In this document: in pieces, positions 1 to 64,000 of the stretch
Position numbering within the stretch: position 1 is the stretch's first letter
Layout: each line of letters starts with the position of its first letter
DNA from: Armatimonadota bacterium
GTDB lineage: Bacteria; Armatimonadota; UBA10988
Length of the DNA stretch: 64,000 bases
Direction of reading: 5' to 3'
Assembly (NCBI GenBank): GCA_016235455.1
Contig: JACRKZ010000008.1
Coordinates: 1 to 64,000 of the forward strand
The notes under the pieces: generated by a model
The model's database searches: none
What the model was told of the DNA's origin: nothing
What the model saw: the letters and a program-made list of their open reading frames with translations, nothing else
Program-made: the position numbers and the translations under genes

Positions 1-2559
1 GTAGCGCGGCGCGTGGCGCTGGTCACTTTGGCGCTTGGCAACCGCTCCGGCGGTCGCGTGAGCCAGAGCGTCACGCTGCGAGCCGAGAACTGGAACACGG
101 ACCGCCGGCACACACCCGCGCAGGTCAGCGCCGAGGTCGTGCTCGACGGCGCGCTGACCACCACCACCGTCGAGCTGCCGCTGGGCGCCGACGCCCTGTT
201 GTGGGACGAATGGTCGCCCGCGCTGTACCGCCTGACCGCCACGCTGGGCAATGGTGACGCGCTGAGCACCACCTTCGGTCTGCGCGAGATGGGCCGCCTC
301 GGCACACAGTTCGCCGTCAACGGCAAGGCCACGTTCCTGCGCGGCACACACAACGCGGCGAGCTTCCCCAAGACGCTGCATCCGCCCATGGACCTGGACT
401 CCTGGCTGGCGCTGATGCGGCTGTACCGGTCGTATGGCCTGAACCACTACCGGTGCCACACCTGGGCCGTGCCCGAGGCGGCGTTGCTCGCGGCCGACAT
501 GGTCGGCCTCTACATCCAGCCAGAACTGCCCAGCTGGGGCGGCTTCCAGTGGGCCAACGACGCCGCGCACGACGCCTACTGCCGCCGCGAGGCGCTGGCC
601 ATGTCGTCCGCCTGGGCCAACCACCCCAGCTTCGCCATGTTCGCGCTGGGCAACGAGATCGGCCTGCCGCGAGCCGAGTGCCGCGCGGCGATGACCGCGC
701 TGGTCAGCGAGATGCGCGCCGACGACCCGACACGGCTCTATGCCGAGGGCTCCAACAACGAGTTCGGCAACCCCACGGTCAACCCCGGCGACGACTACTT
801 CACCACCTTCCGCACCGGGCGGCGCACCGGCGCCGTGCGCGGCTCGTTTGCCACGGTGGACAAGCCCGAAGGCCACATCCAGGTCGGCCCGGCCAACACC
901 CGGCACGACTACGCCGCCGCCATCACCGGCATCGCGGTGCCGGTCGTGGGTCACGAGGTCGGCCAGTACACGGTTTTCCCTGATCTGGCGGAGATCGGCC
1001 AGGCCACGGGCGCAACGCGGCTACGCAACTACGAGATCGTCCGCGACGGCCTGACCGCGGCGGGCCGGATCGATCGGGCCGCGGCTTACACCCAGGCCAG
1101 TGGGCAGGTGGCGCTGCGCTGCTATCGCGAGGAGATCGAGGCGGCGCTGCGCACGCCGGGCTTCGGCGGGTTCCAGTTGCTGGATCTCATCGACAACCAG
1201 GAGCAGGGCACGGCCGTGGTCGGCATCCTCGACGCCGGCGAGCGCTCCAAGGGCCTGATCACGCCCGAGGCCTGGCGGGAGTTCTGCGCCGAGACCGTGC
1301 TGCTGGCGCGGTTCGACCGCTACACCTGGGCGGCGGGCGAGACCTTCTCGGCCGACGTGGAGGTAGCGCACTACGGCCCGCAGGCCCTGACGCGGCCGGT
1401 GCTCGAATGGTCGCTGAGCGACGGCGCCACGACTTTGGCCCACGGTGCGCTGCCGCCACGGGACGTGCCCCAAGGCTCGGTGACCGCCCTGGGCCGACTG
1501 ACGATCCCTCTGCCCATGCTGCCGGCGGCGCGACGCCTGGAGCTGGTGCTCAGCCTGCGCGGCACCAACCGCCGCAACCGCTACGAGCTGTGGGTCTACC
1601 CGCCGCCTGCCTCGGCGCCGCCCGCCGCCGGGCCGGCTGTCACCGTCCGCCACGGGCTGGACGAAGAGGCCCTGCGGCGGCTGTCCGCCGGTGACGTGGT
1701 GGTGGTCCTGCCGCCCCGAGAGGGCTGGCAGCGCACCGTCGGCGGCGCGTTCGCCACGGATTTCTGGTGCTGGCCCATGTTCCACAACGAGCCGGGCACC
1801 ATGGGCCTGCTGATCGATGCGGCAAGCCCCGCATTGGCGGGTTTTCCGACGGCCGGCCATGGCGACTGGCAATGGTTCGACATCGCCCGCGCCGCGCGTC
1901 CGGTCATCCTCGATGGCGCTGACCTGCGCCCGGCGGTCGAGGTCATCGACAACTTCGCCCGGCTGCATCATCTGGGCCTGCTTTTTGAGCTGCGTGTCGG
2001 CCCAGGCCGCCTGCTGGTCAGCGCGGTCGACCTGCCAGCCATGGGCGACCAGCCAGCGCCACGGGCGCTCTGGTCGAGTCTGCTGGCCTACGCCGCATCG
2101 GACCGTTTCCACCCCACGGTCGCCCGCACGCCGGAACAAGCGCTGTCGCTGCTGGCTCCGGTGCCGCCGAACCTGGCCCGAGGCGGCCGGGCGTCCGCCT
2201 CGACCGAGCAGGGCGACGCCACCGCCGGCAAGGCGCTGGACGGCAATCCCGAGACGCGGTGGTGCGCGGTCGAGGCCATGCTGCCCCAGTGGTGGCAGGT
2301 CGATCTGGGTGCGCCACAGGTCGTCTCTGGGCTGACTATCGACTGGGAGTACAACCGCCGCCTCTACGGCTACCTCATCGAGGGCTCGGACGACGGCGCC
2401 ACGTGGCGGCAGCTCAGCGACCAGCGCGCCAACCCTTCGCGCGAGCAGGTGCACGCCGTGGCCTTCGCGCCGGCGACGGTGCGGTTCGTGCGCGTGACGG
2501 TGGTCAGCACGGAACGGCAGTGGGCGAGCATCCGCGAGGTGCGGGTCACGGGGCCGTAG
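1..2559 (+). CDS. Glycoside hydrolase family 2-type protein with C-terminal discoidin domain, 5' end missing
   Basis: Likely a secreted or periplasmic beta-glycosidase acting on plant-type polysaccharide or oligosaccharide. The frame is open from base 1, so the true start lies outside the window; the first in-window start-like codon is GTG 13 (numbering below counts from it). A beta-sandwich leads into a TIM barrel with the acid/base motif FALGNEIG (E215) and a second Glu in VVGHEVGQY (E315), the candidate nucleophile. The last ~135 residues form an F5/8 type C (discoidin) domain (NLARGGRAS... ETRWCAVE ... WWQVDLG), which usually binds sugar. Substrate cannot be told from sequence. It ends 12 bp before an inverted-repeat element. 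The GH2 family call is solid; the exact activity is not. Confidence 0.85.
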   Translation, partial: VARRVALVTLALGNRSGGRVSQSVTLRAENWNTDRRHTPAQVSAEVVLDGALTTTTVELPLGADALLWDEWSPALYRLTATLGNGDALSTTFGLREMGRLGTQFAVNGKATFLRGTHNAASFPKTLHPPMDLDSWLALMRLYRSYGLNHYRCHTWAVPEAALLAADMVGLYIQPELPSWGGFQWANDAAHDAYCRREALAMSSAWANHPSFAMFALGNEIGLPRAECRAAMTALVSEMRADDPTRLYAEGSNNEFGNPTVNPGDDYFTTFRTGRRTGAVRGSFATVDKPEGHIQVGPANTRHDYAAAITGIAVPVVGHEVGQYTVFPDLAEIGQATGATRLRNYEIVRDGLTAAGRIDRAAAYTQASGQVALRCYREEIEAALRTPGFGGFQLLDLIDNQEQGTAVVGILDAGERSKGLITPEAWREFCAETVLLARFDRYTWAAGETFSADVEVAHYGPQALTRPVLEWSLSDGATTLAHGALPPRDVPQGSVTALGRLTIPLPMLPAARRLELVLSLRGTNRRNRYELWVYPPPASAPPAAGPAVTVRHGLDEEALRRLSAGDVVVVLPPREGWQRTVGGAFATDFWCWPMFHNEPGTMGLLIDAASPALAGFPTAGHGDWQWFDIARAARPVILDGADLRPAVEVIDNFARLHHLGLLFELRVGPGRLLVSAVDLPAMGDQPAPRALWSSLLAYAASDRFHPTVARTPEQALSLLAPVPPNLARGGRASASTEQGDATAGKALDGNPETRWCAVEAMLPQWWQVDLGAPQVVSGLTIDWEYNRRLYGYLIEGSDDGATWRQLSDQRANPSREQVHAVAFAPATVRFVRVTVVSTERQWASIREVRVTGP

Positions 2560-2571
2560 CAGGGCGCGCTT

Positions 2572-2951
2572 GGTGGCACCAGCCTCCTGGCCGCTGACTG
2601 GCGCCGCGACGTCGGCAAGCTGCTTCGCGCACCGGCCAGGGGGCCTTGTCGTTACCCACAAGTGCCGGTCGGGTCTGCATGTGCCAGCGGTCGGCCCGAC
2701 CCCCTGGGAGCGCCGCGCTCCCGCGCGGCACCAATCGCGGCTCTGTTGGGCCACGGGAGCCATTGGTTGCGCTCGCGAGCCTTTGGGGCCGGTGCCGGAG
2801 CCGTCGGCCTCAAACTTCGCGCGAAAGCGTAGCGGAGCCGCATTGGGTGCCGCGCAGGAGCGCGGCGCTCCCAGGGACGGGCCGACCGTTGGCGCACGCA
2901 GAGCCGGCCAGCACTTGTGGATGATGATGAGGCCAGGAGGCCGGTGCCACC
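2572..2951. repeat. 380-bp imperfect palindromic (MITE-like) element
   Basis: The ends are inverted repeats of 21 bp with one mismatch (2572-2592 against 2931-2951; both begin GGTGGCACC read inward). Inside, 2654-2732 and 2846-2922 are again inverted copies of each other with scattered mismatches, including the GC palindrome GGGAGCGCCGCGCTCC. The whole could fold into one long hairpin. No transposase is encoded and no clear target duplication is visible, so a non-autonomous mobile element or a structured intergenic repeat are both possible. It fills the 460-bp gap between the GH2 gene and the Hen1-Pnkp remnant; no other gene is seen there. Confidence 0.7.
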
Positions 2952-3019
2952 ATGACCCGCGCTGTACGACCTGCCCCGCCGCCGGGTTGGGACAGACAGC
3001 GACTTTGGGGGCCTGGAGC

Positions 3020-5053
3020 ATGCTGCTGCACATCGATACCACCAGGGAGCAGGCCACCGATCTCGGCTACCTGCTGGCCAAGAACCCCGCGCGCTGCCAG
3101 ACGTTCGCGCTGTCGTTCGGCCGGGCGCACGTCTTCTCTCCGGTGGGCCTGGTGCGCGGCCGGGTTGGCAGCCGCGACGGCGGGCCGCTGTCGCAGTACG
3201 TCAACGACCGGCCGTATGTGGCCATGGCCATGACCGCCCAAGGCAGCGCGCTCTGCGTGCCCGGCAACCACGACGTCAAACTGGAGCGCGCCCTGCGCGG
3301 CCGCGATGTGCGCCAGACCCACGGTCTGGCCGCGACTATGGCGCAGCTGGCCTCTGAGCCGCCCGAGCTCAGCGGCCAGGTGGCCGACTTCATCGGCAGC
3401 CTGGTCAGCCACTACGTCCTCGACGGCGGCCGCTTGGTGGTGGCCCACGCCGGCCTGCGCGCGGAGTTGCACGGCCGCGCCTCGAGCCAGGTGCGCGAGT
3501 TCGCGCTGTATGGCGAGACCACCGGTGAGACCGACGAGTACGGTTTGCCCGTACGCTACTTCTGGGCCGGCGACTACCGCAGCGAGGCGACGGTCGTCTA
3601 TGGCCATACGCCGGTGCCCGACGCCAGTTGGACCAACCGGACAATCTGCATCGACACCGGCTGTGTCTTCGGCGGGCAACTCACCGCACTACGCTACCCC
3701 GAGCGCGAACTGGTGCAGGTGCCCGCCCGGCGCTGCTACTACGAGCCGGCGCGTCCGCTGCATCCGCCACCTGACGCGCGGCCCGACGCCGCGCGGCCGG
3801 CGGCAGACCTGCTGGACATTCAGGACGTGTTGGGCAAGCGCATCATCCCCACCCGCACCCAGGGCCATGTGACCATCCGCGAGGAGAACGCGCTGGCCGC
3901 GCTGGAGGTGTTGGGGCGGTTCGCCGCCGACCCGCGCTGGCTGGTCTACCTGCCGCCCACCATGGCGCCAGCGGACACCTGCCGCGCGGGCGACTACCTG
4001 GAGCACCCGCGTGAGGCCTTCGCCTACTTCCGCGGCGAGGAAGTGGCTCGCGTGGTCTGCCAGGAGAAGCACATGGGCTCCCGCGCGGTGGTCGTGCTGT
4101 GCCGCGACGAAGCCACGGCCCGCCGTCGGTTCTCGGTGTCCAGTGGCGAGCGGGGCATGGTGCTGACCCGCACCGGCCGGCCCTTCTTCGCCCAGACTGC
4201 GCTCACCGCCGAGGTCGTCAGCCGCCTGTGCGGCGCGGTCGAGCGCGCCGGGCTGTGGTCCGCGCTGGAGACCGACTGGCTGTGCCTCGACGCGGAGCTG
4301 ATGCCCTGGTCGGCCAGGGCACAGGAGCTGCTGCGCACGCAGTACGCGCCCGCCGGTGCCGCCGCGCGCGCCGCCTTCGCCGAGGCCATCGGCGCGCTGG
4401 AGCAGGCCCAAGCCCGCGGCGCCGAGGCCGGCAACGCCGACCTGCTGGCGCGCCTGGTCGAGCGGCAGGACTGCGCGGCCCGCTATGACCAGGCCTGGCG
4501 CCGCTACTGCTGGCGCGTGGACAGCGTGGACGACCTGAAGATCGCCCCGTTCCACCTGCTGGCCGGCGAGGGCCACGTCTACACCGACCGCGACCACCTG
4601 TGGCACATGGCCACGCTGGCCGAGCTGTGCGCCGCCGACCCGGCGCTGCTGCGCGCCGCGCCGTGCCTGCCGGTCGACCTGACCGACGCGGACAGCGAGG
4701 CCGCCGGCATCGCCTGGTGGGAGCAGCTCACCGACCGCGGCGGCGAAGGCATGGTGGTCAAGCCCCTGGGCTGGCTGACCAAGGGCCCGCACGGCCTGGT
4801 GCAGCCGGCCATCAAATGCCGCGGACGAGAGTACCTGCGGATCATCTATGGCCCGGACTACACGCGACCCGACCAGCTCGACCGGCTGCGTCAGCGCTCG
4901 CTGGGCACCAAGCGCGCCATGGCGCTGCGCGAGTATGCGCTGGGGCTGGAAGCGCTGCACCGCTTTGTCGAGGGCGAGCCGCTGTACCGCGTGCACGAGT
5001 GCGTGCTCGGCGTTCTGGCCATGGAGAGCCAGCCGGTCGACCCGCGGCTGTGA
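3020..5053 (+). CDS. pnkp: Hen1-Pnkp deletion chimera: Hen1 N-terminus fused to partial Pnkp phosphatase and intact-looking ligase domain
   Basis: Residues 1-68 match the start of bacterial Hen1, the 3'-terminal RNA ribose 2'-O-methyltransferase (TDLGYLLAKNP, SFGRAHVF, PVGLVRG, QYVNDRPYVA). Residues ~69-250 match Pnkp phosphatase, entering just before ALCVPGNHD and continuing through HYVLDGG, VVAHAG, ALYGETTGETDE and YGHTPVP. Residues ~300-677 match the Pnkp ligase: CQEKHMGSRA (Lys-containing motif I), GGEGMVVKP and KCRGREYLRIIYG. The Hen1 methyltransferase, the Pnkp kinase and the first phosphatase metal motifs (DxH, GDxxDRG) are absent. Hen1 and Pnkp normally form a two-protein RNA repair complex encoded by adjacent genes, so a deletion across both explains the fusion. 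ATG 3020 is chosen because it is the Hen1 start. The ligase may still work; the phosphatase probably does not. Confidence 0.85.
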   Translation: MLLHIDTTREQATDLGYLLAKNPARCQTFALSFGRAHVFSPVGLVRGRVGSRDGGPLSQYVNDRPYVAMAMTAQGSALCVPGNHDVKLERALRGRDVRQTHGLAATMAQLASEPPELSGQVADFIGSLVSHYVLDGGRLVVAHAGLRAELHGRASSQVREFALYGETTGETDEYGLPVRYFWAGDYRSEATVVYGHTPVPDASWTNRTICIDTGCVFGGQLTALRYPERELVQVPARRCYYEPARPLHPPPDARPDAARPAADLLDIQDVLGKRIIPTRTQGHVTIREENALAALEVLGRFAADPRWLVYLPPTMAPADTCRAGDYLEHPREAFAYFRGEEVARVVCQEKHMGSRAVVVLCRDEATARRRFSVSSGERGMVLTRTGRPFFAQTALTAEVVSRLCGAVERAGLWSALETDWLCLDAELMPWSARAQELLRTQYAPAGAAARAAFAEAIGALEQAQARGAEAGNADLLARLVERQDCAARYDQAWRRYCWRVDSVDDLKIAPFHLLAGEGHVYTDRDHLWHMATLAELCAADPALLRAAPCLPVDLTDADSEAAGIAWWEQLTDRGGEGMVVKPLGWLTKGPHGLVQPAIKCRGREYLRIIYGPDYTRPDQLDRLRQRSLGTKRAMALREYALGLEALHRFVEGEPLYRVHECVLGVLAMESQPVDPRL

Positions 5054-5094
5054 CCTGGCGAGCTGCTGCTCGCCACGCCCGCCGCCCCATGTTG

Positions 5095-5100
5095 TACACT
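5095..5100 (+). promoter_or_regulatory. Candidate -10 box (TACACT) for a leaderless HAS-barrel/herA transcript
   Basis: TACACT ends 6 nt before ATG 5107 and no Shine-Dalgarno lies between, so transcription would begin about at the start codon. No convincing -35 is visible at 16-18 nt. Confidence 0.4.
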
Positions 5101-5106
5101 GCGGCC

Positions 5107-5679
5107 ATGGCAGACTACGTAGGTGAGGTGGTTCTCAGCAGCACGACGCGCCTGACGGCGCAGTGCCCCGACGACGATGCGACGCCGGCCTTGGGCTCGT
5201 TCGTGACCGTCGACTACGGGCCGGGCCGGGCCGTGGCGGTGGTGGCCGAGGTGCGCTCGGGCAGTCTGGACCCTGGGCGTCGGCCGGTAGCCTTCGGGTT
5301 GAGCGAGGAGGAGTTGTTCCGCCAGCAGCCGCAGCTACGCGAGTTGTTGAGCACCGAATTCGAGGCCATCCTCGTCGGCTGGTCCGAGGGCGACGGCCCG
5401 GCGCGCCAGCTCCTGCCGCCGCGACCGCCACGGCTGCACCGCTTCGTCAGCCCCGCTGAGCCCGACGACGTGCGCACGGTGACAGAAGGCGGCGACTGGC
5501 TGCGGACGCTACTGGCCGCCGAGGCGAGCGACGACCTGCTGGCCGCGGCGGTGCGTGCCTCGCTGGCAACCCGGCCCGACGACCACACCGCGCGCCTGCA
5601 CGCCGGCCGTGCGTTGGCCCGCCTGGTGGGCGACGACTACGAGCGCCTGCAGGTGCTGCTGCGGAGGGTGGCGCAATGA
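5107..5679 (+). CDS. HAS-barrel domain protein, HerA partner
   Basis: A 190-residue protein resembling the small HAS-barrel proteins encoded directly before HerA in cyanobacteria and other phyla. The N-terminal barrel includes GSFVTVDYG, SGSLDPGRRP and FGLSEEELFRQQPQLRELL. A helical C-terminus ends DDYERLQVLLRR. No nuclease motif is seen, so it is not NurA. Its end overlaps the herA start by 4 bp (ATGA), implying translational coupling and a shared complex. HAS barrels help HerA-type ATPases assemble or bind partners; the specific role here is inferred from context. ATG 5107 is the only start consistent with the conserved N-terminus. Confidence 0.75.
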   Translation: MADYVGEVVLSSTTRLTAQCPDDDATPALGSFVTVDYGPGRAVAVVAEVRSGSLDPGRRPVAFGLSEEELFRQQPQLRELLSTEFEAILVGWSEGDGPARQLLPPRPPRLHRFVSPAEPDDVRTVTEGGDWLRTLLAAEASDDLLAAAVRASLATRPDDHTARLHAGRALARLVGDDYERLQVLLRRVAQ

Positions 5680-7310
5680 TCGAGACACGCCAACGGCTCG
5701 GCCTGGTCACCGGCGGCAGCCTGCTCGATGGCCTGGAGATGAAGCTCGATCCAGGCGTCAGCACCGAAGCGCTGCGCGCCGGCCAGTACGTGGTGGTCGA
5801 GGGTCAAGACCACATCTTCTACACGATGATCACCGACGTGCGGCTGCAAAGCGCCAGCCCCAGCATCCCCATTCGGCCGCCGGCCGATGGCGACGATCTG
5901 CTGCGGCAGGTGCTGGCCGGCGAATGGACCTATGTCACACTGCACCTGCGCCCGCTGCTGCAGCTGCCGCTGGTCGGCGAGACCGATGTCGATTCGGCGC
6001 AGGTCAAGACCGTGCCCGCGCACTTCGCCGCCGCCCAGCGCGCCAGCGAGGACGATGTCTCGCGCGTCTTCGGCCAGCAGAGCGCCCGCGACCGCTTCCA
6101 TGTCGGCGCGCCGCTGGATATGGACACGCCCGTCTGCCTCAACCTGAGCCGGTTCGTCGAGCGCAGCAACGGCATCTTCGGCAAGACCGGCACGGGGAAG
6201 ACCTTCCTGACCCGCCTGGTACTGGCCGGTCTGTGCCACAAGCTGCCCGGCGAGGTGGTCACCCTGACCTTCGACATGCATAACGAGTATGGCGGCAGCG
6301 CGCGCCAGGAGGGCAGCGACCGGCATGTGCCCGGCCTCAAGCAGCTCTTTGGCGAGCAGGTCGCGGTGATGACGCTCGACGAGGAGTCGAGCCGCCGGCG
6401 GGGCGCGCCCATCGACGAGGTCGTGCAACTGGCCTACGACGACATCGAGCCCGGCGACATCATCGCCATGCGCGGCGAACTCGGCCTGTCCGAGGCCGGC
6501 TGCGACACGCTCTCGCTGCTCGAAGGCCATTTCGGTGATCGCTGGCTGTGGCAACTGCTGCACGGTGACCCCGAGGAGCTGGTCGAACGCATCGGCGGCC
6601 ACCTGGGCGCCGTGCTGGCCGCCCGGCGCAAGCTAGCCCGACTGGCCGGCAAGGACTTCAAGCGCTTCCTGCACCCCAAGCTCGAAGGATCGGCCCGCCG
6701 CGCGGTGGACACGCTGGTCAAACGCCTCGCCGAGCGCAAACAGCATGTCGTGCTGGAGTTCGGCCAGGTGACCAGCCTGCTGAGCTACCTGCTGGTGGCC
6801 AATGTCGTCACCCGCAAGCTCTATGCCGAGTGGGTCCGCCGCGCCGAGGAGTTCCACGCCAGCCTGCGCCCGCAGGATAAGCCCCCACACCTGGTCATCT
6901 GCGTTGAGGAGGCCCACAAGTTCCTCAACCCCGAAGCCGCGCGGCAAACCTCGTTCGGCCAGATCGCGCGCGAACTGCGCAAGTACTTCGTCTCCCTGCT
7001 CATCGTCGACCAGCGGCCCAGCGGCATCGACGACGAGATCCTCAGCCAGCTCGGCACGCGCATCACCGCCCAGCTCAACGACGACCGCGACATCGCCGCG
7101 GTACTCGCCGGCACCACCGGCTCCGCGGGTCTGCGCGTGGTGCTGGCGGGCCTCGACTCCAAGCAACAGGCCCTTATTTTCGGCCACGCCGTGCCCATGC
7201 CCGTCGTGCTCAAGACCCGGACCTACAACGACGAACTGTTCGGCGAGATCGGGCGGATCAAGGCGGATGTGGAGGGGACGATGAGCGCGGGGCCGGACCC
7301 GTGGGGATGA
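5676..7310 (+). CDS. herA: HerA-like hexameric DNA-translocating ATPase
   Basis: A FtsK/HerA superfamily ATPase of 544 residues. The N-terminal ~130 residues form a HAS barrel. Walker A is GKTGTGKT (169-176) and Walker B is VICVEEAH (~406-413), followed by RQTSFGQIARELRK and SLLIVDQRPSGID, typical of HerA. HerA proteins translocate DNA and usually work with a nuclease (NurA) in end resection, or with other effectors in defence modules; no nuclease gene is adjacent here. It overlaps the HAS-barrel gene by 4 bp. The nearest other gene is the Hen1-Pnkp remnant, so a nucleic-acid repair island is plausible but inferred. Confidence 0.85.
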   Translation: MIETRQRLGLVTGGSLLDGLEMKLDPGVSTEALRAGQYVVVEGQDHIFYTMITDVRLQSASPSIPIRPPADGDDLLRQVLAGEWTYVTLHLRPLLQLPLVGETDVDSAQVKTVPAHFAAAQRASEDDVSRVFGQQSARDRFHVGAPLDMDTPVCLNLSRFVERSNGIFGKTGTGKTFLTRLVLAGLCHKLPGEVVTLTFDMHNEYGGSARQEGSDRHVPGLKQLFGEQVAVMTLDEESSRRRGAPIDEVVQLAYDDIEPGDIIAMRGELGLSEAGCDTLSLLEGHFGDRWLWQLLHGDPEELVERIGGHLGAVLAARRKLARLAGKDFKRFLHPKLEGSARRAVDTLVKRLAERKQHVVLEFGQVTSLLSYLLVANVVTRKLYAEWVRRAEEFHASLRPQDKPPHLVICVEEAHKFLNPEAARQTSFGQIARELRKYFVSLLIVDQRPSGIDDEILSQLGTRITAQLNDDRDIAAVLAGTTGSAGLRVVLAGLDSKQQALIFGHAVPMPVVLKTRTYNDELFGEIGRIKADVEGTMSAGPDPWG

Positions 7311-7331
7311 GGCGCGCTACGCGCGCGAAGG

Positions 7332-7358
7332 GCGCTGCGGCCTGAAGGGCCGCAGCGC
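7332..7358 (+). terminator. Hairpin after herA
   Basis: A perfect 11-bp stem (GCGCTGCGGCC with its complement) closes a 5-nt loop, 21 nt after the herA stop. No U-tract follows, so it may be a stabilising or repeat hairpin rather than a classical terminator. Confidence 0.5.
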
Positions 7359-7385
7359 GCCCCTGACACACAAGCGATCCGCATC

Positions 7386-7399
7386 ACACTGCCCAGTGT
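7386..7399. promoter_or_regulatory. 14-bp palindrome upstream of the peroxiredoxin
   Basis: ACACTGCCCAGTGT is a perfect 6-2-6 inverted repeat centred about 43 nt before the peroxiredoxin start. Its position suits an operator for a redox regulator, but no regulator gene is nearby and the motif matches no operator I can name. Confidence 0.3.
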
Positions 7400-7435
7400 C
7401 CGATGTGAACTCGGCACAACGAGGAGGGTACGATT

Positions 7436-7960
7436 GTGAGCGTTAAGGTTGGGTGTCCCGCCCCTGATTTCACCTGTGATGCGCTGGTGGACGGCAAGGT
7501 CGATGGTAAGGTCTCGCTGAGCGACTACAAGGGTAAGTGGGTACTGCTGTACTTCTACCCGCTCGACTTCACCTTCGTCTGCCCCACGGAGATCGTGGCC
7601 ATCAACGAGGCCGTGCCGAAGCTGGCCGAGCTCAACTGCCAGGTCCTCGCGGCCAGCACCGACTCGGTCTACTCGCACCTGGCCTGGACCGAGAGCCATC
7701 CCGGCCTGAAGAACATGGCCCACCCGATGCTCGGCGACACCACGCACGCCGTGTCGAAGGCCTATGACGTGCTGCTCGAAGACAAGGGCATCGCCCTGCG
7801 CGGCTCGTTCCTCATCGACCCCGACGGCGTGTTGCAGTGGGTCAACGTCAACGCGCTCAATGCGGGCCGCAACGTGGACGAGATCATCCGCGTCCTGTCC
7901 GCGCTGCAGACCGGCGGTCTGACCCCGTGTGGGTGGACGCCGGGCCAGGCGACACTGTAG
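7436..7960 (+). CDS. Typical 2-Cys peroxiredoxin (AhpC/TSA family)
   Basis: A cytoplasmic thiol peroxidase that reduces hydrogen peroxide and organic hydroperoxides. The peroxidatic Cys is C49 in DFTFVCPTEI and the resolving Cys is C165 in PCGW near the C-terminus, as in AhpC-type enzymes. At 174 residues it is slightly short for the family, with a trimmed C-terminal tail. The GTG start at 7436 is supported by a strong Shine-Dalgarno (GAGGAGGG) 8-9 nt upstream. It stands alone; no AhpF is present. Electrons could come from thioredoxin (trxA is at 34581), which is inference. Confidence 0.93.
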   Translation: MSVKVGCPAPDFTCDALVDGKVDGKVSLSDYKGKWVLLYFYPLDFTFVCPTEIVAINEAVPKLAELNCQVLAASTDSVYSHLAWTESHPGLKNMAHPMLGDTTHAVSKAYDVLLEDKGIALRGSFLIDPDGVLQWVNVNALNAGRNVDEIIRVLSALQTGGLTPCGWTPGQATL

Positions 7961-8056
7961 GTTCCATCGGCCACGGCCGACCGACAAGCCACTTGGGGCA
8001 GCTTCAGCTTGTGCTAAGCTGTGCCTCAGGTGGCTTGGCCATTTGGGGACCCGACC

Positions 8057-9082
8057 ATGACCGAACGACAGCGCTTCGCGGCGGCGACCGCCGGCACCGC
8101 GACCGACCGACTGCCCTGTCATCCGTTGACCATGACCTTTGCCAGCCGGCTGGTCGGCCGGCCCTATCGCGACTATGTCATGGACCATCGTGTCATGGCC
8201 GCCGGCCAGATGGCCGTGGTCGAGCAGTTCGGCGTCGACTTCGTGTCGACCATCAGCGACCCCTGCCGCGAGACCCACGACCTGGGCGGCACGCCGGTCT
8301 ACTTCGATGACGAAGCCCCGGCCAACGATCCGCGCAATGTGCTGCTGCGCGACAAGGCCGCGCTCGTCGGCCTCGTTCCGCCAGACCTGCTCGGCGGCGG
8401 CCGCATGCACGACCGCATCCAAGGCGTGGCGCTGCTGCGCGAGCGGCTGGGCCGCGACTTCCCCGTGCAGGGCTGGGTCGAAGGGCCCATCGCCCTGGCG
8501 GTCGACCTGCGCGGCATGGAGCCGCTCATGCTCGACACCATGGACGACCCAGAATTCGTCAGCGATCTGTTCGGCTTCTGCGTCGACCTGGAGATCGAGT
8601 TCGCGCGGCTGCAGGTGCAGGCCGGCGCCGATCACATCGGCGTGGGTGATGCCGCCGCATCGCTGGTTGGACCGCGGCTGTATCGCGAGCTGGTGTATGC
8701 CCAGGAGAAGCGCCTGATCGACGCCATCCACGCCATGGGCGCTGGCGTGCGGCTGCATGTCTGCGGCAATGTGACCGACTTGGTCGCCGATTTCGAGACG
8801 CTCGGCTGCGAACTGGTCGACATCGACTTCCTCTGCAACTTCGCCCACGCGCGGGCCAACATGCCCACTACCGCGCTGCTGGGCAACATCGAGCCCGCCA
8901 GCTGGCTGCTGCGCGGCACGCCGGACGACGTCTACACCCAGGTCGCCGAATGCCATGCCGTCGCCGGCCGCCGGTTCGTCGTCGGCGCCGGCTGCGAAGT
9001 GCCGCGCGATACGCCGCACGACAACCTCCGCGCGCTGTGTCGCTATGCGGCGGAGCACCGCAACACCGATCATGAGGTGTAG
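8057..9082 (+). CDS. Uroporphyrinogen decarboxylase-family protein (MtaA/CmuA-like methyltransferase)
   Basis: A TIM-barrel protein of the URO-D superfamily. It carries the zinc-ligand pattern of methylcobamide:CoM methyltransferases rather than of heme URO-D: H234-V-C236 (LHVCGN) and C313 (GAGCEVPRDTP). Such proteins move methyl groups to or from corrinoid proteins or thiols; many homologues in polysaccharide degraders have no known substrate. ATG 8057 is preferred over upstream GTG because conserved sequence starts there. The next gene, a secreted glycosidase, begins 19 bp after its stop, so the two may be co-transcribed. No corrinoid protein is encoded nearby. Confidence 0.8.
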   Translation: MTERQRFAAATAGTATDRLPCHPLTMTFASRLVGRPYRDYVMDHRVMAAGQMAVVEQFGVDFVSTISDPCRETHDLGGTPVYFDDEAPANDPRNVLLRDKAALVGLVPPDLLGGGRMHDRIQGVALLRERLGRDFPVQGWVEGPIALAVDLRGMEPLMLDTMDDPEFVSDLFGFCVDLEIEFARLQVQAGADHIGVGDAAASLVGPRLYRELVYAQEKRLIDAIHAMGAGVRLHVCGNVTDLVADFETLGCELVDIDFLCNFAHARANMPTTALLGNIEPASWLLRGTPDDVYTQVAECHAVAGRRFVVGAGCEVPRDTPHDNLRALCRYAAEHRNTDHEV

Positions 9083-9101
9083 CGCCCGAAGGACACCCGC
9101 C

Positions 9102-11063
9102 ATGGTCACCTGCCTGCTGCTCTCTGCCCTGCTGGCGCCGGCCAACCTGGTCTACAACGGCGACTGCGAACTGCCCGCGCCTGTCGGGCCGCCACCCGGC
9201 TGGGCCATGTGGGGCGCCCAGCAGTTCAAGGTGCCGGCCAACTTCACCCGCGATGCCGCGGTGGCGCACAGCGGCGAGGCCAGCCTGCGCATCCATGAGC
9301 CGGCCGGCACCAAGGGCTACCTGGTCACCGATCCGGCCTACGCCATCCGCCCGGCCGAGGGCCTGGCCTATCGCGTGAGCTTCTGGGCGCGCAGCGACAA
9401 GCCCGGTGCGTCGGCCTTCTGGATCACCGGCTACCAGAGCATCGCGCCGTTCGCCGATGCGCCGTCACCCGGCTCCTGGCCCATCAACGTGGCGCCTGAG
9501 TGGCGCCGGTTCGAGTTCGTCGTGCGCGAAGGGCTCGACTTCTTCGCCGCGAGGAGCGCCTATCTGCTGCTCAGCTTCCGCGCCCAGGCTGCGGCCGGCG
9601 AGGAGCGCACGCTGTGGGTTGACGACCTGGCTGTCGTCGCCGAGGCCATGCCCAACGCCTTGCGCCTGGTCGACCCCGACACGCTGACGCTGCCGCCGCT
9701 GGACCACGGGCTGCAGCGCGGCGACCGGCTGGCCGTGACCGTTGACGCGGCGCGTCCGGTCCGGCCCACCAACCGCGGCGTCGGCGGCATCTCGTTCCAC
9801 CGGCTGGTGGGTTGGACCGGTCAGCCGTTCGACCGGTCGGGCGCCTACACGCTGGCACCCAAGCTCGAGCGCGCCATTGCCGACCTGAAGCTGCCCATGA
9901 CCCGGCTGTACGGCGTGGGCGACGAGCCGTTCGGCATCGAAGCCGCCCTCGACCGCGCCGCCGAGCTGTGCGCTCGGACCGGCGTCGCGCCGGCGCGCAC
10001 CATCCTCGAACTCGAGGATCAGGGCGCGGTGCGGCGCATCGATCCCGCAGTCTGGTCCCGGGCGGCGGCCTACAGCCGCGCCAAGGGGTATGGATTCAGG
10101 CTGTGGGAGGTCGGCAACGAGGTCTACTCGGGCCTGTGGCAGCCGGGGAAGATGGGCACCGCTTACGCCTCGCCAGAAGCCTACGCGGAGCAGGTCAAAG
10201 CCGTCCGCGACGCGGTGCGCGCCGCCCAGCCCGACGCCGAGATCGGCCTGAGCCTCAACTGGGACAACCAGGTCTGGGGCAACCGGCTGCTCAAGCTGGC
10301 CGCGGGTTCGTATGACTTCGTCTGCCCGCACTTCTACAACTTCGGCAACACCGAGCAGTGGCGCTTCGAAGACGTGGCCATCGCCGACAATCAGCGCCAG
10401 ATCGACCGTGCGCGCCGGCTGCTGGCGCTGGTCAAGCTCTACAACCCCGGCCGCGCCATCCCCATCGACGACACCGAATGGGGGCTGCACGGGTTTGACA
10501 GCAAGGGCTCGCGCGCCGACGACATCGTCCGCAACGCCAACGTCTGGGGGCTGCTGCATCGTGCGGTGCGCATGATCTACTACGCCCGGCTGGAGGGCGT
10601 TCGCGGCGCCAGCAGTTGGCAAATGCTCAACGCGGTGCAGTCGCCGGGCTTCGGCATCCTCAGCCAGCAGGCGCCCGACCAGCGGTTCGTGCTCTACTGG
10701 CTCTACTGGCACATGAACCGCGCGCTGCTCGACGAGGTAATGCCGACCCGCGGAACCGCGCCCTGGTATGGCGACAGCGGGCCACTGACGCCGGTGTTGG
10801 CCACGCGCGCGGCCGACGGCGGTCGCCTGGCGGTGGTCTGGGCCAACGCCGGTGCGACGCCGGTTGCCGCCGAACTGAACATCGACGGTGCCACCTATGC
10901 GCAGGCCGCGGGCGTCACGCTCAGCCAAAGCGACCTCGACGCGCCGCCGTTGCTGGCGCGCACTGAGGATCTGGAGCAGCCGCTGCGCGTGACGCGCGAC
11001 GGTGGGCGGTGGACTTGCACGCTGCCGGCACGGTCGGTGTCGTTCGCGCATCTCACGCGGTAG
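9102..11063 (+). CDS. Secreted clan GH-A glycosidase with N-terminal carbohydrate-binding module
   Basis: A protein of 653 residues with a short hydrophobic signal sequence (MVTCLLLSALLAPAN). Residues ~18-185 look like a CBM-type jelly roll (NLVYNGDCELP...PPGW... TFRAQ... WVDDLAVV). A TIM barrel follows, with the acid/base E340 in LWEVGNEVY and a probable nucleophile E459 in DDTEWG; a beta-sandwich ends the protein. The pattern fits GH51/GH39-like enzymes such as alpha-L-arabinofuranosidases, but the family cannot be fixed by eye. The start was chosen for the signal peptide and the GAAGGA ribosome site. Probably exported to degrade plant-type glycans. Confidence 0.75.
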   Translation: MVTCLLLSALLAPANLVYNGDCELPAPVGPPPGWAMWGAQQFKVPANFTRDAAVAHSGEASLRIHEPAGTKGYLVTDPAYAIRPAEGLAYRVSFWARSDKPGASAFWITGYQSIAPFADAPSPGSWPINVAPEWRRFEFVVREGLDFFAARSAYLLLSFRAQAAAGEERTLWVDDLAVVAEAMPNALRLVDPDTLTLPPLDHGLQRGDRLAVTVDAARPVRPTNRGVGGISFHRLVGWTGQPFDRSGAYTLAPKLERAIADLKLPMTRLYGVGDEPFGIEAALDRAAELCARTGVAPARTILELEDQGAVRRIDPAVWSRAAAYSRAKGYGFRLWEVGNEVYSGLWQPGKMGTAYASPEAYAEQVKAVRDAVRAAQPDAEIGLSLNWDNQVWGNRLLKLAAGSYDFVCPHFYNFGNTEQWRFEDVAIADNQRQIDRARRLLALVKLYNPGRAIPIDDTEWGLHGFDSKGSRADDIVRNANVWGLLHRAVRMIYYARLEGVRGASSWQMLNAVQSPGFGILSQQAPDQRFVLYWLYWHMNRALLDEVMPTRGTAPWYGDSGPLTPVLATRAADGGRLAVVWANAGATPVAAELNIDGATYAQAAGVTLSQSDLDAPPLLARTEDLEQPLRVTRDGGRWTCTLPARSVSFAHLTR

Positions 11064-11084
11064 GCGCGCGATCGGCGTTTGTCA

Positions 11085-11211
11085 GTGCCGGTACGCCAAT
11101 CTCCAGATTGGCATCGGCCGGAGGCGACGCCGCAGGTCGACACTGCGGCGATCCGGTGGCAAACGGTGGTCCTGCGGACCACTGCCAATCTGGACGTTGG
11201 CGTACCGGCAC
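11085..11211. repeat. Structured 127-bp inverted-repeat element between convergent genes
   Basis: Arms of 29 bp (11085-11113 and 11183-11211) are inverted copies with only a few mismatches. The left arm itself contains the palindrome GCCAATCTCCAGATTGGC. Between the arms are two more hairpins: CGCCGCA...TGCGGCG and GTGGTCCTGCGGACCAC. The predicted fold is a cloverleaf. It lies between the 3' ends of two converging genes, so it could act as a two-way terminator or be a dispersed REP/MITE-like unit. It codes for nothing convincing. Confidence 0.7.
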
Positions 11212-11239
11212 AGGCGGCGCTGATCGCGAGAGGCCAGCG

Positions 11240-12937
11240 TTACGGCCCGGCGGGCGCGGCTTTGGCCTTGGCGGGTGCCGGCGCCGGCGCCGGCGCGGCC
11301 TTGGTGTCGGCGGCCGGGGCGATGGCCTCCGCGCCGATGGCGGGCGTGCCGCGGACGATGAGCGCCTGCTTGGCCGCCTCGGCCACCAGCGGGTCGGCGT
11401 CGGTCTTGAGCTTCTCCAGCGCGGCCGTCGCCTTGGCGGCCCCGATCTCGCCCAGCGCGATGGTGCCGTTGACGCGGGCCAGCGAAGCGTTGCCGGCGGC
11501 GGTCAGGGCGACCAGCTCGGCCACCGGCGCCGGATCCATGCGCACCAGCGACTTGCGGGCATAGCGTGCCAACAGCGCATCCTGCCCGCCCAGCAAGGTG
11601 ATCAGCGGCGCGACGGCCGGCTTGCCCAGAAGGGCCAGGCCTTCCTGCGCGGCGTAGTTGACGCGCCAGTCCTTGTCGCTGAAGGCGGCCAGCAGGGCCG
11701 GTATGGCGTCGGCCGACTTGAGCTCGCCCAGCGCCCGTGCGGCGCGCTGGCGGACGATGATGGCCGGGTCCTTGGCCAGGCGCCCCGCGATGGCGGGAAT
11801 GGTCGACGGGTTGCCGATGCGCCCGAGGGCGAACACCGCGGAGCCGCGCGTGCCCTCATCGGCGGCGTTGCAGGCGGACTGGATGGCGGCCAGCGAGGCA
11901 GCGTCGGCGGGCGCCAGGCGGCCCAGCGCCGAGGCGGCCTGCTCGCGCACCTTGTCCACGGAGTCGTTGAGCGCGACGATGAGCGTCGGCACCGCGGCCT
12001 GGTCGCTGATCTGGCCGAGCGACACGGCAGCGGCCTCGCGGATCTCGCGGTCCTTGTCGGCCATCTTGGCCACCAGCGGCACGGTCGCCACCTTGTCGTG
12101 GACCTTGCCCACGGCGTAGGTGGCGGCCAGACGCACGAGCCGGTTGTCATCGTCGATGTTCTTGAGCAGCGGCTTGGCGGCAGCCTTGTCACCGATCTCA
12201 CCCAGCGCCTCGCAGGCGTGCTGGCGAGTGAAAGCGTCCTTGTTGCCCAGCGCCGTGATGAGCGGCTTGACCGCGGCCTCCTGCATGGCCACCAGGGCGT
12301 CGCGGCAGGCCAGACGGACTTCCTCTTCCTTGGCGGCGAGCGCGCCCACCAGGCCGTCGATGGCGCGGGGCGACTTGAGCTTGCCTATGGCGCCGGCACA
12401 GCCGATCTTCTGGCTCGGGCTGCCGCCGCTGATGGCGTCGATCATCTCCGGCACGGCCACTTCGCCGATGGCCTGGAGCGCCAGGCTGGCGTTGGAGCGG
12501 ACGTCCTTGTCCGGGCTGGTCAGCGCCACGTCGATCAGCGGGCGCACCGCGGGCTTGCCCATGCGGCGCAGCGCATCGGCGGCGGTGGCCCGCACCGGCA
12601 GTTCGAGGTCGGAGAGGAACTCGACCATGGCCCCAGCGGCGGCTTCGGCCATGGGGATATGGTGGTCCTCGACCGCGACGATGGTGCGGTCTGCGGCGAA
12701 CACCTGGGCGGTGCGGATGGCCTGCTTCTTGGCCTGGTCGGGCCGGTCCTTGAAGATGCGCGCCAAGCGCTTCTTGACGATCAGTCCGCGCGCGGCGTCA
12801 AGTGATCGTGGCGTGGCCACCTCATGGGCGATGGTGCGCGCCAGCTTGGTGTAGTGCGCCGAGCGCCCCACCATCAAGCCGATGAGCACAATGACAATCA
12901 GGATAGTGACCCGCGTGGACGTGGACCAGTTCTTCAT
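11240..12937 (-). CDS. Membrane-anchored HEAT-repeat protein
   Basis: A protein of 565 residues. One transmembrane helix near the N-terminus (VTILIVIVLIGLMVG) is followed by about a dozen HEAT/PBS-lyase-type repeats of ~31 residues (patterns such as ALGRIGNPSTIPAI and ALGELKSADAIPAL). An Ala/Pro/Lys-rich tail (APAPAPAPAKAKAAPAG) ends it. HEAT arrays are protein-binding scaffolds; no catalytic motif is present. ATG 12937 (MKNWSTS) is chosen over the longer upstream frame, which is basic, low in complexity and lacks a ribosome site. Partner unknown. Confidence 0.8.
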   Translation of the reverse strand: MKNWSTSTRVTILIVIVLIGLMVGRSAHYTKLARTIAHEVATPRSLDAARGLIVKKRLARIFKDRPDQAKKQAIRTAQVFAADRTIVAVEDHHIPMAEAAAGAMVEFLSDLELPVRATAADALRRMGKPAVRPLIDVALTSPDKDVRSNASLALQAIGEVAVPEMIDAISGGSPSQKIGCAGAIGKLKSPRAIDGLVGALAAKEEEVRLACRDALVAMQEAAVKPLITALGNKDAFTRQHACEALGEIGDKAAAKPLLKNIDDDNRLVRLAATYAVGKVHDKVATVPLVAKMADKDREIREAAAVSLGQISDQAAVPTLIVALNDSVDKVREQAASALGRLAPADAASLAAIQSACNAADEGTRGSAVFALGRIGNPSTIPAIAGRLAKDPAIIVRQRAARALGELKSADAIPALLAAFSDKDWRVNYAAQEGLALLGKPAVAPLITLLGGQDALLARYARKSLVRMDPAPVAELVALTAAGNASLARVNGTIALGEIGAAKATAALEKLKTDADPLVAEAAKQALIVRGTPAIGAEAIAPAADTKAAPAPAPAPAKAKAAPAGP

Positions 12938-13049
12938 CCAGGCACCTCGGAAGCGGCCCGCGCGCAGGCCGACGCCACACGCTAGGCGCGGCCATTCTAG
13001 CCGAGCGCGGAAGGCGATGTCAAGCCGAGTCGCCAGCCGGCCCGCTCCG

Positions 13050-14153
13050 CTAGGGAGCAGCCAGCCGGAAGGGCGCCATGGTCGGCGACCAGGCGCCGCC
13101 CGACAGGCGCGTCTGGCACCAGTACACACCGGCCGCCGGCGCCGGCGTGCCCGGCGGCAGAGCCAACGCGCGGCCGCCTCGGCTGGTGGCGGTGAGCACG
13201 GGCCGCTCGCCCGCGGCGTCCGCGGTCAGCCGCAGCTCCCACGGCCCGCCGGGGTCGGCCGTGAGCGTGACCTGCAGCGGCCACCGCGCGGTGATCGGCC
13301 CGATGGGCGCATTGGCCACGACCAGGTCGTCGAACCAGCGCCGCTGGAGCCGGGGCGAGCCGTCATTCCAGTAGTTCTCGAAGAACACGGCGTTGAGCGC
13401 GTACTCGCGCCAGGTGCCATGGAAATCCAGACCCTCACGCCGAGCCTGGGGCTTGCCGTCGAGCCACAGCTCGAACAGCCCGTCGCGCCCGCCGGGCGTG
13501 TTGAGCCGCACATGGGCCTCGACGCACCACCAGCGCCCAGACTCGGCGGTGGCGAAGAAGGGCGTCGCGCCTTGGCCGACGCCCAGCCAGCGCAGGTTCG
13601 CGAAGTCGTTGTAGCGCGTGCTGCGCTTGGTCGAGTCCGTGATGCCGCTGGCCGGATCGAGGCACAGGCAGTCGCCACGGCCGCCCCACACATGCGCCAT
13701 CAGGCCCTGGCTCCAGTCGCGGCCGGCCATGCACAGCGCGCGCGACAGCTTGGCCGGATTGCCGCGCCAGCCGGGCTCATGGCGCACATACTGCCGCCAC
13801 CAGATCTCGTTGAAGGCCTCATCGTGTCGCGGGCCGCGTCCCCATGGGTTGAGCCCGAAGACGACCTTCACGCCGCCGGCCTCGACCTGGCCCGGCTGCC
13901 AGGTGATGCGCAGTGACGACTTGCCGGTCAGCGCCGAGTCGGTGGCCGGCACACAACCGCCGTTGTTGTCGCTGTACTCGAAGCAGCGCGCGCGCAGATC
14001 GGGCTGCTCGAAGCTCTCGTACCAGATGGTGGCCGGGTCGGTGGCCGCCGGTTGCGAGTCGGCCGCCAGCACCGACTCGACGCGCGGCGCCTCCTGGGCC
14101 CGGCCCAGCGTGCACAGGCACAGCAGTATCAGCAGGGGTCGGATGGCGTCCAT
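13050..14153 (-). CDS. Secreted jelly-roll (LamG/polysaccharide-lyase-like) protein
   Basis: A protein of 367 residues starting with a clear signal peptide (MDAIRPLLILLCLCTLGRAQ). The body is beta-rich with WYESFEQPD, SSLRITWQPGQ, EIWWRQYVRHEPGW, LFELWLDGK and RRWFDDLVVANAPIG, features of concanavalin A-like domains of the kind found in alginate/heparin-lyase-type and other carbohydrate-binding proteins. No catalytic residues can be assigned. A C-terminal ~70-residue beta domain may be Ig-like. Transcribed away from nadA, so the 143-bp gap holds both promoters. Confidence 0.65.
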   Translation of the reverse strand: MDAIRPLLILLCLCTLGRAQEAPRVESVLAADSQPAATDPATIWYESFEQPDLRARCFEYSDNNGGCVPATDSALTGKSSLRITWQPGQVEAGGVKVVFGLNPWGRGPRHDEAFNEIWWRQYVRHEPGWRGNPAKLSRALCMAGRDWSQGLMAHVWGGRGDCLCLDPASGITDSTKRSTRYNDFANLRWLGVGQGATPFFATAESGRWWCVEAHVRLNTPGGRDGLFELWLDGKPQARREGLDFHGTWREYALNAVFFENYWNDGSPRLQRRWFDDLVVANAPIGPITARWPLQVTLTADPGGPWELRLTADAAGERPVLTATSRGGRALALPPGTPAPAAGVYWCQTRLSGGAWSPTMAPFRLAAP

Positions 14154-14227
14154 GGGGTCTCCACAGCGGTATTGTGGCCGCGCCCGACGTGGGCCGCAAG
14201 CGCCCCTGCGATTTGCGGAGTGAGTGC

Positions 14228-14233
14228 TATGAT
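14228..14233 (+). promoter_or_regulatory. Candidate -10 box for nadA
   Basis: TATGAT matches five of six consensus bases and lies 63 nt upstream of ATG 14297; the -35 is weak. A small hairpin (GGGTTCTACCC) lies in the leader before the AGAGGAG ribosome site. Confidence 0.35.
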
Positions 14234-14296
14234 GCCGTGAAAGGAATATGAGCACGGTGGGTTCTACCCAGCAGAGGCCCGTAGAGGAGCTGCTCG

Positions 14297-15469
14297 ATGT
14301 TGTTCCAACCACCCGTCCCGGAGGCGTATCTGCGGTTGCCGGCCGCCGAGCTGCATGAGCGCATCGCGGCCGCCAAGGCCGAACTCGGCGCTCGCCTGAC
14401 GATTCTGGGTCACCACTACCAGCGCGACGACGTCATCCGCTACGCCGACTTCACCGGGGACTCGCTCAAGCTGGCTCAGCTTTCCATGTCGCGGCCCGAG
14501 GCCGACTTCATTGTCTTCTGCGGCGTGCACTTCATGGCCGAAGGCGCCGACATCCTGGCCCGGCCCGGCCAGCAGGTGCTGCTGCCCGACCTGGGCGCCG
14601 GCTGCTCCATGGCGGATATGGCCGGCATCGAGGACGTCGAAGAGTGCTGGGACGCGCTACGCTCGCTGTGCCCGAGCAGCACGCTCGTGCCCATGACCTA
14701 TGTCAACAGCGCCGCCTCGCTCAAGGCACTCGTGGGGCACAACGACGGTTGTTGCTGCACCTCGGGCAACGCCGACAGCGTCATCGGCTGGGCGCTGAAC
14801 CGCGCGGCCGGCGACCACGACGGCTGCCGCGACAAGCTCGTCTTCTTCCCCGACCAGCACCTGGGCCGCAACACCTGCTACAAGCTGGGCGTGCCGCTCG
14901 ACCAGATGGTCATCTGGGATCCGACGCAGGAACTCGGCGGCAACAGCCCTGAAGCGTTGCGCCGGGCACGCGTCGTGCTGTGGAAGGGCCATTGCAGCGT
15001 GCACACGCGCATGACCACGGAGCATGTCCGGCAGGTGCGCGCGGAGTATCCAGGCGTCAAGGTCATCGTCCACCCCGAGTGTCCGTTCGACACGGTGCAG
15101 GCGGCGGACCTGGCCGGCTCCACCGAGTTCATCATCAAGCACATCAAGGAAGCCGAGCCCGGCACGATCTGGGCCGTGGGCACAGAGATCCACCTGGTTC
15201 AGCGCCTGGCCCGCCAGCATCCCGAGCAGACCATCGTCAGCCTGGACGACTGCCGCTGCCAATGCGCCACGATGTTCCGCATCAGCCCGCAACACCTGGC
15301 CTGGATGCTCGAGGAACTCGTCGCCGGCCGCGTGCACAACCGCATCACCGTGGACCAGGAGACGGCCCACTGGGCGCGCAAGTCGCTGGACCGCATGTTG
15401 GAGCTGTCGCCCATGCCCACGGCCGCGCCGGCGCCGCGCCGGCAGCAGGAGCTGGTGCCGGGGGCGTGA
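14297..15469 (+). CDS. nadA: Quinolinate synthase
   Basis: Condenses iminoaspartate with dihydroxyacetone phosphate to quinolinate in de novo NAD synthesis, using a [4Fe-4S] cluster. The three family cysteines are visible: C103 (GAGCSMAD), C154 in GCCCTSGNA, and one in the DDCRCQC cluster near residue 300. ILGHHYQRDDV, TYVNSAASLKA, DQHLGRNT and HPECPFD are also diagnostic. Length (390) is normal for the longer NadA form. A good AGAGGAG site precedes ATG 14297. nadB and nadC are not adjacent. Confidence 0.97.
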   Translation: MLFQPPVPEAYLRLPAAELHERIAAAKAELGARLTILGHHYQRDDVIRYADFTGDSLKLAQLSMSRPEADFIVFCGVHFMAEGADILARPGQQVLLPDLGAGCSMADMAGIEDVEECWDALRSLCPSSTLVPMTYVNSAASLKALVGHNDGCCCTSGNADSVIGWALNRAAGDHDGCRDKLVFFPDQHLGRNTCYKLGVPLDQMVIWDPTQELGGNSPEALRRARVVLWKGHCSVHTRMTTEHVRQVRAEYPGVKVIVHPECPFDTVQAADLAGSTEFIIKHIKEAEPGTIWAVGTEIHLVQRLARQHPEQTIVSLDDCRCQCATMFRISPQHLAWMLEELVAGRVHNRITVDQETAHWARKSLDRMLELSPMPTAAPAPRRQQELVPGA

Positions 15470-15521
15470 TGGGCGACTGTCCGAGTGGCGGGCGTGTCCC
15501 TCGTGGCGGCGCCTTGGCCGG

Positions 15522-15944
15522 CTATCGGCCCAAGGCTGCGTTGACGGCATCCAGGAGCTCGCGCCGCGTGAATGGCTTCTCCAGCAGGGCCACGTTGCGG
15601 TCGGCCGTGTCGAGGCTGTGGACGATGTCGGCTGCGTAGCCGGACATCAGAACACATGCGGCGCACGGAGCCGTCTCTCGCAAGGCCTCAGCGAGCACGA
15701 AGCCGTTGATGTCCGGCATCATCACGTCGGAGATCAGCAGATTAATGGCGCCCCGGTGCCGGCTCGCCAGGGCTAGCGCGTCGCGGGGCGATGTCGTCGC
15801 CAGCACGTTGTGCCCGGCCCGCCTCAGGAACAGCGCCACCATCATCACAATCGGCTCCTCATCATCGACCAGCAGGATGGTTGCCGCGCACGGCGGCTCC
15901 AACTCCTGGCCCGGATCCTCCTCGATGGTGATGTGTTCCGGCAT
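15522..15944 (-). CDS. Single-domain response regulator (receiver only)
   Basis: A 140-residue CheY-like protein: acidic pocket in LLVDDEE, phospho-acceptor D73 in LISDVMMPD, and the switch Lys in LLEKPF. No output domain is attached. The N-terminal ~20 residues form an acidic extension. No kinase gene is adjacent; the hybrid kinase at 61998 is one possible partner. It converges on nadA with a 52-bp gap. Confidence 0.9.
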   Translation of the reverse strand: MPEHITIEEDPGQELEPPCAATILLVDDEEPIVMMVALFLRRAGHNVLATTSPRDALALASRHRGAINLLISDVMMPDINGFVLAEALRETAPCAACVLMSGYAADIVHSLDTADRNVALLEKPFTRRELLDAVNAALGR

Positions 15945-16088
15945 GGCGTCTGTCCGGCCACCTCGGCACCTGGTCCTCTCGGCCCGGCCCGAGGTCGCGA
16001 TGTACGGTATGTACCTCCCAGATCCAAAGATCCCCCTAAGGCCAGGCTCCCCTCCGGCGCGCGCGTAGGCGCCTGGCCCCCCAACGAC

Positions 16089-16120
16089 CGCGGCCCCCGC
16101 CGTGGCGAGGGGCGCGGCCG
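16089..16120 (-). terminator. GC-rich hairpin after the lipoprotein gene
   Basis: GC-rich complementary arms with one bulge surround a short loop just downstream of the lipoprotein stop on the minus strand. No U-tract is present, so only a weak terminator call is possible. The rest of the 198-bp gap shows nothing clear. Confidence 0.3.
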
Positions 16121-16142
16121 GACCGGCGTGAACCAGCGCGCC

Positions 16143-17495
16143 TCAGAACAGGTAGTCCGTGTTCGCGATGTAGGGCGCGAGCAGGCTCGGGTCAGCGACC
16201 ACCGCCGAGTAGAGGAACGGCGTGCTGCAGGTGGTGAAGTCGAAGGCCGTGCCATCGGCATACCGGCCCGACAGGATCGACTTGCGCAGCGCGGTCAGCG
16301 CGGTCCGTTGGCTGGTCGTCAGCGACCGGCCGACCTGGGCGAAGACCGTGGCGTAGGTGCCGTTGTTGGCGCCGTCCAGGTCGCCGTAGGTGCCCGAAAG
16401 CGCCAGCACCTGCGCCTTGACGCTCGCCGCCGAGCTGGGCGAGGTGATCAGACCGCGCAGCAGCCCGGCGATCTGCCTGCGCGTGGCCACGATGTTGGTC
16501 AGGTTGGTGCGCTGCGTGTCCACCAGACCCGACACCAGCGCGGCCTGCGCCGCGGTCACGTAGCCCTTGCTGCTGTCGCACAGCGCCGCGCCCGCGGTGG
16601 CGGTCAGTTGCTCGTTGATGCTGTAGCCCTCATGACCGACCGCCGGCGCGTCCTTCAGGTAGAACGAGCCGAAGTAGGTGCCGTGGCGCTCGGGGCAGAA
16701 GTAGACGTCAGCGTCGAGCGAGCCCGCGTACCAGCTGAACAGATCGCTGGCGTAGGTCATCACCGCCACAGCTGTGCCCTGGGGCAGGCTGGCCATCTTG
16801 TCGCGCACCTTGTCGCTGGTGATGTTGGGCCAGGCGTTGAAGCCACGGCCCTTCATCGCGTCCAGATACGCGCGCTGGGCCGTGGTCAGCGAACCCAGCA
16901 CCTGGGCGTAGAGCACCGCCCGGTCGAAGCTGATCTGACCGTCGATCAGGTACAACTCGCGGGACGCGGCCCGGACGGCCGCCAGGTCGAGCCCGGTGGC
17001 GCCGGCGGGCAGGTTGCCATCGACCAGCCGCCGGAAGGCCTGCATCAGCGGGTAGCGCCGGAGGCCGTAGAGGTCGATCTGGGACTGCTGGGCCGTGGCC
17101 AGCGTCTTGAGCTGGGCGAACTGCGTCGTGTTCAGCGTGTAGATCACGTTGTTGGCCACGCGGGTCAGGAAGCTCGTGTTGTGGCCCATGTGGTCCGGGT
17201 CGTTGTCGCGCAGATACTGGAAGCCGGTGTAGTCGGCCACCTTGCCCGGCGGGAAGAACGACTGCGCGGCCAGGTTGCCCGTCAGCATGGCCAGCGCGTC
17301 GAAGGCCAGCGTGGTGCGTTGGGCGCCGTCGGAGAGAGTCTGTTCGACCGTGTACTCCGCCGGCACGCCGCTGCCCCCGGGGCTGGAGCCGTCAGCACTG
17401 GTCGTCGTGCTGCTGCTGCCACACCCAACCATCGCGCCCAAGAGGCCGGCGCCAACCGCAATCCTGCGGAGCCTGCAAGTCGTGGTGGCTGTCAT
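16143..17495 (-). CDS. Lipoprotein of unknown function
   Basis: A protein of 450 residues. The signal peptide ends in a lipobox ([12 protein letters not shown]), followed by a Ser/Thr/Gly linker. The mature part is mostly helical with repeated LTTxQRAxLxAL-type segments ([26 protein letters not shown]), and has [22 protein letters not shown] in the middle. No enzyme family is recognised. ATG 17495 (MTATTTC) has a strong GGAGAAGG site. Probably anchored in the outer or inner membrane facing the periplasm. Confidence 0.7.
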
Positions 17496-17695
17496 TGTCC
17501 TTCTCCTTCGGTGGTGTCCGTGCGCCCGCTCCGCTGCACGCGGGCCCACGCCGGGCACCCTCGAACAGACAACTACCCGCCAAACCCAAGGAAATGCCGA
17601 AGGCCAGCCGGCCCGCTGGCCGCGCTGGCCGCTTAAGGAATCCCTCAGGATGCGGGGGCATAAGCCACGTCGACAGTGCCCGAAGAAGGAGATTG

Positions 17696-18403
<708 letters not shown>

Positions 18404-18444
18404 GGACCGCGCCTGATCCAGCAATGGTCCCACCAGCCGGGCAA

Positions 18445-18481
18445 GGCCGCGGGGCGACCCGTCGCGGGTCGCCCCGCGGCC
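18445..18481. terminator. Perfect 17-bp hairpin between convergent genes
   Basis: The 17-nt arms 18445-18461 and 18465-18481 are exactly complementary around a TCG loop and are followed by TTT on the plus strand and preceded by AA. It sits between the pseudopilin gene and prfB, so it probably terminates both. Confidence 0.8.
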
Positions 18482-18502
18482 TTTGGGTCTCGCCACACCG
18501 CG

Positions 18503-19624
18503 CTAGGCGTGCTCGCCGGCGTTCTGCCGCAGGTACGCTTCGATGAAGCGGTCCAAGTCGCCGTCCAATACGCCGTCGGTGTCGCCAGTCTCGACATTGG
18601 TGCGCAGGTCCTTGACCATGCGGTACGGCGCCAGCACGTAGTTGCGCGTCTGGTTGCCCCAGGCGAAGTCTTCGACCTTGCCGCGCAGGTCTTCCAGGCG
18701 CTCGGCCTTCTGGCGCACCATGATCTCGTAGATCTTGGCCTTCAGCACCGACATGGCCGAGGCCCGGTTCTTGTGCTGGCTGCGCTCGTTCTGGCAGCTC
18801 ACGACGATGGGCTTGTCGAAGCCGGGCAGTTGGTAGGTCAGGCGCACCGCGCTGTCGGTCTTGTTGACATGCTGCCCGCCGGCGCCGCTGGCGCGGTAGG
18901 TGTCCACGCGCAGGTACTGCTCGTCGATCTCGACGTCGATCTCGTCGGCCACGTCGGGAATGACCACCACGCCGGCGAAGCTGGTCTGGCGCCGGGCATT
19001 GGAGTCGAACGGACTGATGCGCACCAGGCGATGCACACCGCCCTCACCCCGCAGCAGCCCGTAGGCGTTGCGGCCCTTGACCTTGATGGTCGCCGAGCGC
19101 ACGCCGGCCTCTTCGGCCTCGGCGTACTCGAGGATCTCATAGGTGAACTTCTGCCGCTCGGCGTAGCGCGTGAACATGCGCAGCAGCATCTCGGTCCAGT
19201 CGCTGGCGTCGGTGCCGCCCGCGCCGACCGCCAACTGCAGGATGGCGTCGTGATCGTCATACGGTCCGCTGAGCATGGCCGCGACCTCGAGCTTGCCCAG
19301 TTCGGCCTCGCAGGCCAGTACCTCGGCTTCGGCCTCGGCCGCAGTTTCCTCGTCGTCGCCGGCCTCCTCGGCCAGATCGATGAGCACCGTGTTGTCCTCC
19401 AGCCGGCTGAGCAACTGGTCCCACGGCTCCACGCCGGCCTTCTCCTTGCTGAGGGCGCGCAGCGAATCCTGGGCCTTCTGCTGGTCGTCCCAGAAGCCCG
19501 GCTGCTCGGTCTGCGCCGTCAACTCCAGAATGCGCACGCGCTTGTCTTCGAGGCCGAGGTAGCCAGCCATCTCGCCCGCGCGCTTGGCCAGCGCCGCCTG
19601 CCGTGACCTCAGATCGTCGAGCAT
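18503..19624 (-). CDS. prfB: Peptide chain release factor 2
   Basis: Releases nascent peptides at UGA and UAA. The stop-recognition motif SPF (near residue 204) and the catalytic GGQ (near 248, SGAGGQHVNKTDSAVR) are both present, with the usual N-terminal coiled region (QPGFWDDQQKAQDSL). The 373-residue frame is open throughout: the in-frame UGA that many prfB genes use for autoregulatory frameshifting is absent. ATG 19624 has an AGAGGA site. The next gene downstream is the pseudopilin, convergent. Confidence 0.96.
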   Translation of the reverse strand: MLDDLRSRQAALAKRAGEMAGYLGLEDKRVRILELTAQTEQPGFWDDQQKAQDSLRALSKEKAGVEPWDQLLSRLEDNTVLIDLAEEAGDDEETAAEAEAEVLACEAELGKLEVAAMLSGPYDDHDAILQLAVGAGGTDASDWTEMLLRMFTRYAERQKFTYEILEYAEAEEAGVRSATIKVKGRNAYGLLRGEGGVHRLVRISPFDSNARRQTSFAGVVVIPDVADEIDVEIDEQYLRVDTYRASGAGGQHVNKTDSAVRLTYQLPGFDKPIVVSCQNERSQHKNRASAMSVLKAKIYEIMVRQKAERLEDLRGKVEDFAWGNQTRNYVLAPYRMVKDLRTNVETGDTDGVLDGDLDRFIEAYLRQNAGEHA

Positions 19625-19642
19625 ATCGTCCTCTGTCTCTTC

Positions 19643-20392
19643 TCACACCCGTCGCAACGGCCGCCAGATGCCCACCACCACGCCGTGCAAGCGCAACTGG
19701 GTGGGGTGGATGTCGGGGTGGAACCGCCGACCATGGACGTCGGCGCTCTGGTTGTCGCAAGACAACCAGCTCCGATCGCCGCTCTGGCGCAAGCGCTTGA
19801 TGCCGCTTTGCCACTCGCCGGCCTCGTCGCAGTAGCTGCAGACTACCACATCATGGTCCCGCGCCGACTCGGCAAACACGCAGATCGCCTCGTCGCCGTC
19901 GTCCATGGTCGGCATCATGCAGTCGCCGTCGGCGGTGACCACGAAATCACCGGAATCCGAGCGCACCACGGTGTGTGGCTCGTCGGGCTCGAACTGCGGC
20001 GCCGAGCCCGCGGGCACCGCACCCAGATGCAGCCGCGGCAGTCGAATGCCGCCCGACAGCCCACTGCTGTCCAGCGCGCTGACCGACCGCATGAAGGCCC
20101 GCACGGCCCGCGCCGCGAACTGCTCGGGCGCCAGCCGGCCGGTGAGCACATGCTCCGCGGTCACCGGCACGCCCGACACCTCGGCCAACGCCGCCGCCAC
20201 GGCGACCACCGTCTTCTTTTGAGCCCAGTCACGACGTTTCATGTCCCAGAAGCGGTTGTAGCTCAAGCCCAAGCGCTCGATCAGCGCCTCGTCGGACACG
20301 CCCAACTCGGCCTGCAGGGCCTCGATGTGACGACCCAGGTGAACCTCGCCAAGGCGCTCTGTTGAGCCGATATCCGCTGTCTCCATGGCCAT
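19643..20392 (-). CDS. LexA/CI-like S24-family transcriptional repressor with Cys at the nucleophile position
   Basis: A protein of 249 residues. The N-terminal region has a helix-turn-helix-like segment (ALIERLGLSYNRFWDMKRRDW). The C-terminal half is an S24 peptidase fold: VTADGDCMMPTMDDGD holds C158 where LexA/CI proteins have the catalytic Ser, and K199 (SGIKRL) matches the general-base Lys. The C-terminus ends LHGVVVGIWRPL, like LexA. It probably represses its own gene and the divergent sigma factor; self-cleavage may be altered by the Ser-to-Cys change. ATG 20392 is chosen because its -10 lies at 20417 and GGAG precedes it. Confidence 0.75.
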   Translation of the reverse strand: MAMETADIGSTERLGEVHLGRHIEALQAELGVSDEALIERLGLSYNRFWDMKRRDWAQKKTVVAVAAALAEVSGVPVTAEHVLTGRLAPEQFAARAVRAFMRSVSALDSSGLSGGIRLPRLHLGAVPAGSAPQFEPDEPHTVVRSDSGDFVVTADGDCMMPTMDDGDEAICVFAESARDHDVVVCSYCDEAGEWQSGIKRLRQSGDRSWLSCDNQSADVHGRRFHPDIHPTQLRLHGVVVGIWRPLRRV

Positions 20393-20416
20393 CACGCCAC
20401 TCCGCTGACGACCTTC

Positions 20417-20446
20417 AGGATAGCACCCCACCCCACTCCGCGTCAA
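20417..20446 (-). promoter_or_regulatory. Promoter of the S24 repressor gene
   Basis: On the minus strand, TTGACG (20441-20446) and TATCCT (20417-20422) are separated by 18 nt. Transcription would start near 20410, just upstream of ATG 20392. Confidence 0.65.
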
Positions 20447-20453
20447 CGCGCTC

Positions 20454-20482
20454 TTGACGAATGCAAACAGATGTTCTACTCT
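20454..20482 (+). promoter_or_regulatory. Promoter of the sigma factor gene
   Basis: TTGACG (20454-20459) and TACTCT (20477-20482) are separated by 17 nt. The -35 boxes of this and the divergent promoter form a perfect inverted repeat with a 7-nt centre, a natural place for a dimeric regulator. Confidence 0.65.
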
Positions 20483-20522
20483 CTGATTGGGAGTGGCGGC
20501 TCAACAAGACAGGAGACTCGTC

Positions 20523-21233
20523 GTGAGACAAGCGGGGAAGCAGCAGAGCTGGCCGGAGTGTGACAGCGAGGCCGAATGGGCGCTCTGGGGGCCACGACTG
20601 CGGTTGCTGTGGCGGCGGCGGCAGGTGTGGTTGCGGTACTTCGTGCGCGTCACCGGCAGTTGGGCCGACGCGGAGGATCTGCTCAGCTCGCTGGTGCTGC
20701 GCGTGATGCAGGACGGCCTGGGCGACGAGGCCGGCGATGAGCTGGAGCTGTGGCTGCGTGACACGGCGCGCGCAGTGGCCTGGAACTGGCAGCGTGCTCG
20801 CCAGCGGCGTGAGGAGCTGGTCGCGCAGATGGCCGGGCAGGCGTTGCCGTGGGACCGTTACGACCCAGAACTGGGGCCCGGCGACGCCGGGGCCGATCCC
20901 GCGAACGTGGCCTTGCGCCGGCTCGACGCGGTGGCGCTGCGCGAGGCGCTGGCGCGCCTGCCGCGGCGGCACCGGCAGATTCTGGCGCAGGTGGCCGAGG
21001 GCCTGAGCCTGCGCGCCATCGCGCGGGGCCGGCGATGGACGCTACGGCGCGCGGTGGCGGCGTTGGCCGAGGCGCGCTCGCGGCTGCTCAGTCAGTTGCC
21101 GGCCGAACAAGCCACGGCACTGTCGGCGGCGCTCCAGCCGCATCGGCCAGCTGCCGCACGACGGACACGAAGGCTGGTGGCGGCGCGCACTCAAAGACCA
21201 GGGGCCGACCATCGGCCGGATGCAGGAAGCTGA
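20523..21233 (+). CDS. Sigma-70 family RNA polymerase sigma factor (ECF-like)
   Basis: A protein of 236 residues. Region 2 is seen in WLRYFVRVTGSWADAEDLLSSLVLRVMQ, and region 4 in LARLPRRHRQILAQVAEGLSLRAIA followed by a degenerate DNA-recognition helix (RRWTLRRAVAALAEARSRL). There is no sigma-3 domain. The last ~50 residues are Arg-rich and overlap the 3' end of rluD by 146 bp on the other strand. GTG 20523 is preceded by AGGAGA at good spacing. It is divergent from the S24 repressor, which probably controls it. No anti-sigma gene follows. Confidence 0.75.
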   Translation: MRQAGKQQSWPECDSEAEWALWGPRLRLLWRRRQVWLRYFVRVTGSWADAEDLLSSLVLRVMQDGLGDEAGDELELWLRDTARAVAWNWQRARQRREELVAQMAGQALPWDRYDPELGPGDAGADPANVALRRLDAVALREALARLPRRHRQILAQVAEGLSLRAIARGRRWTLRRAVAALAEARSRLLSQLPAEQATALSAALQPHRPAAARRTRRLVAARTQRPGADHRPDAGS

Positions 21234-22092
21234 GGCGGATGGCGTGCAGCGCCTGCCCGGGCAGCCCCTCGACCGCCTCGGCCAGCGCCGTCGGCCAGAC
21301 CGCGCTCTTGGCCCGGCGCTGGCCGTAGACTGGGTCGCCCAGCAGCGGCAGGCCGAGGTGCGTGGCGTGGACCCGCACCTGGTGCGTGCGGCCGGTGTCG
21401 AGGTCGGCGGTCAGCAGCGCGGCCAGCCCGTAGCGGGCCAGCACGCGGAAGTGAGTGCGCGCCGGCCGGCCGGTCTCGATCACGGCCTGCTGGAGGCGCT
21501 GCGTCGGGTGCCGCCCAAGGGGCGCGTCGACGACGGTCTCCTCCCAGTCGGGCTCGCCATAGACCAGCGCCAGGTAGCGTCGCTTCATGGCGCGGCTGGC
21601 CAGTTGGCCCGCGAGGCCGCGATGGGCGACATCGTTCTTGGCGGCGACCAGCAGGCCCGTCGTGTCACGGTCCAGTCGATGCACGATGCCCGGCCGCAGC
21701 GTGCCGCCAATGCCCGACAGGTCGGTGCAATGCGCCAGCAGGGCGTTGACCAGTGTGCCTTCCCAGTGGCCGCGCGCCGGGTGGGTGACCATGCCGGCGG
21801 GCTTGTTGATGACGATCAGGTCGGCGTCCTCGTAGACCACGCGCAGGTCGATGGCCTCGGGCCGGATCTCGCTCTCCTGGGGCTGCGCGATGGTCAGGCT
21901 GACGCGCTGACCAGCGCGCAGCAGCGTGCGTGGCTTGGCCGGCTGGCCGTCGACCAGGACGTCGCCGGCATCGATGGCGCGGTGCGCGGCGGAGCGGCTG
22001 AGATCGGGCAGTGCGCGCGCCAGGTAGACGTCGAGTCGGGTGCCGGCGGACTCGGTGTCGACGGTCAGCTGATGGGCCGGCTCGTCACTCAT
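21088..22092 (-). CDS. rluD: 23S rRNA pseudouridine synthase, RluD family
   Basis: Makes pseudouridine in large-subunit rRNA. An N-terminal S4 domain (TRLDVYLARALPDLSRS...IDAGDVLVDG) precedes the catalytic domain with the active Asp in HRLDRDTTGLLV. NKPAGMVTHPA and TGRTHQVRVHATHLGLPLLGD are family hallmarks. Length 334 is normal; the final ~20 residues run past the usual end and overlap the sigma gene. Its start overlaps the lspA stop by 4 bp, the classic lspA-rluD coupling. Confidence 0.93.
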   Translation of the reverse strand: MSDEPAHQLTVDTESAGTRLDVYLARALPDLSRSAAHRAIDAGDVLVDGQPAKPRTLLRAGQRVSLTIAQPQESEIRPEAIDLRVVYEDADLIVINKPAGMVTHPARGHWEGTLVNALLAHCTDLSGIGGTLRPGIVHRLDRDTTGLLVAAKNDVAHRGLAGQLASRAMKRRYLALVYGEPDWEETVVDAPLGRHPTQRLQQAVIETGRPARTHFRVLARYGLAALLTADLDTGRTHQVRVHATHLGLPLLGDPVYGQRRAKSAVWPTALAEAVEGLPGQALHAIRLSFLHPADGRPLVFECAPPPAFVSVVRQLADAAGAPPTVPWLVRPATD

Positions 22093-22649
22093 GAGGTGAG
22101 TTGGTCGGCGGGCGCGCCGCGCTGCTCGCGTTGCTCGCGCCAGTCGCACCACAGCGTGTGGACGACATAGAGGCACATGCCGCAGGTGACACCGATGTCG
22201 GCCACGTTGAAGTCGGGGAAGATGTAGCGCGACTGCCCGCCAGTGGGCAGGTAGACGCGGATGAAGTCGACCACCAGGCCACCGCGGAACACGCGGTCGA
22301 TGAGGTTGCCCAGGGCGCCCGCGGCCACCAGGGCCAGCCCAAGCCGCTGCGGACGCGGCAGCGCCCACACGCGCCGGCGGCAGACAATCAGCACGAGCAG
22401 CGCGCCGACGGCCACGGAGGCCAGGATATAGCGGCCCCCGGCCTGCTGGTTGAGCATGCCGAAGGCCGCGCCGGAGTTCCGGCTGTGGGTCAGCTCGAAC
22501 CAACCGGGGATGATCGTCCGCAGGACGCCACCTGAAGCACCGCCGGCGACGACCATCGACTTGGTGATCTGGTCGAGAATGACCCAGGCCACGGCCAAGC
22601 CGAGGAAGCTACGCGCCGGGGAGCCCGATCGGATCGAGTCCGAGGCCAC
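22089..22649 (-). CDS. lspA: Lipoprotein signal peptidase (signal peptidase II)
   Basis: An inner-membrane aspartic protease that removes prolipoprotein signal peptides. It has four hydrophobic segments and the conserved boxes DQITKSMV, NSGAAFG, GALGNLIDR (catalytic Asp) and FPDFNVADIGVT (second catalytic Asp). At 186 residues it is slightly long. GTG 22649, directly after the dksA-like stop, gives a normal length; the longer upstream frame would overlap that gene. The lipoprotein at 16143 is a likely substrate. Confidence 0.92.
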   Translation of the reverse strand: MASDSIRSGSPARSFLGLAVAWVILDQITKSMVVAGGASGGVLRTIIPGWFELTHSRNSGAAFGMLNQQAGGRYILASVAVGALLVLIVCRRRVWALPRPQRLGLALVAAGALGNLIDRVFRGGLVVDFIRVYLPTGGQSRYIFPDFNVADIGVTCGMCLYVVHTLWCDWREQREQRGAPADQLTS

Positions 22650-22651
22650 GG

Positions 22652-23038
22652 CTAGCCCTCTTCCAGCATGGTCTGGCAATCGACACAGGTCGAGACCCAG
22701 GGGATGCGCTCCAGGCGCTCCTCGGGAATCTCCACGCCGCACATCTCGCAGATGCCGTACGAACCATCGTCGATGCGGTCCATGGCAAAGTCGATCTGGT
22801 TCAGCGTCAGTTGAACGTTATGGCTCAACTGCTGGTCCTTCTCACGCTCGGACGCCTGGGCAGCGATGTCGGCCGGCACATCGTCGCTCTCCGAGAAGCC
22901 CTCCATGGAGTCCTTGGCTTGTCGCGAATTGTCGGCCAGCTCTTTGTCGATGCGGACCAGCCGCTCCTGCTCGTCCTTGAGCAGCGAGCGGTAGTACACC
23001 TGATCCAGGTCCGGGCGCATCACCGTAGTGTCACTCAT
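22652..23038 (-). CDS. DksA/TraR-family zinc-finger protein
   Basis: A 128-residue protein with a helical coiled coil followed by a C-terminal C4 zinc finger (ICEMCG...CVDCQ). DksA-type proteins insert into the RNA polymerase secondary channel and modulate initiation; many homologues next to lspA have unproven roles. Acidic residues at the coiled-coil turn (SESDDVPADIAAQASEREKD) fit the family. ATG 23038 has a GAGGAG site. It sits between rfbD (11 bp upstream) and lspA (2 bp downstream) in one operon. Confidence 0.85.
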   Translation of the reverse strand: MSDTTVMRPDLDQVYYRSLLKDEQERLVRIDKELADNSRQAKDSMEGFSESDDVPADIAAQASEREKDQQLSHNVQLTLNQIDFAMDRIDDGSYGICEMCGVEIPEERLERIPWVSTCVDCQTMLEEG

Positions 23039-23049
23039 CGCGCCTCTCC

Positions 23050-23925
23050 TCACTCTCTTGTCAACGGCCACGTCGCCACGTAAGCCGCCAGAGCCTCGAG
23101 CTCACCGCGCGGTGCGCTCAGGCCGGCTCCCACCCAACGCGCCGTACTCAGCACCGACCAGGCCGGCCTGGGCGCTGGCGCGCCGTAGGCCGCACTGGTC
23201 ACCGGCTCAATGGGCACCTCGGTGCCCATTGCCGCTTGCACTGCCTGGGCGAACTCGTACCACGAGCTGCCTCCCGCATTACAGAAGTGGTAGGTGCCCC
23301 ATGGGGGCCGCTTGGTTACTACCTCCAACAGGGCCGCCGCCAGATCGACACTGTAGGTCCGCGCGCAGATCTGGTCCGCGACGACTCGCAACGGCTCTCC
23401 ACGCCTCAAGCGCGCCGCGACGGCGTCCACGAAGTTGCGGCCGCCGGCGCCAAACAGCCCCGAGGTGCGCACCACGTAGGCCCGCTCGGCCAGCGCGAGC
23501 ACCGCCTGCTCGCCGCCCAGCTTGGTCAGGCCATAGACACTCCGCGGTGCCGCCGGTTCCGCCGGTTCGTAGGCCTGATCGGACTCGCCGTCGAACACAT
23601 GGTCAGTGCTCACCTGCACCAACTCGATGCCCCGCCGCTGGGTCTCCGCGGCGAGCACGGCCGGGCCCGTGGCATTAGCCGCCAGGGCCGCCGCGGGCGC
23701 GGTCTGCGCGCCATCCACGTTGGTGTACGCCGCCGCGTTGATGACCACGTCGGGTGCCAGCTCGTCCAGAATGCCTGAGACGTCGGCGCGAAGGGTGATG
23801 TCAACCTCGGCGCGCGTCACACCCGTCGCGCCTATATCGTCCAGGCGCGCCGCTTCCTGAAGGATGGCGCGGCCCAGCAGGCCGCCAGCTCCCGTCACGA
23901 GCACTCTGCGCTGCCGCGCCACCAT
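23050..23925 (-). CDS. rfbD: dTDP-4-dehydrorhamnose reductase family protein
   Basis: The last step of dTDP-L-rhamnose synthesis, NAD(P)H-dependent. It has a Rossmann motif (VLVTGAGGLLGRA), NAAAYTNVDGAQ, STDHVFDG and the catalytic YGLTK, all typical of RmlD. 291 residues, full length. The rfbA/B/C genes are not in the window, so a related NDP-sugar reductase role is possible. It heads the operon rfbD-dksA-lspA-rluD and has a GGGAGGAG ribosome site. Confidence 0.85.
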   Translation of the reverse strand: MVARQRRVLVTGAGGLLGRAILQEAARLDDIGATGVTRAEVDITLRADVSGILDELAPDVVINAAAYTNVDGAQTAPAAALAANATGPAVLAAETQRRGIELVQVSTDHVFDGESDQAYEPAEPAAPRSVYGLTKLGGEQAVLALAERAYVVRTSGLFGAGGRNFVDAVAARLRRGEPLRVVADQICARTYSVDLAAALLEVVTKRPPWGTYHFCNAGGSSWYEFAQAVQAAMGTEVPIEPVTSAAYGAPAPRPAWSVLSTARWVGAGLSAPRGELEALAAYVATWPLTRE

Positions 23926-24241
23926 GGCCGGCTCCTCCCAATGGCTCCACGTCGGGCAAGTCGAGTATCAACGTTACTCTCAGCCCTCTTGTTCCCCGCG
24001 CGACCCGCGGTCAAGCCACCCTCCAACGTCCAGCCGACAAGCGTTGTTCACATTCGCACGCGATTGGGTATCGCGCGCGGGGGTACAGGTGCACGCTGGC
24101 GGACCGAAGGAGGTATTGTGGATCACATGCGCCATGGCGTCGACGTCGATTGCGAGCCAAAATGGTCTTGAAACCGGCGACGGCTCCGTGGCGTCTGCTG
24201 TTGGCAGCCGGCTCCGGTCGGATGGTGTCGGGAGAGAACCT
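23926..24241. other. 316-bp divergent intergenic region
   Basis: Separates rfbD (minus) from the large secreted protein gene (plus) and must hold both promoters. No clear -35/-10 pair was found. The only marked feature is a perfect AAGGAGGT at 24107-24114 preceding a 17-codon frame. No riboswitch that I recognise is present. Confidence 0.5.
24118..24171 (+). CDS. Possible 17-residue leader peptide
   Basis: GTG 24118 (or ATG 24127 in the same frame) follows a perfect AAGGAGGT and opens a 17-codon frame, MDHMRHGVDVDCEPKWS, that ends 70 bp before the next gene. It has no run of one amino acid that would mark an attenuator. Spacing from the ribosome site to GTG is short. It could be a leader peptide or chance. 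Confidence 0.25.
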   Translation: MDHMRHGVDVDCEPKWS

Positions 24242-27200
24242 GTGCAGGCTCGATCGATGGTGCGCTACGCCCTGTTGGTGCTCGCCGCGAGCGTCATGGC
24301 CCAGGCGGCCACTGTCACGCTCAGAACGGTGGCCGAGGACGCCGGCGCCAGCTACAAGGTCAAAACCCGCATCGAGGGTGCCTGGGCCGCGGGCACCATG
24401 GTCGAGATCCAACTCGACTCGGACGGTGCCGACCAGTCACACGTGCTGCAAATGTCGGCGCTGCGCAGCCAGTTCGTGCGCCGCGACACCGACCGCGACA
24501 CGGTCCTGGCCACGGTCAACCGCGTGCCCACCGACATCAGCCCGCTGGACGTGCTGGTCAGTCGCGACGACTGGCGCATGAACCTCATTGTCGCCGGCGA
24601 GGTCTGGTTGACCGCCTGCGACGAGTCGTTCGACAAGCATGAGGTGGCCATCGGCAGTTCGGACACCGACATCAAGTTCGTCGACCCGACCGTGCAGCCC
24701 ACCGAAGCCATCTGGTTCGAGGACGACTTCATGCGCGATACCGCCCAGCATGGCGACTGGCAGGTGCGCCGCGGCACTTGGTCGCCCAGCGGCGTGAGCG
24801 AGGATGACGCCAAGCCCGAGAAGCGGCCCGAGGCCAGCAAGTCGAGCAACCCGTTCGCCTACCGCGTGCGCCAACCCGAAGGCGGCGGCGTGGCCACGGC
24901 CGGCCAGTGGTACTGGGACAACTACCGCTTCAACACCTCGGTCCGTGCCACCGGCGAGGGCACCATCGGGCTGCTGGCCTATGTGCAGCCCGAGAAGGAG
25001 AGCTGGCTGGCGTTCGAGTGGGACTACGGCGCGGAGGGCACCGAGCGCCGGCTGGTGGCGGTGCAGGACGGTCGCCGTACCGTGCTGTCCAGCGCGCCGG
25101 GCGGCTGGGCCGACGACCAGTGGTACCGCATCGGCCTGGAGGTCATCGACGGCCAGTTGACCGCGTTCATCGACGGCCTGCCGGTCCTGTCTGCTCGCTC
25201 GGACCTGTATGGCCAGGGCGCCGTGGGCCTGTTTGGCAACGGTGTGCGCTGGGCCGACTACGACGACGTCACCGTGCAGTCCGATGTGGAACTGCGCGAC
25301 GAGTTCATGACCGACTCCGCGGGCCGCTGGCGCGCGTTGAAGGGCACCTTCGCCACCAACCCCGCCGGCCGTTGCCCACGGCTGGCCGGCGAGACGCTGC
25401 CCAGCGCCGGGCTCGGCGTGATGGAAGTCAAGAGCGGCCCGCTGCTGGCCGTCAGCGGCGCGCGGGCCTGGGGCGACTACAAGGTCAGCGCCGTGGGCCG
25501 CGCCAACGGCGCGGGTCGCTTTGGCGTCATCGCCTGCGAGCAGGACGAGAAGAATTACTGGGGCATGGAGTGTGGCGGCAACGTCGTCAACATCTTCCGC
25601 GTGCGCGGCGGCACGCGGCGTGATATGCCGTTCACCACCATGCTCACCGCCGGCACCGCCCACAGCGTGGCCATCGAGGTGCGCGACGACCTGCTCAAGT
25701 TCTGGCTCGACGGCGTGCCCTGCTCGTCGACCCTCGATGTCGAGATGCACACCGGCCGCGTCGGTCTCATCGCCAGCGGCAGCGACGTGGTCTTCGACCG
25801 CGCCAGCGTGCAGACCATGGTGTCCGACCCGCCGGTCGAGTTCACCGAGCAGTTCACCCACGAGGACACCATGGCCGGCTGGGCCAGCCCGGAGGGCTCG
25901 TGGTACGCCGATGAGGTGTCCCAGCGCGGCGGCGTGCTGTGGCATCGCGGCCTGTTCTACAACGACAGCGAGATGACCCTGGACGGCAGCCAGTTCGGCG
26001 GCTCGCCGCGCACGGCCCGCATGATCCTCTGCGGCGACGGCCTGAACGCGGCCAGCGGGTTCGCGCTGACCGTGGTGCAGCCCAAGTCTGGCGACCGCGG
26101 CGTGGTGCTCGACCTGGCCGTCAACGGCCAGAGCGTGCGCCGCACGTCCGAGACCGATCTGGTGCAGTTGCCGGCCGACAAGACCGTGCGCTTCGCGGTG
26201 CATGGCTATGTGCTGACCGGCTCGGTGGGCGACAAGTGCGTGGTGGCCCACGACCTGAGCCTGGGCGGCGCCAACGCGGCCCGCGGCAACTGCGCCGGTG
26301 TGCTGGCCCGCGGGTTCGAGGTCGACCTGGCCAAGATCGACGCCCGCAGCCTCAATCGCTACGACACGACGTTCGTCAAGGCACCGTGGGAGTGGCAGAG
26401 CGGCAAGGGCCTGTGGGAGACCGTCAACCGCTGGAAGTGCGACCCGCGCTGGTCGTTCTTCGGCGGTTACAAGAACCCCAACCCGCTCATGTGGACCAAG
26501 GCCGACTACTTTGGCGACCAGCAAGTCGAGGCCTACATGGCCATCAAGATGGACATGCCGGGACCGCCCTACTACCTGCACCCGAGCAACCTGGGCGTAA
26601 CCCTGGGCGGCAACGGCCGCGACGTGCTGAGCGGCGTGACGCTGCTCTTCGCCGCGCGCAACAACACCTGCTCGCTGCTCTACCGCGATGGCATTCTGGT
26701 CGGCGAGAACAAGGACCCCGGCGCCAAGTTCGCCCATGTCGGCCCCCAGGGCGAAGGGCTGACCAAGTTCCACCGCCACTGGTTCCACCTGGTGCTGCGC
26801 CGCGTGGGCGGCAAGATCCAGGCCTTCTGCGACGACAAGCTGCTGTTCGACGTGCCCGATACCGGCCCGACCACGGCGCGGCCCGGCAAGGTCGGCATCT
26901 TCGGCGTCGACAACGGCGTCATGGTGTCGCGCGTCAAGCTCTGGTACCAGGCGCAGATGCCGGTCCCCACGGCCTTCCCCGACCTGGCCGCCCTGCACGC
27001 CTCGGCCGATCCCGGCAGCACCTCGGGTGACCCGTTCGCCAACGACTTCGAGGGCGGCATCGGCCACTTCACCCAGGAGTCAACCGACGCGCCAGTGCTG
27101 CTCACGCGGGCCAGCGAGAACGTGGTCTCGGGCCGCAGTTGCCTCAAGGCCATCAACCTGTCCACTGGCGGCACGTTCGGCGTCAACGCGGTCAGCCAGC

Positions 27201-27540
27201 CGTTCACGCTGGCCGACCGACCGCGGCTGCGCTTCCGCTTCTGCGCGCCGCGTGGCACGCGCACCAACCTGTACTTCTACACCCGCGACAACTGCTATGC
27301 GCTGCCACTGACCGGCGGCGACGAGCACGACAAGGACATCAAGGCCCTGCGCAAGGTCCCCGGCATCGTGGCCAACGGCCTGTGGCAGGTGGTCAACGTC
27401 GACCTGCCCAGCCTGCTGCAGGCGGCCGGCGTCTCGCCGACGACCAGCATCGAGCGCGTGGCGTTCGGCTGTACGCGGGGTTTGGCGAGAACATGTTCGG
27501 GGCGGCCTGGTATCTGGATGATTGGTATCTGGGGCGCTAG
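24242..27540 (+). CDS. Very large secreted multi-domain carbohydrate-binding (DUF1080/LamG-like) protein, with a 1-nt frameshift near the end
   Basis: About 1,100 residues. A signal peptide follows a GTG start (GGAGAG at 5 nt). At least four jelly-roll modules of the 3-keto-disaccharide hydrolase/concanavalin A-like type are visible, each with patterns such as DDFMRD...GDWQVRRGTW, WYRIGLEVIDGQL, FWLDGVP and VGLFGNGVRWADYDDVTVQ. The final module runs to ~27466, then the frame breaks: in the next frame the sequence reads YAGFGENMFGAAWYLDDWYLGR and stops at 27540, a natural domain end. One missing base near 27466-27474 explains this; the unshifted frame instead runs into the neighbouring gene. 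Probably binds or degrades glycans outside the cell. Confidence 0.75.
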
Positions 27541-30500
27541 TCCTCCAGCCCGGCCAGGCAGCGCGCGGTAAACAGCAGCCGCGCCTGACGCTCGGGCGCC
27601 GGCAGGTGCGGCGCATCGGCCAGGGCTACGGCGCGCTCGGGTTCCAGCGCGCACCAGGCACGCAGCAAGGCCGCCTGGATAGTGTCCGCGATCGGTATCG
27701 GCTGGGCGTACTCAGCGTCGTGCCGCTCCTCGGTGCTGCGCGGCAAACTGACCGTCCGCGCCGTCAGCCACTCCAGGGCGAGGCGTGCGTGGTCGGGCGC
27801 GGTCTCGGCCAGGTCGATGCAGTCCTCGGTGCGCAGCCCGCCGGCCAGGCGACCAGCCAGCCATGTACCGGCCGACGGCGGGTCGAGCACCGCCGCGGCG
27901 TGGGCCATGCCGCCGGTGGCCGCCACACGACCCAGCGCGGCGTGTAGCCGGCGGGTGGCGTCGGCCCGGTCGGCCGCAGCCAACAGAATGCGCCCCCGCA
28001 AGCCGCCGTCAGGCAGCAGCGCCGGGCCAGCGTCCGCGGCGAGATCCAGTGCGGTGTCCAGGTCTACGGCCGCCAGGCGCTCGGCCAACTCCTCCACGTC
28101 GCCCGGTGCGGTGCCATCGCCGTCGAAGCGCAGCTTGAGCTGCTGGCACCAGCGCAACGCCGCCGCCGGGTCTCGCCGCGCCAGCCTTGCCAGGCAGCCG
28201 GCCATGGCGGCCCTGCTCCCGCTGGTGTTAGCCTGCGCGGCCAAGTCGGGCCGGCGCCAGAGCCGGCGCATGAGGGCTCGCTGCTCTTTGTGGGCCTCTT
28301 GGCTCCAGACGCCGATGGCGTGGCGCGTGGCGTCGTGGCCCACGCGTGCCATGGCCGGGATCAGTTCCAGCCAGGCCAGCTTGTCGCCCTCGCCCCAGTC
28401 GCTCGGCCGGCCAGCCAGCGTCCGCGTCAGCGCCTTGGCGGCCAGCGGATCCAGCGGGTTGGGGAGGTTGTCCACCAACCCGCCAATGGCCTTCGCCCGG
28501 AGTGCCCAGGGCTCCACGCGCTCGACCTCGATGGTCGGCGCCAGCGCGGCCGCCGGGTCGGACAAGGCCAGCATCGGCAGGCACCTGGCCAGCAAGCGAC
28601 GGCGTAGCCGCGGCTCGTCGATCTCATCTAGCCAGGCGAGGGCGCGCCGCGGATCGACGCGGGCAGCGACCGCCAGCGTGTCGGCCGCGGCATCCCACTC
28701 GTACTCGCCGCCGACCAGCTCGTGCAGACGGTCGACGGCACGCTCGGCGGCGGCCTGGCGGCGCTCGGTGGTCAGCGGGGCGGCATCGGCTACCACCAGC
28801 CGCAAGTCGGTCTGGCCGGCGCGGACCTGGGCGCGCGCCACGAGCCGGTTGCCGCTGAGCGCCAGCAGCGTCTGCTCGCCGGTGCGCGGCGCCATGGCCA
28901 GGTCGAACCGGCCGTCGGCGCCCGTGCGCTGCTCGGGACGCGGCGGACAACCCGCGACCAGCAGCATCGCCGCGGCGACCGGCTGGCCCTGACCGTCGAC
29001 CACGATGCCCGCCAGCCGGCCGTCGAGCGGCTCCATCACCGCGTCGGCCGCACGCCGCGCCGGTGGCCGGCCGGAGACCTCCACCTCGCCCGTGGCGCGG
29101 TAGCCGGGCTTGGCTAAGGTGATGCGGCGCTGAGCGAACTGCCGCCACGAGGAGTCGGCCGCGCTCACATCGGCAAAGGCATAGCTGCCAGCCGCATCGG
29201 AGGCCACCGTCGGACCTGGCGGTAGCTGCCGACCGTAGTGGTCCCGCGTGCGTTCGAGACCTTCGTGCAAGGTGGCCAGCACCCCATCGAGCGGTCGACC
29301 ATCGTGGTCGACGACACGGTCACGCAGCCAACCCTTCTCACGGCGCACCAGCACCAGGCGCAGCGGCGGCGGGTCAGGATCCTCCTCATCCCACAGCAGC
29401 CCGCTCTGATGTTGCCCCCAATCCTGGCCCTGGTCATCGCGCCAGTGGACAGTCATCTCGGGTCGAAACCGTCGATCCCCGGGCTCGAACACCAGCCGAC
29501 CCTCGGCGTCGGCCGTTCGCTCACCGAACTCGTCCAAGTAGACCGTGGCGCCCGGTGCAGGCCGCCCGTCGGGCAACACCAACTGGATGCGCAGCGGCTC
29601 GGGCAGCCTCACGCGGAAGTCGACGCGCGGCGGCTCGCCCGGCGGCAACACGGCCTGCGCACGGCGACGCTCGCCAGCGCAGATCACCACCAGCTCGCCT
29701 GCCGGTGCACTCAGTCGATAGGCGCCATCGGCATCGGTGGCCGACCAGTAGCTGCGGCCGGCGACCTCGCCAATGACCGAGACGCGTGCGCCCGGCCGGC
29801 CATCCAAGCGCGTCACCCGCCCAACGACCTGCGCCGCGCGTTGCAGCGCCAGCGTCACTTCGACCACGCCCTCGGCGCCGAGGTGCACGGTGCGGTCGGC
29901 CCCTGGCAGCCAGCCGTCGGGCAGGCCCGAGTCCTCCACACCGACCAGCCAGTCGCCAGGGCGCATGTCGGAATCAGTGGCCAGCCAGTCACCATGCTGC
30001 CACTGAGCATCGCCATCGGCCGTCGTGCGGCGCATGCGCACCTGGGCGTCTGGACAGGGCTGATCGCCAGCCATGACCGTGACCTTCAGCCGCCCGCTGG
30101 CGCGAATCCGGCCCCACTGCCCTGGCGCAGCCAGCATCAGCACCGGCCAGCAGGCCCCGCCATCACCAAACAGGACCGCCTGCTGCCCGGCCTTGGCGGC
30201 GAACAGGTGGGAGGACTGCCGCGGCGGTACGCCACGCAGCGTGAACCAACCCCAGGCATCGGTCTCGGCCGACACTGGTGACTCGGCCTGTTCCCAGGCC
30301 ATGACGCCCATGCCCGCCAGCCCGACCCGCGCGCCGGCGGCCGGCTGGCCATCGCTGCCGTACACCTGGCCCACGGTGGGCGCAGTCGGCCGCAGCACCA
30401 GGTCGACGCTACGCCCTGCGGCCAGCTTAGCCGGCTCTGACGACAGCTCGCCCTTCAGTGCCCAAGCCCACACCGACGGCTGCTCAGCTTGAGCGCGAAA

Positions 30501-30686
30501 CAGTCCCGCGGCATCGGTGGTGAGCCGAATCACCGGCAGCGCGCGCTCATTGCCGTCACGTTGACAGACGAGCACCGCCGCATCCGCCACCGGCACGCCA
30601 TCGGGCCCCACCACGCGCCCGGCGACCTCACCCCATGCCAGACCAGCGGAAAACAGCAGACAACCGACCACCCAGCGACCACCCAT
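27537..30686 (-). CDS. Large secreted protein with carboxypeptidase-regulatory-like beta domains
   Basis: A protein of 1,049 residues with an N-terminal signal peptide (MGGRWVVGCLLFSAGLAWGE). From ~20 to ~620 there are several CarboxypepD_reg/Ig-like modules (GRVVGPDGVPVADAAVLV, VTRLDGRPGARVSV, RIQLVLPDGRPAPGATVYL, GIVVDGQGQPVAAAMLLV). The C-terminal ~400 residues are helical with leucine-rich repeats of hairpins (ALRWCQQLKLRF, LAERLAAVDLDTALDLA), TPR-like. No catalytic motif is found. Such proteins often sit at the surface and bind polymers or partners. Its TAG stop shares the CTAG at 27537-27540 with the converging gene. Confidence 0.65.
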   Translation of the reverse strand: MGGRWVVGCLLFSAGLAWGEVAGRVVGPDGVPVADAAVLVCQRDGNERALPVIRLTTDAAGLFRAQAEQPSVWAWALKGELSSEPAKLAAGRSVDLVLRPTAPTVGQVYGSDGQPAAGARVGLAGMGVMAWEQAESPVSAETDAWGWFTLRGVPPRQSSHLFAAKAGQQAVLFGDGGACWPVLMLAAPGQWGRIRASGRLKVTVMAGDQPCPDAQVRMRRTTADGDAQWQHGDWLATDSDMRPGDWLVGVEDSGLPDGWLPGADRTVHLGAEGVVEVTLALQRAAQVVGRVTRLDGRPGARVSVIGEVAGRSYWSATDADGAYRLSAPAGELVVICAGERRRAQAVLPPGEPPRVDFRVRLPEPLRIQLVLPDGRPAPGATVYLDEFGERTADAEGRLVFEPGDRRFRPEMTVHWRDDQGQDWGQHQSGLLWDEEDPDPPPLRLVLVRREKGWLRDRVVDHDGRPLDGVLATLHEGLERTRDHYGRQLPPGPTVASDAAGSYAFADVSAADSSWRQFAQRRITLAKPGYRATGEVEVSGRPPARRAADAVMEPLDGRLAGIVVDGQGQPVAAAMLLVAGCPPRPEQRTGADGRFDLAMAPRTGEQTLLALSGNRLVARAQVRAGQTDLRLVVADAAPLTTERRQAAAERAVDRLHELVGGEYEWDAAADTLAVAARVDPRRALAWLDEIDEPRLRRRLLARCLPMLALSDPAAALAPTIEVERVEPWALRAKAIGGLVDNLPNPLDPLAAKALTRTLAGRPSDWGEGDKLAWLELIPAMARVGHDATRHAIGVWSQEAHKEQRALMRRLWRRPDLAAQANTSGSRAAMAGCLARLARRDPAAALRWCQQLKLRFDGDGTAPGDVEELAERLAAVDLDTALDLAADAGPALLPDGGLRGRILLAAADRADATRRLHAALGRVAATGGMAHAAAVLDPPSAGTWLAGRLAGGLRTEDCIDLAETAPDHARLALEWLTARTVSLPRSTEERHDAEYAQPIPIADTIQAALLRAWCALEPERAVALADAPHLPAPERQARLLFTARCLAGLED

Positions 30687-30737
30687 GGCCTCTCCCCTCG
30701 GCTACTCGCGAGTGTGCCACAGGCCACAAAACATTAC

Positions 30738-30771
30738 AAGGCCGACGCGCCACGATGGGCACGCCGGCCTT
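30738..30771 (-). terminator. Hairpin terminator after the Gfo/Idh/MocA gene
   Basis: Arms of 14 nt (30738-30751 and 30758-30771; AAGGCCG... pairing with ...CGGCCTT, two mismatches or wobbles) around a 6-nt loop, 25 nt after the stop on the minus strand. A T-rich stretch (ATGTTTTGT) follows. Confidence 0.65.
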
Positions 30772-30796
30772 GCTCAACTAGTCAGTTGCCGCAAAC

Positions 30797-31837
30797 CTAC
30801 GCCTTGACGGGCAACGTCACCCAAGCGCCGGTCTCGATGGACTGCTCCATGGCGACGACCATTTCGAGCGCCTTGTAGCCGTCGTCACCGGTGATCGGCA
30901 GCGGCTTGCGGCCGAGCACGGCGTCGACGAAGTCCTGGATGACGCCCAGGTACCACTTGTCCTCGGTGTTGGCCTGGATGCCGCCAACGTCGAAGCTCTC
31001 GCGGCCCTTGGCCTTGTCCTTGTGGTAGACCACCACCGGGTCGCCGGGCTCGACGTTGAGGCGCAGCACGCCGTTCTCGCAGAAGGCGGTGAACGAGTTG
31101 TCCTCGGTGCCGTGGCAGGTCCAGCTCGTGGCCACCATGCACAGCGCGCCGTTGCTCATCTCGATGATGGCCTGGCTGTTGTCTTCCACCGTGCCGGGCT
31201 TCTCCAGCGTGGTCTTGACCGCGTTGACCCGGACGGCCTCCAGGCCGGTGAGGAAGCGGACCAGGTCGCACTTGTGCACGCCCAGGTCGGCCAGCGGGCC
31301 AAAGCCGGAGATGGACTTGTTGAAGAACCACTCGCTGGTCTTGCTCCAGCCCTCGGGGCCAGGATGGGCGAAGGTGGTCTGGATGGCGTAGATCTTGCCG
31401 AGCACGCCGGAGGCCAGCACTTCCTTGGCCTTGAGGTGCGGGCGGCTGTAGCGCTGCGACTGGTCGATCATCAGCTTGGCGCCGGTCCGCGCGGCCGTGT
31501 CGATCATCGCCTGCGCGTCAGCCAGGGTCAGCGCCATGGGCTTCTCGCACAGCACGCTGATGCCCTTCTCCAACGCCTTGATGGAGACCTCGGCATGCAG
31601 GTAGTTGCGCTCGCAGACGCTGATGGCCTGCACGCCGCTGGCCAGGAAGGCGTCCAGGTCGTCGTAGAACTTGACGCCTTGGGGCTCGTACTCGGCGATC
31701 ACGTCCTGGCAGTAGTCCAGGTTGGCGTTGTAGATCGCAATCAACTCGCAGTCGGGCGACTCGGCGTACTCGTGGATATGCAGTACTTTGGCGATTTGGC
31801 CGGCGCCGGCGACGCCTACCTTGAGCTTCTCACCCAT
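30797..31837 (-). CDS. Gfo/Idh/MocA family NAD(P)-dependent oxidoreductase
   Basis: A 346-residue sugar or inositol dehydrogenase-type enzyme. The N-terminal Rossmann fold has VGVAGAGQIAKV, the family motif is CEKPMALT, and GFGPLADLGVHKCDLVRFL supplies the conserved substrate-site His. Substrate unknown; these enzymes oxidise pyranoses, inositols or their derivatives. ATG 31837 (MGEKLKV) has a GAGGAG site; the longer upstream frame adds an unconserved tail. No sugar transporter is adjacent. Confidence 0.88.
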   Translation of the reverse strand: MGEKLKVGVAGAGQIAKVLHIHEYAESPDCELIAIYNANLDYCQDVIAEYEPQGVKFYDDLDAFLASGVQAISVCERNYLHAEVSIKALEKGISVLCEKPMALTLADAQAMIDTAARTGAKLMIDQSQRYSRPHLKAKEVLASGVLGKIYAIQTTFAHPGPEGWSKTSEWFFNKSISGFGPLADLGVHKCDLVRFLTGLEAVRVNAVKTTLEKPGTVEDNSQAIIEMSNGALCMVATSWTCHGTEDNSFTAFCENGVLRLNVEPGDPVVVYHKDKAKGRESFDVGGIQANTEDKWYLGVIQDFVDAVLGRKPLPITGDDGYKALEMVVAMEQSIETGAWVTLPVKA

Positions 31838-31923
31838 TCCAAAACTCCTCGTTGTGTGCCACGGATCTCGCCGCTGGCAGAACCCGCAGTCAAGTCCGAG
31901 TGTACCGCGCTCGCCAGACCGAG

Positions 31924-32787
31924 TCAAACCCCGCGCAGGCTCGCCTCGAGCGCGGCCAGGAGCGACTCCAGCACCGCCTCGTCCAGCGCGCCGCGAGCGA
32001 ATCGCGCCGCGTCGGTGGCCTCCAGCAGCGCCGTCACCGACGCCTGCCAGTGCTGCCCGGCCGAGGCGTCGCGCACCTCGGCGGTGGTCAGCAGGTCGCG
32101 GCCCACGGACCGGCCGGCGAACTCGCGCACGGCACCGGCCACCGCCGCCAGATAGGCCGCCTGGCCCGCGCGGTTGCGCCGCGCGGCCGCCTGCCTCAGT
32201 GCGGCCAGGAGCCGTCCCTCGGGCGACTTGGGGTCGACCGAGGCCAGGGCCTGCCCAGGCAGCGGACGCTGCCGCTCAGCGCGCCTCAGCAGCACCAGCA
32301 CAGCGATGGCAGCCAGCAGCACGCAGGCCGACAGGCCGGTCAGCAGCCAGCCCTGACGCGCATCCATGGGCGGCTCGGCGGGCGGCTCGTCGCGCACGGT
32401 CACGCTCACCGGCTGCGAACGTAGCGTCAGGCCGGAGCCCTGTGCCGGCAGCACGGTCACATTGGCCGCGGGGATGACCAGCGTGCCAGCCCCGGTGGCG
32501 GTCAGCTCCCAGGTCAGCCGACAGCGGTACTCGCTGCCGACGAACTCCTCGCTCTGGGTGCAGGCACGGGCCGGCGTCAGGCCGCGCGGGAAGGCCGGCT
32601 CATCGTAGCTGACCTCGGGTCGGCCCGCGGCCAGGGAGGCGATGAGCAGCGTGAAGCGGCAGGTCTCGCCCGGCCGCAGGCGGCTGGGGTTGGCCTCGGC
32701 CGAGAGACGCCAAGGGCTCTGCCCGGCGGCATTGGTTATCACCAATGCCGTTAGGCAGAGCCCTGAGAGCAGCGTCGTGCGACGCAC
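31924..32787 (-). CDS. BatD-like membrane protein
   Basis: A protein of 287 residues. A signal peptide (TTLLSGLCLTALVITNAAG) is followed by Ig-like domains with LRPGETCRFTLLI and WELTATGAGTLVIPAANVTV, as in BatD/oxygen-tolerance proteins. A transmembrane segment at ~165-185 (TGLSACVLLAAIAVLVLL) is followed by a helical cytoplasmic tail. It is shorter than classical BatD, with one or two Ig domains. BatD proteins help periplasmic stress survival together with BatA/B, which are not seen here. GTG 32787 begins 10 bp after the htrA stop. Confidence 0.65.
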   Translation of the reverse strand: MRRTTLLSGLCLTALVITNAAGQSPWRLSAEANPSRLRPGETCRFTLLIASLAAGRPEVSYDEPAFPRGLTPARACTQSEEFVGSEYRCRLTWELTATGAGTLVIPAANVTVLPAQGSGLTLRSQPVSVTVRDEPPAEPPMDARQGWLLTGLSACVLLAAIAVLVLLRRAERQRPLPGQALASVDPKSPEGRLLAALRQAAARRNRAGQAAYLAAVAGAVREFAGRSVGRDLLTTAEVRDASAGQHWQASVTALLEATDAARFARGALDEAVLESLLAALEASLRGV

Positions 32788-32797
32788 GCCGGATGGC

Positions 32798-34348
32798 TCA
32801 GCGACCGGGCGCGCGCGTGGCCGGCGCGGAGAACTTGAAGACCACGGACTCGTCGCCGTACTTGCCGTCTTCGCCGGGCGCGCTGTACCACACCGTGACG
32901 AATGCCTTCTCGCGCGCGGCCTTGGCGAAGAACGCCGCGTAGGCATCCGGGTCGGTCAGCTTGACGCGCACGGTGTCGTCGCTGCGGCGCACCTCGGACA
33001 GGATGGTGTCGGGCCGTAGGCCCTTCTCGGCAGCCAGGCTGCCGGGCTCGACGGCGGTGATCTTGACGCCCTGCTCCTTGCCGGCGGCGGCCAGCTCGTC
33101 CGCGGTGGCCTTGACCACCGACAGACCCAGCGGGTCGCGGCCGATGAGCACGCGCTCGGTGGGCGTGCGCTCGGGCGCATCGCCCGTAGCTTCGGCCGGC
33201 AGCTCACCAATGACCACCGGAAGCGTGATGCGCTTCTTGTCGCGCAGCACTTCGAGTTGGATGGTGGCGCCGGGCTTGACCTCGCGCACCTTGTCCTGGA
33301 CTTCGCGCGTGGCCTTGACGGCCACACCGTCCACCGAGACGATGACGTCGTTGGGCTGCACGCCGGCCTTGGCCGCCGGGGTGCCCGGCTGCACGCCGCG
33401 CACGAACGCGCCCTGGTCGGTGCCGAACATCTGCTTGACTTGCTCCAGGGTCATCTCGTCCTGCTCGACGAACATCGCCGCGTCGCAGATGTTGACGCCC
33501 AGGTAGCCGCGCGTGACGCGACCGCGCTGGATCAGGTCATCGACCACGGCCAGCGCCTTCTCGATGGGAATGGCGAAGCCGATGCCGATGTTCTGCCCGG
33601 CGCTGCCCGGCGAGAAGATGGCGAAGTTGATGCCGACCACCTCGCCCTTGAGGTTGAGCAGCGGGCCGCCGGAGTTGCCGGGGTTGATGGAGGCATCGGT
33701 CTGCACCAGGCCGCTATAGCGCGCGCGCACCTGCGGTGAGCGGCCGGTGGGCTCGTCCATCGGCTCATCGAGTTCGCGGTCGAGGCTGCTGACGATGCCC
33801 ATGGTCACCGACGCCTCGAAGTGGAACGGGCTGCCAATGGCAATGACGAAGGAGCCGACACGCAGGTCCTTGGCGCGGCCCAGCGCCAGGGCCGGCAGGT
33901 TGTCGCCGGGCTTGCGGTCCATCTTGACCACGGCGGTGTCGGTGAGGCGATCGGCGCCCATCACCACGGCATCACGCTTGACGCCGTCGTTGATCAGCTT
34001 GATCTGCACCTTGCCCTCATGCGCGCCGCGCACGACATGGGCGTTGGTCAGGATGTAGTAGGCGTCGGCCGTGGCGCGGAAGATCATGCCCGAGCCACTG
34101 GCCGCGCTGGGCCGGGTGGGCATCCGTGGCATGGGCGGCATGCCGGGCACATTGGGCATCTGGGGCATGGTCATGGTGACGCCGTCGCGCTCGGTCTCGA
34201 TGCAGACCACGCTGGGCTTGGCTTTGTCGGCCACGTCCGCGATGGCGTTCTCGAGTTCGGCGAGCACCGCCGGAGCCGCCATCAGGCGCCCAGCGCCCAT
34301 CACCATCGCCGCCAACAGCCAGACCACTTGCGACTTGTTCCGCATCAT
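32798..34348 (-). CDS. htrA: HtrA/DegP-type S1C serine protease with PDZ domains
   Basis: A periplasmic chaperone-protease of 516 residues. The signal/anchor helix lies at ~5-30. The catalytic triad is H104 (TNAHVV), D137 (TDTAVV) and S226 (GNSGGP). A Met/Pro-rich insert (residues ~58-80) precedes the protease core. PDZ1 follows at ~300-390 (GVQPGTPAAKAGVQPNDVIVSVDG), and a second PDZ-like domain ends the protein (EPGSLAAEKGLRPDTILSEV). ATG 34348 overlaps the stop of the small membrane protein gene (ATGA). It lies in the trxA-to-batD run, an envelope-stress grouping. Confidence 0.93.
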   Translation of the reverse strand: MMRNKSQVVWLLAAMVMGAGRLMAAPAVLAELENAIADVADKAKPSVVCIETERDGVTMTMPQMPNVPGMPPMPRMPTRPSAASGSGMIFRATADAYYILTNAHVVRGAHEGKVQIKLINDGVKRDAVVMGADRLTDTAVVKMDRKPGDNLPALALGRAKDLRVGSFVIAIGSPFHFEASVTMGIVSSLDRELDEPMDEPTGRSPQVRARYSGLVQTDASINPGNSGGPLLNLKGEVVGINFAIFSPGSAGQNIGIGFAIPIEKALAVVDDLIQRGRVTRGYLGVNICDAAMFVEQDEMTLEQVKQMFGTDQGAFVRGVQPGTPAAKAGVQPNDVIVSVDGVAVKATREVQDKVREVKPGATIQLEVLRDKKRITLPVVIGELPAEATGDAPERTPTERVLIGRDPLGLSVVKATADELAAAGKEQGVKITAVEPGSLAAEKGLRPDTILSEVRRSDDTVRVKLTDPDAYAAFFAKAAREKAFVTVWYSAPGEDGKYGDESVVFKFSAPATRAPGR

Positions 34349-34584
34349 CAACCTCCCGCCGGCGGCGTGCGCCAGCCGGGGAACCACAGACCTGTGTTAT
34401 CTACGCCCGCGAGGTGCAGGCCCGCCGCCATGACCAGGATCCCGCCCGCCGCCAGTAGCAGCCAGCGCCACGCGCCGGCGCGCCAACGGCCGGTCGGATC
34501 CTGACCCGTCCAGGCGGCACAGCCCAGCCCGGTGAGGAAACACACCAGGCCCGCCAGCGCCGCCAGGACAAAGGGCAAACTCAT
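34348..34584 (-). CDS. Small two-helix membrane protein
   Basis: A 78-residue protein with two transmembrane helices ([21 protein letters not shown] and [18 protein letters not shown]) joined by a short basic loop. No family is recognised. It is coupled by 4-bp ATGA overlaps to trxA upstream and to htrA downstream, which makes the gene credible despite its size. Possibly an envelope partner of HtrA or thioredoxin; this is inference from position only. Confidence 0.6.
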
Positions 34585-34910
34585 CCAATCACGCCGAGGC
34601 ACTTGGACTTGAGGGAGACCTCATCGGAGAAGCCGACGACCTGCTCCACCTTCTGGCCGCCCTTGAACCAGATCAATGTCGGGATGCTGTGGATCCCATA
34701 CGTACCTGCTACCTCGGGATTGTCGTCGACGTTCATCTTGAGGACCTTGATCTTGCCCACCAGCGCGTCGGCCACCTGCTCGACCACCGGCGCCAACATG
34801 CGGCACGGGCCGCACCAGGGCGCCCAGAAGTCAATCAGCACCGGCAAGTCCGAGCCCAGCACTTCACTCTCGAACTGGGCGTCCGTGATCTCCGCGACGT
34901 TCTTAGCCAT
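34581..34910 (-). CDS. trxA: Thioredoxin
   Basis: A 109-residue cytoplasmic disulfide reductase with the canonical WCGPC active site (C33, C36), the buried Asp in VLIDFWAPW and the cis-Pro loop ([11 protein letters not shown]). Full length. It may feed the peroxiredoxin at 7436 and other targets. Coupled to the small membrane protein gene by an ATGA overlap, and 85 bp downstream of holB. Confidence 0.96.
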
Positions 34911-34995
34911 GGGTCATCATCTCCTGAAACCGCTTGTGCGGACCGCGGTTCCGCCGCCGTCGCGCACCTTCAGTGTCGCGCCAGCCGCTACCTTG

Positions 34996-36069
34996 TCAGG
35001 CTCGATTGCCGCTGGATGCACGGCCAAGCGTACGCCGGCCACGGGCCAGCCGTAGCCAGAGTACCTCGAGCACCAGCGACGCATTACCGTTGCGCTGCAG
35101 GCTGAGCCGGGCCTCGGCCAACGCCCCCAGCGCGCCTCGGCAGGCGACAGCGTCGAAACGCTCCACAAAGGATAGCAGGTCGCGCTCGAAATCGCGATGC
35201 ACCAACAGACTGGTCTCGCCGCCCGCGGACAGGACCAGCGCATCGCGGTACCACCACTCGAGCAACTCGATACCCCACGCCACCCGATCGCCGGCGACGT
35301 TCTCTTCCTCGCCGCCGGCCAGCCAGGCGGCATGAAGCAGACCGGCGAGCGCCGGCTCCGTGCCCAGCCGCGCGGCGCGACCAAGCAGGTCGGCGCGGAA
35401 GGTCTGGATCGACGAATCCTGGCTCAAGGCCAGCGCGCGGCCCGGTCGCCCGGCGGCCAGCGCGGCGTCGACCGCCGCCTGGGCGGGGGGCACGCCGTGC
35501 ACGCTGGTCAGCCAGTCGACGATGGTCGCGGTGGGCACCAGGCTCAGGTCGAGTCGCCGCAGCCGCGAGGTGATGGTCGGCAGCAGCATGGCCGGTTGCT
35601 CGGTGGTGAGCACGAAGACCATGCGCGCGGGCGGCTCCTCGAGCGTCTTCAGCAGCGTGTTGGCGGCGTCGTCACGCAGCGCTTCGGCGGCCACCAGCAC
35701 GACCACGCGCCAGCCTTCGGCGCTACCGCGCAGGCTGGCCTCATGCAACAGCGCGCGCACGGTCTCGATGCGGTGGATCTTGGGCCGGAACGGGCCGCTG
35801 CCACCCATGCGGTCGGGCTCGATGATGCGCACGTCCGGGGCGTTGCCCGACTCGATGGTCCGGCACGACCGGCACTCGCCGCAGGGCGGCTGCGGGCCGG
35901 TGCAGTTGAGCGCCTGGGCCAGGCCCTGCGCGACGGTCGTCTTGCCGATCTGGTCAGGCCCCCTGAACAGGTAGCCCGACGCGCCGCGGTCGCTGGCCAG
36001 GCCGCGTCGCAGCGCCGCGATGGCGCCGTCCTGACCGATCACCTGGTCCCAGATGGCCTTGCTCACCAT
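34996..36069 (-). CDS. holB: DNA polymerase III delta' subunit
   Basis: A clamp-loader subunit of 357 residues. It has an AAA+ P-loop (GPDQIGKTT), the four-Cys zinc module (C...CGECRSC) and the diagnostic NTLLKTLEEPP. The SRC motif reads SRL (TITSRLRRLDL), as usual for subunits that do not hydrolyse ATP like DnaX. ATG 36069 (MVSKAIWDQVIGQ) overlaps the end of tmk by 7 bp, giving the common tmk-holB pairing. Confidence 0.92.
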   Translation of the reverse strand: MVSKAIWDQVIGQDGAIAALRRGLASDRGASGYLFRGPDQIGKTTVAQGLAQALNCTGPQPPCGECRSCRTIESGNAPDVRIIEPDRMGGSGPFRPKIHRIETVRALLHEASLRGSAEGWRVVVLVAAEALRDDAANTLLKTLEEPPARMVFVLTTEQPAMLLPTITSRLRRLDLSLVPTATIVDWLTSVHGVPPAQAAVDAALAAGRPGRALALSQDSSIQTFRADLLGRAARLGTEPALAGLLHAAWLAGGEEENVAGDRVAWGIELLEWWYRDALVLSAGGETSLLVHRDFERDLLSFVERFDAVACRGALGALAEARLSLQRNGNASLVLEVLWLRLARGRRTLGRASSGNRA

Positions 36070-36710
36070 GCCCTGCCCGCCAGCCAGTCCTCGACCACCG
36101 CCCGTATGCGCGTCTCCACCTCGTCCGGCGTGCCCTGGGCCGAGACCAGCCGGACACGGGCCGGGTCGGCGGCGGCCAGCGCACGGAACCCATCGCGCAC
36201 ACGCTGATGGAAATCGCTCTCGCGGGCCTCGATGCGGTCGGCCTCGCGGCCCTGACGCCGCGCCGCGGCGGTCTCGGTGGACAGGTCCAGCACGATCACC
36301 CCGTCGGGCAACAGGTCGTCGCGCGCGAAGGCATCGGCGGCGCTGACCGCGACCAGGTCGAGCCCGAGACCATAGCACTGGTAGGCCAGCGTCGAGTGCG
36401 AGAAGCGCGAGCAGATGACCCAGTCACCGCGCTCCAGCGCCGGCCGGATGACCGTGTCGACATGCTGCGCGCGCGCCGCGAGGAACAGCATCGCCTCGGC
36501 GCGCGGCACCGGCCCGTCGGCGCCGTGGCCACGCAGCCAGCCGCCGACCGCTTCGCCCAACGGCGTGCCCTCGGGTTCGCTGGTAACCAGCACCCGCTCG
36601 CCACGCGCGGTGAGCCAAGCCACCAGCCGCTCGATCTGGGTGCTCTTGCCGCCACCGTCCACGCCTTCGAGCGTGATGAACAGCCCGCGCCGGCTCGCCT
36701 CGTTTGCCAT
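36063..36710 (-). CDS. tmk: Thymidylate kinase
   Basis: Phosphorylates dTMP to dTDP. It has a P-loop GVDGGGKST (16-24), FHQRVRDGFRAL and a LID with RRQGREADRIE. 215 residues. Two usual motifs are altered: the DRY/DRH motif is SRF (101-103, ICSRFSHSTLAYQ) and TREPGGT reads TSEPEGT. Overall length and context (holB directly follows) still make tmk the best call. Its ATG lies 6 nt from a -10 box with no ribosome site, so the mRNA may be leaderless. Confidence 0.88.
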   Translation of the reverse strand: MANEASRRGLFITLEGVDGGGKSTQIERLVAWLTARGERVLVTSEPEGTPLGEAVGGWLRGHGADGPVPRAEAMLFLAARAQHVDTVIRPALERGDWVICSRFSHSTLAYQCYGLGLDLVAVSAADAFARDDLLPDGVIVLDLSTETAAARRQGREADRIEARESDFHQRVRDGFRALAAADPARVRLVSAQGTPDEVETRIRAVVEDWLAGRAW

Positions 36711-36716
36711 GCTCGC

Positions 36717-36745
36717 ACGATAGCAGCCCGCGTGAGCGTGGTCAA
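36717..36745 (-). promoter_or_regulatory. Promoter of the tmk operon (leaderless)
   Basis: On the minus strand, TTGACC (36740-36745) and TATCGT (36717-36722) are 17 nt apart. The -10 ends 6 nt before the tmk ATG, so the start site would be at about the A of ATG. Confidence 0.65.
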
Positions 36746-36767
36746 CGCTCCCGCCGGCCGCTACAAT
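36739..36767 (+). promoter_or_regulatory. Promoter of the glycosyltransferase gene (leaderless)
   Basis: TGGTCA (36739-36744) and TACAAT (36762-36767) are 17 nt apart, the -10 ending 6 nt before ATG 36774. Its -35 overlaps that of the divergent tmk promoter, so the two compete for the same 63-bp gap. Confidence 0.6.
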
Positions 36768-36773
36768 GACGGG

Positions 36774-37883
36774 ATGCACGTTCTGCTCGACGCGCGACCC
36801 ATTCTGGCGGCCAAGACCGGCGACCGCAGCTACTGGCTGGGGCTGTGCCGGGCGCTGCCCGCGGCCTGGCCCGAGTGGCGGTTCACCGTGGCGCTCGACG
36901 GCGCGCCCGAACCGGGGTTGCTGCCCGACCTGCCCAACCTGTCTGTCGCCGTCGAGCCGCGGCCCGGCGGGCGGCTGTGGCCGGTGGTCGCGCTGCCCCG
37001 GCTGGCGCGGCGCCTGCGGGTCGACCTGGTCCACTTGCAGTACGTGGCGCCGCCCTATCTGCCATGCCCGTTCGTCACGACGGTCCATGACGTGTCGTTC
37101 GCGTTGTTCCCCCACTACTTCACCTGGCGCGACGGCACCTGGCTGCGCACGCTGGTGCCGCCGTCGGCGCGGCGCGCGGCGGCGGTGGTGGCCGACTCCG
37201 AGACGACCCGCGCCGACCTGCTGCGCCTGTGGCGGCTGGTACCCGACCGCGTGCGGACGCTCAGCCTGGGGCTCGACGCCGCATACCGGCCGGATGCCGA
37301 ACAGGCTTCGGCCGCGCGCGCCAAGTGGGCTCTGCCCGAGCGCTACCTGCTCAGCGTCGGCGTGCTGCAGCCGCGCAAGAACCTGGCTGGGCTCATCGCC
37401 GCCTACGGCCGGGCGCGGGCCGAGCATGGCCTGACGGAGCCGCTGGTGGTCGTCGGCAAAACCGGCTGGCTGGCCCAACCCATCTTCGACCGCGTGGCCG
37501 AGCTCGGCCTGACAGACCATGTGCGCTTCCTCGGTTATGTGCCCGACGACGATCTGCCGGGGCTGTACGGCGGCGCGCTGTTCACGCTCTATCCGTCGCT
37601 CTACGAAGGCTTCGGTCTGCCGCCCCTGGAGTCGCTGGCCTGCGGCACGCCGGTCATCGTCAGCACCACGCCGGCCCTGGCCGAGACCGCCGGGCCCGTG
37701 GCGCCGATGCTGCCGCCCGAGGACACCGCGGCCTGGGCGGCGGCCATGGCGCGGCTGGCGGGCGACGAGGCCGAGCGTGCGCGGCTGGCCGAGACCGGCC
37801 TGGCCTGGGCGGCGGCGTTCACCTGGGAACGCTCGGCGCGGCAGCACGGCGAGGTGTATCGTGCGGCGCTGGGCCGGGCGTAG
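36774..37883 (+). CDS. Glycosyltransferase family 4 (GT-B fold)
   Basis: A 369-residue GT4-type transferase that moves a sugar from an NDP-sugar to a glycan or lipid acceptor. The C-terminal Rossmann domain has LLSVGVLQPRKNLAGLI, VRFLGYVPDDDLPGLY and the EX7E motif region YEGFGLPPLESLACGTPVI. The N-terminal domain has TVHDVSFALFPHYF. It is isolated from other polysaccharide genes, so the acceptor is unknown. ATG 36774 lacks a ribosome site, consistent with a leaderless message. Confidence 0.88.
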   Translation: MHVLLDARPILAAKTGDRSYWLGLCRALPAAWPEWRFTVALDGAPEPGLLPDLPNLSVAVEPRPGGRLWPVVALPRLARRLRVDLVHLQYVAPPYLPCPFVTTVHDVSFALFPHYFTWRDGTWLRTLVPPSARRAAAVVADSETTRADLLRLWRLVPDRVRTLSLGLDAAYRPDAEQASAARAKWALPERYLLSVGVLQPRKNLAGLIAAYGRARAEHGLTEPLVVVGKTGWLAQPIFDRVAELGLTDHVRFLGYVPDDDLPGLYGGALFTLYPSLYEGFGLPPLESLACGTPVIVSTTPALAETAGPVAPMLPPEDTAAWAAAMARLAGDEAERARLAETGLAWAAAFTWERSARQHGEVYRAALGRA

Positions 37884-37930
37884 CGCCCGCCGACGCGCGA
37901 GATACCCGTGACCAAGCGCCGCAGCGGGTC

Positions 37931-37946
37931 GTACAGTGTTCTGTAC
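37931..37946. promoter_or_regulatory. Palindromic operator of the YefM-YoeB-type module
   Basis: GTACAGTGTTCTGTAC is a perfect 6-4-6 palindrome ending 11 nt before the antitoxin ATG. YefM operators are palindromes with a TGTACA-like core, so this is the expected self-regulation site, intact although both genes are broken. Confidence 0.6.
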
Positions 37947-37957
37947 CGGAAGCAGCC

Positions 37958-38223
37958 ATGGACGCCATCGGCTACGCCAGGCTCGACAGAGGCTGGCCGC
38001 CACCATGAAGCAGGTGTGCCGTGACCAGCAACCGGTGATCATCACCCGGCAGCGCGCGGAATCGGTGGTTATGCTCTCGATTCGGGAGTTCGAGTCGCTC
38101 GAGGAGACCGCCCATCTGCTGCGCAGCCCGGCCAATGCTCGTCGGTCGCTGGAGGCCATTGCCCGCCTCGACGCCGGACAGGCGCAGGTGCGGGAACGGA
38201 TCGATGACCCTGGCCTTCAGTGA
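37958..38223 (+). pseudogene. yefM: YefM/Phd-type antitoxin with 1-nt deletion
   Basis: The N-terminus MDAIGYA (from ATG 37958) is in one frame; ARQRLAATMKQVCRDQQPVIITRQ through SLEETAHLLRSPANARRSLEAI is in another, stopping at 38223. The span is one base short of whole codons, so a single deletion near 37979-37983 broke it. The family is clear: SPANARRxLEA is the YefM toxin-binding tail. Translation could restart at ATG 38005, losing part of the DNA-binding domain. It overlaps the toxin by 20 bp. Confidence 0.8.
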
Positions 38224-38463
38224 ACGGGCCTGGGAGGACTACCTCTACTGGCAAGCCACGGACCGGCGCATGTTCAAGCGCATCAACGAACTGATCCGCG
38301 ACGCGATGCGTGATCCTTCAGCGGCATCGGCAAGCCAGAGCCGTTGTGTCAACTGTTGGCGGGCCGCTGGTCACGCCGCATCGGTAGCGAGCACCGCATG
38401 GCCTATCGCGTCACCGACGACGACCACCTGCTGATCGCGCAATTCCGCTACCACTACGGCTGA
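38204..38463 (+). pseudogene. yoeB: YoeB/Txe-type toxin with 1-nt deletion
   Basis: Begins MTLAFSERAWEDYLYWQATDRRMFKRINELIRD, as in YoeB ribosome-dependent mRNA endonucleases. The frame breaks at 38313-38319, where DP(F)SGIGKPEPL is expected and one T of a short run is missing. The remaining frame encodes [20 protein letters not shown] and ends IAQFRYHYG, with the catalytic Glu/Arg/His region and terminal His-Tyr present. One base restored would give a full 86-residue toxin. Its end overlaps the converging TPR/HEAT gene by 10 bp. Confidence 0.8.
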
Positions 38464-40061
38464 ACGCCCAGCTCCGCCGCCAGCCGCCGCACCTCGGGCG
38501 AGGCATGCTCGCCGGCGCGGGCCAAGGCTTCGCGCGCCCCGTCACCGCTGGCCAGCAGCCTGGCCACCACCAGCGCCTCGGTGTCGTCGGGCCGGTGCGC
38601 GGCCAGCGCCAGGAACTCGGGCAGCAGGTCGGGCAGCGGCCGTTCGCTCAACGTGCCGCACAGCCGGCGCCAGTGTTCCGCCTCGGGTCCGCCCTCAGGC
38701 AGCCGGTGGGGCAGCCGTTCGAGCGCACGGCGCAGTAGCGTGACGGCCTCCTCGGCCGGCAACAACGGCGACAGCTCCACCGCGGCGTGGCGCTGCGGCC
38801 AGTGGCGCGAGTCGATGGCGTGCCGCAGCAGCGGCCGGGCCAGTTCGGGGCCGGTCTCGGCCGCGACAGCCAGGAACTCGGCCGACATCCTGGGGCGCTT
38901 GCCCGCGGCGGCCTGGGCGATGAGCCGCAGCGCGGCCTCGGGTAGTGGCTTCAGCACTGGTCGCAGGCGCAACTCGTCACCCGCGGCGGCGCGCACTTCG
39001 GCGTCGGCGTCGACCGTCGCCCGCACCAGCGTGACAGCACCCTTAGGCCCGGTGCGCGCCAGCGCCAGGGCCAGGCGCGGCCGGTCGGGCGCACTGGTGT
39101 CGGCCAGGCGGCGGCCCAGTGGCCCGGCCAGGTCGGCCGGCAGGCTGTCCGCGGCGAGCAGCGCCTCGAAGACGGCATCGCGGGCTCCCGGCTGCGGCGC
39201 GGCGGTAGCCACCTTGGCCCACAGCGCCTCGCTGGCGGGCCGCTTGGCCAGGGCGCGCGCCGCGGCGACGGCACGGTCGTCATGAGCATCGAGCGCCAAC
39301 GTCACCAGGTCGTCGGGCGTGTCGGGCAACGCCTGCGCCGCGATGGCGGCGGGCGCCGCGATGGTGGCGGGCGCCGTCTTGGTCAATAGCTCGGCCAGCT
39401 GGTGCGGCGGCGTACCGCGGCGCTGCGTGGCGGCCGCGAGCATCAGTTGCTCATCGACGTCGAGTTCTCCGGCCTCGGCCCGCCGCAGCAACTCGGGCAG
39501 GGCGGTAGGGTCGGCGGCGCGCAGGCGTTCGGCCAGGCGTGCGCGCCGGGCCGCGGGGCCGCCCGGGCCGCGCCGGCGGTCCTCGCGCCAGGCCCGGCGC
39601 CAACCTTGCGCGCAGACAGCCAGCAGCAGGCCGAGCAGCCCGAGCGACCAGCCGCTGGGCAGATACCAGGTCCAGCGCGCCTGGGGCGGCACATAGGGGC
39701 GCGGCTTGGCTCGGCCTTCCAGCGCCTTGGCCAGCTTGGCCACGCGCCGCTGAGCCTCGGCCCGTCGTTCGTCGGACTCGGGCAGCCGCGTGGCGGCCTG
39801 CCGGAACGCGGCCAGCGCGTCCTTCTGCTTGCCCTGTGAGTCATAGAGCCAGGCCAGCAGCCACCAGCTCTCGCTGCTGTCGGGCTTGGCGGCGACGAGC
39901 CGGGCCAACTTCTCAATGGCCCCCTTGTGGTCGCGCCGCTCGCGCGCGGCGCGGGCCTCCGCGTACAGGGCCGACATGTCCGCCGGCTGGGCCTCCGCCT
40001 GCGCGGCAAGCGGCCCGGACGGCGTGCACAGCAGCAGTCCTGCCGCCAGCCATGGCAGCAT
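38454..40061 (-). CDS. Secreted or membrane TPR plus HEAT-like repeat protein
   Basis: About 535 residues from ATG 40061. A signal sequence ([20 protein letters not shown]) is followed by two or three TPR units ([45 protein letters not shown]). A transmembrane helix (~140-160, [15 protein letters not shown]) comes next, then ~350 residues of Ala/Leu-rich helical repeats of HEAT type ending [13 protein letters not shown]. No enzymatic motif. It may be a scaffold linking periplasm and cytoplasm. A GTG at 40097 is an alternative start. Confidence 0.65.
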
Positions 40062-40207
40062 CGACCAACCCCGCACCTGACCAACCCTCCGACTCACCCG
40101 CGCATGCCTCTCTTTGTTTGAGTACCGCCAAGCTGTAAAGTGGCCCACTGCGAGCAGGATGACCGGGGTGTCGGACGAATCGGTCGGCCACCAACAGGAG
40201 TCCCGCT

Positions 40208-42190
40208 ATGTCGTTGTTCCGCGCGGTCGCGCTGATCGCCTTGCTCTCGCCGGCGGCCCAGGCGCTCAACCTGGCCAGCCTGCTCAGCGAGATGGTCGAC
40301 CGCGACGCTCTGGCCCGGCTGCCAGAGCCCGCCTACACCTGCCGCCAGTTTAGCAGCTACGACCGGGCCGCGAAGGACCCGGAGCACGACTGGTTCGCCA
40401 ATGGCGACGTCAACCAGTATCTGCGCGTCGAAGAGCGCGACGGCCGCAAGGAGTGGGTCATGATGGACGCTGCCGGACCCGGCGCCATCGTTCGACTGTG
40501 GTCGGCCAATCCGCCCGGCGACTGCCGGCTGCGGTTCTACTTCGACGAGCAGACCGAGCCAGGCTGGACGGTGGACTTCCAGGCGCTGACCAACGGCAAG
40601 GGCCCGGTGGCGGCTCCGCTCTCGGCGGTGCGCAGCCGCGGCTGGAACTGCTACCTGCCGGTGCCCTATGCCAAGCACTGCAAAGTGACCGCGGACAAGC
40701 CGGGCTTCTATTACCAGGTCAACTACCGCACCTGGCCCGCGGGCACGGCGGTCGAGACCTTCACGCCGGCCGCGCTCGACGCCGCCAAGGCCCAGGTGGA
40801 CCGGGTGCAGGCCGCGCTGGCCAACCCGCCGGCGCCGACCGTGGCGCGGAAGCTGCCGCTGGATGGCACGCTGGCCGCCAAACAGAGCCGCACGGTCAAC
40901 CTGCCCGCCGGCACCAATGCCGTACGTCAGATCACGCTCAATGTGGCGCCGGTCAAGGCCGATGCCGACCTGGCCCAGGTTTTGCGTAGTGTCGTCGTGC
41001 GCGCCGAGTTCGATGGCGAGGCCTGCATCTGGGTGCCCTTGAGCGACTTCTTCGGCAGCGGCGTGGGCGTGAACGCCTATCAGGACTGGTACTGTGACGT
41101 GGCCCAGGACGGCACGATGACCTGCCGCTGGGTCATGCCCTATCAGAAGGCCGGGCGCCTGACCATCGAGAACCTGGGCGCGCTGCCGGTCACGGTCAAG
41201 GGCAGTGTCGGCGTCGGCCCGTTCACCTGGGATGCCCGCTCGATGCACTTCCGCTCCGAGTGGCGCTGGCAGAATCCGCTGCCGACTCGTCCCTACAGCG
41301 ACTGGAACTATGTCACCGTCACCGGCCAGGGCGTCTACGTGGGCGACGCGCTGGCGGTGTTCAACCCCGTGACCGCCTGGTGGGGCGAGGGCGACGAGAA
41401 GGTGTATGTCGATGGCGAGGCATTCCCCTCGCACTTCGGCACCGGCAGCGAGGACTACTACGGCTACGCCTGGTGTGACCCGACGCCGTTCACCGCGCCG
41501 TTCCACGCGCAGCCGCGGTGCGATGGCCCGGCCAACCGGGGCAACACCACGGTGACCCGCGTGCGCAGCCTCGACGCCATCCCCTTCAGCAAGAGCCTGC
41601 GGTTCGACATGGAGTGCTGGCACTGGGCCGACTGCAAGGTGGCCTATGCCGCCACCACCTACTGGTACGGCCGACCGGGCGCCAAGAGCAACCGCGTGCC
41701 CCAGCCGGACGGCGCCTTGGCGGCGCTGCCGGCGGCCCCGCCGCCGTTCAAGCTGGCCGGCGCGGTCGAGGCCGAGAAGATGAAGATCGCCAGCCGAAGC
41801 GACGGCCTGGAGAGCGAGGTGCAAGGCACCGAGGGCTACGGTGAGCAGTGGAGTGGCGGCCACCACTTGTGGGTCCGCGGCCGCAAAGTCGGCGACTTCG
41901 TGGAGTTGGAGTTGCCCGCCGATGGCGCTGGCGCACGCCAGATCACGTACTACGGCACCAAGAGCTGGGACTATGGCGTACTCAAGATCACCGTCAACGG
42001 CCAGAAGGCCATCGACTCCCTCGACACCTGGGCCGAGCAGGTGACGCCCACGGGCGCACTGCCGTTGGGCACCTTCGAGCCCGTGGACGGCAGGTTCGTC
42101 GTCCGGGTCGAGGTGGTGGGCAAGAACGACAAGTCCAAGGGCACGGGATCGTTCTTCGGCATCGACGCGCTGACCCTGAACAAACCCTGA
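40208..42190 (+). CDS. Secreted DUF2961 (GH172-type) glycosidase with C-terminal jelly roll
   Basis: A 660-residue protein with a signal peptide (MSLFRAVALIALLSPAAQA). Residues ~25-470 match DUF2961: SYDRAAKDPEHDWFANGD, GPGAIVRLWSANP and the hallmark DGEAFPSHFGTGSEDYYG, holding two Glu (E404, E415) where GH172 enzymes have catalytic acids. The last ~145 residues form a second beta domain (VEAEKMKIASRSDG... WVRGRKVGDFVELELP). GH172 members cleave D-arabinofuranosides or difructose anhydrides; the substrate here is unknown. AGGAGT precedes ATG 40208. Confidence 0.82.
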   Translation: MSLFRAVALIALLSPAAQALNLASLLSEMVDRDALARLPEPAYTCRQFSSYDRAAKDPEHDWFANGDVNQYLRVEERDGRKEWVMMDAAGPGAIVRLWSANPPGDCRLRFYFDEQTEPGWTVDFQALTNGKGPVAAPLSAVRSRGWNCYLPVPYAKHCKVTADKPGFYYQVNYRTWPAGTAVETFTPAALDAAKAQVDRVQAALANPPAPTVARKLPLDGTLAAKQSRTVNLPAGTNAVRQITLNVAPVKADADLAQVLRSVVVRAEFDGEACIWVPLSDFFGSGVGVNAYQDWYCDVAQDGTMTCRWVMPYQKAGRLTIENLGALPVTVKGSVGVGPFTWDARSMHFRSEWRWQNPLPTRPYSDWNYVTVTGQGVYVGDALAVFNPVTAWWGEGDEKVYVDGEAFPSHFGTGSEDYYGYAWCDPTPFTAPFHAQPRCDGPANRGNTTVTRVRSLDAIPFSKSLRFDMECWHWADCKVAYAATTYWYGRPGAKSNRVPQPDGALAALPAAPPPFKLAGAVEAEKMKIASRSDGLESEVQGTEGYGEQWSGGHHLWVRGRKVGDFVELELPADGAGARQITYYGTKSWDYGVLKITVNGQKAIDSLDTWAEQVTPTGALPLGTFEPVDGRFVVRVEVVGKNDKSKGTGSFFGIDALTLNKP

Positions 42191-42243
42191 TCGCCAGGCG
42201 TTTGGACAGGTAGGCGCCTGTCTGGGCAACATAGGTCGGAACC

Positions 42244-42342
42244 ATCGGCCCCCGAACGCTGTCCGAGTCGAGCAGCAGGCGCATCAGAACGCAGTCGTAA
42301 GGCTGTGAGCGCGCTCGGCGGTTGTGAGCGTCGGGGGCCGAT
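42244..42342. repeat. Inverted repeat overlapping the porin promoter
   Basis: ATCGGCCCCCGAACGCT (42244-42260) and AGCGTCGGGGGCCGAT (42327-42342) pair over 16 bp with one bulged base, enclosing 66 nt. A smaller hairpin (GACAGG/CCTGTC) lies just upstream. The right arm sits between the -35 and -10 boxes of the next promoter. It could terminate the DUF2961 gene or regulate the porin gene. Confidence 0.55.
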
Positions 42343-42350
42343 GTTATACT
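42322..42350 (+). promoter_or_regulatory. Promoter of the porin/OstA-like operon
   Basis: TTGTGA (42322-42327) and TATACT (42345-42350) are separated by 17 nt; the -10 matches five of six consensus bases. The leader is about 60 nt with GAGGTGA before the start codon. Confidence 0.65.
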
Positions 42351-42416
42351 ACTAAGGTATTCCACTGCCCTGATCCGGCTGCCCGAGCGGCCTGGGCAGG
42401 GCCTGAGGTGACGGTC

Positions 42417-43634
42417 ATGAGGCGCATGGCGCGGGTGGTAATGATGCTGTTGGTCGGCGCTTGGCCGATCGTGGCGTCGGCTGGCCCGTTCGAGACACTG
42501 CCGCGCGGGCATCGGGTCTATGCCGACCTTGCGGCGGTCGACCACGAAGGGTTGTTGTCGGCGGGCTCGGCCTACCAGCCTGGCCGTGCACTGACCCGCA
42601 CCGAATGTGCCATGATCGTCAACGAGACCTGCAAGTCGCTCACCGCACGCGCCGGCGCGCTGCCGACGACCGCCAACAGCGACCCGCGACTGGCGCAGGT
42701 GGTGTCGGCGCTACTGCGACTGATAGACGTGTTCGCGCCCGAGCTCAAGCTGCTCAGCGACGAGATGCCCATGGTCCGCGAGCGCATCGCCGCGCTGCCC
42801 ACCACGGTCTCGTCTCTGGCCCAGTTGCGGCCCGATCGACCGGCGCCCCACGGCGCGGGCGGGCTGAGCGTGGCGCAGCCGCGCACACCGTGGATGCCGC
42901 GCCTGGCCGACTCGGTCAGCCCCATGGCCCCGACCTCGGTTGATCGAACTCCGGCCAGCGGCCTGAGCATGAGCTACCAGCCCATCGTGGCACGCGATCC
43001 CATGGGTCCCAGCAGCCTGCTCAGCGGTCAGGTCTTCGCCGCCGATCTGCGACTGCGCATGGGTGACACCAGCGTGCTCATCGAATACGGACGGTCGCTG
43101 TTCGACCAGCGCCTGGGCGCGGCCGTCACGCCCGAGGAAGGCGCTCGCCTGCGCACCAGCTTCGAAACCGCGCTCACCGACCGGCTGAGCCTCGACCTCG
43201 GCTACAACCGGTTGAGCGGCAACTACCGCCTTTTCACCGCGCTCACACCCGGGCTGGGCGACGGCGCGCTGTCCGGTCTGCAGGCCGGCGTGAGCTGGGC
43301 TGGCCGCCGCTGGCATCTGTTCGGCGGCGCCACGGTGCTCGCACCCGAACACGAACTCAACAGCTTCTACAACATCGTCGGCGGCCAGGTCACCTACAAC
43401 CCGACCGCCAGTTGGTCGGTGGCCTTCGGCTACCAGAGCAACATGCGGCGCTCGCTGGCCAGCTTCGAGGATACCTGGCGCAGCTTCTACAACGCCAAGG
43501 TGGCCTACGCGCTGAACCAGGCGCTGCGTGCCGACCTGCTCTACCGCTTCGACACGGGTGAGCAACGCGGCAACGGTCTCACGCCCGGCAGCGGCGAGCA
43601 CTTCGGCGGCGTGTCACTGTCCGTGGGCTTCTGA
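42417..43634 (+). CDS. SLH-domain outer-membrane porin-like protein
   Basis: A 405-residue protein with a signal peptide (MARVVMMLLVGAWPIVASA). An SLH-like domain at ~25-75 (PRGHRVYADLAAVDHEGLL ... LTRTECAMIVNE) may bind peptidoglycan-linked polymer. A proline-rich linker leads to a C-terminal beta-barrel (~210-405) of alternating strands ending in Phe (VSLSVGF). This layout matches the SLH porins of Cyanobacteria, Deinococcota and Armatimonadota. The next gene starts after 2 bp. Confidence 0.75.
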   Translation: MRRMARVVMMLLVGAWPIVASAGPFETLPRGHRVYADLAAVDHEGLLSAGSAYQPGRALTRTECAMIVNETCKSLTARAGALPTTANSDPRLAQVVSALLRLIDVFAPELKLLSDEMPMVRERIAALPTTVSSLAQLRPDRPAPHGAGGLSVAQPRTPWMPRLADSVSPMAPTSVDRTPASGLSMSYQPIVARDPMGPSSLLSGQVFAADLRLRMGDTSVLIEYGRSLFDQRLGAAVTPEEGARLRTSFETALTDRLSLDLGYNRLSGNYRLFTALTPGLGDGALSGLQAGVSWAGRRWHLFGGATVLAPEHELNSFYNIVGGQVTYNPTASWSVAFGYQSNMRRSLASFEDTWRSFYNAKVAYALNQALRADLLYRFDTGEQRGNGLTPGSGEHFGGVSLSVGF

Positions 43635-43636
43635 GG

Positions 43637-45193
43637 TTGGCACACTGGCCCAGCCTCATCCCGCTCCGGCTCTGCGCGCTGGCCCTGGCCACATCGCCGC
43701 TGCTTGCGGCCGGCGGCGTGCAACTGGGTCCCCAGGCGCCGCAGGCCGCCAAGACCGTGAGCTGGGCTGGCCTGCACGCCGAGGTCGTGGCCGACGACAT
43801 CATCACCCACTGGGGCCGCCGCCGCGTCATCGAGCTCAACGGCTCGGCCAAGGTCACCGCCAAGGACCTGGTCGTCCAGGCACAGCATATCGAGTTGGAC
43901 CTGACCGATGACAAGCACGCCACCGTGCGCGGCCGCGGCGCGGTCCGCGTGGTCCGCACCACGGTCGCCGCGGGAGCCGACCGCTACGCCACCGGCGAGG
44001 AAGTGGTCGTCGACATCGACACCCTCACCGGGTACGTCACCGACGCGCTGATCAGCCAACCGCTGCCCTTCCAGCCTAAGCCGCGCGACTTGCTCGACCC
44101 CGATGAACGGCCGCGCGTGGTCAACGTGTCGGCCAAGCGCGCCGCGCTGAACCAGCCCGTGGATCCCGGCACCAAGATCCTGCCCAACCGCTGGGTCGAC
44201 CTGCAGGAGCCGTCAATCTGGATCCCCCAGGGCAAGACCCCGCAGTTCCGCCTGCGCGCGGCGCGCGCGCAGATGCTGCTGTGTGAGCCGGGCTGCCTGG
44301 TCTCCAACGTCGATGTGCTCAAGATGCGCGACGTGCGCTTGCAGCTCGGCGGCCACACCGTGCTACGCCTGCCGGAACTGCATCTCGGCACGGGTGGGCT
44401 GTACTTGCCGTATCTGGGCTACAACAGCACCTGGGGCGTGTTTGCTCAGCAGTCGTTGTCCATCAAGATAAGCGACAACGTGAAGCTGCGCGCCACACCG
44501 CGCCTCGGCACCGTCCAGGGCATCACCGGTACCACCAGCCTGGAGTATACGACCGGCATGGGCCGGCTGGCACTGGCCACGACCTTCCGCGAGCGCACCA
44601 CGCTGCCGGTCAGCCGCGAGACCGTGCAATACTCGCGCTGGCCCGAGGCGAGCTGGACACTGCCCGTCTGGACCGTGCCCAAGCTGGGTGGCGACCTGAA
44701 GGCCTCGGCCGCGGTGGGCATCATCCGCGAGCACGGCACCGGCACGTTCTGGCGCAGCCGCTACGACCTGGGCTGGGCCAAGGCCATCCACCAAGGCCCC
44801 ACGTTCGCCGCGTCGCTACGCAGCGGCGCGCACTGGAGCTACGGCGAGGGCGGCTACATGTACGGCTGGGTTGGTGGTGGCGCCACCATCGAGAAGAACT
44901 TCGCCGAGCGGTTCTGGATCAAGCTCGGTGCCGACTCGCGCTGGGTGTCCGGCAAGACGCCCTACCGGTTCGAGCGCCTGGAGGCGCCGATCACGCTCAC
45001 TGCCGACGCACGCTGGCGCGTGGCCCGGCATTGGGTGCTGGAGGATGCGCTGGGCTACGATGTCGAGCGCGGCCGCGTGATCGACCACAGCACGAGCATC
45101 CTGTACCGCGACCGCCTGCTTGAGTACGGTGTCACCGTGCGCAGCGAGCCCGAGCTCGAGTTCCAGTTGGCCGCCGGCGTCGTAGGATTCTGA
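43637..45193 (+). CDS. OstA/LptD-like outer-membrane barrel protein
   Basis: A 518-residue protein with a signal peptide (LCALALATSPLLAAGG). An OstA/LptA-like beta-jelly-roll domain at ~45-120 (AEVVADDIITHWGRRRVIELNGSAKVTAKDLVVQA) is followed by a barrel-like region with repeated aromatic strands ending in VVGF. It may carry LPS or another glycolipid to the surface, but it is short for LptD (usually ~750 residues) and no lptE is nearby. The TTG start at 43637 has only a weak site, so translation may be coupled to the porin gene. Confidence 0.65.
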   Translation: MAHWPSLIPLRLCALALATSPLLAAGGVQLGPQAPQAAKTVSWAGLHAEVVADDIITHWGRRRVIELNGSAKVTAKDLVVQAQHIELDLTDDKHATVRGRGAVRVVRTTVAAGADRYATGEEVVVDIDTLTGYVTDALISQPLPFQPKPRDLLDPDERPRVVNVSAKRAALNQPVDPGTKILPNRWVDLQEPSIWIPQGKTPQFRLRAARAQMLLCEPGCLVSNVDVLKMRDVRLQLGGHTVLRLPELHLGTGGLYLPYLGYNSTWGVFAQQSLSIKISDNVKLRATPRLGTVQGITGTTSLEYTTGMGRLALATTFRERTTLPVSRETVQYSRWPEASWTLPVWTVPKLGGDLKASAAVGIIREHGTGTFWRSRYDLGWAKAIHQGPTFAASLRSGAHWSYGEGGYMYGWVGGGATIEKNFAERFWIKLGADSRWVSGKTPYRFERLEAPITLTADARWRVARHWVLEDALGYDVERGRVIDHSTSILYRDRLLEYGVTVRSEPELEFQLAAGVVGF

Positions 45194-45281
45194 CGACGTT
45201 ACAATCAGTCCAGATTGCGTCGCACGCGGCCCGCGGGCATCGGGCACAATAGGTGCATGAGCATGACTGACGGGGGTTCAG

Positions 45282-45656
45282 ATGGCGACGGTGCTGTTGG
45301 TCGATGACGAGCCCGGTGTGCGGCAAGTACTGCAGGCCTTCCTGGAGCTCGAAGGGTTGTCCGTCATCGAAGCCGGCGACGGCGAAGAGGCCCTGGCCAT
45401 CGCGCTCAGCACGGCCATCGACCTGGTTGTCACGGACATCATGATGCCCCGCATGGACGGCGTCGGCCTGCTCCGCGAGATACGCACCCGCCTGGGCCCC
45501 AGTCTGCCCGTGGTTGTCATCTCCGGTCACCACGATGCCCGCCTGCCGGCCGACCTGGCCGATAGCAGCACCCGCTTCATGACCAAGCCAGTGACGCTCA
45601 ACGGCTTCTGCGGCATGGTGCGCGACCTGCTGGCCAGTTCTCGCTCCGCGCCCTGA
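45282..45656 (+). CDS. Single-domain response regulator (CheY-like)
   Basis: A 124-residue receiver: acidic pocket in LLVDDEPG, phospho-acceptor D52 in VVTDIMMPRMDG, Thr/Ser switch in VVISGHHDA and K103 in FMTKPV. No output domain or adjacent kinase. A GGGGG tract about 8 nt upstream of ATG 45282 may serve as ribosome site. It converges on the aldolase gene. Confidence 0.92.
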   Translation: MATVLLVDDEPGVRQVLQAFLELEGLSVIEAGDGEEALAIALSTAIDLVVTDIMMPRMDGVGLLREIRTRLGPSLPVVVISGHHDARLPADLADSSTRFMTKPVTLNGFCGMVRDLLASSRSAP

Positions 45657-45665
45657 ATGCGCGAC

Positions 45666-45689
45666 GCCCCGCGGCCGTGGCCGCGAGGC
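45666..45689. terminator. Hairpin between convergent genes
   Basis: CGCGGCC-GT-GGCCGCG, extended by GCC/GGC pairs outside a mismatch, lies 10 nt after the receiver stop. It probably serves both converging genes; no U-tract is present. Confidence 0.45.
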
Positions 45690-45713
45690 GCCGTGTCGAA
45701 CTTCTGGGCCACC

Positions 45714-46703
45714 CTACTCGACGATGTCGTCGTAGAACGTCACGATATCGCCCCGCACCTCGGCCTCGTTGTACTCCATGGCCGCGCGCGGATGCTGGTT
45801 CAGCATGCCGGTCAGCAGGTACGGCAGGTCGAAGCCCCAGCGCAGCTTGGCGCGGAGCGGCTCAATGGTGTCTTGCACGCACCGCAACACCGGCCGCAGA
45901 TCGAACTTGGGGTTGTGCAGGAAGGCCAGCAGCAGCTCCATCTGGCAGTTGCCCGCGCCACGACCCAGACCGGCGAACGTCGCGTCGATCATGTCGCAAC
46001 CCCAGACAATGGCCTCGATGGTGTTGGCGAAACCCAGGTTGAGGTTGTTGTGGGCGTGGATGCCCACTTTCTTGCCCTTGGGGTCGCAGACCGCGCGGTA
46101 GCGCTTCACATAGTCGTGGATCTGCTCGGAGTAGAGCGAACCGAAGCTGTCCACCAAGTAGATAGCGCCGACATCGCTCTGGGCCAGCAACGCCAGGCCC
46201 TCGTCCAACTCGCGCTCGGGCACGGTGGACACCGCCATGACATTGACGGTGGTCTCATAGCCCTTGTCCGCCGCGTCCTTGATCATGTCCAGCGCGGTGG
46301 GGATCTGGTGGATATAGCAGGCCACACGGATCAGATCGAGCACACTGTGGTCACACGGCAGCACGTCCGTGTGGTAGTCGCAGCGCTCGGCATCGCACAT
46401 CACCGACAGCTTGAGCGGCGTGTCGTTCTCGCCCACGATGCGGCGCATGTCCTCTTCACGACAGAACTTCCAGTCGCCGGCGCTGCCGGGCGCAAAGATG
46501 CGCTGGCTGGCCTTGTAGCCCAGCTCCATATAGTCCACGCCACTGTCGACGCAGGCCTGATAGACGGCCTTCACCTGCTCGTCGGCAAAGCCATGGTTGT
46601 TCATCAGTCCGCCGTCGCGGATTGTACAGTCAAGGACCTTGATCGATTCTCGGTATCCCACCCAGTCCCTGCCTCCCTGATGGGCCGCGTCATCCACCGC
46701 CAT
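45714..46703 (-). CDS. DRE-TIM metallolyase-type aldolase (HMGL-like)
   Basis: A 329-residue TIM-barrel aldolase or acyltransferase-type enzyme. The DRE motif appears as LDCTIRDGG, YMELGYKAS lies in the barrel, and the metal-binding HAHNNLNLGFANT is intact, as in 4-hydroxy-2-oxovalerate aldolase and HMG-CoA lyase. The substrate is unclear; Cys-rich loop VMCDAERCDYHTDVLPCDHS is unusual. GGAAG precedes ATG 46703. It is divergent from the hydroxypyruvate isomerase gene, so both may serve one sugar-acid pathway (inference). Confidence 0.8.
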   Translation of the reverse strand: MAVDDAAHQGGRDWVGYRESIKVLDCTIRDGGLMNNHGFADEQVKAVYQACVDSGVDYMELGYKASQRIFAPGSAGDWKFCREEDMRRIVGENDTPLKLSVMCDAERCDYHTDVLPCDHSVLDLIRVACYIHQIPTALDMIKDAADKGYETTVNVMAVSTVPERELDEGLALLAQSDVGAIYLVDSFGSLYSEQIHDYVKRYRAVCDPKGKKVGIHAHNNLNLGFANTIEAIVWGCDMIDATFAGLGRGAGNCQMELLLAFLHNPKFDLRPVLRCVQDTIEPLRAKLRWGFDLPYLLTGMLNQHPRAAMEYNEAEVRGDIVTFYDDIVE

Positions 46704-46844
46704 CGTTATATCTTCCTTTTCTTCCGCCTAGTGTGCCCCTCTGCCGCCGGGGCGTCCAGGCATTGTACTCCCGAGAGTCAACCCTATCTGGCGAGGAGTC
46801 AGCCCCCGCGCGGCGAACGCCCGCGGCGAAGGTAGAGAGTATCG

Positions 46845-47885
46845 ATGGCAGTGAACCAGTCGTTTGTCTACAACATGCTCCACGACGACGCCTTGGGGGT
46901 CGAGCGGCTGCTGGCGGCCGCCGCCGAGATCGGCTACAAGGCGGTCGAGTTCTGGGGGCGCGATAGCGTGCCGTTCGACGAGTTGGTCAAGCTGGCGCCC
47001 AAGCACGGCCTGCGCGTGGCCACCATGGTCGGCGGCGGCGGCTTCAACGACCCCAAGAACCACGACCAACTCGAGGTCGACGTCAAGGCGGCCATCGATA
47101 TTGCCGCGGACAACGACATCCCCGGCCTCATCGTGCTCAGCGGCAACTGCGGCGGCATGGACAAGTGGACCGGCCTGCGCAACTGCGCCGCGGGCCTGCG
47201 CCGGCTGGCGCCCTACGCCGAGGCCAAGGGCGTCAACCTCAACATGGAACTGCTCAACTCCAAGGTCGACCACGCCGACTACATGTGCGACGAGACCCTG
47301 TGGGCGGTGACCCTGTGCGATCTGGTCGCCTCGCCGCGGGTCAAGATCCTGTACGACATCTACCACATGCAGATCATGGAGGGCGACCTCTGCCGCACCA
47401 TTGGCCGCTACGGCAGCTACATGGGCCACTACCACACCGCCGGCAACCCTGGCCGCCGCGATATGGACGAGACCCAGGAGATCAACTACAAGGCCGTCAT
47501 GGCCGCCGTGGACGCCAGCGGCTACGAGCTGTACGTCGGCCACGAGTTCCGGCCCAAGGGCAGCGACGCGACGACAGGGGCACGACCCTTACTCCGGTCG
47601 TGGCAGAAGGGCGGCGTCCCAGTGCCAGCCGAAGCAGGGCTGCGAGGTGGCAGATCAGGAACTCCAGGTCACCCGTGGATCTCCTGCCCCGTCGGCCCAT
47701 CCTCACCCTCGCGCGCCAGTTCCAGCAGGCGTGAGATCACGGTGTCTACGGACTCCGGCGCCTCGGGCGCCAGGTCGGTGCGTACCGAGCCGGGATTGAA
47801 GGTGTTGACGCGGATGCCCAGCGGCGCCAGCTCTTGGGCCATGACGCGGGTCAGCGCGTCGAGCGCGGACTTGGAGACGCTGTAG
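46845..47885 (+). CDS. hyi: Hydroxypyruvate isomerase family protein with aberrant C-terminus
   Basis: Residues 1-243 are a TIM-barrel sugar isomerase: AIEIGYKAVEFWG-like start, GLIVLSGN, NLNMELLNSKVDHADYMCDETLW and LYDIYHMQIMEGD, plus GHYHTAGNPGR and ELYVGHEFRPKG. Hydroxypyruvate isomerases convert hydroxypyruvate to tartronate semialdehyde. After FRPKGSDA (about 47574) the expected last ~12 residues (normally ending in a CDV-like tail) are replaced by unrelated sequence that runs 217 bp into the opposing SDR gene, in no way protein-like. The 3' end therefore looks lost to a small insertion or rearrangement. Possibly still active. Confidence 0.78.
   Translation: MAVNQSFVYNMLHDDALGVERLLAAAAEIGYKAVEFWGRDSVPFDELVKLAPKHGLRVATMVGGGGFNDPKNHDQLEVDVKAAIDIAADNDIPGLIVLSGNCGGMDKWTGLRNCAAGLRRLAPYAEAKGVNLNMELLNSKVDHADYMCDETLWAVTLCDLVASPRVKILYDIYHMQIMEGDLCRTIGRYGSYMGHYHTAGNPGRRDMDETQEINYKAVMAAVDASGYELYVGHEFRPKGSDATTGARPLLRSWQKGGVPVPAEAGLRGGRSGTPGHPWISCPVGPSSPSRASSSRREITVSTDSGASGARSVRTEPGLKVLTRMPSGASSWAMTRVSASSADLETL
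47581..47602. repeat. Small hairpin at the broken end of hyi
   Basis: CACGACC (47581-47587) and GGTCGTG (47596-47602) pair around an 8-nt loop, exactly where homology of the isomerase ends. The 94 bp up to the SDR stop have no gene and may be a dispersed repeat unit. Confidence 0.4.
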
Positions 47886-48340
47886 GCGCCGTGCAGCGGC
47901 GCAGACTTCTGGGCGGAAGTCACGTTGACCACATGGGAGCCGCGTCGCGCCGCGAGCAGCGGCACCAGCGCACGGGTCATGAGGTACGCGCCCCGCAGAT
48001 TGACCGCCATCACGCGGTCGAACTCGTCCACCGGCAGTTCGTGCAACGGCCAGCGCGGATGACCCGTGCCGGCGCAGTTGAACAGCAGGTCGACGCGGCC
48101 GGCGACTTCGTCAAGGAAGGCCCGCACGCGGTCGACGTCGGGCTCGAAGCTGACATCCGCGCACAGCGGATGGGCCTCACCGCCGGCACTGACGATGGTG
48201 TTGGCCACCTCGCGCAGGACCTCGCGGCGACGCGCCACCAGGATGACGGTCGCGCGCTCCTGGCCCCAGGCCAGCGCCGCGGCCCGGCCGATGCCGCTGC
48301 TGGCGCCGGTCACCACGAGCACCTTGCCGCGCAGGCTCAT
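47669..48340 (-). CDS. Short-chain dehydrogenase/reductase
   Basis: A 223-residue classical SDR: cofactor motif TGASSGIGRA, NCAG (NNAG site), and catalytic S...Y-x3-K in TSAQKSAPLHGAYSVSKSA. The basic residue in VARRREV favours NADP(H). Substrate unknown. It follows the VanW-like gene by 5 bp, so they probably share an operon, though the functions are not obviously linked. Confidence 0.9.
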   Translation of the reverse strand: MSLRGKVLVVTGASSGIGRAAALAWGQERATVILVARRREVLREVANTIVSAGGEAHPLCADVSFEPDVDRVRAFLDEVAGRVDLLFNCAGTGHPRWPLHELPVDEFDRVMAVNLRGAYLMTRALVPLLAARRGSHVVNVTSAQKSAPLHGAYSVSKSALDALTRVMAQELAPLGIRVNTFNPGSVRTDLAPEAPESVDTVISRLLELAREGEDGPTGQEIHG

Positions 48341-48345
48341 CGCCG

Positions 48346-49680
48346 CTACTCCGCGTCGTCGGTCTTCCAGTCGTAATGACTGTTGCCGATGTGCTCCTTG
48401 TTCGTGGTGTCGCCACGAGTCACCAGGCGGTAGAGCTTGGCGTCGATCTTGGTGTCGCTGATGACCGTCTTCTCCACCTGCAGGCTGATCTTGCGGCCCG
48501 GCACCGTCTTGCCGTACAGCGTGCAGGTCAGCTCCTTGCCATAGAGCGAGTAGCGCACAAACACCGGGGCGCCGGAGTTGTTCCTGAACTTCATGTCGAA
48601 CTGGCCCCAGGCCACCGTGGCGTCGCGCCCGATGGGCAAGTAGCGCACCGGTCGGCTGTGGGTGCGGTAGGTCACGATCTCCAGCCCGGCGAACAGCGCG
48701 GCGTTGAAGAGCGTGCCGGTGACCTGGCTGACGCCGCCACCCAGGCCCTCGACGATCTTGCCGTTCTCGAAGATGTGCGCCACACGGAAGCCACGCGCCG
48801 CGGTGCGTTCGCCGACGGCTTCGTTCATGGAAAAGGTGATGCCGGCGGGGATCAGCACACCGTCGATGGCCGATGAGGCCAGTTTGACGTTGTGCGTGCG
48901 GTCAACTTCGCCAGGGTTGAGGTTGGTGGTGTAGCGCGCCAGCCGCCCGGTGATGCCCGCGAAGGTGGTAGCCGGCACCGTCTGCGGCGTCTTGGTCACC
49001 ACGACCTGCACGCGCATGGTGGCGGCATCCTTGGCCAGCGCGGCAGCCACCTTGGCGGCCGTGGCGGCGGCGTCGAGCTCGCGCTTCATCTCGCCCGGAT
49101 CCACGCGCACCGTCTCGCCGTCGTCGATGATGCCGGCGTTGCGCCCACCAAAGCTGAACTCCGGCTTGAGCGTGACCAGGTAGGCCGTCAACTCAGGCTG
49201 CTTGACCTTCAGCCGTAGCGGCACCCAGGCGTCGCCCTTGGTCGCGGCCAGCAGCATGGCGTCGAGGTCGAGTTCCACCGACAGGTCCTGCCGCGTGCGC
49301 ACCACGCTCTTCACGCTGTCGGTCAGCGTGACCTCCACATCCAGCTTGGGCAGCAGATCGTTGACCAGCTTGTCGCGCGCGGCCGCCACGGTCAGGCCCG
49401 ACACGTCAACGTCGGACACCTTGACCGTGCCCAGCTTGGTGTCCGGCGACAGCGCCGGCGGCGCCGGCGGTGTCGTGGGCGGGGTGGTGGGCGGCGGCGT
49501 CGTGGGAGTCGACGACGGCGGCGTGGCCGGCTTGGTCGGGTCGGGTGCCTCGCTGGGTTTGGGCGGGGTGGCCTTGCCGGGCGCCGGAGCCGGGGCCGGG
49601 GCCGGCGCCGAGTCGGCGGCACGAACCATGGTGGCCAGTCCGAGCAGCAGGAATAGGACAGCAGTCTTGCGCACGTTCAT
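48346..49680 (-). CDS. VanW/YoaR-family secreted protein
   Basis: A 444-residue protein: a signal peptide (KTAVLFLLLGLATMVRA), a long Pro/Thr/Ala linker (APAPAPAP..., PTTPPPTTPPTTPP), a peptidoglycan-binding-4-type domain (~85-200) and the VanW domain (GRLARYTTNLNPGEVDRTHNVKLASSAIDG, VGERTAARGFRVAHIFENGKIVEGLGGGVSQVTGTLFNAAL, DATVAWG). VanW proteins occur near cell-wall genes; the activity is not established. A -10-like TATGAT (49689-49694, minus strand) lies 8 nt before ATG 49680. Confidence 0.85.
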   Translation of the reverse strand: MNVRKTAVLFLLLGLATMVRAADSAPAPAPAPAPGKATPPKPSEAPDPTKPATPPSSTPTTPPPTTPPTTPPAPPALSPDTKLGTVKVSDVDVSGLTVAAARDKLVNDLLPKLDVEVTLTDSVKSVVRTRQDLSVELDLDAMLLAATKGDAWVPLRLKVKQPELTAYLVTLKPEFSFGGRNAGIIDDGETVRVDPGEMKRELDAAATAAKVAAALAKDAATMRVQVVVTKTPQTVPATTFAGITGRLARYTTNLNPGEVDRTHNVKLASSAIDGVLIPAGITFSMNEAVGERTAARGFRVAHIFENGKIVEGLGGGVSQVTGTLFNAALFAGLEIVTYRTHSRPVRYLPIGRDATVAWGQFDMKFRNNSGAPVFVRYSLYGKELTCTLYGKTVPGRKISLQVEKTVISDTKIDAKLYRLVTRGDTTNKEHIGNSHYDWKTDDAE

Positions 49681-49688
49681 GATTAGGA

Positions 49689-49694
49689 ATCATA
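49689..49694 (-). promoter_or_regulatory. Candidate -10 box of the VanW gene
   Basis: On the minus strand TATGAT is 8 nt before ATG 49680 with no ribosome site between. No good -35 is seen. It resembles the leaderless pattern found upstream of four other genes here. Confidence 0.35.
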
Positions 49695-49771
49695 CAACCA
49701 ACACGCGTGCTGGGTAGTCTCTTTTGTAGCGCGGACGCGCCGATCCATCGCGGCGTGCCGGGAGGCCGATC

Positions 49772-50923
49772 ATGTTGAGAGCGAGTTGCTGTCTGAGCCT
49801 GGTGATCCTGGCCACGCTGACCGGCGCGGCCGAACGGCCCACCGGCCGGCTGGCCTACCTGAAGGACGGTGCCGCCTGGGTGCAGGCGCTCGGCTCGCGC
49901 ACCGTCCGCCTGCCGGCCTCCGAAGGCGCGGTGTGGGTGTCCATGTCGCCCACCGACGGCACTTGCCTCTACACGCAGCCGGCCGCCGAAGACACCATGA
50001 CCGTCGTCGTCAGTCGCCCGCCCTATGCCGTCGCCAAGCCGCTGTTGCCCGCCAAGGGCTCCTATGGTCAGCCCGTATGGACGGCCAACGGACTGCGCGC
50101 CTACCTGGCTGCCGGCGACGCAGCCCTGGCCTATGAGCCGGCGCTCGACCAGGCGATCCTCGTGGCCGCGGCGCCGCTGACCCTCTCCGCCGACGGTGAA
50201 CAGGCAGCCTGGCGCACCGACAAGGCCATCCGCCTGCGCAACACCGGCACCGGCGCCGAGCGCGACCTGTTCGGCATTGGCCGGCCGGAGGCGCTGTTCG
50301 CCTCACTGCGCAGCGCGCGCTACCCCAAGCGCCTGGCCGACCTGACCAAGAGCATCGACGCCGACCTGTGGCACGATGCGAGCAACTGGCAGCTCACCTC
50401 GCCTGCGCTCATGCCCGACGGCAAGCGCCTGTTCTTCGCCACCAACGCCGGCACTAGCGCCGGCGCCGCGGGCAACTGCACCTGGTGCCTGTTCGCCGCC
50501 GACACGGCCGACGGCAAGCTCGCCCCGCTCAGCGGCGTCGGCGCGCAGTATGGCCGCGTGCCTCACTGGCTGGCCGTCTCGCCCGATAGCCGCTATCTGG
50601 CCTACCTCGACTCCTATCACGACTCGGCTCTGAGCAACCCCTGCGGCCTGCACCTCACCGACCTGCTCACCCAGGCCGACCGCGAACTGCTCTGGGCCGG
50701 ACACGACACGGAGAAGGAAGCCTGCGTCAGCGACGAAGCCTGCTGGTCGCCCGACAGCCGTTTCGTGGCGGTATCGGTGGCGTGGTATGAGCCGCGCAAG
50801 CTCATCGAGGCGGAGGCGACCGAGATCCCCGCCGGTCTGTTCAACCTGCTCGTCTACGACGTGGCGACGGGGCGCGCGGTCCTGACGGTGCCTGGCGGGC
50901 GTCAGCCGAGTTGGGGTAAGTAG
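49772..50923 (+). CDS. Secreted beta-propeller (TolB/WD40-like) protein
   Basis: A 383-residue protein with a signal peptide (LRASCCLSLVILATLTGAA). Repeated blades such as VWVSMSPTDGTCLYT, PALMPDGKRLFFAT, LAVSPDSRYLAYLD and ACWSPDSRFVAVSV are typical of TolB-type propellers. Four Cys in the second half (NCTWC, KEACVSDEAC) may form disulfides in the periplasm. No TolB-operon partners are present. GGGAGG precedes ATG 49772. Likely a binding protein. Confidence 0.72.
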   Translation: MLRASCCLSLVILATLTGAAERPTGRLAYLKDGAAWVQALGSRTVRLPASEGAVWVSMSPTDGTCLYTQPAAEDTMTVVVSRPPYAVAKPLLPAKGSYGQPVWTANGLRAYLAAGDAALAYEPALDQAILVAAAPLTLSADGEQAAWRTDKAIRLRNTGTGAERDLFGIGRPEALFASLRSARYPKRLADLTKSIDADLWHDASNWQLTSPALMPDGKRLFFATNAGTSAGAAGNCTWCLFAADTADGKLAPLSGVGAQYGRVPHWLAVSPDSRYLAYLDSYHDSALSNPCGLHLTDLLTQADRELLWAGHDTEKEACVSDEACWSPDSRFVAVSVAWYEPRKLIEAEATEIPAGLFNLLVYDVATGRAVLTVPGGRQPSWGK

Positions 50924-50940
50924 CCCGACCGGTGTAGAAT
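50911..50940 (+). promoter_or_regulatory. Candidate promoter of the PBP2 gene
   Basis: TTGGGG (50911-50916) and TAGAAT (50935-50940) are 18 nt apart, partly inside the end of the propeller gene; the -10 matches five of six consensus bases. Confidence 0.4.
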
Positions 50941-50958
50941 CACCCCTCGGAGCACCCC

Positions 50959-52911
50959 TTGGCCTTCGCCTCACCGCCAGTGCCGGTCAACCTGGACCAG
51001 GCCGAGCCGTCGCCGCATCTGGCGCGCGCTTGGGCCTTGCGGGTGATCACGCTGCTGCTGCTCGGCGGGCTTTTTGGCCGTTTGTGGGTGTTGCAGATCG
51101 TGCGCGGCGGGGAGGCCGAGCGGCTCGCGGCGCGGAACCGGGTGCGGCTGGAGCCCACCGTGGCGCCACGCGGCGCCATCTTCGATGGCCGTGGCCAGTT
51201 GCTGGCCACCAACCGGCTCAGCCACCGCATCGCACTGGTCGACCTGAGCGGCGCCCGCGAGGACCGGCGCGCGCGCACTACCTGGATGATCAACGCCGCC
51301 TCGCCGCGCGCGGCCGCCAGCGTCGACATGCCCATGCCCACGGTGGATGAGCAACTGGCCCTGCTGGCCCGGCTGCTGCGACTGACGCCCGACGATGTCG
51401 GCCTGATCCGCACCGAGCTGGCCAGCCGCACGCGGCCGCGGTTCGCGCCGGTCACCGTCATCGACGACGCCGACGCCAAGGCGCTGACGCTGGTGCAGGA
51501 ACGGCTCTGGCAACTGCCGTCGGTGGTCATCGATCCCGTGCCGGCGCGCCGCTATCCCGCCGGCCGGCTCGCCGCCCACGTGGTCGGCTATGTGGGCAGC
51601 ATCTCGCCCAAGGAACTCGATGCGCGCCGCGCTGAGGAGCAGGCCGCCATCGACGCGCTGCGCCTGCGCATCGACAACGCGCGCAACGACCTGCCCAACA
51701 GTCAGCTCAGCCAGCTCGCGGCGCTCAACCGGCAGTTGCAGGTGGCCGAGCGGCTGCGCAACCAGACGGCGCGCACCGTCGGCAAGACCGGCCTGGAGGC
51801 GGCCCACGACACCGAGTTGCAGGGCGAGCCGGGCATCCAGACCTGGCAGGTCAATGCGCGCGGCCTGCCCATCAAGCTGCTCTCCACCTCGCAGGGCGAG
51901 GCCGGCAATGCGCTGTGGCTCAACCTCGACCTGCGCCTGCAGAAGGTTGCCGCGGAGGCCCTGGTCGGCCGACGCGGCTCGGCAGTGGCCATCGACCCGC
52001 GCGACGGCGCGGTCCTGGCCATGGTCAGCAGTCCCGGCTATGACCCCAACGACTTCGTGCCCAAGATCAACAGCGCGCTGTGGCAGAGCATCTTGGACGA
52101 CACGGCGCACCCGATGGAGAACCGTGCGCTGCGCTCAGCCTATCCGCCCGGTTCGACCTTCAAGGGTATCGTCTCCACCGCCGCGGGGTTCAAAGCCGGC
52201 GTCATCAGCGAGCACACCAGCTGCTCGTGCGGCGGTGCGTTGCGCATTGGCGGCCACCTGAAGAAGTGCTGGATGACACACGGCGGCGTCGACCTGCAGA
52301 CCGCCATCGCCCAGTCGTGCGATGTGTTCTTCTACATCGCCGGATTGCGCATGGGCCCGACGCCGATCATCGACATGGCCAAGGGCTTCGGCCTGGGCGA
52401 GCCGACTGGCATCGACCTGCCCGAGGAGCGTGGCGGCAACCTGCCCGACCCCGAGCAGCACAAGCGCCGTTGGCGCCGCGAGTGGTATCCTGGCGACACG
52501 GCCAACCTGGTCATTGGGCAGGGCGATGTCAACTGCACCGCGCTGCACGAGGTGCGGTCACGCGACGGCCAGACCGTGGTCAAGCCGTGGCAGCCGGTGC
52601 GGCGTGGCACGGTGCCCGCGTCGGCCGACGCGCTGCGGCAGATCAAGCAGGGCATGGTGCTGGCCGTGACCCACGGCACCGCGGCGCCCGCGGCCCTGCC
52701 CGGCATCAACGTGGCCGGCAAGACCGGCTCGGCCGAGGTCGGAGGCGACCGCGAGGCGCACGCCTGGTTCTGCTGCTTCGCGCCGGTGGAGAGACCGCGC
52801 GTGGCCGTCGCGGTCATGGTGGAGAACGGCGGGCACGGCAGCGAGGCCGCCGCGCCCATCGCGCGCGCCATGATGAGCACGCTGTTCGAACTCGAAGGGA
52901 AAGCGCCGTGA
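50959..52911 (+). CDS. mrdA: Penicillin-binding protein 2 (elongasome transpeptidase)
   Basis: A 650-residue class B PBP for peptidoglycan cross-linking during cell elongation. One N-terminal membrane helix (VITLLLLGGLFGRLWVLQI) precedes the dimerisation domain (RNRVRLEPTVAPRGAIFDGRG). Catalytic motifs are S399-x-x-K402 (PPGSTFK), SCD (QSCDVFFY) and K588-T-G (GKTGSAE). No rodA or mre genes are in the window. The start is TTG 50959, with GGAG about 8 nt before it. The TPR gene overlaps its stop by 4 bp. Confidence 0.92.
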   Translation: MAFASPPVPVNLDQAEPSPHLARAWALRVITLLLLGGLFGRLWVLQIVRGGEAERLAARNRVRLEPTVAPRGAIFDGRGQLLATNRLSHRIALVDLSGAREDRRARTTWMINAASPRAAASVDMPMPTVDEQLALLARLLRLTPDDVGLIRTELASRTRPRFAPVTVIDDADAKALTLVQERLWQLPSVVIDPVPARRYPAGRLAAHVVGYVGSISPKELDARRAEEQAAIDALRLRIDNARNDLPNSQLSQLAALNRQLQVAERLRNQTARTVGKTGLEAAHDTELQGEPGIQTWQVNARGLPIKLLSTSQGEAGNALWLNLDLRLQKVAAEALVGRRGSAVAIDPRDGAVLAMVSSPGYDPNDFVPKINSALWQSILDDTAHPMENRALRSAYPPGSTFKGIVSTAAGFKAGVISEHTSCSCGGALRIGGHLKKCWMTHGGVDLQTAIAQSCDVFFYIAGLRMGPTPIIDMAKGFGLGEPTGIDLPEERGGNLPDPEQHKRRWRREWYPGDTANLVIGQGDVNCTALHEVRSRDGQTVVKPWQPVRRGTVPASADALRQIKQGMVLAVTHGTAAPAALPGINVAGKTGSAEVGGDREAHAWFCCFAPVERPRVAVAVMVENGGHGSEAAAPIARAMMSTLFELEGKAP

Positions 52912-54059
52912 GCCGAGCCTTCCGCCATGCCCAGTCCGAGTCGTTTGCCGGCCACCACGACGCCGCGGCCAAGCTCTTTGCTCAGGCGCGACGCGATGCG
53001 CCCACGCTGCCGCACCTGGCGCTCCAGGAGGCGTTGGCCGAGGCCCGCGCCGGGCGGCCCGACACCGCGCTGCGCATCCTGCGTCGCGCCGACTGCGCGC
53101 AGCCGCCGTACCGCCTTTTCGAGGGCTGGCTGCAGGCCCGCTGCGGCCAGGTAGAGCAGGGGCTCAGCACATTGGCCGCCCTGGTCGCCGAGCAGCCGGG
53201 CAACCGCGTGGCGGCCACGGCCCTGGCCTACTGCCAGTTGCGCGCCGGGCAGGTGGAGCCCGCGCTGACGCTGTTGGCCGACCACGGCGACAACCTCGAA
53301 CTGCTGAGCTGGGCCTGGGCCGAGCTCGAACGCCAGGCGCCATCGTCCACCGCCGGTGACCTGCCGCCGTTGCCGGCCGGCAGCAACTCGCGCCGCGCGG
53401 CGCGCCGCTGGTTCGCCGCGGGGCAGGCCGCGCTGTTCGGGCACGTGCAGTCAGCCTGGCGCCATGCCCTGCTGGCCAGCCGCTGGGCCGCGCCGTTGCA
53501 CCCGTTGCTCCGTGCGCTGGAGGGGCCCTGGCCCACCGACGCACTGGTCGCCTTCCGCCGCGCCGATGCCACCGGGCACGCCCTGCCGCTGCTTAGCTTC
53601 CACCTGGGCGCCGCGCTGTATGACGCCGGCCACTGGGCGACGGCGCTGGCCATGCTGGAACGCGCTGGGAACGAACTGGAAGCCGAACTGGCTCGGCGCC
53701 TGGATCGTGCCAAGCCCGAGCAGCGCGACGCCGAACGCGCGCTGTTCGAGGCCGGTGAGGAGGCCTGCACCGTGCGGCTCTATCGCGCCGCCGCGCTCAC
53801 CGAGCTGGGCCGATGGGATGAAGCCGAGACCGCTCTGGATGAACTGGCGGCCCTGTCCGACGACGAGGAACCCGGCGAGTCCGGCCGCGTGCATGAGTTC
53901 GCCGTGCCCGAGTGGTTCGTCTGTCGCGGTCGCTGCCGGCTGGCTCGAGGCCGGTTCGACGCCGGTCGGGCCGACCTCGAACGCGCTCTGGTCGCCGATC
54001 CCGCGGTGTTCGCCGCTCGGCTGGCCCGCCTGCGCGCCGCCGGGGCTCAGAACCCGTAG
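52908..54059 (+). CDS. TPR-repeat protein coupled to PBP2
   Basis: A 383-residue cytoplasmic (no signal peptide) tetratricopeptide-type protein: GHHDAAAKLFAQARRDAP, ALAEARAGRPDTALRILRRA, ALYDAGHWATALAMLERAG and RAALTELGRWDEAETALDEL-like units. GTG 52908 overlaps the PBP2 stop (GTGA), so it is translated with PBP2 and may help organise wall synthesis. Its end overlaps the prepilin peptidase gene by 13 bp tail to tail. No other function is visible. Confidence 0.75.
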   Translation: MSRAFRHAQSESFAGHHDAAAKLFAQARRDAPTLPHLALQEALAEARAGRPDTALRILRRADCAQPPYRLFEGWLQARCGQVEQGLSTLAALVAEQPGNRVAATALAYCQLRAGQVEPALTLLADHGDNLELLSWAWAELERQAPSSTAGDLPPLPAGSNSRRAARRWFAAGQAALFGHVQSAWRHALLASRWAAPLHPLLRALEGPWPTDALVAFRRADATGHALPLLSFHLGAALYDAGHWATALAMLERAGNELEAELARRLDRAKPEQRDAERALFEAGEEACTVRLYRAAALTELGRWDEAETALDELAALSDDEEPGESGRVHEFAVPEWFVCRGRCRLARGRFDAGRADLERALVADPAVFAARLARLRAAGAQNP

Positions 54060-54862
54060 AGCGCGGCGATCTGGTAGCCCAGTTCGGGCGCCAGCATGAC
54101 CGCTAGCGCGCCCAAGACGAGGAACGGACCGAAGGGGATGGGGTCACGCCGGCTCATGCGGCCCGACGCCAGCAGCAGTCCGCCGATCACCGCGCCGGCC
54201 ATGATGCTGATCAGGAAGAATGCCGCAAACTGCCGGCCAGGGCCGATGAGCGCCCCGACGCCCGCCGCCAGCAACACATCGCCGCCGCCCATGGCCTCCT
54301 GCCCGAACCACCAGCGGCCCACGCGCACAATGGCCTCGAAGGCCGACCAACCCACCACCGCGCCAAGGAGCGCGAGCTTGAGGCTGGGCAGGCCCGGCGC
54401 CGGTAGCCACGGGAAGGCATGGACCAGGGCTGCGGCGCCCAGGCCCGCGACGAGCAGAGTCTGGTTGAGCGCGTTGGGGATGATCTTGTAGCGCAGGTCG
54501 GTGCCGGTGCCGGCCACCATGGCCGCGGTAGCGACGAAGTAGGCGATGGTGGTCACCGTGGCGCCCCAGCGCCAGAACACGGCCAGGTAGGCCACCCCCA
54601 CCAGCGCCTCCACCCACGAATACTGCATGCTGAGCGCCACGCCGCAGTAGCGGCAGCGGCGACCGGCGAGTAACAGGCTCAGCATCGGGATGAGGTCGCG
54701 CGGCGCCAGCTCGGTGCCACAGCAAAAGCAATGGCTGCCGGGGGAGACAACGGACTTCTCCCTCGGCAGCCGATAGATGAGCACGTTGACGAAGCTGCCG
54801 ACACAGCAACCGAGCAGTAGCGACCCGATGGCCAGGACCACACGCGTCGGCTCGATCGGCAT
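54047..54862 (-). CDS. pilD: Type IV prepilin peptidase/methyltransferase
   Basis: A 271-residue inner-membrane aspartic protease that cleaves and N-methylates prepilins. The cytoplasmic zinc loop has two CxxC pairs (CFCC, CRYC). The catalytic Asp residues are in GTDLRYKIIPN and GGGDVLLAAG. About eight hydrophobic segments. It is 16 bp downstream of pilC, closing the pilus operon. The pseudopilin at 17696 is a likely substrate. Confidence 0.95.
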   Translation of the reverse strand: MPIEPTRVVLAIGSLLLGCCVGSFVNVLIYRLPREKSVVSPGSHCFCCGTELAPRDLIPMLSLLLAGRRCRYCGVALSMQYSWVEALVGVAYLAVFWRWGATVTTIAYFVATAAMVAGTGTDLRYKIIPNALNQTLLVAGLGAAALVHAFPWLPAPGLPSLKLALLGAVVGWSAFEAIVRVGRWWFGQEAMGGGDVLLAAGVGALIGPGRQFAAFFLISIMAGAVIGGLLLASGRMSRRDPIPFGPFLVLGALAVMLAPELGYQIAALYGF

Positions 54863-54878
54863 CCTCTCTTCCCGCGCC

Positions 54879-56162
54879 TTACTGGCTCAAACTGTCGATG
54901 ATCGCCACGAGCGGCAGGAACATCGAGATGACGATGAAGCCGACGATGAGGCCCAGGATAACGATCATGATCGGTTCCAGGGCCGCGGTCAGCGATTCCA
55001 GCGCCGCTTCGACTTCACCTTCGTAGAACTCGGCGATCTTCTCGAGCATCTGGTCGAGCGCGCCCGTCTCTTCGCCGATGGCCACCATCTGCACGACCAT
55101 GGGCGGGAACCAGCCACTCGCCTCCAACGGCTTGGCGATGACCTCACCTTCACGGATGGCCGCACGAGCATTCATGATGGCCGTGGAGATGATGTCGTTG
55201 TCCACCGTGCCGGCGGTCGTCTCCAGCGCGCCCAGCACCGGCACGCCGGACCCGAGCATGGTGGAGAGCGTCCGCGCGAAGCGGCTGAGCGAGATCTTCA
55301 GGCCGAGGATGCCAAAGACCGGCACCTTGAGGCGGATCCAGTCCCAGATGCGGCGACCGGACTTGGTCCTCTTCCACTTCTGGAAGAGCATCCAAATACC
55401 GAAACAAATGGGCCACGTAACCCAGAACTTCTTGATCATCCAGTTGACCATGAACTCCGAGGTGTTCTTGAGGAACAGGGTCGGCGCCGGGAAGTCCTTG
55501 ACGCCGAGGTCGGTGAACAACTGGATGAACTTGGGCAGGATGAAGGTCATCAGGAAGGTCACGATGCCGAACGCCACGATCAAGACCAGGACCGGGTAGG
55601 TCATGGATGACTTGATCTTGCGACGCAGCTCGATGTCCTTTTCGAGGAACCCAGCCAGGCGGTCGAGGGTTTCGTCGAGCACACCGCCGACCTCACCCGC
55701 GCGCACCAGACCGACGAACAGGTTGTTGAACGCCCTGGGGTGCCGCAGCAGCGCCTTGGACAAGGCCTCGCCCGCCTCGACCTGCGCCTGAAGGTCACGG
55801 ATGATGTCCTTGAGCTTGTAGCTGGCCGCCTGCTGCTCGAGCACCGTCAGACAGCGGATCAGACTCACGCCGGCATTCATCATGGTGGAGAACTGGCGGC
55901 AGAAGAGCGCCAGGTCCTTCATCTTGACCTTGCCGAAGTTGCCGACCCGCCGGCGCTTCTTCTCCTTTTCGGTCGCCGGACCCTTGACGCCCTTGGCCTT
56001 GGCCACCTTCGCCGCGGCGCGACCCGTCAACACCTTGACCTCGGTCGGGAAGTAACCCTGGGCCGAGAGCCGCTGCCGCAGGACCTTCTCGTCCTCAGCT
56101 TCGGTCGTGCCCTGGGTGATCTTGCCCGACTGGGTCTTGGCCGTGTACTGGAATACTGGCAT
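54879..56162 (-). CDS. pilC: Type IV pilus inner-membrane platform protein
   Basis: A 427-residue type II secretion F-domain protein. Two repeated T2SSF domains (~95-220, FCRQFSTMMNAGVSLIRCL; ~300-425, FARTLSTMLGSGVPVLGAL) with three membrane segments, and an N-terminal FQYTAKTQSGKITQGTTEAED. It couples PilB/PilT ATPase rotation to pilin insertion and removal. A basic linker (KGVKGPATEKEKKRRRVG) precedes the first domain. Located 55 bp after pilT. Confidence 0.95.
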   Translation of the reverse strand: MPVFQYTAKTQSGKITQGTTEAEDEKVLRQRLSAQGYFPTEVKVLTGRAAAKVAKAKGVKGPATEKEKKRRRVGNFGKVKMKDLALFCRQFSTMMNAGVSLIRCLTVLEQQAASYKLKDIIRDLQAQVEAGEALSKALLRHPRAFNNLFVGLVRAGEVGGVLDETLDRLAGFLEKDIELRRKIKSSMTYPVLVLIVAFGIVTFLMTFILPKFIQLFTDLGVKDFPAPTLFLKNTSEFMVNWMIKKFWVTWPICFGIWMLFQKWKRTKSGRRIWDWIRLKVPVFGILGLKISLSRFARTLSTMLGSGVPVLGALETTAGTVDNDIISTAIMNARAAIREGEVIAKPLEASGWFPPMVVQMVAIGEETGALDQMLEKIAEFYEGEVEAALESLTAALEPIMIVILGLIVGFIVISMFLPLVAIIDSLSQ

Positions 56163-56217
56163 CGCCTTCTCCCCAGGTCGCTCTCAGCTCAGGTGGCTCA
56201 AACATGGCCCCGGACGA

Positions 56218-57369
56218 TCAGCGTCGCTGTGTCGGGCGCCCACCACCGGCGGCGCCACCTTCCCCATCTTCGCCGAAAATGAGCTTCTTGAGCTCTTCCT
56301 GGTTGACCGCCTTCTTCATGGCGTCTTCGTAGGAGATCATACCCCGCGTATAGCAGTCGCTAAGCGCCTGATCCATGGTCTGCATGCCGATTTGCTTGCT
56401 GGTCTGGATGACCGAGGTCATCTGGTGGGCCTTGGCCTCACGGATCAGGTTGCGGATGGCCGAATTGCAGATCATGATCTCTTGGACACAAACGCGGCCC
56501 GACTGGCCGGCGCGCGGCAGCAACTGCTGCGAGATGACCGCCACCAGGTTGTTGGCCAACTGCACGCGGATCTGTTCCTGCTGGTCGGCGGGGAACTGGT
56601 CGACCATACGGTCCACGGTCTCCGCAGCGGTGTTGGTGTGCAGTGTGGCGAACACCAGGTGGCCCGTTTCCGCGGTGGTGATGGCGATACCCGTGGTTTC
56701 CAGGTCGCGCATCTCACCGACCAGGATGACGTCGGGGTCCTCGCGCAGGGCTGAGCGTAGCGCCTTGGCGAAGCTGTGGGTGTCGGTCCCCACCTCGCGC
56801 TGATGGAGCACTGACTTCTTGTGGGTGTGCAGATACTCGATCGGGTCCTCGATGGTGAGGATATGCACACCGCGCGTGGCGTTGATCTCGTTGATCATGG
56901 AGGCCAGCGTGGTCGACTTGCCCGAACCGGTCGGACCGGTCACCAGCACCAGCCCGCGCGGGCGGTTGATGAACTCACGTAGCACAGCCGGCTGCTTGAG
57001 GTCCTCCATGGTGGGGATGCGCGAGGGAATGGTACGGAAGGCGGCGGCGGCGCACATCTTCTCCTTGTACACATTCACGCGGAAGCGGGACACGCGCTGC
57101 AGCGAGTAGGAGAAGTCCAGCTCCCACTCGTTCTCATAGCGCTGGATCTGCTCATCGCTGAGGATGTCATAGCAGATGCGCTGCGCCACGGGCGGGGTGA
57201 ACTGCGTGTAAGGCAGCGGCTGGAGCTCGCCGTCGACCCGGATGATCGGCGGCAGACCCACAGCCACATGCAAGTCGGTACCACCGGCATCGACGCACTG
57301 GCGGAGCAGGTCGTCGATATGCGCATCCTCGATGGGCATCGCGCCTTTGCGCGGAACAGGCGTCTCCAT
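56218..57369 (-). CDS. pilT: Type IV pilus retraction ATPase
   Basis: A 383-residue hexameric ATPase that depolymerises pili for twitching motility and DNA uptake. Walker A GPTGSGKST, the Asp box (EDPIEYLH), Walker B (DVILVGEMRDLET) and the PilT C-terminal AIRNLIREAKAHQM (near-AIRNLIREGK motif) are all present. Its C-terminus has a Gly-rich tail (GGAAGGGRPTQRR). ATG 57369. Confidence 0.96.
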   Translation of the reverse strand: METPVPRKGAMPIEDAHIDDLLRQCVDAGGTDLHVAVGLPPIIRVDGELQPLPYTQFTPPVAQRICYDILSDEQIQRYENEWELDFSYSLQRVSRFRVNVYKEKMCAAAAFRTIPSRIPTMEDLKQPAVLREFINRPRGLVLVTGPTGSGKSTTLASMINEINATRGVHILTIEDPIEYLHTHKKSVLHQREVGTDTHSFAKALRSALREDPDVILVGEMRDLETTGIAITTAETGHLVFATLHTNTAAETVDRMVDQFPADQQEQIRVQLANNLVAVISQQLLPRAGQSGRVCVQEIMICNSAIRNLIREAKAHQMTSVIQTSKQIGMQTMDQALSDCYTRGMISYEDAMKKAVNQEELKKLIFGEDGEGGAAGGGRPTQRR

Positions 57370-57454
57370 CCGGCACTATCCTCCGAACCGCGGCCGGCGC
57401 CCGCTGGCGCCGACCTCGAACTAGCTGTGACACCGACTCGCCCTAGCGGCGAAC

Positions 57455-59278
57455 CTACTCCATCGCGGAGCCCACCGACTGGACCACGCGCATGACCTCT
57501 TCGATGGTGGTCATGCCGGCCAGGACCTTCTTCAGACCGTCCTGCTGCAACGTACGCATGCCGTTGGCGCGCGCCGCGTCGCGGATTTCGCCGGCCGATC
57601 CGCCCTTGACGATCAGTTCCGAGATCTCGGCGTTCATGATCATCAACTCGTAGATGCCGATGCGGCCCCGGTAGCCGGTTTCGCGGCAGTTGGAGCAGCC
57701 CTGGCCACGGTAGAAGGTGATCGGGTTGTTGGGGTCGGGCTTGAACCCGAACCGCTCCAAGGCTTCCACCGGCGGGTGGTAAGCCACGCGGCACTCGGAG
57801 CAGATCTTGCGGACCAGGCGCTGGGCCATGGAGCCGATCAGCGACGCGGCCACCAGGAACGGCTCGACGCCCATGTCGACCAGACGAGTGACCGACTGCG
57901 GCGCGTCGTTGGTGTGCACCGTGGACAGCACCAAGTGGCCCGTCAGCGACGCTTCGATGGCGATGTGCGCCGTTTCCACGTCACGGATCTCGCCGACCAT
58001 CATGATGTCCGGGTCCTGGCGCAGGAAGGAGCGCAGAGCACCGGAGAAGTCGACGCCGGCCTTGCGGTTCACCGCCACCTGCGAGATGCCCGGCAACTGG
58101 TACTCGACCGGGTCCTCGATGGTGATGATGTTGCGGTCCACCACGTTCAGCTTGTTGAGCACCGAGTACTGCGTGGTGGTCTTGCCCGAACCCGTCGGCC
58201 CACACGAGAGCAGAATGCCGTACGGCTGGACCACCAGCTCCTCGAGCAGCGCCTGCGTGTCGGGGAACAGACCCAGCTTGCTCAGACCGAGCAACACCGA
58301 GCTCTTGTCCAGGATACGCATAACCGACTTTTCGCCGTTGACTGTCGGGATGACGCTGACCCGCAGGTCGTAGTCCTTGCCGCCGTGCTTGATGGGAATA
58401 CGACCGTCCTGGGGCTTGCGCCGCTCGGCGATGTCCATATCGGACATGATCTTGACGCGCGAGAGCATGGGCGCGTGGACGTACTTGGGCACGGACATCA
58501 TCTCGTGGAGCACGCCGTCCACGCGGTAGCGCACGCGTACGTTGCGGCGCTGGGGCTCGATGTGGATGTCCGAGGCCTCGTCCTGAATGGACTTGACGAT
58601 GATCGTGTTGACGATGCGGATGATCGGCGCCTGCTCGGCGTCCACCATGGAAGTGACGTTGTCGTCGTCACTGCCATCGATGTTCATCTCGATGCCGCCG
58701 CGCTCCGCCTCAAAATCCTGCACCGCGGACGACATGAAGTCGGTGGCCGAGGCGCCGCCGAACTCGCTGGCGCCGCCGAACGGGTCGGCCGCCGCGGCGG
58801 CCTGCTCGGTCTCGCGGCCGCCGGCCGCGTTGCCGCCCGCCGCTTGGGCCTGGACGAACGGGGCCAGCTTGGCCTCAATCTCTTTTTCGGGCGCGAGCAC
58901 CGGCTTGGCGATGACCCCGACCATGCGCAGGTCGTCCAGCGCGATGATGTCGGTGGGGTCGGCCATGGCGATGACCACGCTGTTGCCGTCACGCCGGATG
59001 GGCAGCAGCTTGTGCTTGGTGAGCAGATGCAGCGGCACCAGCCGGACCACGGCCGGGTCGGGCGTGATGTCGCGCAGCTTGACGCGCTCGGCGCCAATCG
59101 ACTCGGCCTTGGCGTCCAGCACGTCGTCCTCGCTGGCCAGACCTTGGTCGACCAGCACCGTTTCGAGCCGTGACGATCCGGTTTTGCGAGCAACATCCAC
59201 CGCGGCACGCAGGTCCGTCTCCGAGATGATGCCCTTCTGAACCAGGATCTGTCCGAGATTCCGCCTTGGCGTACTCAC
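57455..59278 (-). CDS. pilB: Type IV pilus assembly ATPase
   Basis: A 607-residue extension ATPase (GspE/PilB). The N-terminal MshEN domain (RRNLGQILVQKGIISETDL ... VLVDQGLAS) may bind c-di-GMP. A linker rich in Ala/Gly/Asp (~185-230) precedes the motor: GPTGSGKTTT, TIEDPVEYQLPGISQ, DPDIMMVGEIRD, and the four-Cys zinc site (CSEC...CSNC). GTG 59278 is chosen because a promoter lies at 59428-59457, so longer frames cannot be transcribed whole. The leader is ~140 nt. Confidence 0.95.
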   Translation of the reverse strand: MSTPRRNLGQILVQKGIISETDLRAAVDVARKTGSSRLETVLVDQGLASEDDVLDAKAESIGAERVKLRDITPDPAVVRLVPLHLLTKHKLLPIRRDGNSVVIAMADPTDIIALDDLRMVGVIAKPVLAPEKEIEAKLAPFVQAQAAGGNAAGGRETEQAAAAADPFGGASEFGGASATDFMSSAVQDFEAERGGIEMNIDGSDDDNVTSMVDAEQAPIIRIVNTIIVKSIQDEASDIHIEPQRRNVRVRYRVDGVLHEMMSVPKYVHAPMLSRVKIMSDMDIAERRKPQDGRIPIKHGGKDYDLRVSVIPTVNGEKSVMRILDKSSVLLGLSKLGLFPDTQALLEELVVQPYGILLSCGPTGSGKTTTQYSVLNKLNVVDRNIITIEDPVEYQLPGISQVAVNRKAGVDFSGALRSFLRQDPDIMMVGEIRDVETAHIAIEASLTGHLVLSTVHTNDAPQSVTRLVDMGVEPFLVAASLIGSMAQRLVRKICSECRVAYHPPVEALERFGFKPDPNNPITFYRGQGCSNCRETGYRGRIGIYELMIMNAEISELIVKGGSAGEIRDAARANGMRTLQQDGLKKVLAGMTTIEEVMRVVQSVGSAME

Positions 59279-59427
59279 GTCCGTTACCCCGCTTTGAGGC
59301 AGCTCGCCGGCTATCTGGCCGGTGCCGTCCTCTGTGTCATCGCCACTGTCGCGCGCGTGATGGCCGCGCGCGCCGCCGCTCATGCATACCGCAACTACCG
59401 CCTGCGGCCCGCAGTCGTTCCGGGCCA

Positions 59428-59457
59428 AGGATACCGCATCGCGATCCGGCTTGTCAA
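59428..59457 (-). promoter_or_regulatory. Promoter of the pilB-pilT-pilC-pilD run
   Basis: On the minus strand, TTGACA (59452-59457, perfect) and TATCCT (59428-59433) are 18 nt apart, giving a start near 59421 and a leader of ~140 nt before pilB. It lies at the 3' end of the 187-bp gap after aroE. Confidence 0.7.
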
Positions 59458-59465
59458 CGGCCCGC

Positions 59466-60338
59466 TCAGGCGCTGCGGCGCGCCAACTCCGCGCTCAGCA
59501 CGCTGCGCATCAACTCGGCCGGCGGCTCCTGTCCGGTCCACCGCGCCAGTGCCAGAGCGCCCTGGTAGGCCAACATGCTCACCCCGTTGCGGCAGCTCGC
59601 GCCGCGCTCGGCCGCGGCGCGCATCAGTTGCGTCTCGGCCGGGTTGTAGATGATGTCGACCAGCCAGGCGCCGGCCGCCAACGCGGGCAAGGTCACCGGC
59701 GCGGCATCCATCTCCGGGTACATACCCACACTGGTGGTGTTCACAATCAGATCCGCCGCGGCCAGCGTAGTTTCGAGTCGCGACGAATCGAGGGCCATCG
59801 CCTCGGCCGAGCCGGCCCGCACGCGCTCGTTGAGCAGTTCGCACAGCTCGTCGGCGCGCGCCGCGGTGCGGTTGGCCACCACCAGGCGTTCGGCGCCCGC
59901 GCGTACCAGCGACACGCTGACCGCGCGCGCGCTGCCCCCGGCGCCCAGCACCACCACGCGCCGGCCGGCCACCTGGCAGCCGTCGGCGGCCAGCGCGGCC
60001 ACGAATCCGGGCCCATCGGTGCTGTCGCCGACGATGCCGTCGGGCGTGAAGTGGACCGTGTTGACCGTGCCGGTGAGCTGTGCCTCGGCGGTCGGATGGT
60101 CGACCAACCCCAGCAGCGCCTGCTTGTGCGGGATGGTGGCGTTGAAGCCGACCAGCCCGGCGGCGCGCAGGCCGGCCAGCGCGGCGGGCAGGTCGTCGGG
60201 TGCCACCGCGAATGGCACGTAGGCCCAGTCGAGCCCCATGGCCGCCAGCGCGGCGTTCTGCATGGGTGGCGAGAAGCTGTGCCGCACGGGCCAGCCAATG
60301 ACGCCCACCAGGCGAGTAGTGCCCCAGATGTCGGGCAT
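59466..60338 (-). CDS. aroE: Shikimate dehydrogenase
   Basis: Reduces 3-dehydroshikimate with NADPH in aromatic amino acid synthesis. It has the substrate pocket SFSPPMQNAAL, catalytic Lys in NATIPHKQ, Asp in GDSTDGPGF and the cofactor loop GAGGSARAVSVSL with NRT. 290 residues, normal. ATG 60338 (MPDIWGT) is 16 bp after yqeG; the longer upstream frame would overlap that gene. Confidence 0.95.
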   Translation of the reverse strand: MPDIWGTTRLVGVIGWPVRHSFSPPMQNAALAAMGLDWAYVPFAVAPDDLPAALAGLRAAGLVGFNATIPHKQALLGLVDHPTAEAQLTGTVNTVHFTPDGIVGDSTDGPGFVAALAADGCQVAGRRVVVLGAGGSARAVSVSLVRAGAERLVVANRTAARADELCELLNERVRAGSAEAMALDSSRLETTLAAADLIVNTTSVGMYPEMDAAPVTLPALAAGAWLVDIIYNPAETQLMRAAAERGASCRNGVSMLAYQGALALARWTGQEPPAELMRSVLSAELARRSA

Positions 60339-60354
60339 GGCCTTACCTCCCGAG

Positions 60355-60873
60355 CTAGTCGTCGCGGCGTTCAGCCCAACGCCGACGCAGTAGCGGCCGC
60401 TCAAGCGGCCGGCCCAGCAGACGGTAGACGATGAAGTCGTTGGTGCTGCAGGGGCGGACCAGCACCGTTCGCATGCCCATGCGGTTGCCCCCGACGATGT
60501 CGGTGAACAACTGGTCGCCGACCATGGCCGTCTCGCCGGCCTCCACGGCCATGGCCGCCAGCGCGCGGCGGAACCCCGCGCGCGCTGGCTTGCGGGCCAG
60601 CGCCAGCGTGGGGATGCCCAGTTCGGCCACCATGCGCGCCACCTTGCGCGGCTGGGCCGAGTTGGACAGCACGCACAGCCGCACGCCGTCGGCGATCAGC
60701 GCCTCGAGCCAGGCCCGGGTGGCCGTGTCGAGGTGGTAGGCATTGCGCGGCACCAGGGTGTTGTCGGCATCCATGATCAGGGCGCGAATGCCCCATCCGG
60801 CCAGCCGCTCGGGTGTCAACTCGAGCACGGTATCCAGGCAGTGATCCGGGCGGATGAGGTGGCTCAGGCTCAT
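60355..60873 (-). CDS. yqeG: YqeG-family HAD IIIA-type phosphatase
   Basis: A 172-residue HAD phosphatase: motif I DADNTLVP, motif II SNS, Lys in RKPARAGF and motif IV GDQLFTDIVGGN. YqeG proteins are often found with aroE in one operon, as here; homologues act on phosphatidylglycerol phosphate (mitochondrial/plant relatives) or unknown substrates. Its start overlaps the mltG stop by 4 bp. Confidence 0.92.
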   Translation of the reverse strand: MSLSHLIRPDHCLDTVLELTPERLAGWGIRALIMDADNTLVPRNAYHLDTATRAWLEALIADGVRLCVLSNSAQPRKVARMVAELGIPTLALARKPARAGFRRALAAMAVEAGETAMVGDQLFTDIVGGNRMGMRTVLVRPCSTNDFIVYRLLGRPLERPLLRRRWAERRDD

Positions 60874-61868
60874 TTGACCGCTCCCTTGGCTCGGTTGTGT
60901 TCGGCCTCGGTGCGGCTGAAGATGTGGCGGTTGCCCGGCCCGAGCACGTAGAACAGGTAGTCATGCTTCTCGGGGCGCAGCGCGGCCGCGAGGCTGGGCT
61001 TGCCGGGGCAGCAGATGGGCCCTGGCGGCAAGCCCTTGACGCGGTAGGTGTTGTACGGCGAGTCCACCTTCAGGTCGCTGTACATCACGCGCTGCTTGTG
61101 GCGCCCGAGGGCGTAGAGCACCGTGGCATCGATCTGCAGGCGCATGCCGGTACGCAGGCGGTTGGCGATCACGCCGGCGATGCGCGCGCGCTCGTCGTCG
61201 CCGCGGGCTTCGCGCTCGATGAGCGAGGCGATGGTCACCACGGCATGCCGCGTGCGGCCGGCCAGGAGGCGGTCGCCGTCGATGTCGCGCCACACCTCCT
61301 CGAACCGCCGGAGTTGCAGCGCCACCAGCTTCTCGGCATTGGGCGGCGGGTCGACGGTGTAGGTGTCGGGGAACAGATAGCCTTCGAGCGTGGCCCGCGC
61401 GGGCAGGCCGAGCCCGGCCGCGTCGGGTGCCGCCGCGGCCGTCGCCGCGGCCAGATAGGCGTCAGCGGTGCTGATACCGACCTTCTCGGCGCGTTCGGCG
61501 CACTGGCCCAGGCCGAAGCCCTCGGGGAAGGTGACCCGGCGCTCGGCGGTACGGCCCGACGCGAACAGGCTCTGCAACTGGTCGACGCTCATGGCCGGCG
61601 ACACGATGTACGCCCCGGCCTTGAGGCCGAGATGCTTCTGACGTGCCCTGAGGCGGAAGGCGCGAGCGCTGCGGATCACGCCTTCGCCGGCAAGTTGCTC
61701 GCCGACCGCGCGCGCCGAAGCGCCCGACTGCACGCGGAACAGGCGGTCTTCGCCCCCGCCCGCGGCGGTCAAGGCACGACGATACCAGCGCAACGCGGCC
61801 CAGGGGCCGAGGGTGAGCAGCAGCACCGCGGCCAGCGCCGCGCCTAGGACAAAACGACGTACGGTCAT
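60870..61868 (-). CDS. mltG: Endolytic murein transglycosylase
   Basis: A 332-residue membrane-anchored glycan-strand terminase. One N-terminal helix (VLGAALAAVLLLTLGPWAAL), a LysM-like region (FRVQSGASARAVGEQLAGEGVI), then the YceG domain with LEGYLFPDTY, catalytic Glu in ASLIEREAR and SPYNTYRVKGLPPGPI. It ends LFYVLGPGNRHIFSRTEAEHNRA. ATG 61868 has a TACCAT box 6 nt upstream and no ribosome site. It heads the mltG-yqeG-aroE run. Confidence 0.95.
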   Translation of the reverse strand: MTVRRFVLGAALAAVLLLTLGPWAALRWYRRALTAAGGGEDRLFRVQSGASARAVGEQLAGEGVIRSARAFRLRARQKHLGLKAGAYIVSPAMSVDQLQSLFASGRTAERRVTFPEGFGLGQCAERAEKVGISTADAYLAAATAAAAPDAAGLGLPARATLEGYLFPDTYTVDPPPNAEKLVALQLRRFEEVWRDIDGDRLLAGRTRHAVVTIASLIEREARGDDERARIAGVIANRLRTGMRLQIDATVLYALGRHKQRVMYSDLKVDSPYNTYRVKGLPPGPICCPGKPSLAAALRPEKHDYLFYVLGPGNRHIFSRTEAEHNRAKGAVK

Positions 61869-61874
61869 GCCGAT

Positions 61875-61880
61875 ATGGTA
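61875..61880 (-). promoter_or_regulatory. Candidate -10 box of mltG (leaderless)
   Basis: On the minus strand TACCAT ends 6 nt before ATG 61868. No convincing -35 is visible. Confidence 0.4.
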
Positions 61881-61943
61881 GCACGGCCTCGCCGTGGCGG
61901 GACCGTCGGGACTCGCGCGCGATCGCGGCGCGCCAAACCGAGC

Positions 61944-61949
61944 TACAAT
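61944..61949 (+). promoter_or_regulatory. Candidate -10 box of the hybrid kinase gene
   Basis: TACAAT lies 48 nt upstream of ATG 61998, leaving room for a normal leader (GAGGACGG as a weak ribosome site). The -35 is not recognisable. Confidence 0.35.
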
Positions 61950-61997
61950 GGTGCCGCGAGGCCGCCCGGCCGGCCTGCTCGAGGACGGTGGCTAGCC

Positions 61998-63818
61998 ATG
62001 CGTTGGTACGGCAGTTGGCGCATCCGCACGCAGCTCGCCGCCATCATGGCGGTGGCGCTCTCGCCCGCCGCGGTGCTGCTGGTCAGCGCCTACCACCGTT
62101 CGCCCCAAGGCGTGGCGTGGCTCGCGTTGGTCACGCTGCTCGCGGCGCTACTGGCCTGGCGCATGTGGCGTAGCGGGCCGGCCCGCCGCCTGGACCATGT
62201 CCTGGCCGTGGCGCAGGCGCTGGGCCGCGGCGACCTGAGCGCCCGCGCGCCGCTCGACGAGGCGGAACACGAGCTCGGCCCCTTGGCGCGCGCACTCGAC
62301 GAGGCAGCCCAGGCGCTGCGCGGCAGCGAGCAGCAACTGCGCGACCTGCTTGAGCTGCTGCCCTTGGCCGCCAGCATCACCGACGCCGAGGGCGGCGTGC
62401 GCATGGTCAACCACCAGCATGTGGCGCTGTTTGGCTACCCGCCTGAGTCGATCCCCGATGCCGAGGCCTGGTTCCGGTTGACCCAGCCCGACCCCGCCAG
62501 CCAGCACGCGGAGCTGGCCCAATGGCGCGACGATCTGGCCGAGGCCGCGCGCCGTGGCGCCGCCACGCCGTGCCGCGAGTACCGCGTGCGGTGTGCCGAT
62601 GGCACGACCCGCGACGTGGAGATCACGCATCGCCCGCTCGGCCATCTGGGCGTGACCGTCTACGTCGATGTCACGGAGCGCAACGGGCGCGCCCGGGAGC
62701 ACCTGGTCAGCGAACGCGAGCGCCTCGTCAGCCAGTCACAGGCCAGCCTGGGCACACTGGCTGGCGGCGTGGCCCACGACTTCAACAACCTCCTGACCAC
62801 CATCATCGGTGGCATCGAGCTGGCGACGCTGGCCAACGGCGAGGACGCGCCCGGCGCCGACGAGCTGCGCCTGGCGCTGTCGGCGGCGCAACGTGCCGCC
62901 GACCTGACCAGCCAGATGCTGGCCTATTCAGGCCAGGGCGTGCGGCAGTTGGCCGACGTGGACCTGGGCTACGCCGCGCGCCGCGCTGCCGGCGCCATGC
63001 TGCCGGTCATGGGCGAGCGCGCCGACCTCAACCTGGCCCTGGCGTCGAGCCTGCCCCTGTTCCGCTCCGACCCGATCGAGATCGAGCGGCTGATCGTCAG
63101 CCTGATCACCAACGGCCTGGAGGCCGTGCCGGCGGACCGGCACGGCAGCGTGACGGTGCGCACCGGCCTGGCGGAGTACGACGCGGCCGCGCTGGCCTCC
63201 AGCCGCACGCCGCGCCCGCCGCGACCTGGCGCGTTCGTCTGGGTCGAAGTGCGCGACGACGGTGTTGGCATGGACGACGAGACCCAACGCCGCCTGTTCG
63301 AGCCGTTCTACTCCACCAAGTTCGCCGGCCGCGGGCTGAGCCTGCCCGCGGTCCAGGGCATCGTCGGCTCCTGTGGCGGGGCCATCTTCATCGACAGCCA
63401 ACCGGGCCAAGGCACAACGGTCCGCGTGCTGTTCCCGCCCGACAACGACGGCGAGCCGTGCGTGCTCGTGGTCGATGACGACGACGATGTGCGCGACCTG
63501 GCCGTGTCGTTCGCCACGCGCTGCGGCTGGCGCGCGATCGGTGTGGCTGACGGCGCGGCGGCGCTGGCCGAGGCGGCGCGCTTGGGCCGTCAGCTGCGCG
63601 TGGTATTGCTCGATCTGTCCATGCCCGACCGCGACGGCCGGGCCGTACTGGCCGATCTGCGAGCGCTGTCGGCCGCTCTGCCAGTGGTTGTCTGCAGCGG
63701 CCACGACCGGGCCGAGGCCCTGGCCGACCTGGCCCAACTCAAGCCCTCTGGATTCCTGAGCAAGCCATTCACCATGGCCAGCTTCGAGCAAGCCCTCCAG
63801 GCTGCGGCGCTGGCCTGA
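61998..63818 (+). CDS. Hybrid histidine kinase (membrane, HAMP, PAS, HisKA, HATPase, receiver)
   Basis: A 606-residue sensor kinase. Two membrane helices near the N-terminus (~12-58), HAMP (~58-110), PAS (~112-225), the phospho-acceptor H260 in GGVAHDFNNLLTTIIG, an HATPase_c domain (~325-480) and a C-terminal receiver (486-606) with D~539 in LLDLSMPD. The ATPase N-box reads LIVSLITNGLEA (first Asn replaced by Ser) and the G2 box GRGLSLPAV (Gly replaced by Ser), so ATP binding may be altered. No adjacent regulator; the two stand-alone receivers in the window are possible targets. Confidence 0.9.
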   Translation: MRWYGSWRIRTQLAAIMAVALSPAAVLLVSAYHRSPQGVAWLALVTLLAALLAWRMWRSGPARRLDHVLAVAQALGRGDLSARAPLDEAEHELGPLARALDEAAQALRGSEQQLRDLLELLPLAASITDAEGGVRMVNHQHVALFGYPPESIPDAEAWFRLTQPDPASQHAELAQWRDDLAEAARRGAATPCREYRVRCADGTTRDVEITHRPLGHLGVTVYVDVTERNGRAREHLVSERERLVSQSQASLGTLAGGVAHDFNNLLTTIIGGIELATLANGEDAPGADELRLALSAAQRAADLTSQMLAYSGQGVRQLADVDLGYAARRAAGAMLPVMGERADLNLALASSLPLFRSDPIEIERLIVSLITNGLEAVPADRHGSVTVRTGLAEYDAAALASSRTPRPPRPGAFVWVEVRDDGVGMDDETQRRLFEPFYSTKFAGRGLSLPAVQGIVGSCGGAIFIDSQPGQGTTVRVLFPPDNDGEPCVLVVDDDDDVRDLAVSFATRCGWRAIGVADGAAALAEAARLGRQLRVVLLDLSMPDRDGRAVLADLRALSAALPVVVCSGHDRAEALADLAQLKPSGFLSKPFTMASFEQALQAAALA

Positions 63819-63840
63819 CCGGGCCGTGGATCGCCCAGCT

Positions 63841-63869
63841 TTGACATGACCTCCACGGACTGGCATACT
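63841..63869 (+). promoter_or_regulatory. Promoter of a gene leaving the right edge
   Basis: TTGACA (63841-63846, perfect consensus) and CATACT (63864-63869) are 17 nt apart, just after the kinase gene. Confidence 0.65.
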
Positions 63870-63926
63870 GCGAGTCGCCGCCGCAATCGTGGGGCGGTGG
63901 CAAGCAGATATCGTGGCGGGTGCGGC

Positions 63927-64000
63927 GTGTCCAACTCCTGGCAAGACAGCAGCGTGCCGTCCTTCCAGCGCTGGCTGGAGGCCGATCCGGGTCCCGTGGC
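63927..64000 (+). CDS. Start of an unidentified gene, cut by the window edge
   Basis: GTG 63927 opens a frame reading MSNSWQDSSVPSFQRWLEAD that continues beyond the window. It lies 58 nt after a good promoter. Too little is present for identification; another start is possible. Confidence 0.4.
   Translation, partial: MSNSWQDSSVPSFQRWLEADPGPV

Follow-up and report, generated by a model that had tools for sequence, protein, structure and literature searches.

An open reading frame of 677 codons at positions 3020-5053 (+) joins the beginning of a hen1 gene to the second part of a pnkp gene, and is best explained, with a probability of about 0.73, as a remnant, known from one assembly, that a recent deletion has left of an ordinary bacterial operon for RNA repair, hen1-pnkp. 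Operons of this kind are thought to defend against RNA-cutting toxins. The fusion has the look of a known system, Hen1-Pnkp, in decay, and not of a new type of system or a new enzyme. The window (the whole stretch of DNA analysed) comprises the first 64 kb of the 115,583-bp contig C8, from a 6.5-Mb Armatimonadota genome assembly that is 93% complete.

Domain structure of the fused reading frame

The frame runs from the start codon of hen1 (ATG at 3020) to the stop codon of pnkp without an internal stop, first through 68 Hen1 residues and then through Pnkp. More than 600 codons follow the deletions described below with neither a stop nor a frameshift, and both ends are those of normal proteins, with a Hen1 start (MLLxIxTT) and a Pnkp end (VDPRL). 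The features are as follows.

3020..5053, + strand: Hen1-Pnkp fusion reading frame, 677 aa
3020..3223, + strand: Hen1-derived N-terminus, residues 1-68, only the start of the ligase-activating domain, methyltransferase absent (PF12623 and TIGR04074 matches; alignment with 72 Hen1 proteins)
3134..3142, + strand: site of a 51-bp in-frame deletion in the Hen1 piece (AHVF|SPVGLVRG, 17 residues gone; alignment with Hen1 relatives)
3212..3232, + strand: deletion junction, Hen1 ...NDRPYVA to Pnkp ...(A)MAM; judged from relatives, it would fit a microhomology of ~5 bp (TGGCC)
3218..3754, + strand: C-terminal part of the Pnkp phosphatase, with GNHD, VAHAG and YGHTP kept and GDVHG and GDLVDRG lost (query 66-248 corresponds to residues 78-260 of 4j6o)
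3896..5035, + strand: Pnkp ligase (adenylyltransferase) domain, complete (PF16542 1-377/377; 4drf, 3ty5/8/9)

Profile searches bore out the division proposed in the preliminary description, in which the first ~68 residues were assigned to Hen1 and the remainder to Pnkp. Residues 1-73 matched Hen1_L (PF12623) with an E value of 1.4e-17 (4e-20 when an isolated 83-aa piece was used), positions 1-87 of the 462 in TIGR04074 were matched at 62 bits, and the solved Hen1 N-terminal domain 4dqz aligned with query residues 1-71 (E 5.8e-13). Residues 67-677 correspond to positions 244-851 of the Pnkp model TIGR04075, at 975 bits. Within this part, residues 293-672 cover the whole of the PNKP_ligase model (PF16542, 1-377/377), and among solved structures the ligase matched 4drf with an E value of 4e-158. 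The C-terminal ligase retains its motifs KHMGSR (4067-4084) and GGEGMVVK (4739-4762).

Parts of Hen1 and Pnkp that have been lost

When the system is complete, both ends of the RNA are healed by Pnkp and the 3' end is methylated by Hen1, whose N-terminal domain also activates the ligase: it keeps the insertion domain of the ligase in a conformation by which the ligase pocket is opened (PMC4411300). Comparison with relatives agreed with the earlier proposal that the methyltransferase, the kinase and the first phosphatase metal motifs are gone and that the frame and the ligase motifs are kept. With bacterial Pnkp (TIGR04075; Clostridium thermocellum Pnkp; structures 4drf, 3ty5/8/9 and 4j6o) the fusion shares the complete ligase and the second half of the phosphatase, at about 54-67% identity to close relatives over 611 residues. 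It lacks, however, the kinase domain, including the P-loop GxxGxGKS, and the first 77 phosphatase residues, so that both the kinase and the phosphatase should be dead. Of the motifs of a complete metallophosphatase (GDVHG, GDxVDRG, GNHD and the later His motifs), the first two are missing. Upstream of the junction the fusion has lost 53 sites at which 106 full-length Pnkp proteins of relatives are at least 95% conserved, among them the P-loop, GDVHG and GDLVDRG. The 975 bits nevertheless exceed the 750-bit cut-off of TIGR04075, although only positions 244-851 are aligned; automatic annotation would call this protein a polynucleotide kinase-phosphatase despite the absence of the kinase and of half the phosphatase.

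The Hen1 part is reduced further. The fusion has residues 1-68 in common with bacterial Hen1 (TIGR04074/PF12623; 4dqz), with the start codon and QYVNDRPYVA among the shared features; missing from it are 17 internal residues, the entire methyltransferase and ~70% of the domain that activates the ligase. The threshold for a full-length Hen1 match that includes the methyltransferase domain is 340 bits, against 62 bits here. Only positions 1-90 of the 242 in the activating domain are represented, with 17 of those deleted, and the fusion keeps 68 of about 230-240 residues (~30%). The 17 residues, between AHVF and PVGLVRG, were removed by a second, in-frame deletion of 51 bp (17 codons) and are present in 72 of 72 aligned Hen1 relatives; one further row of the alignment, a misplaced 3-residue fragment, was ignored. 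Alignment with the hen1 and pnkp genes of relatives thus upheld the fusion described earlier and added the 51-bp deletion, which that description had missed.

The joining of the two pieces is plain in the assembled sequence. The hen1 gene of most relatives sits directly upstream of pnkp in the same orientation. The proposal that the fusion arose by deletion across the two genes is judged correct. An equivalent deletion in the closest Armatimonadota relative (G032) would span 1,898 bp, from about codon 85 of hen1 to codon 245 of pnkp. At the join, the Hen1 genes of relatives read TACGTGGCC and the Pnkp genes CTGGCGATGGCGATG or similar, and a few shared bases, for instance TGGCC, may have served as microhomology when the ancestral genes were joined. 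The short repeat GCCATGGCCATG, which had been pointed out at the junction and was considered as a deletion scar, was rejected as such; it is ordinary Pnkp coding sequence (codons AMAM) and is also found in intact relatives (LAMAM in G032).

As the origin of the fusion, a deletion of ~1.9 kb (scaled from a relative) would have taken out the bulk of hen1 together with the 5' part of pnkp, and the 51-bp deletion would have trimmed the hen1 stub, both keeping the frame by luck. The product, if translated, would consist of ~30% of the Hen1 activating domain and half a phosphatase followed by an intact ligase domain, and would be unable to make 3'-OH or 5'-phosphate ends or to methylate. The missing catalytic parts point to a loss of function: both healing activities and the methyltransferase are gone and the activator survives only in part, so the RNA-repair pathway is most likely dead.

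Constraint on the remaining parts

If the phosphatase half and the Hen1 piece had long been without function, relaxed constraint would be expected in them. The ratio of phosphatase to ligase distance was 0.775 for the fusion and 0.777 ± 0.080 (sd) for the 106 relatives, and that of Hen1 to ligase distance was 0.859, compared with 0.917 ± 0.114 (sd) in relatives. Only 1 of 60 near-invariant phosphatase sites was changed (relatives' mean, 0.96), so that any additional divergence free of constraint can have affected no more than about 6-8% of residues. These parts are therefore constrained as in intact genes, and the deletion is either young or not real; the absence of relaxed constraint suggests that it is recent. 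By contrast, 7 of 104 near-invariant ligase sites were changed, where the maximum for any of the 106 relatives was 6. The changes are at residues 316, 433, 445, 547, 634, 663 and 671 (e.g. K433R, T547A and E671Q; window positions 3965-5032), and possibly reflect an older weakening of the pathway that preceded the deletion.

These measurements bear on the idea that selection has preserved a minimal RNA ligase with a Hen1-derived leader, the ends being healed by enzymes encoded elsewhere in the genome. Such a fusion would account for the survival of the frame through two deletions and for a ligase domain that is complete with its nucleotidyl-transfer motifs. It would also have a parallel in the Pnkp1-Rnl-Hen1 complex, in which the stand-alone ligase Rnl, likewise a chain with neither kinase nor phosphatase, acts with a separate kinase-phosphatase (PMC4411300). 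Rnl, however, shares only ~20% identity with the Pnkp ligase and has full Hen1 and Pnkp1 as partners (PMC4411300), whereas the ligase of the fusion is of the Pnkp type (4drf, E 4e-158, versus Rnl 4xru, E 6e-6 over 101 residues) and its full partners are absent. With a useless phosphatase half that is as conserved as in intact genes, the fusion does not look like an old ligase-only gene, which should differ in this respect, and the ligase that selection was supposed to preserve has more changes at near-invariant sites than that of any of the 106 relatives. The Hen1 activating domain, moreover, is cut down to its first 68 residues. Selection for the fusion is on these grounds improbable, and it is quite improbable that the reading frame is translated as a working RNA ligase in which the Hen1-derived leader replaces Hen1 as activator while other enzymes do the healing. 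The relic interpretation has a counterpoint of its own, in that two in-frame deletions and an open frame also fit selection on the frame, the chance of both being in frame by accident being 1/9.

Searches of this genome and the possibility of an artefact

The whole assembly was searched with the fusion protein and with Hen1 and Pnkp profiles, and no other hen1 or pnkp, and hence no full hen1-pnkp locus, was found in it. The Pnkp profile likewise detected no kinase part elsewhere in the genome. Beyond the fusion locus, these searches returned only weak methyltransferase matches and two insignificant ones. The methyltransferases on contigs C57, C4 and C26 were rejected as Hen1, as they match only its methyltransferase part and fall far below the cut-off. 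The same genome encodes RtcB, an unrelated RNA ligase.

An intact operon might be present in the genome or in most of the population, the contig then being the product of a misjoin or of a minority variant with a deletion. In favour of this, 3 kb separate the locus from the end of contig C8, and the dead halves of the fusion show zero decay, as an intact gene would. Yet sequence from the junction region recurs exactly at other places in the assembly over ~19 bp at most, too short for the usual de Bruijn misjoin, and no trace of the lost ~1.9-kb middle was found anywhere in the 93%-complete assembly. A misjoin would also leave unexplained the separate 51-bp deletion within the same small piece, both events falling inside 200 bp. 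Genes taken as samples from other parts of the window match their families and, like the adjacent genes for HerA and peroxiredoxin, were without comparable truncation, and similar deletions occur in other assemblies, one of them on a 395-kb contig. An assembly or population artefact is accordingly regarded as unlikely, though not negligibly so.

hen1-pnkp in related genomes

The same fusion was found in none of the other genomes among 291 from the Armatimonadota, nor in the best 80 of 198 GTDB contig loci (the search patterns included the junction-spanning peptide PYVAMAMT), nor in the IMG/VR viral, plasmid and phage collections, which again tells against a selected fusion. Apparent fusions that aligned from before residue 53 were discarded; they lie in full-length Pnkp reading frames, in which the N-terminus of the phosphatase extends onto the Hen1 piece. 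No Pnkp ligase was found in the same-genus, same-family and same-order genomes examined.

Damaged copies of the locus, on the other hand, were found in several Armatimonadota. In G094 (L182) Hen1 residues 1 to ~65 are joined to Pnkp ~658-851; in G249 a second copy (L181, on C121), beside an intact one, joins Pnkp 172 to 584; and in G179 (L180, on the 395-kb contig) Hen1 2-132 and Pnkp 693-850 lie in different frames with ~0.7 kb between them. As in the fusion, the ends of these copies are kept and the middle is deleted, but their breakpoints differ from those of the fusion and their junctions do not keep the frame. In a further five genomes (G022, G015, G063, G061 and G198) hen1-pnkp is frameshifted, interrupted by stops or reduced to small fragments, although single frameshifts in some could be sequencing errors. 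The damaged copies indicate that the hen1-pnkp locus decays often in this phylum, where it has repeatedly been broken, as would be expected for a defence locus that is costly and useful only under some conditions.

Four large internal deletions were examined frame by frame, and only that in the fusion is in frame. If each has a one-third chance of keeping the frame, at least one in a set of four will do so with a probability of 0.80; the observed ratio, one in-frame case to three related deletions out of frame, is what chance gives. Of the explanations first offered for the fusion, that of a young deletion is thus supported both by the absent decay and by the similar out-of-frame deletions in G094, G249 and G179. 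The recurrence of comparable internal deletions in the phylum might instead suggest that part of the population turns the RNA-repair operon off by a programmed or phase-variable switch that works by excision. The breakpoints, however, differ every time (Hen1 ~68, ~65 and ~132; Pnkp ~244, ~658 and ~693; 172/584 within Pnkp), and the junction is flanked by no substantial direct repeat in the window, so that such a switch is extremely improbable. As a young relic, the fusion is of value mainly as a caution and for the base rate, since the independent out-of-frame deletions give base rates for decay.

Other arrangements were noted in relatives. Five loci have hen1 and pnkp in the same orientation with 4-16 kb between them: L192 (G249, C96), L193 (G247, C304), L194 (G072), L195 (G008) and L196 (G064). 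In G249 and G247 a putative RlaP-type nucleotidyltransferase, recognised by eye from HPYPLLFATISGAHLYGFPSPDSDYDLRG, is among the genes that lie between the two. G004, a genome of the same order without a Pnkp ligase, encodes a stand-alone 191-aa protein that resembles the Pnkp kinase domain only (L197, on C218, 2663-3238).

Genomic surroundings

Downstream of the fusion, a gene for a HAS-barrel protein (5107-5679) overlaps a HerA-type helicase gene (5676-7310) by 4 bp and is followed by a peroxiredoxin gene; this order is kept in the family relative G003, a genome without hen1-pnkp. Directly upstream is a MITE-like palindromic repeat of ~380 bp (2571..2952), which is not part of the gene. Its 22-nt end repeats are 95% complementary, a copy with 94% identity is found on contig C39 (24608-24909), and many short fragments of the element are scattered across the genome.

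Follow-up and report, generated by a model that had tools for sequence, protein, structure and literature searches.

The 63 nt that separate tmk from a divergently transcribed glycosyltransferase gene (GT) probably hold two leaderless housekeeping promoters, placed back to back over one shared -35 region at a lineage-specific junction. The arrangement is real and mostly ordinary, being of a known type at the compact end of its range. What had escaped remark is a near-mirror symmetry of the gap. In the following, the window is the whole stretch of DNA that was analysed (64,000 nucleotides); the relatives are G001, from the same genus, and G002 and G003, from other genera of the same family.

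Geometry of the tmk/GT gap

The tmk gene (36063..36710, minus strand; start placed by coding potential) encodes a thymidylate kinase of 215 aa (PF02223, 1.2e-40). It is the first gene of a tmk-holB unit and overlaps the holB (delta') ORF (34996-36069, minus strand; PF13177). GT (36774..37883, plus strand) encodes a GT4-family glycosyltransferase of 369 aa (PF00534, 6e-28; PF13439, 5.9e-16). The earlier note had named tmk and the glycosyltransferase correctly. Downstream of GT, at 37936-38434 on the plus strand, lie a Phd/YefM antitoxin gene (PF02604) and then a YoeB-like gene, which matches positions 1-34 of 80 in one frame, continues in another, and is apparently frameshifted or carries a sequencing error. 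Elsewhere in the window, a perfect inverted repeat with 17-bp arms (AGGCCGCGGGGCGACCCGTCGCGGGTCGCCCCGCGGCCT) at 18444-18482 stands between convergent genes and is probably a terminator hairpin. A search of the 64 kb for Rfam families at gathering score gave none.

The two start codons, ATG at 36710-36708 (minus strand) and ATG at 36774-36776 (plus strand), enclose positions 36711-36773. Read on the minus strand towards tmk, the gap contains TTGACC-N17-TATCGT-GCGAGC-ATG, with the -35 box at 36740..36745 (read 36745-36740) and the -10 box at 36717..36722 (read 36722-36717), the latter directly preceded by TGC in the manner of an extended -10. Read on the plus strand towards GT, it contains TGGTCA-N17-TACAAT-GACGGG-ATG, with a candidate -35 box at 36739..36744 and the -10 box at 36762..36767. 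The two -35 hexamers share 5 bp (36740-36744), so that core elements of the divergent promoters overlap. The earlier note had described this promoter pair, and on re-reading the sequence all of its coordinates and elements proved exact, including the -10 boxes that end exactly 6 nt before each ATG, within the 6-7 nt expected of a leaderless TANNNT. Judged only by that spacing, transcription would start at the seventh base after each -10 box, i.e. at the A of the ATG (36710 for tmk, 36774 for GT). Neither gene has a Shine-Dalgarno (SD) sequence, also as noted before: the anti-SD duplex energies are -2.5 kcal/mol (tmk) and -1.7 kcal/mol (GT), the medians being -6.0 kcal/mol for genes and -2.9 kcal/mol for random intergenic sequence. 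Pairing of -5 kcal/mol or better is found in 60% of genes, and the 16S of this genome retains the anti-SD CCTCC.

The individual boxes differ in quality. The tmk -35 matches the consensus at 5/6 positions; allowing three spacings, chance alone would give this in about 1% of cases. The GT -35, at 4/6, is a weak match that is expected at about 8% of random intergenic positions and is not significant alone. Its weakness would fit a simpler arrangement in which tmk alone has a promoter here, the TACAAT before GT occurs by accident, and transcription of GT is weak or starts somewhere else. We consider this unlikely, as TACAAT itself agrees with the consensus at 5/6 positions and stands precisely where a leaderless -10 would, GT, backed by the divergent tmk, comes first on its strand, and the orthologue in the same genus retains a TACACT-N6-ATG in another context.

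A different start of translation for one or both genes would make the leaders longer or the geometry accidental. The GT frame is indeed open upstream of its ATG, and in a first gene-calling run coding potential alone favoured a GTG at 36732, 14 codons upstream. This GTG lies inside the promoter and, like the other GTGs, lacks an SD; the gene-calling run with the larger sample picked the ATG. The GT orthologues in G001-G003 all start ATGCACGT at the same residue as GT, and the G001 orthologue has an in-frame TGA 7 codons upstream, with no other start codon between. With these observations set against it, an alternative start is highly improbable.

Leaderless-type promoters in the genome and its relatives

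The strict pattern TTGAC-N17..20-TANNNT-N6..7-ATG has 26 matches in this genome, the tmk promoter among them, and one match in the reversed control (this evidence stands under the label LEADERLESSNESS). The corresponding ratios are 17:2 in G001, 28:1 in G002, 26:1 in G003 and 27:5 in another family of the order. Among 121 genomes of the phylum, the pattern exceeds its control in most, with several families well above it (e.g. 51:5 in G065, 36:1 in G104 and 37:3 in G094) and several genomes in which the excess is small or absent. The plain TANNNT-N6-ATG is uninformative alone (189 versus 149 in the control). When the distance between the -10 box and the ATG was varied, the counts summed over four genomes (G000-G003) were 34 at N4-5, 97 at N6-7, 43 at N8-9 and 29 at N11-12. 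Real promoters occur at the neighbouring distances of 4-5 and 8-9 nt as well, and transcription might therefore begin 1-3 nt away from the ATG. In a gene-aware sample, TANNNT is commonest at offsets of 6 and 7 nt upstream of called starts (11 at each), versus 1-7 at the other offsets between 0 and 15. The enrichment of the strict pattern in several families suggests that leaderless genes are widespread in this phylum.

Zheng et al. 2011 (PMC3160421) describe a TANNNT that lies about 12 nt before the start codon as the mark of leaderless bacterial genes. The promoters here resemble that class, as characterised there, in having the -10 box 6-7 nt before the start, a high-GC genome (69.5% G+C in a first 0.84-Mb sample) and no SD. 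They differ from it in that a TTGAC -35 is also visible, and the groups named in the parts of that study that deal with the class do not include Armatimonadota.

The orthologues point the same way in part. The tmk orthologue of G002 carries TTGACC-N18-TAGACT-N7-ATG, and the GT orthologue of G001 carries TACACT-N6-ATG, each with a gene context unlike that of the tmk/GT gap, so the spacing between -10 box and ATG is kept in one orthologue of each gene. The gene before GT in G001 ends in a sequence that, read by eye, we take to be Era-like. In G002, GT is on another contig from tmk and is preceded by TTGACC-N18-TACAAC and then a short SD-like leader; the leaderless arrangement is not kept at this gene, and in G003 it is found at neither. 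The leaderless state thus turns over. The G001 GT orthologue (L118 863-2304, G001:C102) aligns as two segments (residues 1-91 and 78-345) that lie ~370 bp apart in different frames, through an insertion, a broken gene or a misassembly. With the genome-wide enrichment and the orthologue comparison combined, the earlier prediction that both genes are leaderless is well supported.

We also asked how surprising such a pair is. About a quarter of the genome (1.6 Mb) was sampled in stretches, giving 1119 called genes and 159 divergent pairs; gene calling relied on a Markov model built for the purpose, whose start choices are uncertain, and near-optimal alternative starts were therefore counted too. 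Among the 159 pairs, tmk/GT alone has the mark before two ATGs, and a second scoring pair has GTG/GTG starts and a gap of 168 nt. When the mononucleotides of the gap were shuffled 200,000 times, both start codons had a TANNNT ending 6-7 nt away in a fraction of 5.5e-5. Supposing a few per cent of all genes to be leaderless, and with roughly 650 divergent pairs in the whole genome (an extrapolation from the sample), independent assortment gives about one such pair, so the pairing needs no special explanation. The unusual feature of the locus is the very short gap, 63 nt versus a 5th percentile of 83 nt for divergent gaps in the sample.

A palindrome centred on the shared -35

The earlier note did not mention that the gap is nearly its own mirror image. 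An imperfect palindrome covers 36721..36763, with 19-bp arms (36721-36739 and 36745-36763) that are 84% complementary around a 5-nt centre, GGTCA; its core, GAGCGT-N5-ACGCTC, is at 36734-36750, and its centre coincides with the overlapping -35 boxes. The symmetry can be followed out to about 22 bp from the centre and weakens farther out. The 17-bp spacers of the two promoters are identical at 14/17 positions, a match with a probability of 1e-5 against shuffles and, by the fairer null of same-class promoters, one reached by 1 of 3321 spacer pairs. Among the 157 sampled divergent gaps with a length of 45 nt or more, 4 contain a palindrome of this quality at any position; apart from the tmk/GT gap, these measure 191-375 nt. 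The potential of the gap DNA to form a hairpin is within that of shuffles (z -1.2).

The symmetry could be an operator at which a dimeric regulator binds the shared -35 and switches or represses both genes. The length and complementarity of the arms, their exact centring on the -35 and the rarity of the spacer identity speak for this reading, and there is a precedent in LysG, which binds an inverted repeat between the overlapping lysG and lysE promoters (PMC5648196); an inverted repeat between the promoters is likewise present here. Against it, the neighbours are tmk and GT, neither of them a regulator, and no regulator gene lies next to the pair. No second copy of the core with its 5-nt spacing was seen in the genome. 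A regulon search with the core gave ten places in this genome (two in the control, and one each in G001-G003) with inconsistent spacings and hence no regulon; the nine further places have other spacings, and two of the three that could be placed are inside genes. Nor was a comparable palindrome seen in the promoters of the relatives, and the unexceptional hairpin potential is a further point against an operator, which we regard as unlikely.

The symmetry might instead be a trace of origin with no function, left when template switching across a short inverted repeat part-copied one promoter from the other. Template switching homogenises the arms of inverted repeats (PMC8604942, PMC7202029), and a symmetry that fades some 22 bp from the centre is what such an event might leave. 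The GT -10 box, however, looks ancestral (cf. TACACT in G001 and TACAAC in G002), so at most the -35 and spacer would have been copied, and two other promoter spacers agree with that of GT at 13/17 positions, so that a common GC-rich composition explains part of the likeness. We hold such a copying event to be improbable too, although a relic combined with partial composition effects was given more weight than an operator, because the core at this spacing has no second copy in the genome and neither gene beside it encodes a regulator. A template-switch origin is compatible with back-to-back leaderless promoters, as it concerns only where they came from.

The most elaborate reading is a self-symmetric 63-bp module, in which the palindrome forms the shared -35 and a polymerase or dimeric regulator bound at the dyad would divide transcription between tmk-holB (DNA precursors) and GT (glycans), with no untranslated RNA on either side. 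We give it very little credence.

Occupancy, history and known divergent promoters

The reading that we prefer has two promoters of the housekeeping (sigma-70/sigma-A) type, set back to back in a divergent gap of minimal length. Transcription would begin at, or about a nucleotide from, the A of each ATG, and both mRNAs would then be leaderless, with ribosomes presumably recognising the AUG at the 5' end directly. The -35 determinants of both promoters fall on a common 7 bp (TTGACCA/TGGTCAA), which would admit one holoenzyme at a time. The size of the holoenzyme footprint is well established; as sigma-4 would contact the same 7 bp at both promoters and the predicted starts are separated by 64 bp, the geometry makes it very unlikely that two polymerases bind at once. 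The earlier claim that the promoters must exclude each other thus stands as geometry. A regulatory effect does not follow from it: at E. coli bidirectional promoters, basal activity is too low for competition, which appears on strong activation (PMC12825309). Any coupling of expression between the two genes is likewise something that we would only infer.

Comparable arrangements have been described. In Mycobacterium tuberculosis, where closely juxtaposed divergent promoters are called common, prpD (Rv1130) and Rv1129c are adjacent divergent genes with start sites at 1254630 and 1254510 (PMC3898074). Both transcripts were mapped as leaderless there, whereas here they are predicted to be so; the starts are 120 bp apart rather than 64, one of the genes is a regulator, and both are co-induced in starvation. 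The lysG/lysE region of the same species resembles tmk/GT in its short gap with an inverted repeat at the centre and in its overlapping -10/-35 motifs, and one of its transcripts is leaderless, as predicted for both here; but its gap is 108 bp and the LysR-type regulator shown to bind the repeat is the product of one partner gene (PMC5648196). The E. coli bidirectional promoters of Warman et al. 2026 (PMC12825309) are similar in their divergent transcription and in having room for one polymerase. They use a shared, symmetric -10 with starts about 10-23 bp apart; in the tmk/GT gap the -35 is shared, the -10 boxes are separate and the predicted starts are 64 bp apart, and we therefore rejected a promoter of that type.

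The pairing of tmk with GT was not detected in G001, G002 and G003, where the best GT orthologue and tmk are on different contigs; these are draft assemblies, in which separate contigs alone do not prove distance, and the sequence directly upstream of each gene also differs. The flanking sequence retrieved around tmk contained no GT in any relative, and a scan of genome contigs returned distant tmk genes only. A conserved tmk/GT divergence was rejected, the pair not being found together in the relatives searched, the same genus included, and nothing points to a conserved reciprocal switch. Judged from these sequences, the junction is probably lineage-specific. It would have placed tmk beside GT and shortened the gap, and leaderless promoters may have made so short a gap workable.

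If this is correct, the gap would be a compact natural template for studying how two polymerases make use of one -35 with neither transcript having a leader. More broadly, in this high-GC lineage, which has received little study, leaderless-type promoters appear to be a regular class, though a minority, with the sequence signature TTGAC-N17-TANNNT-N6/7-ATG.
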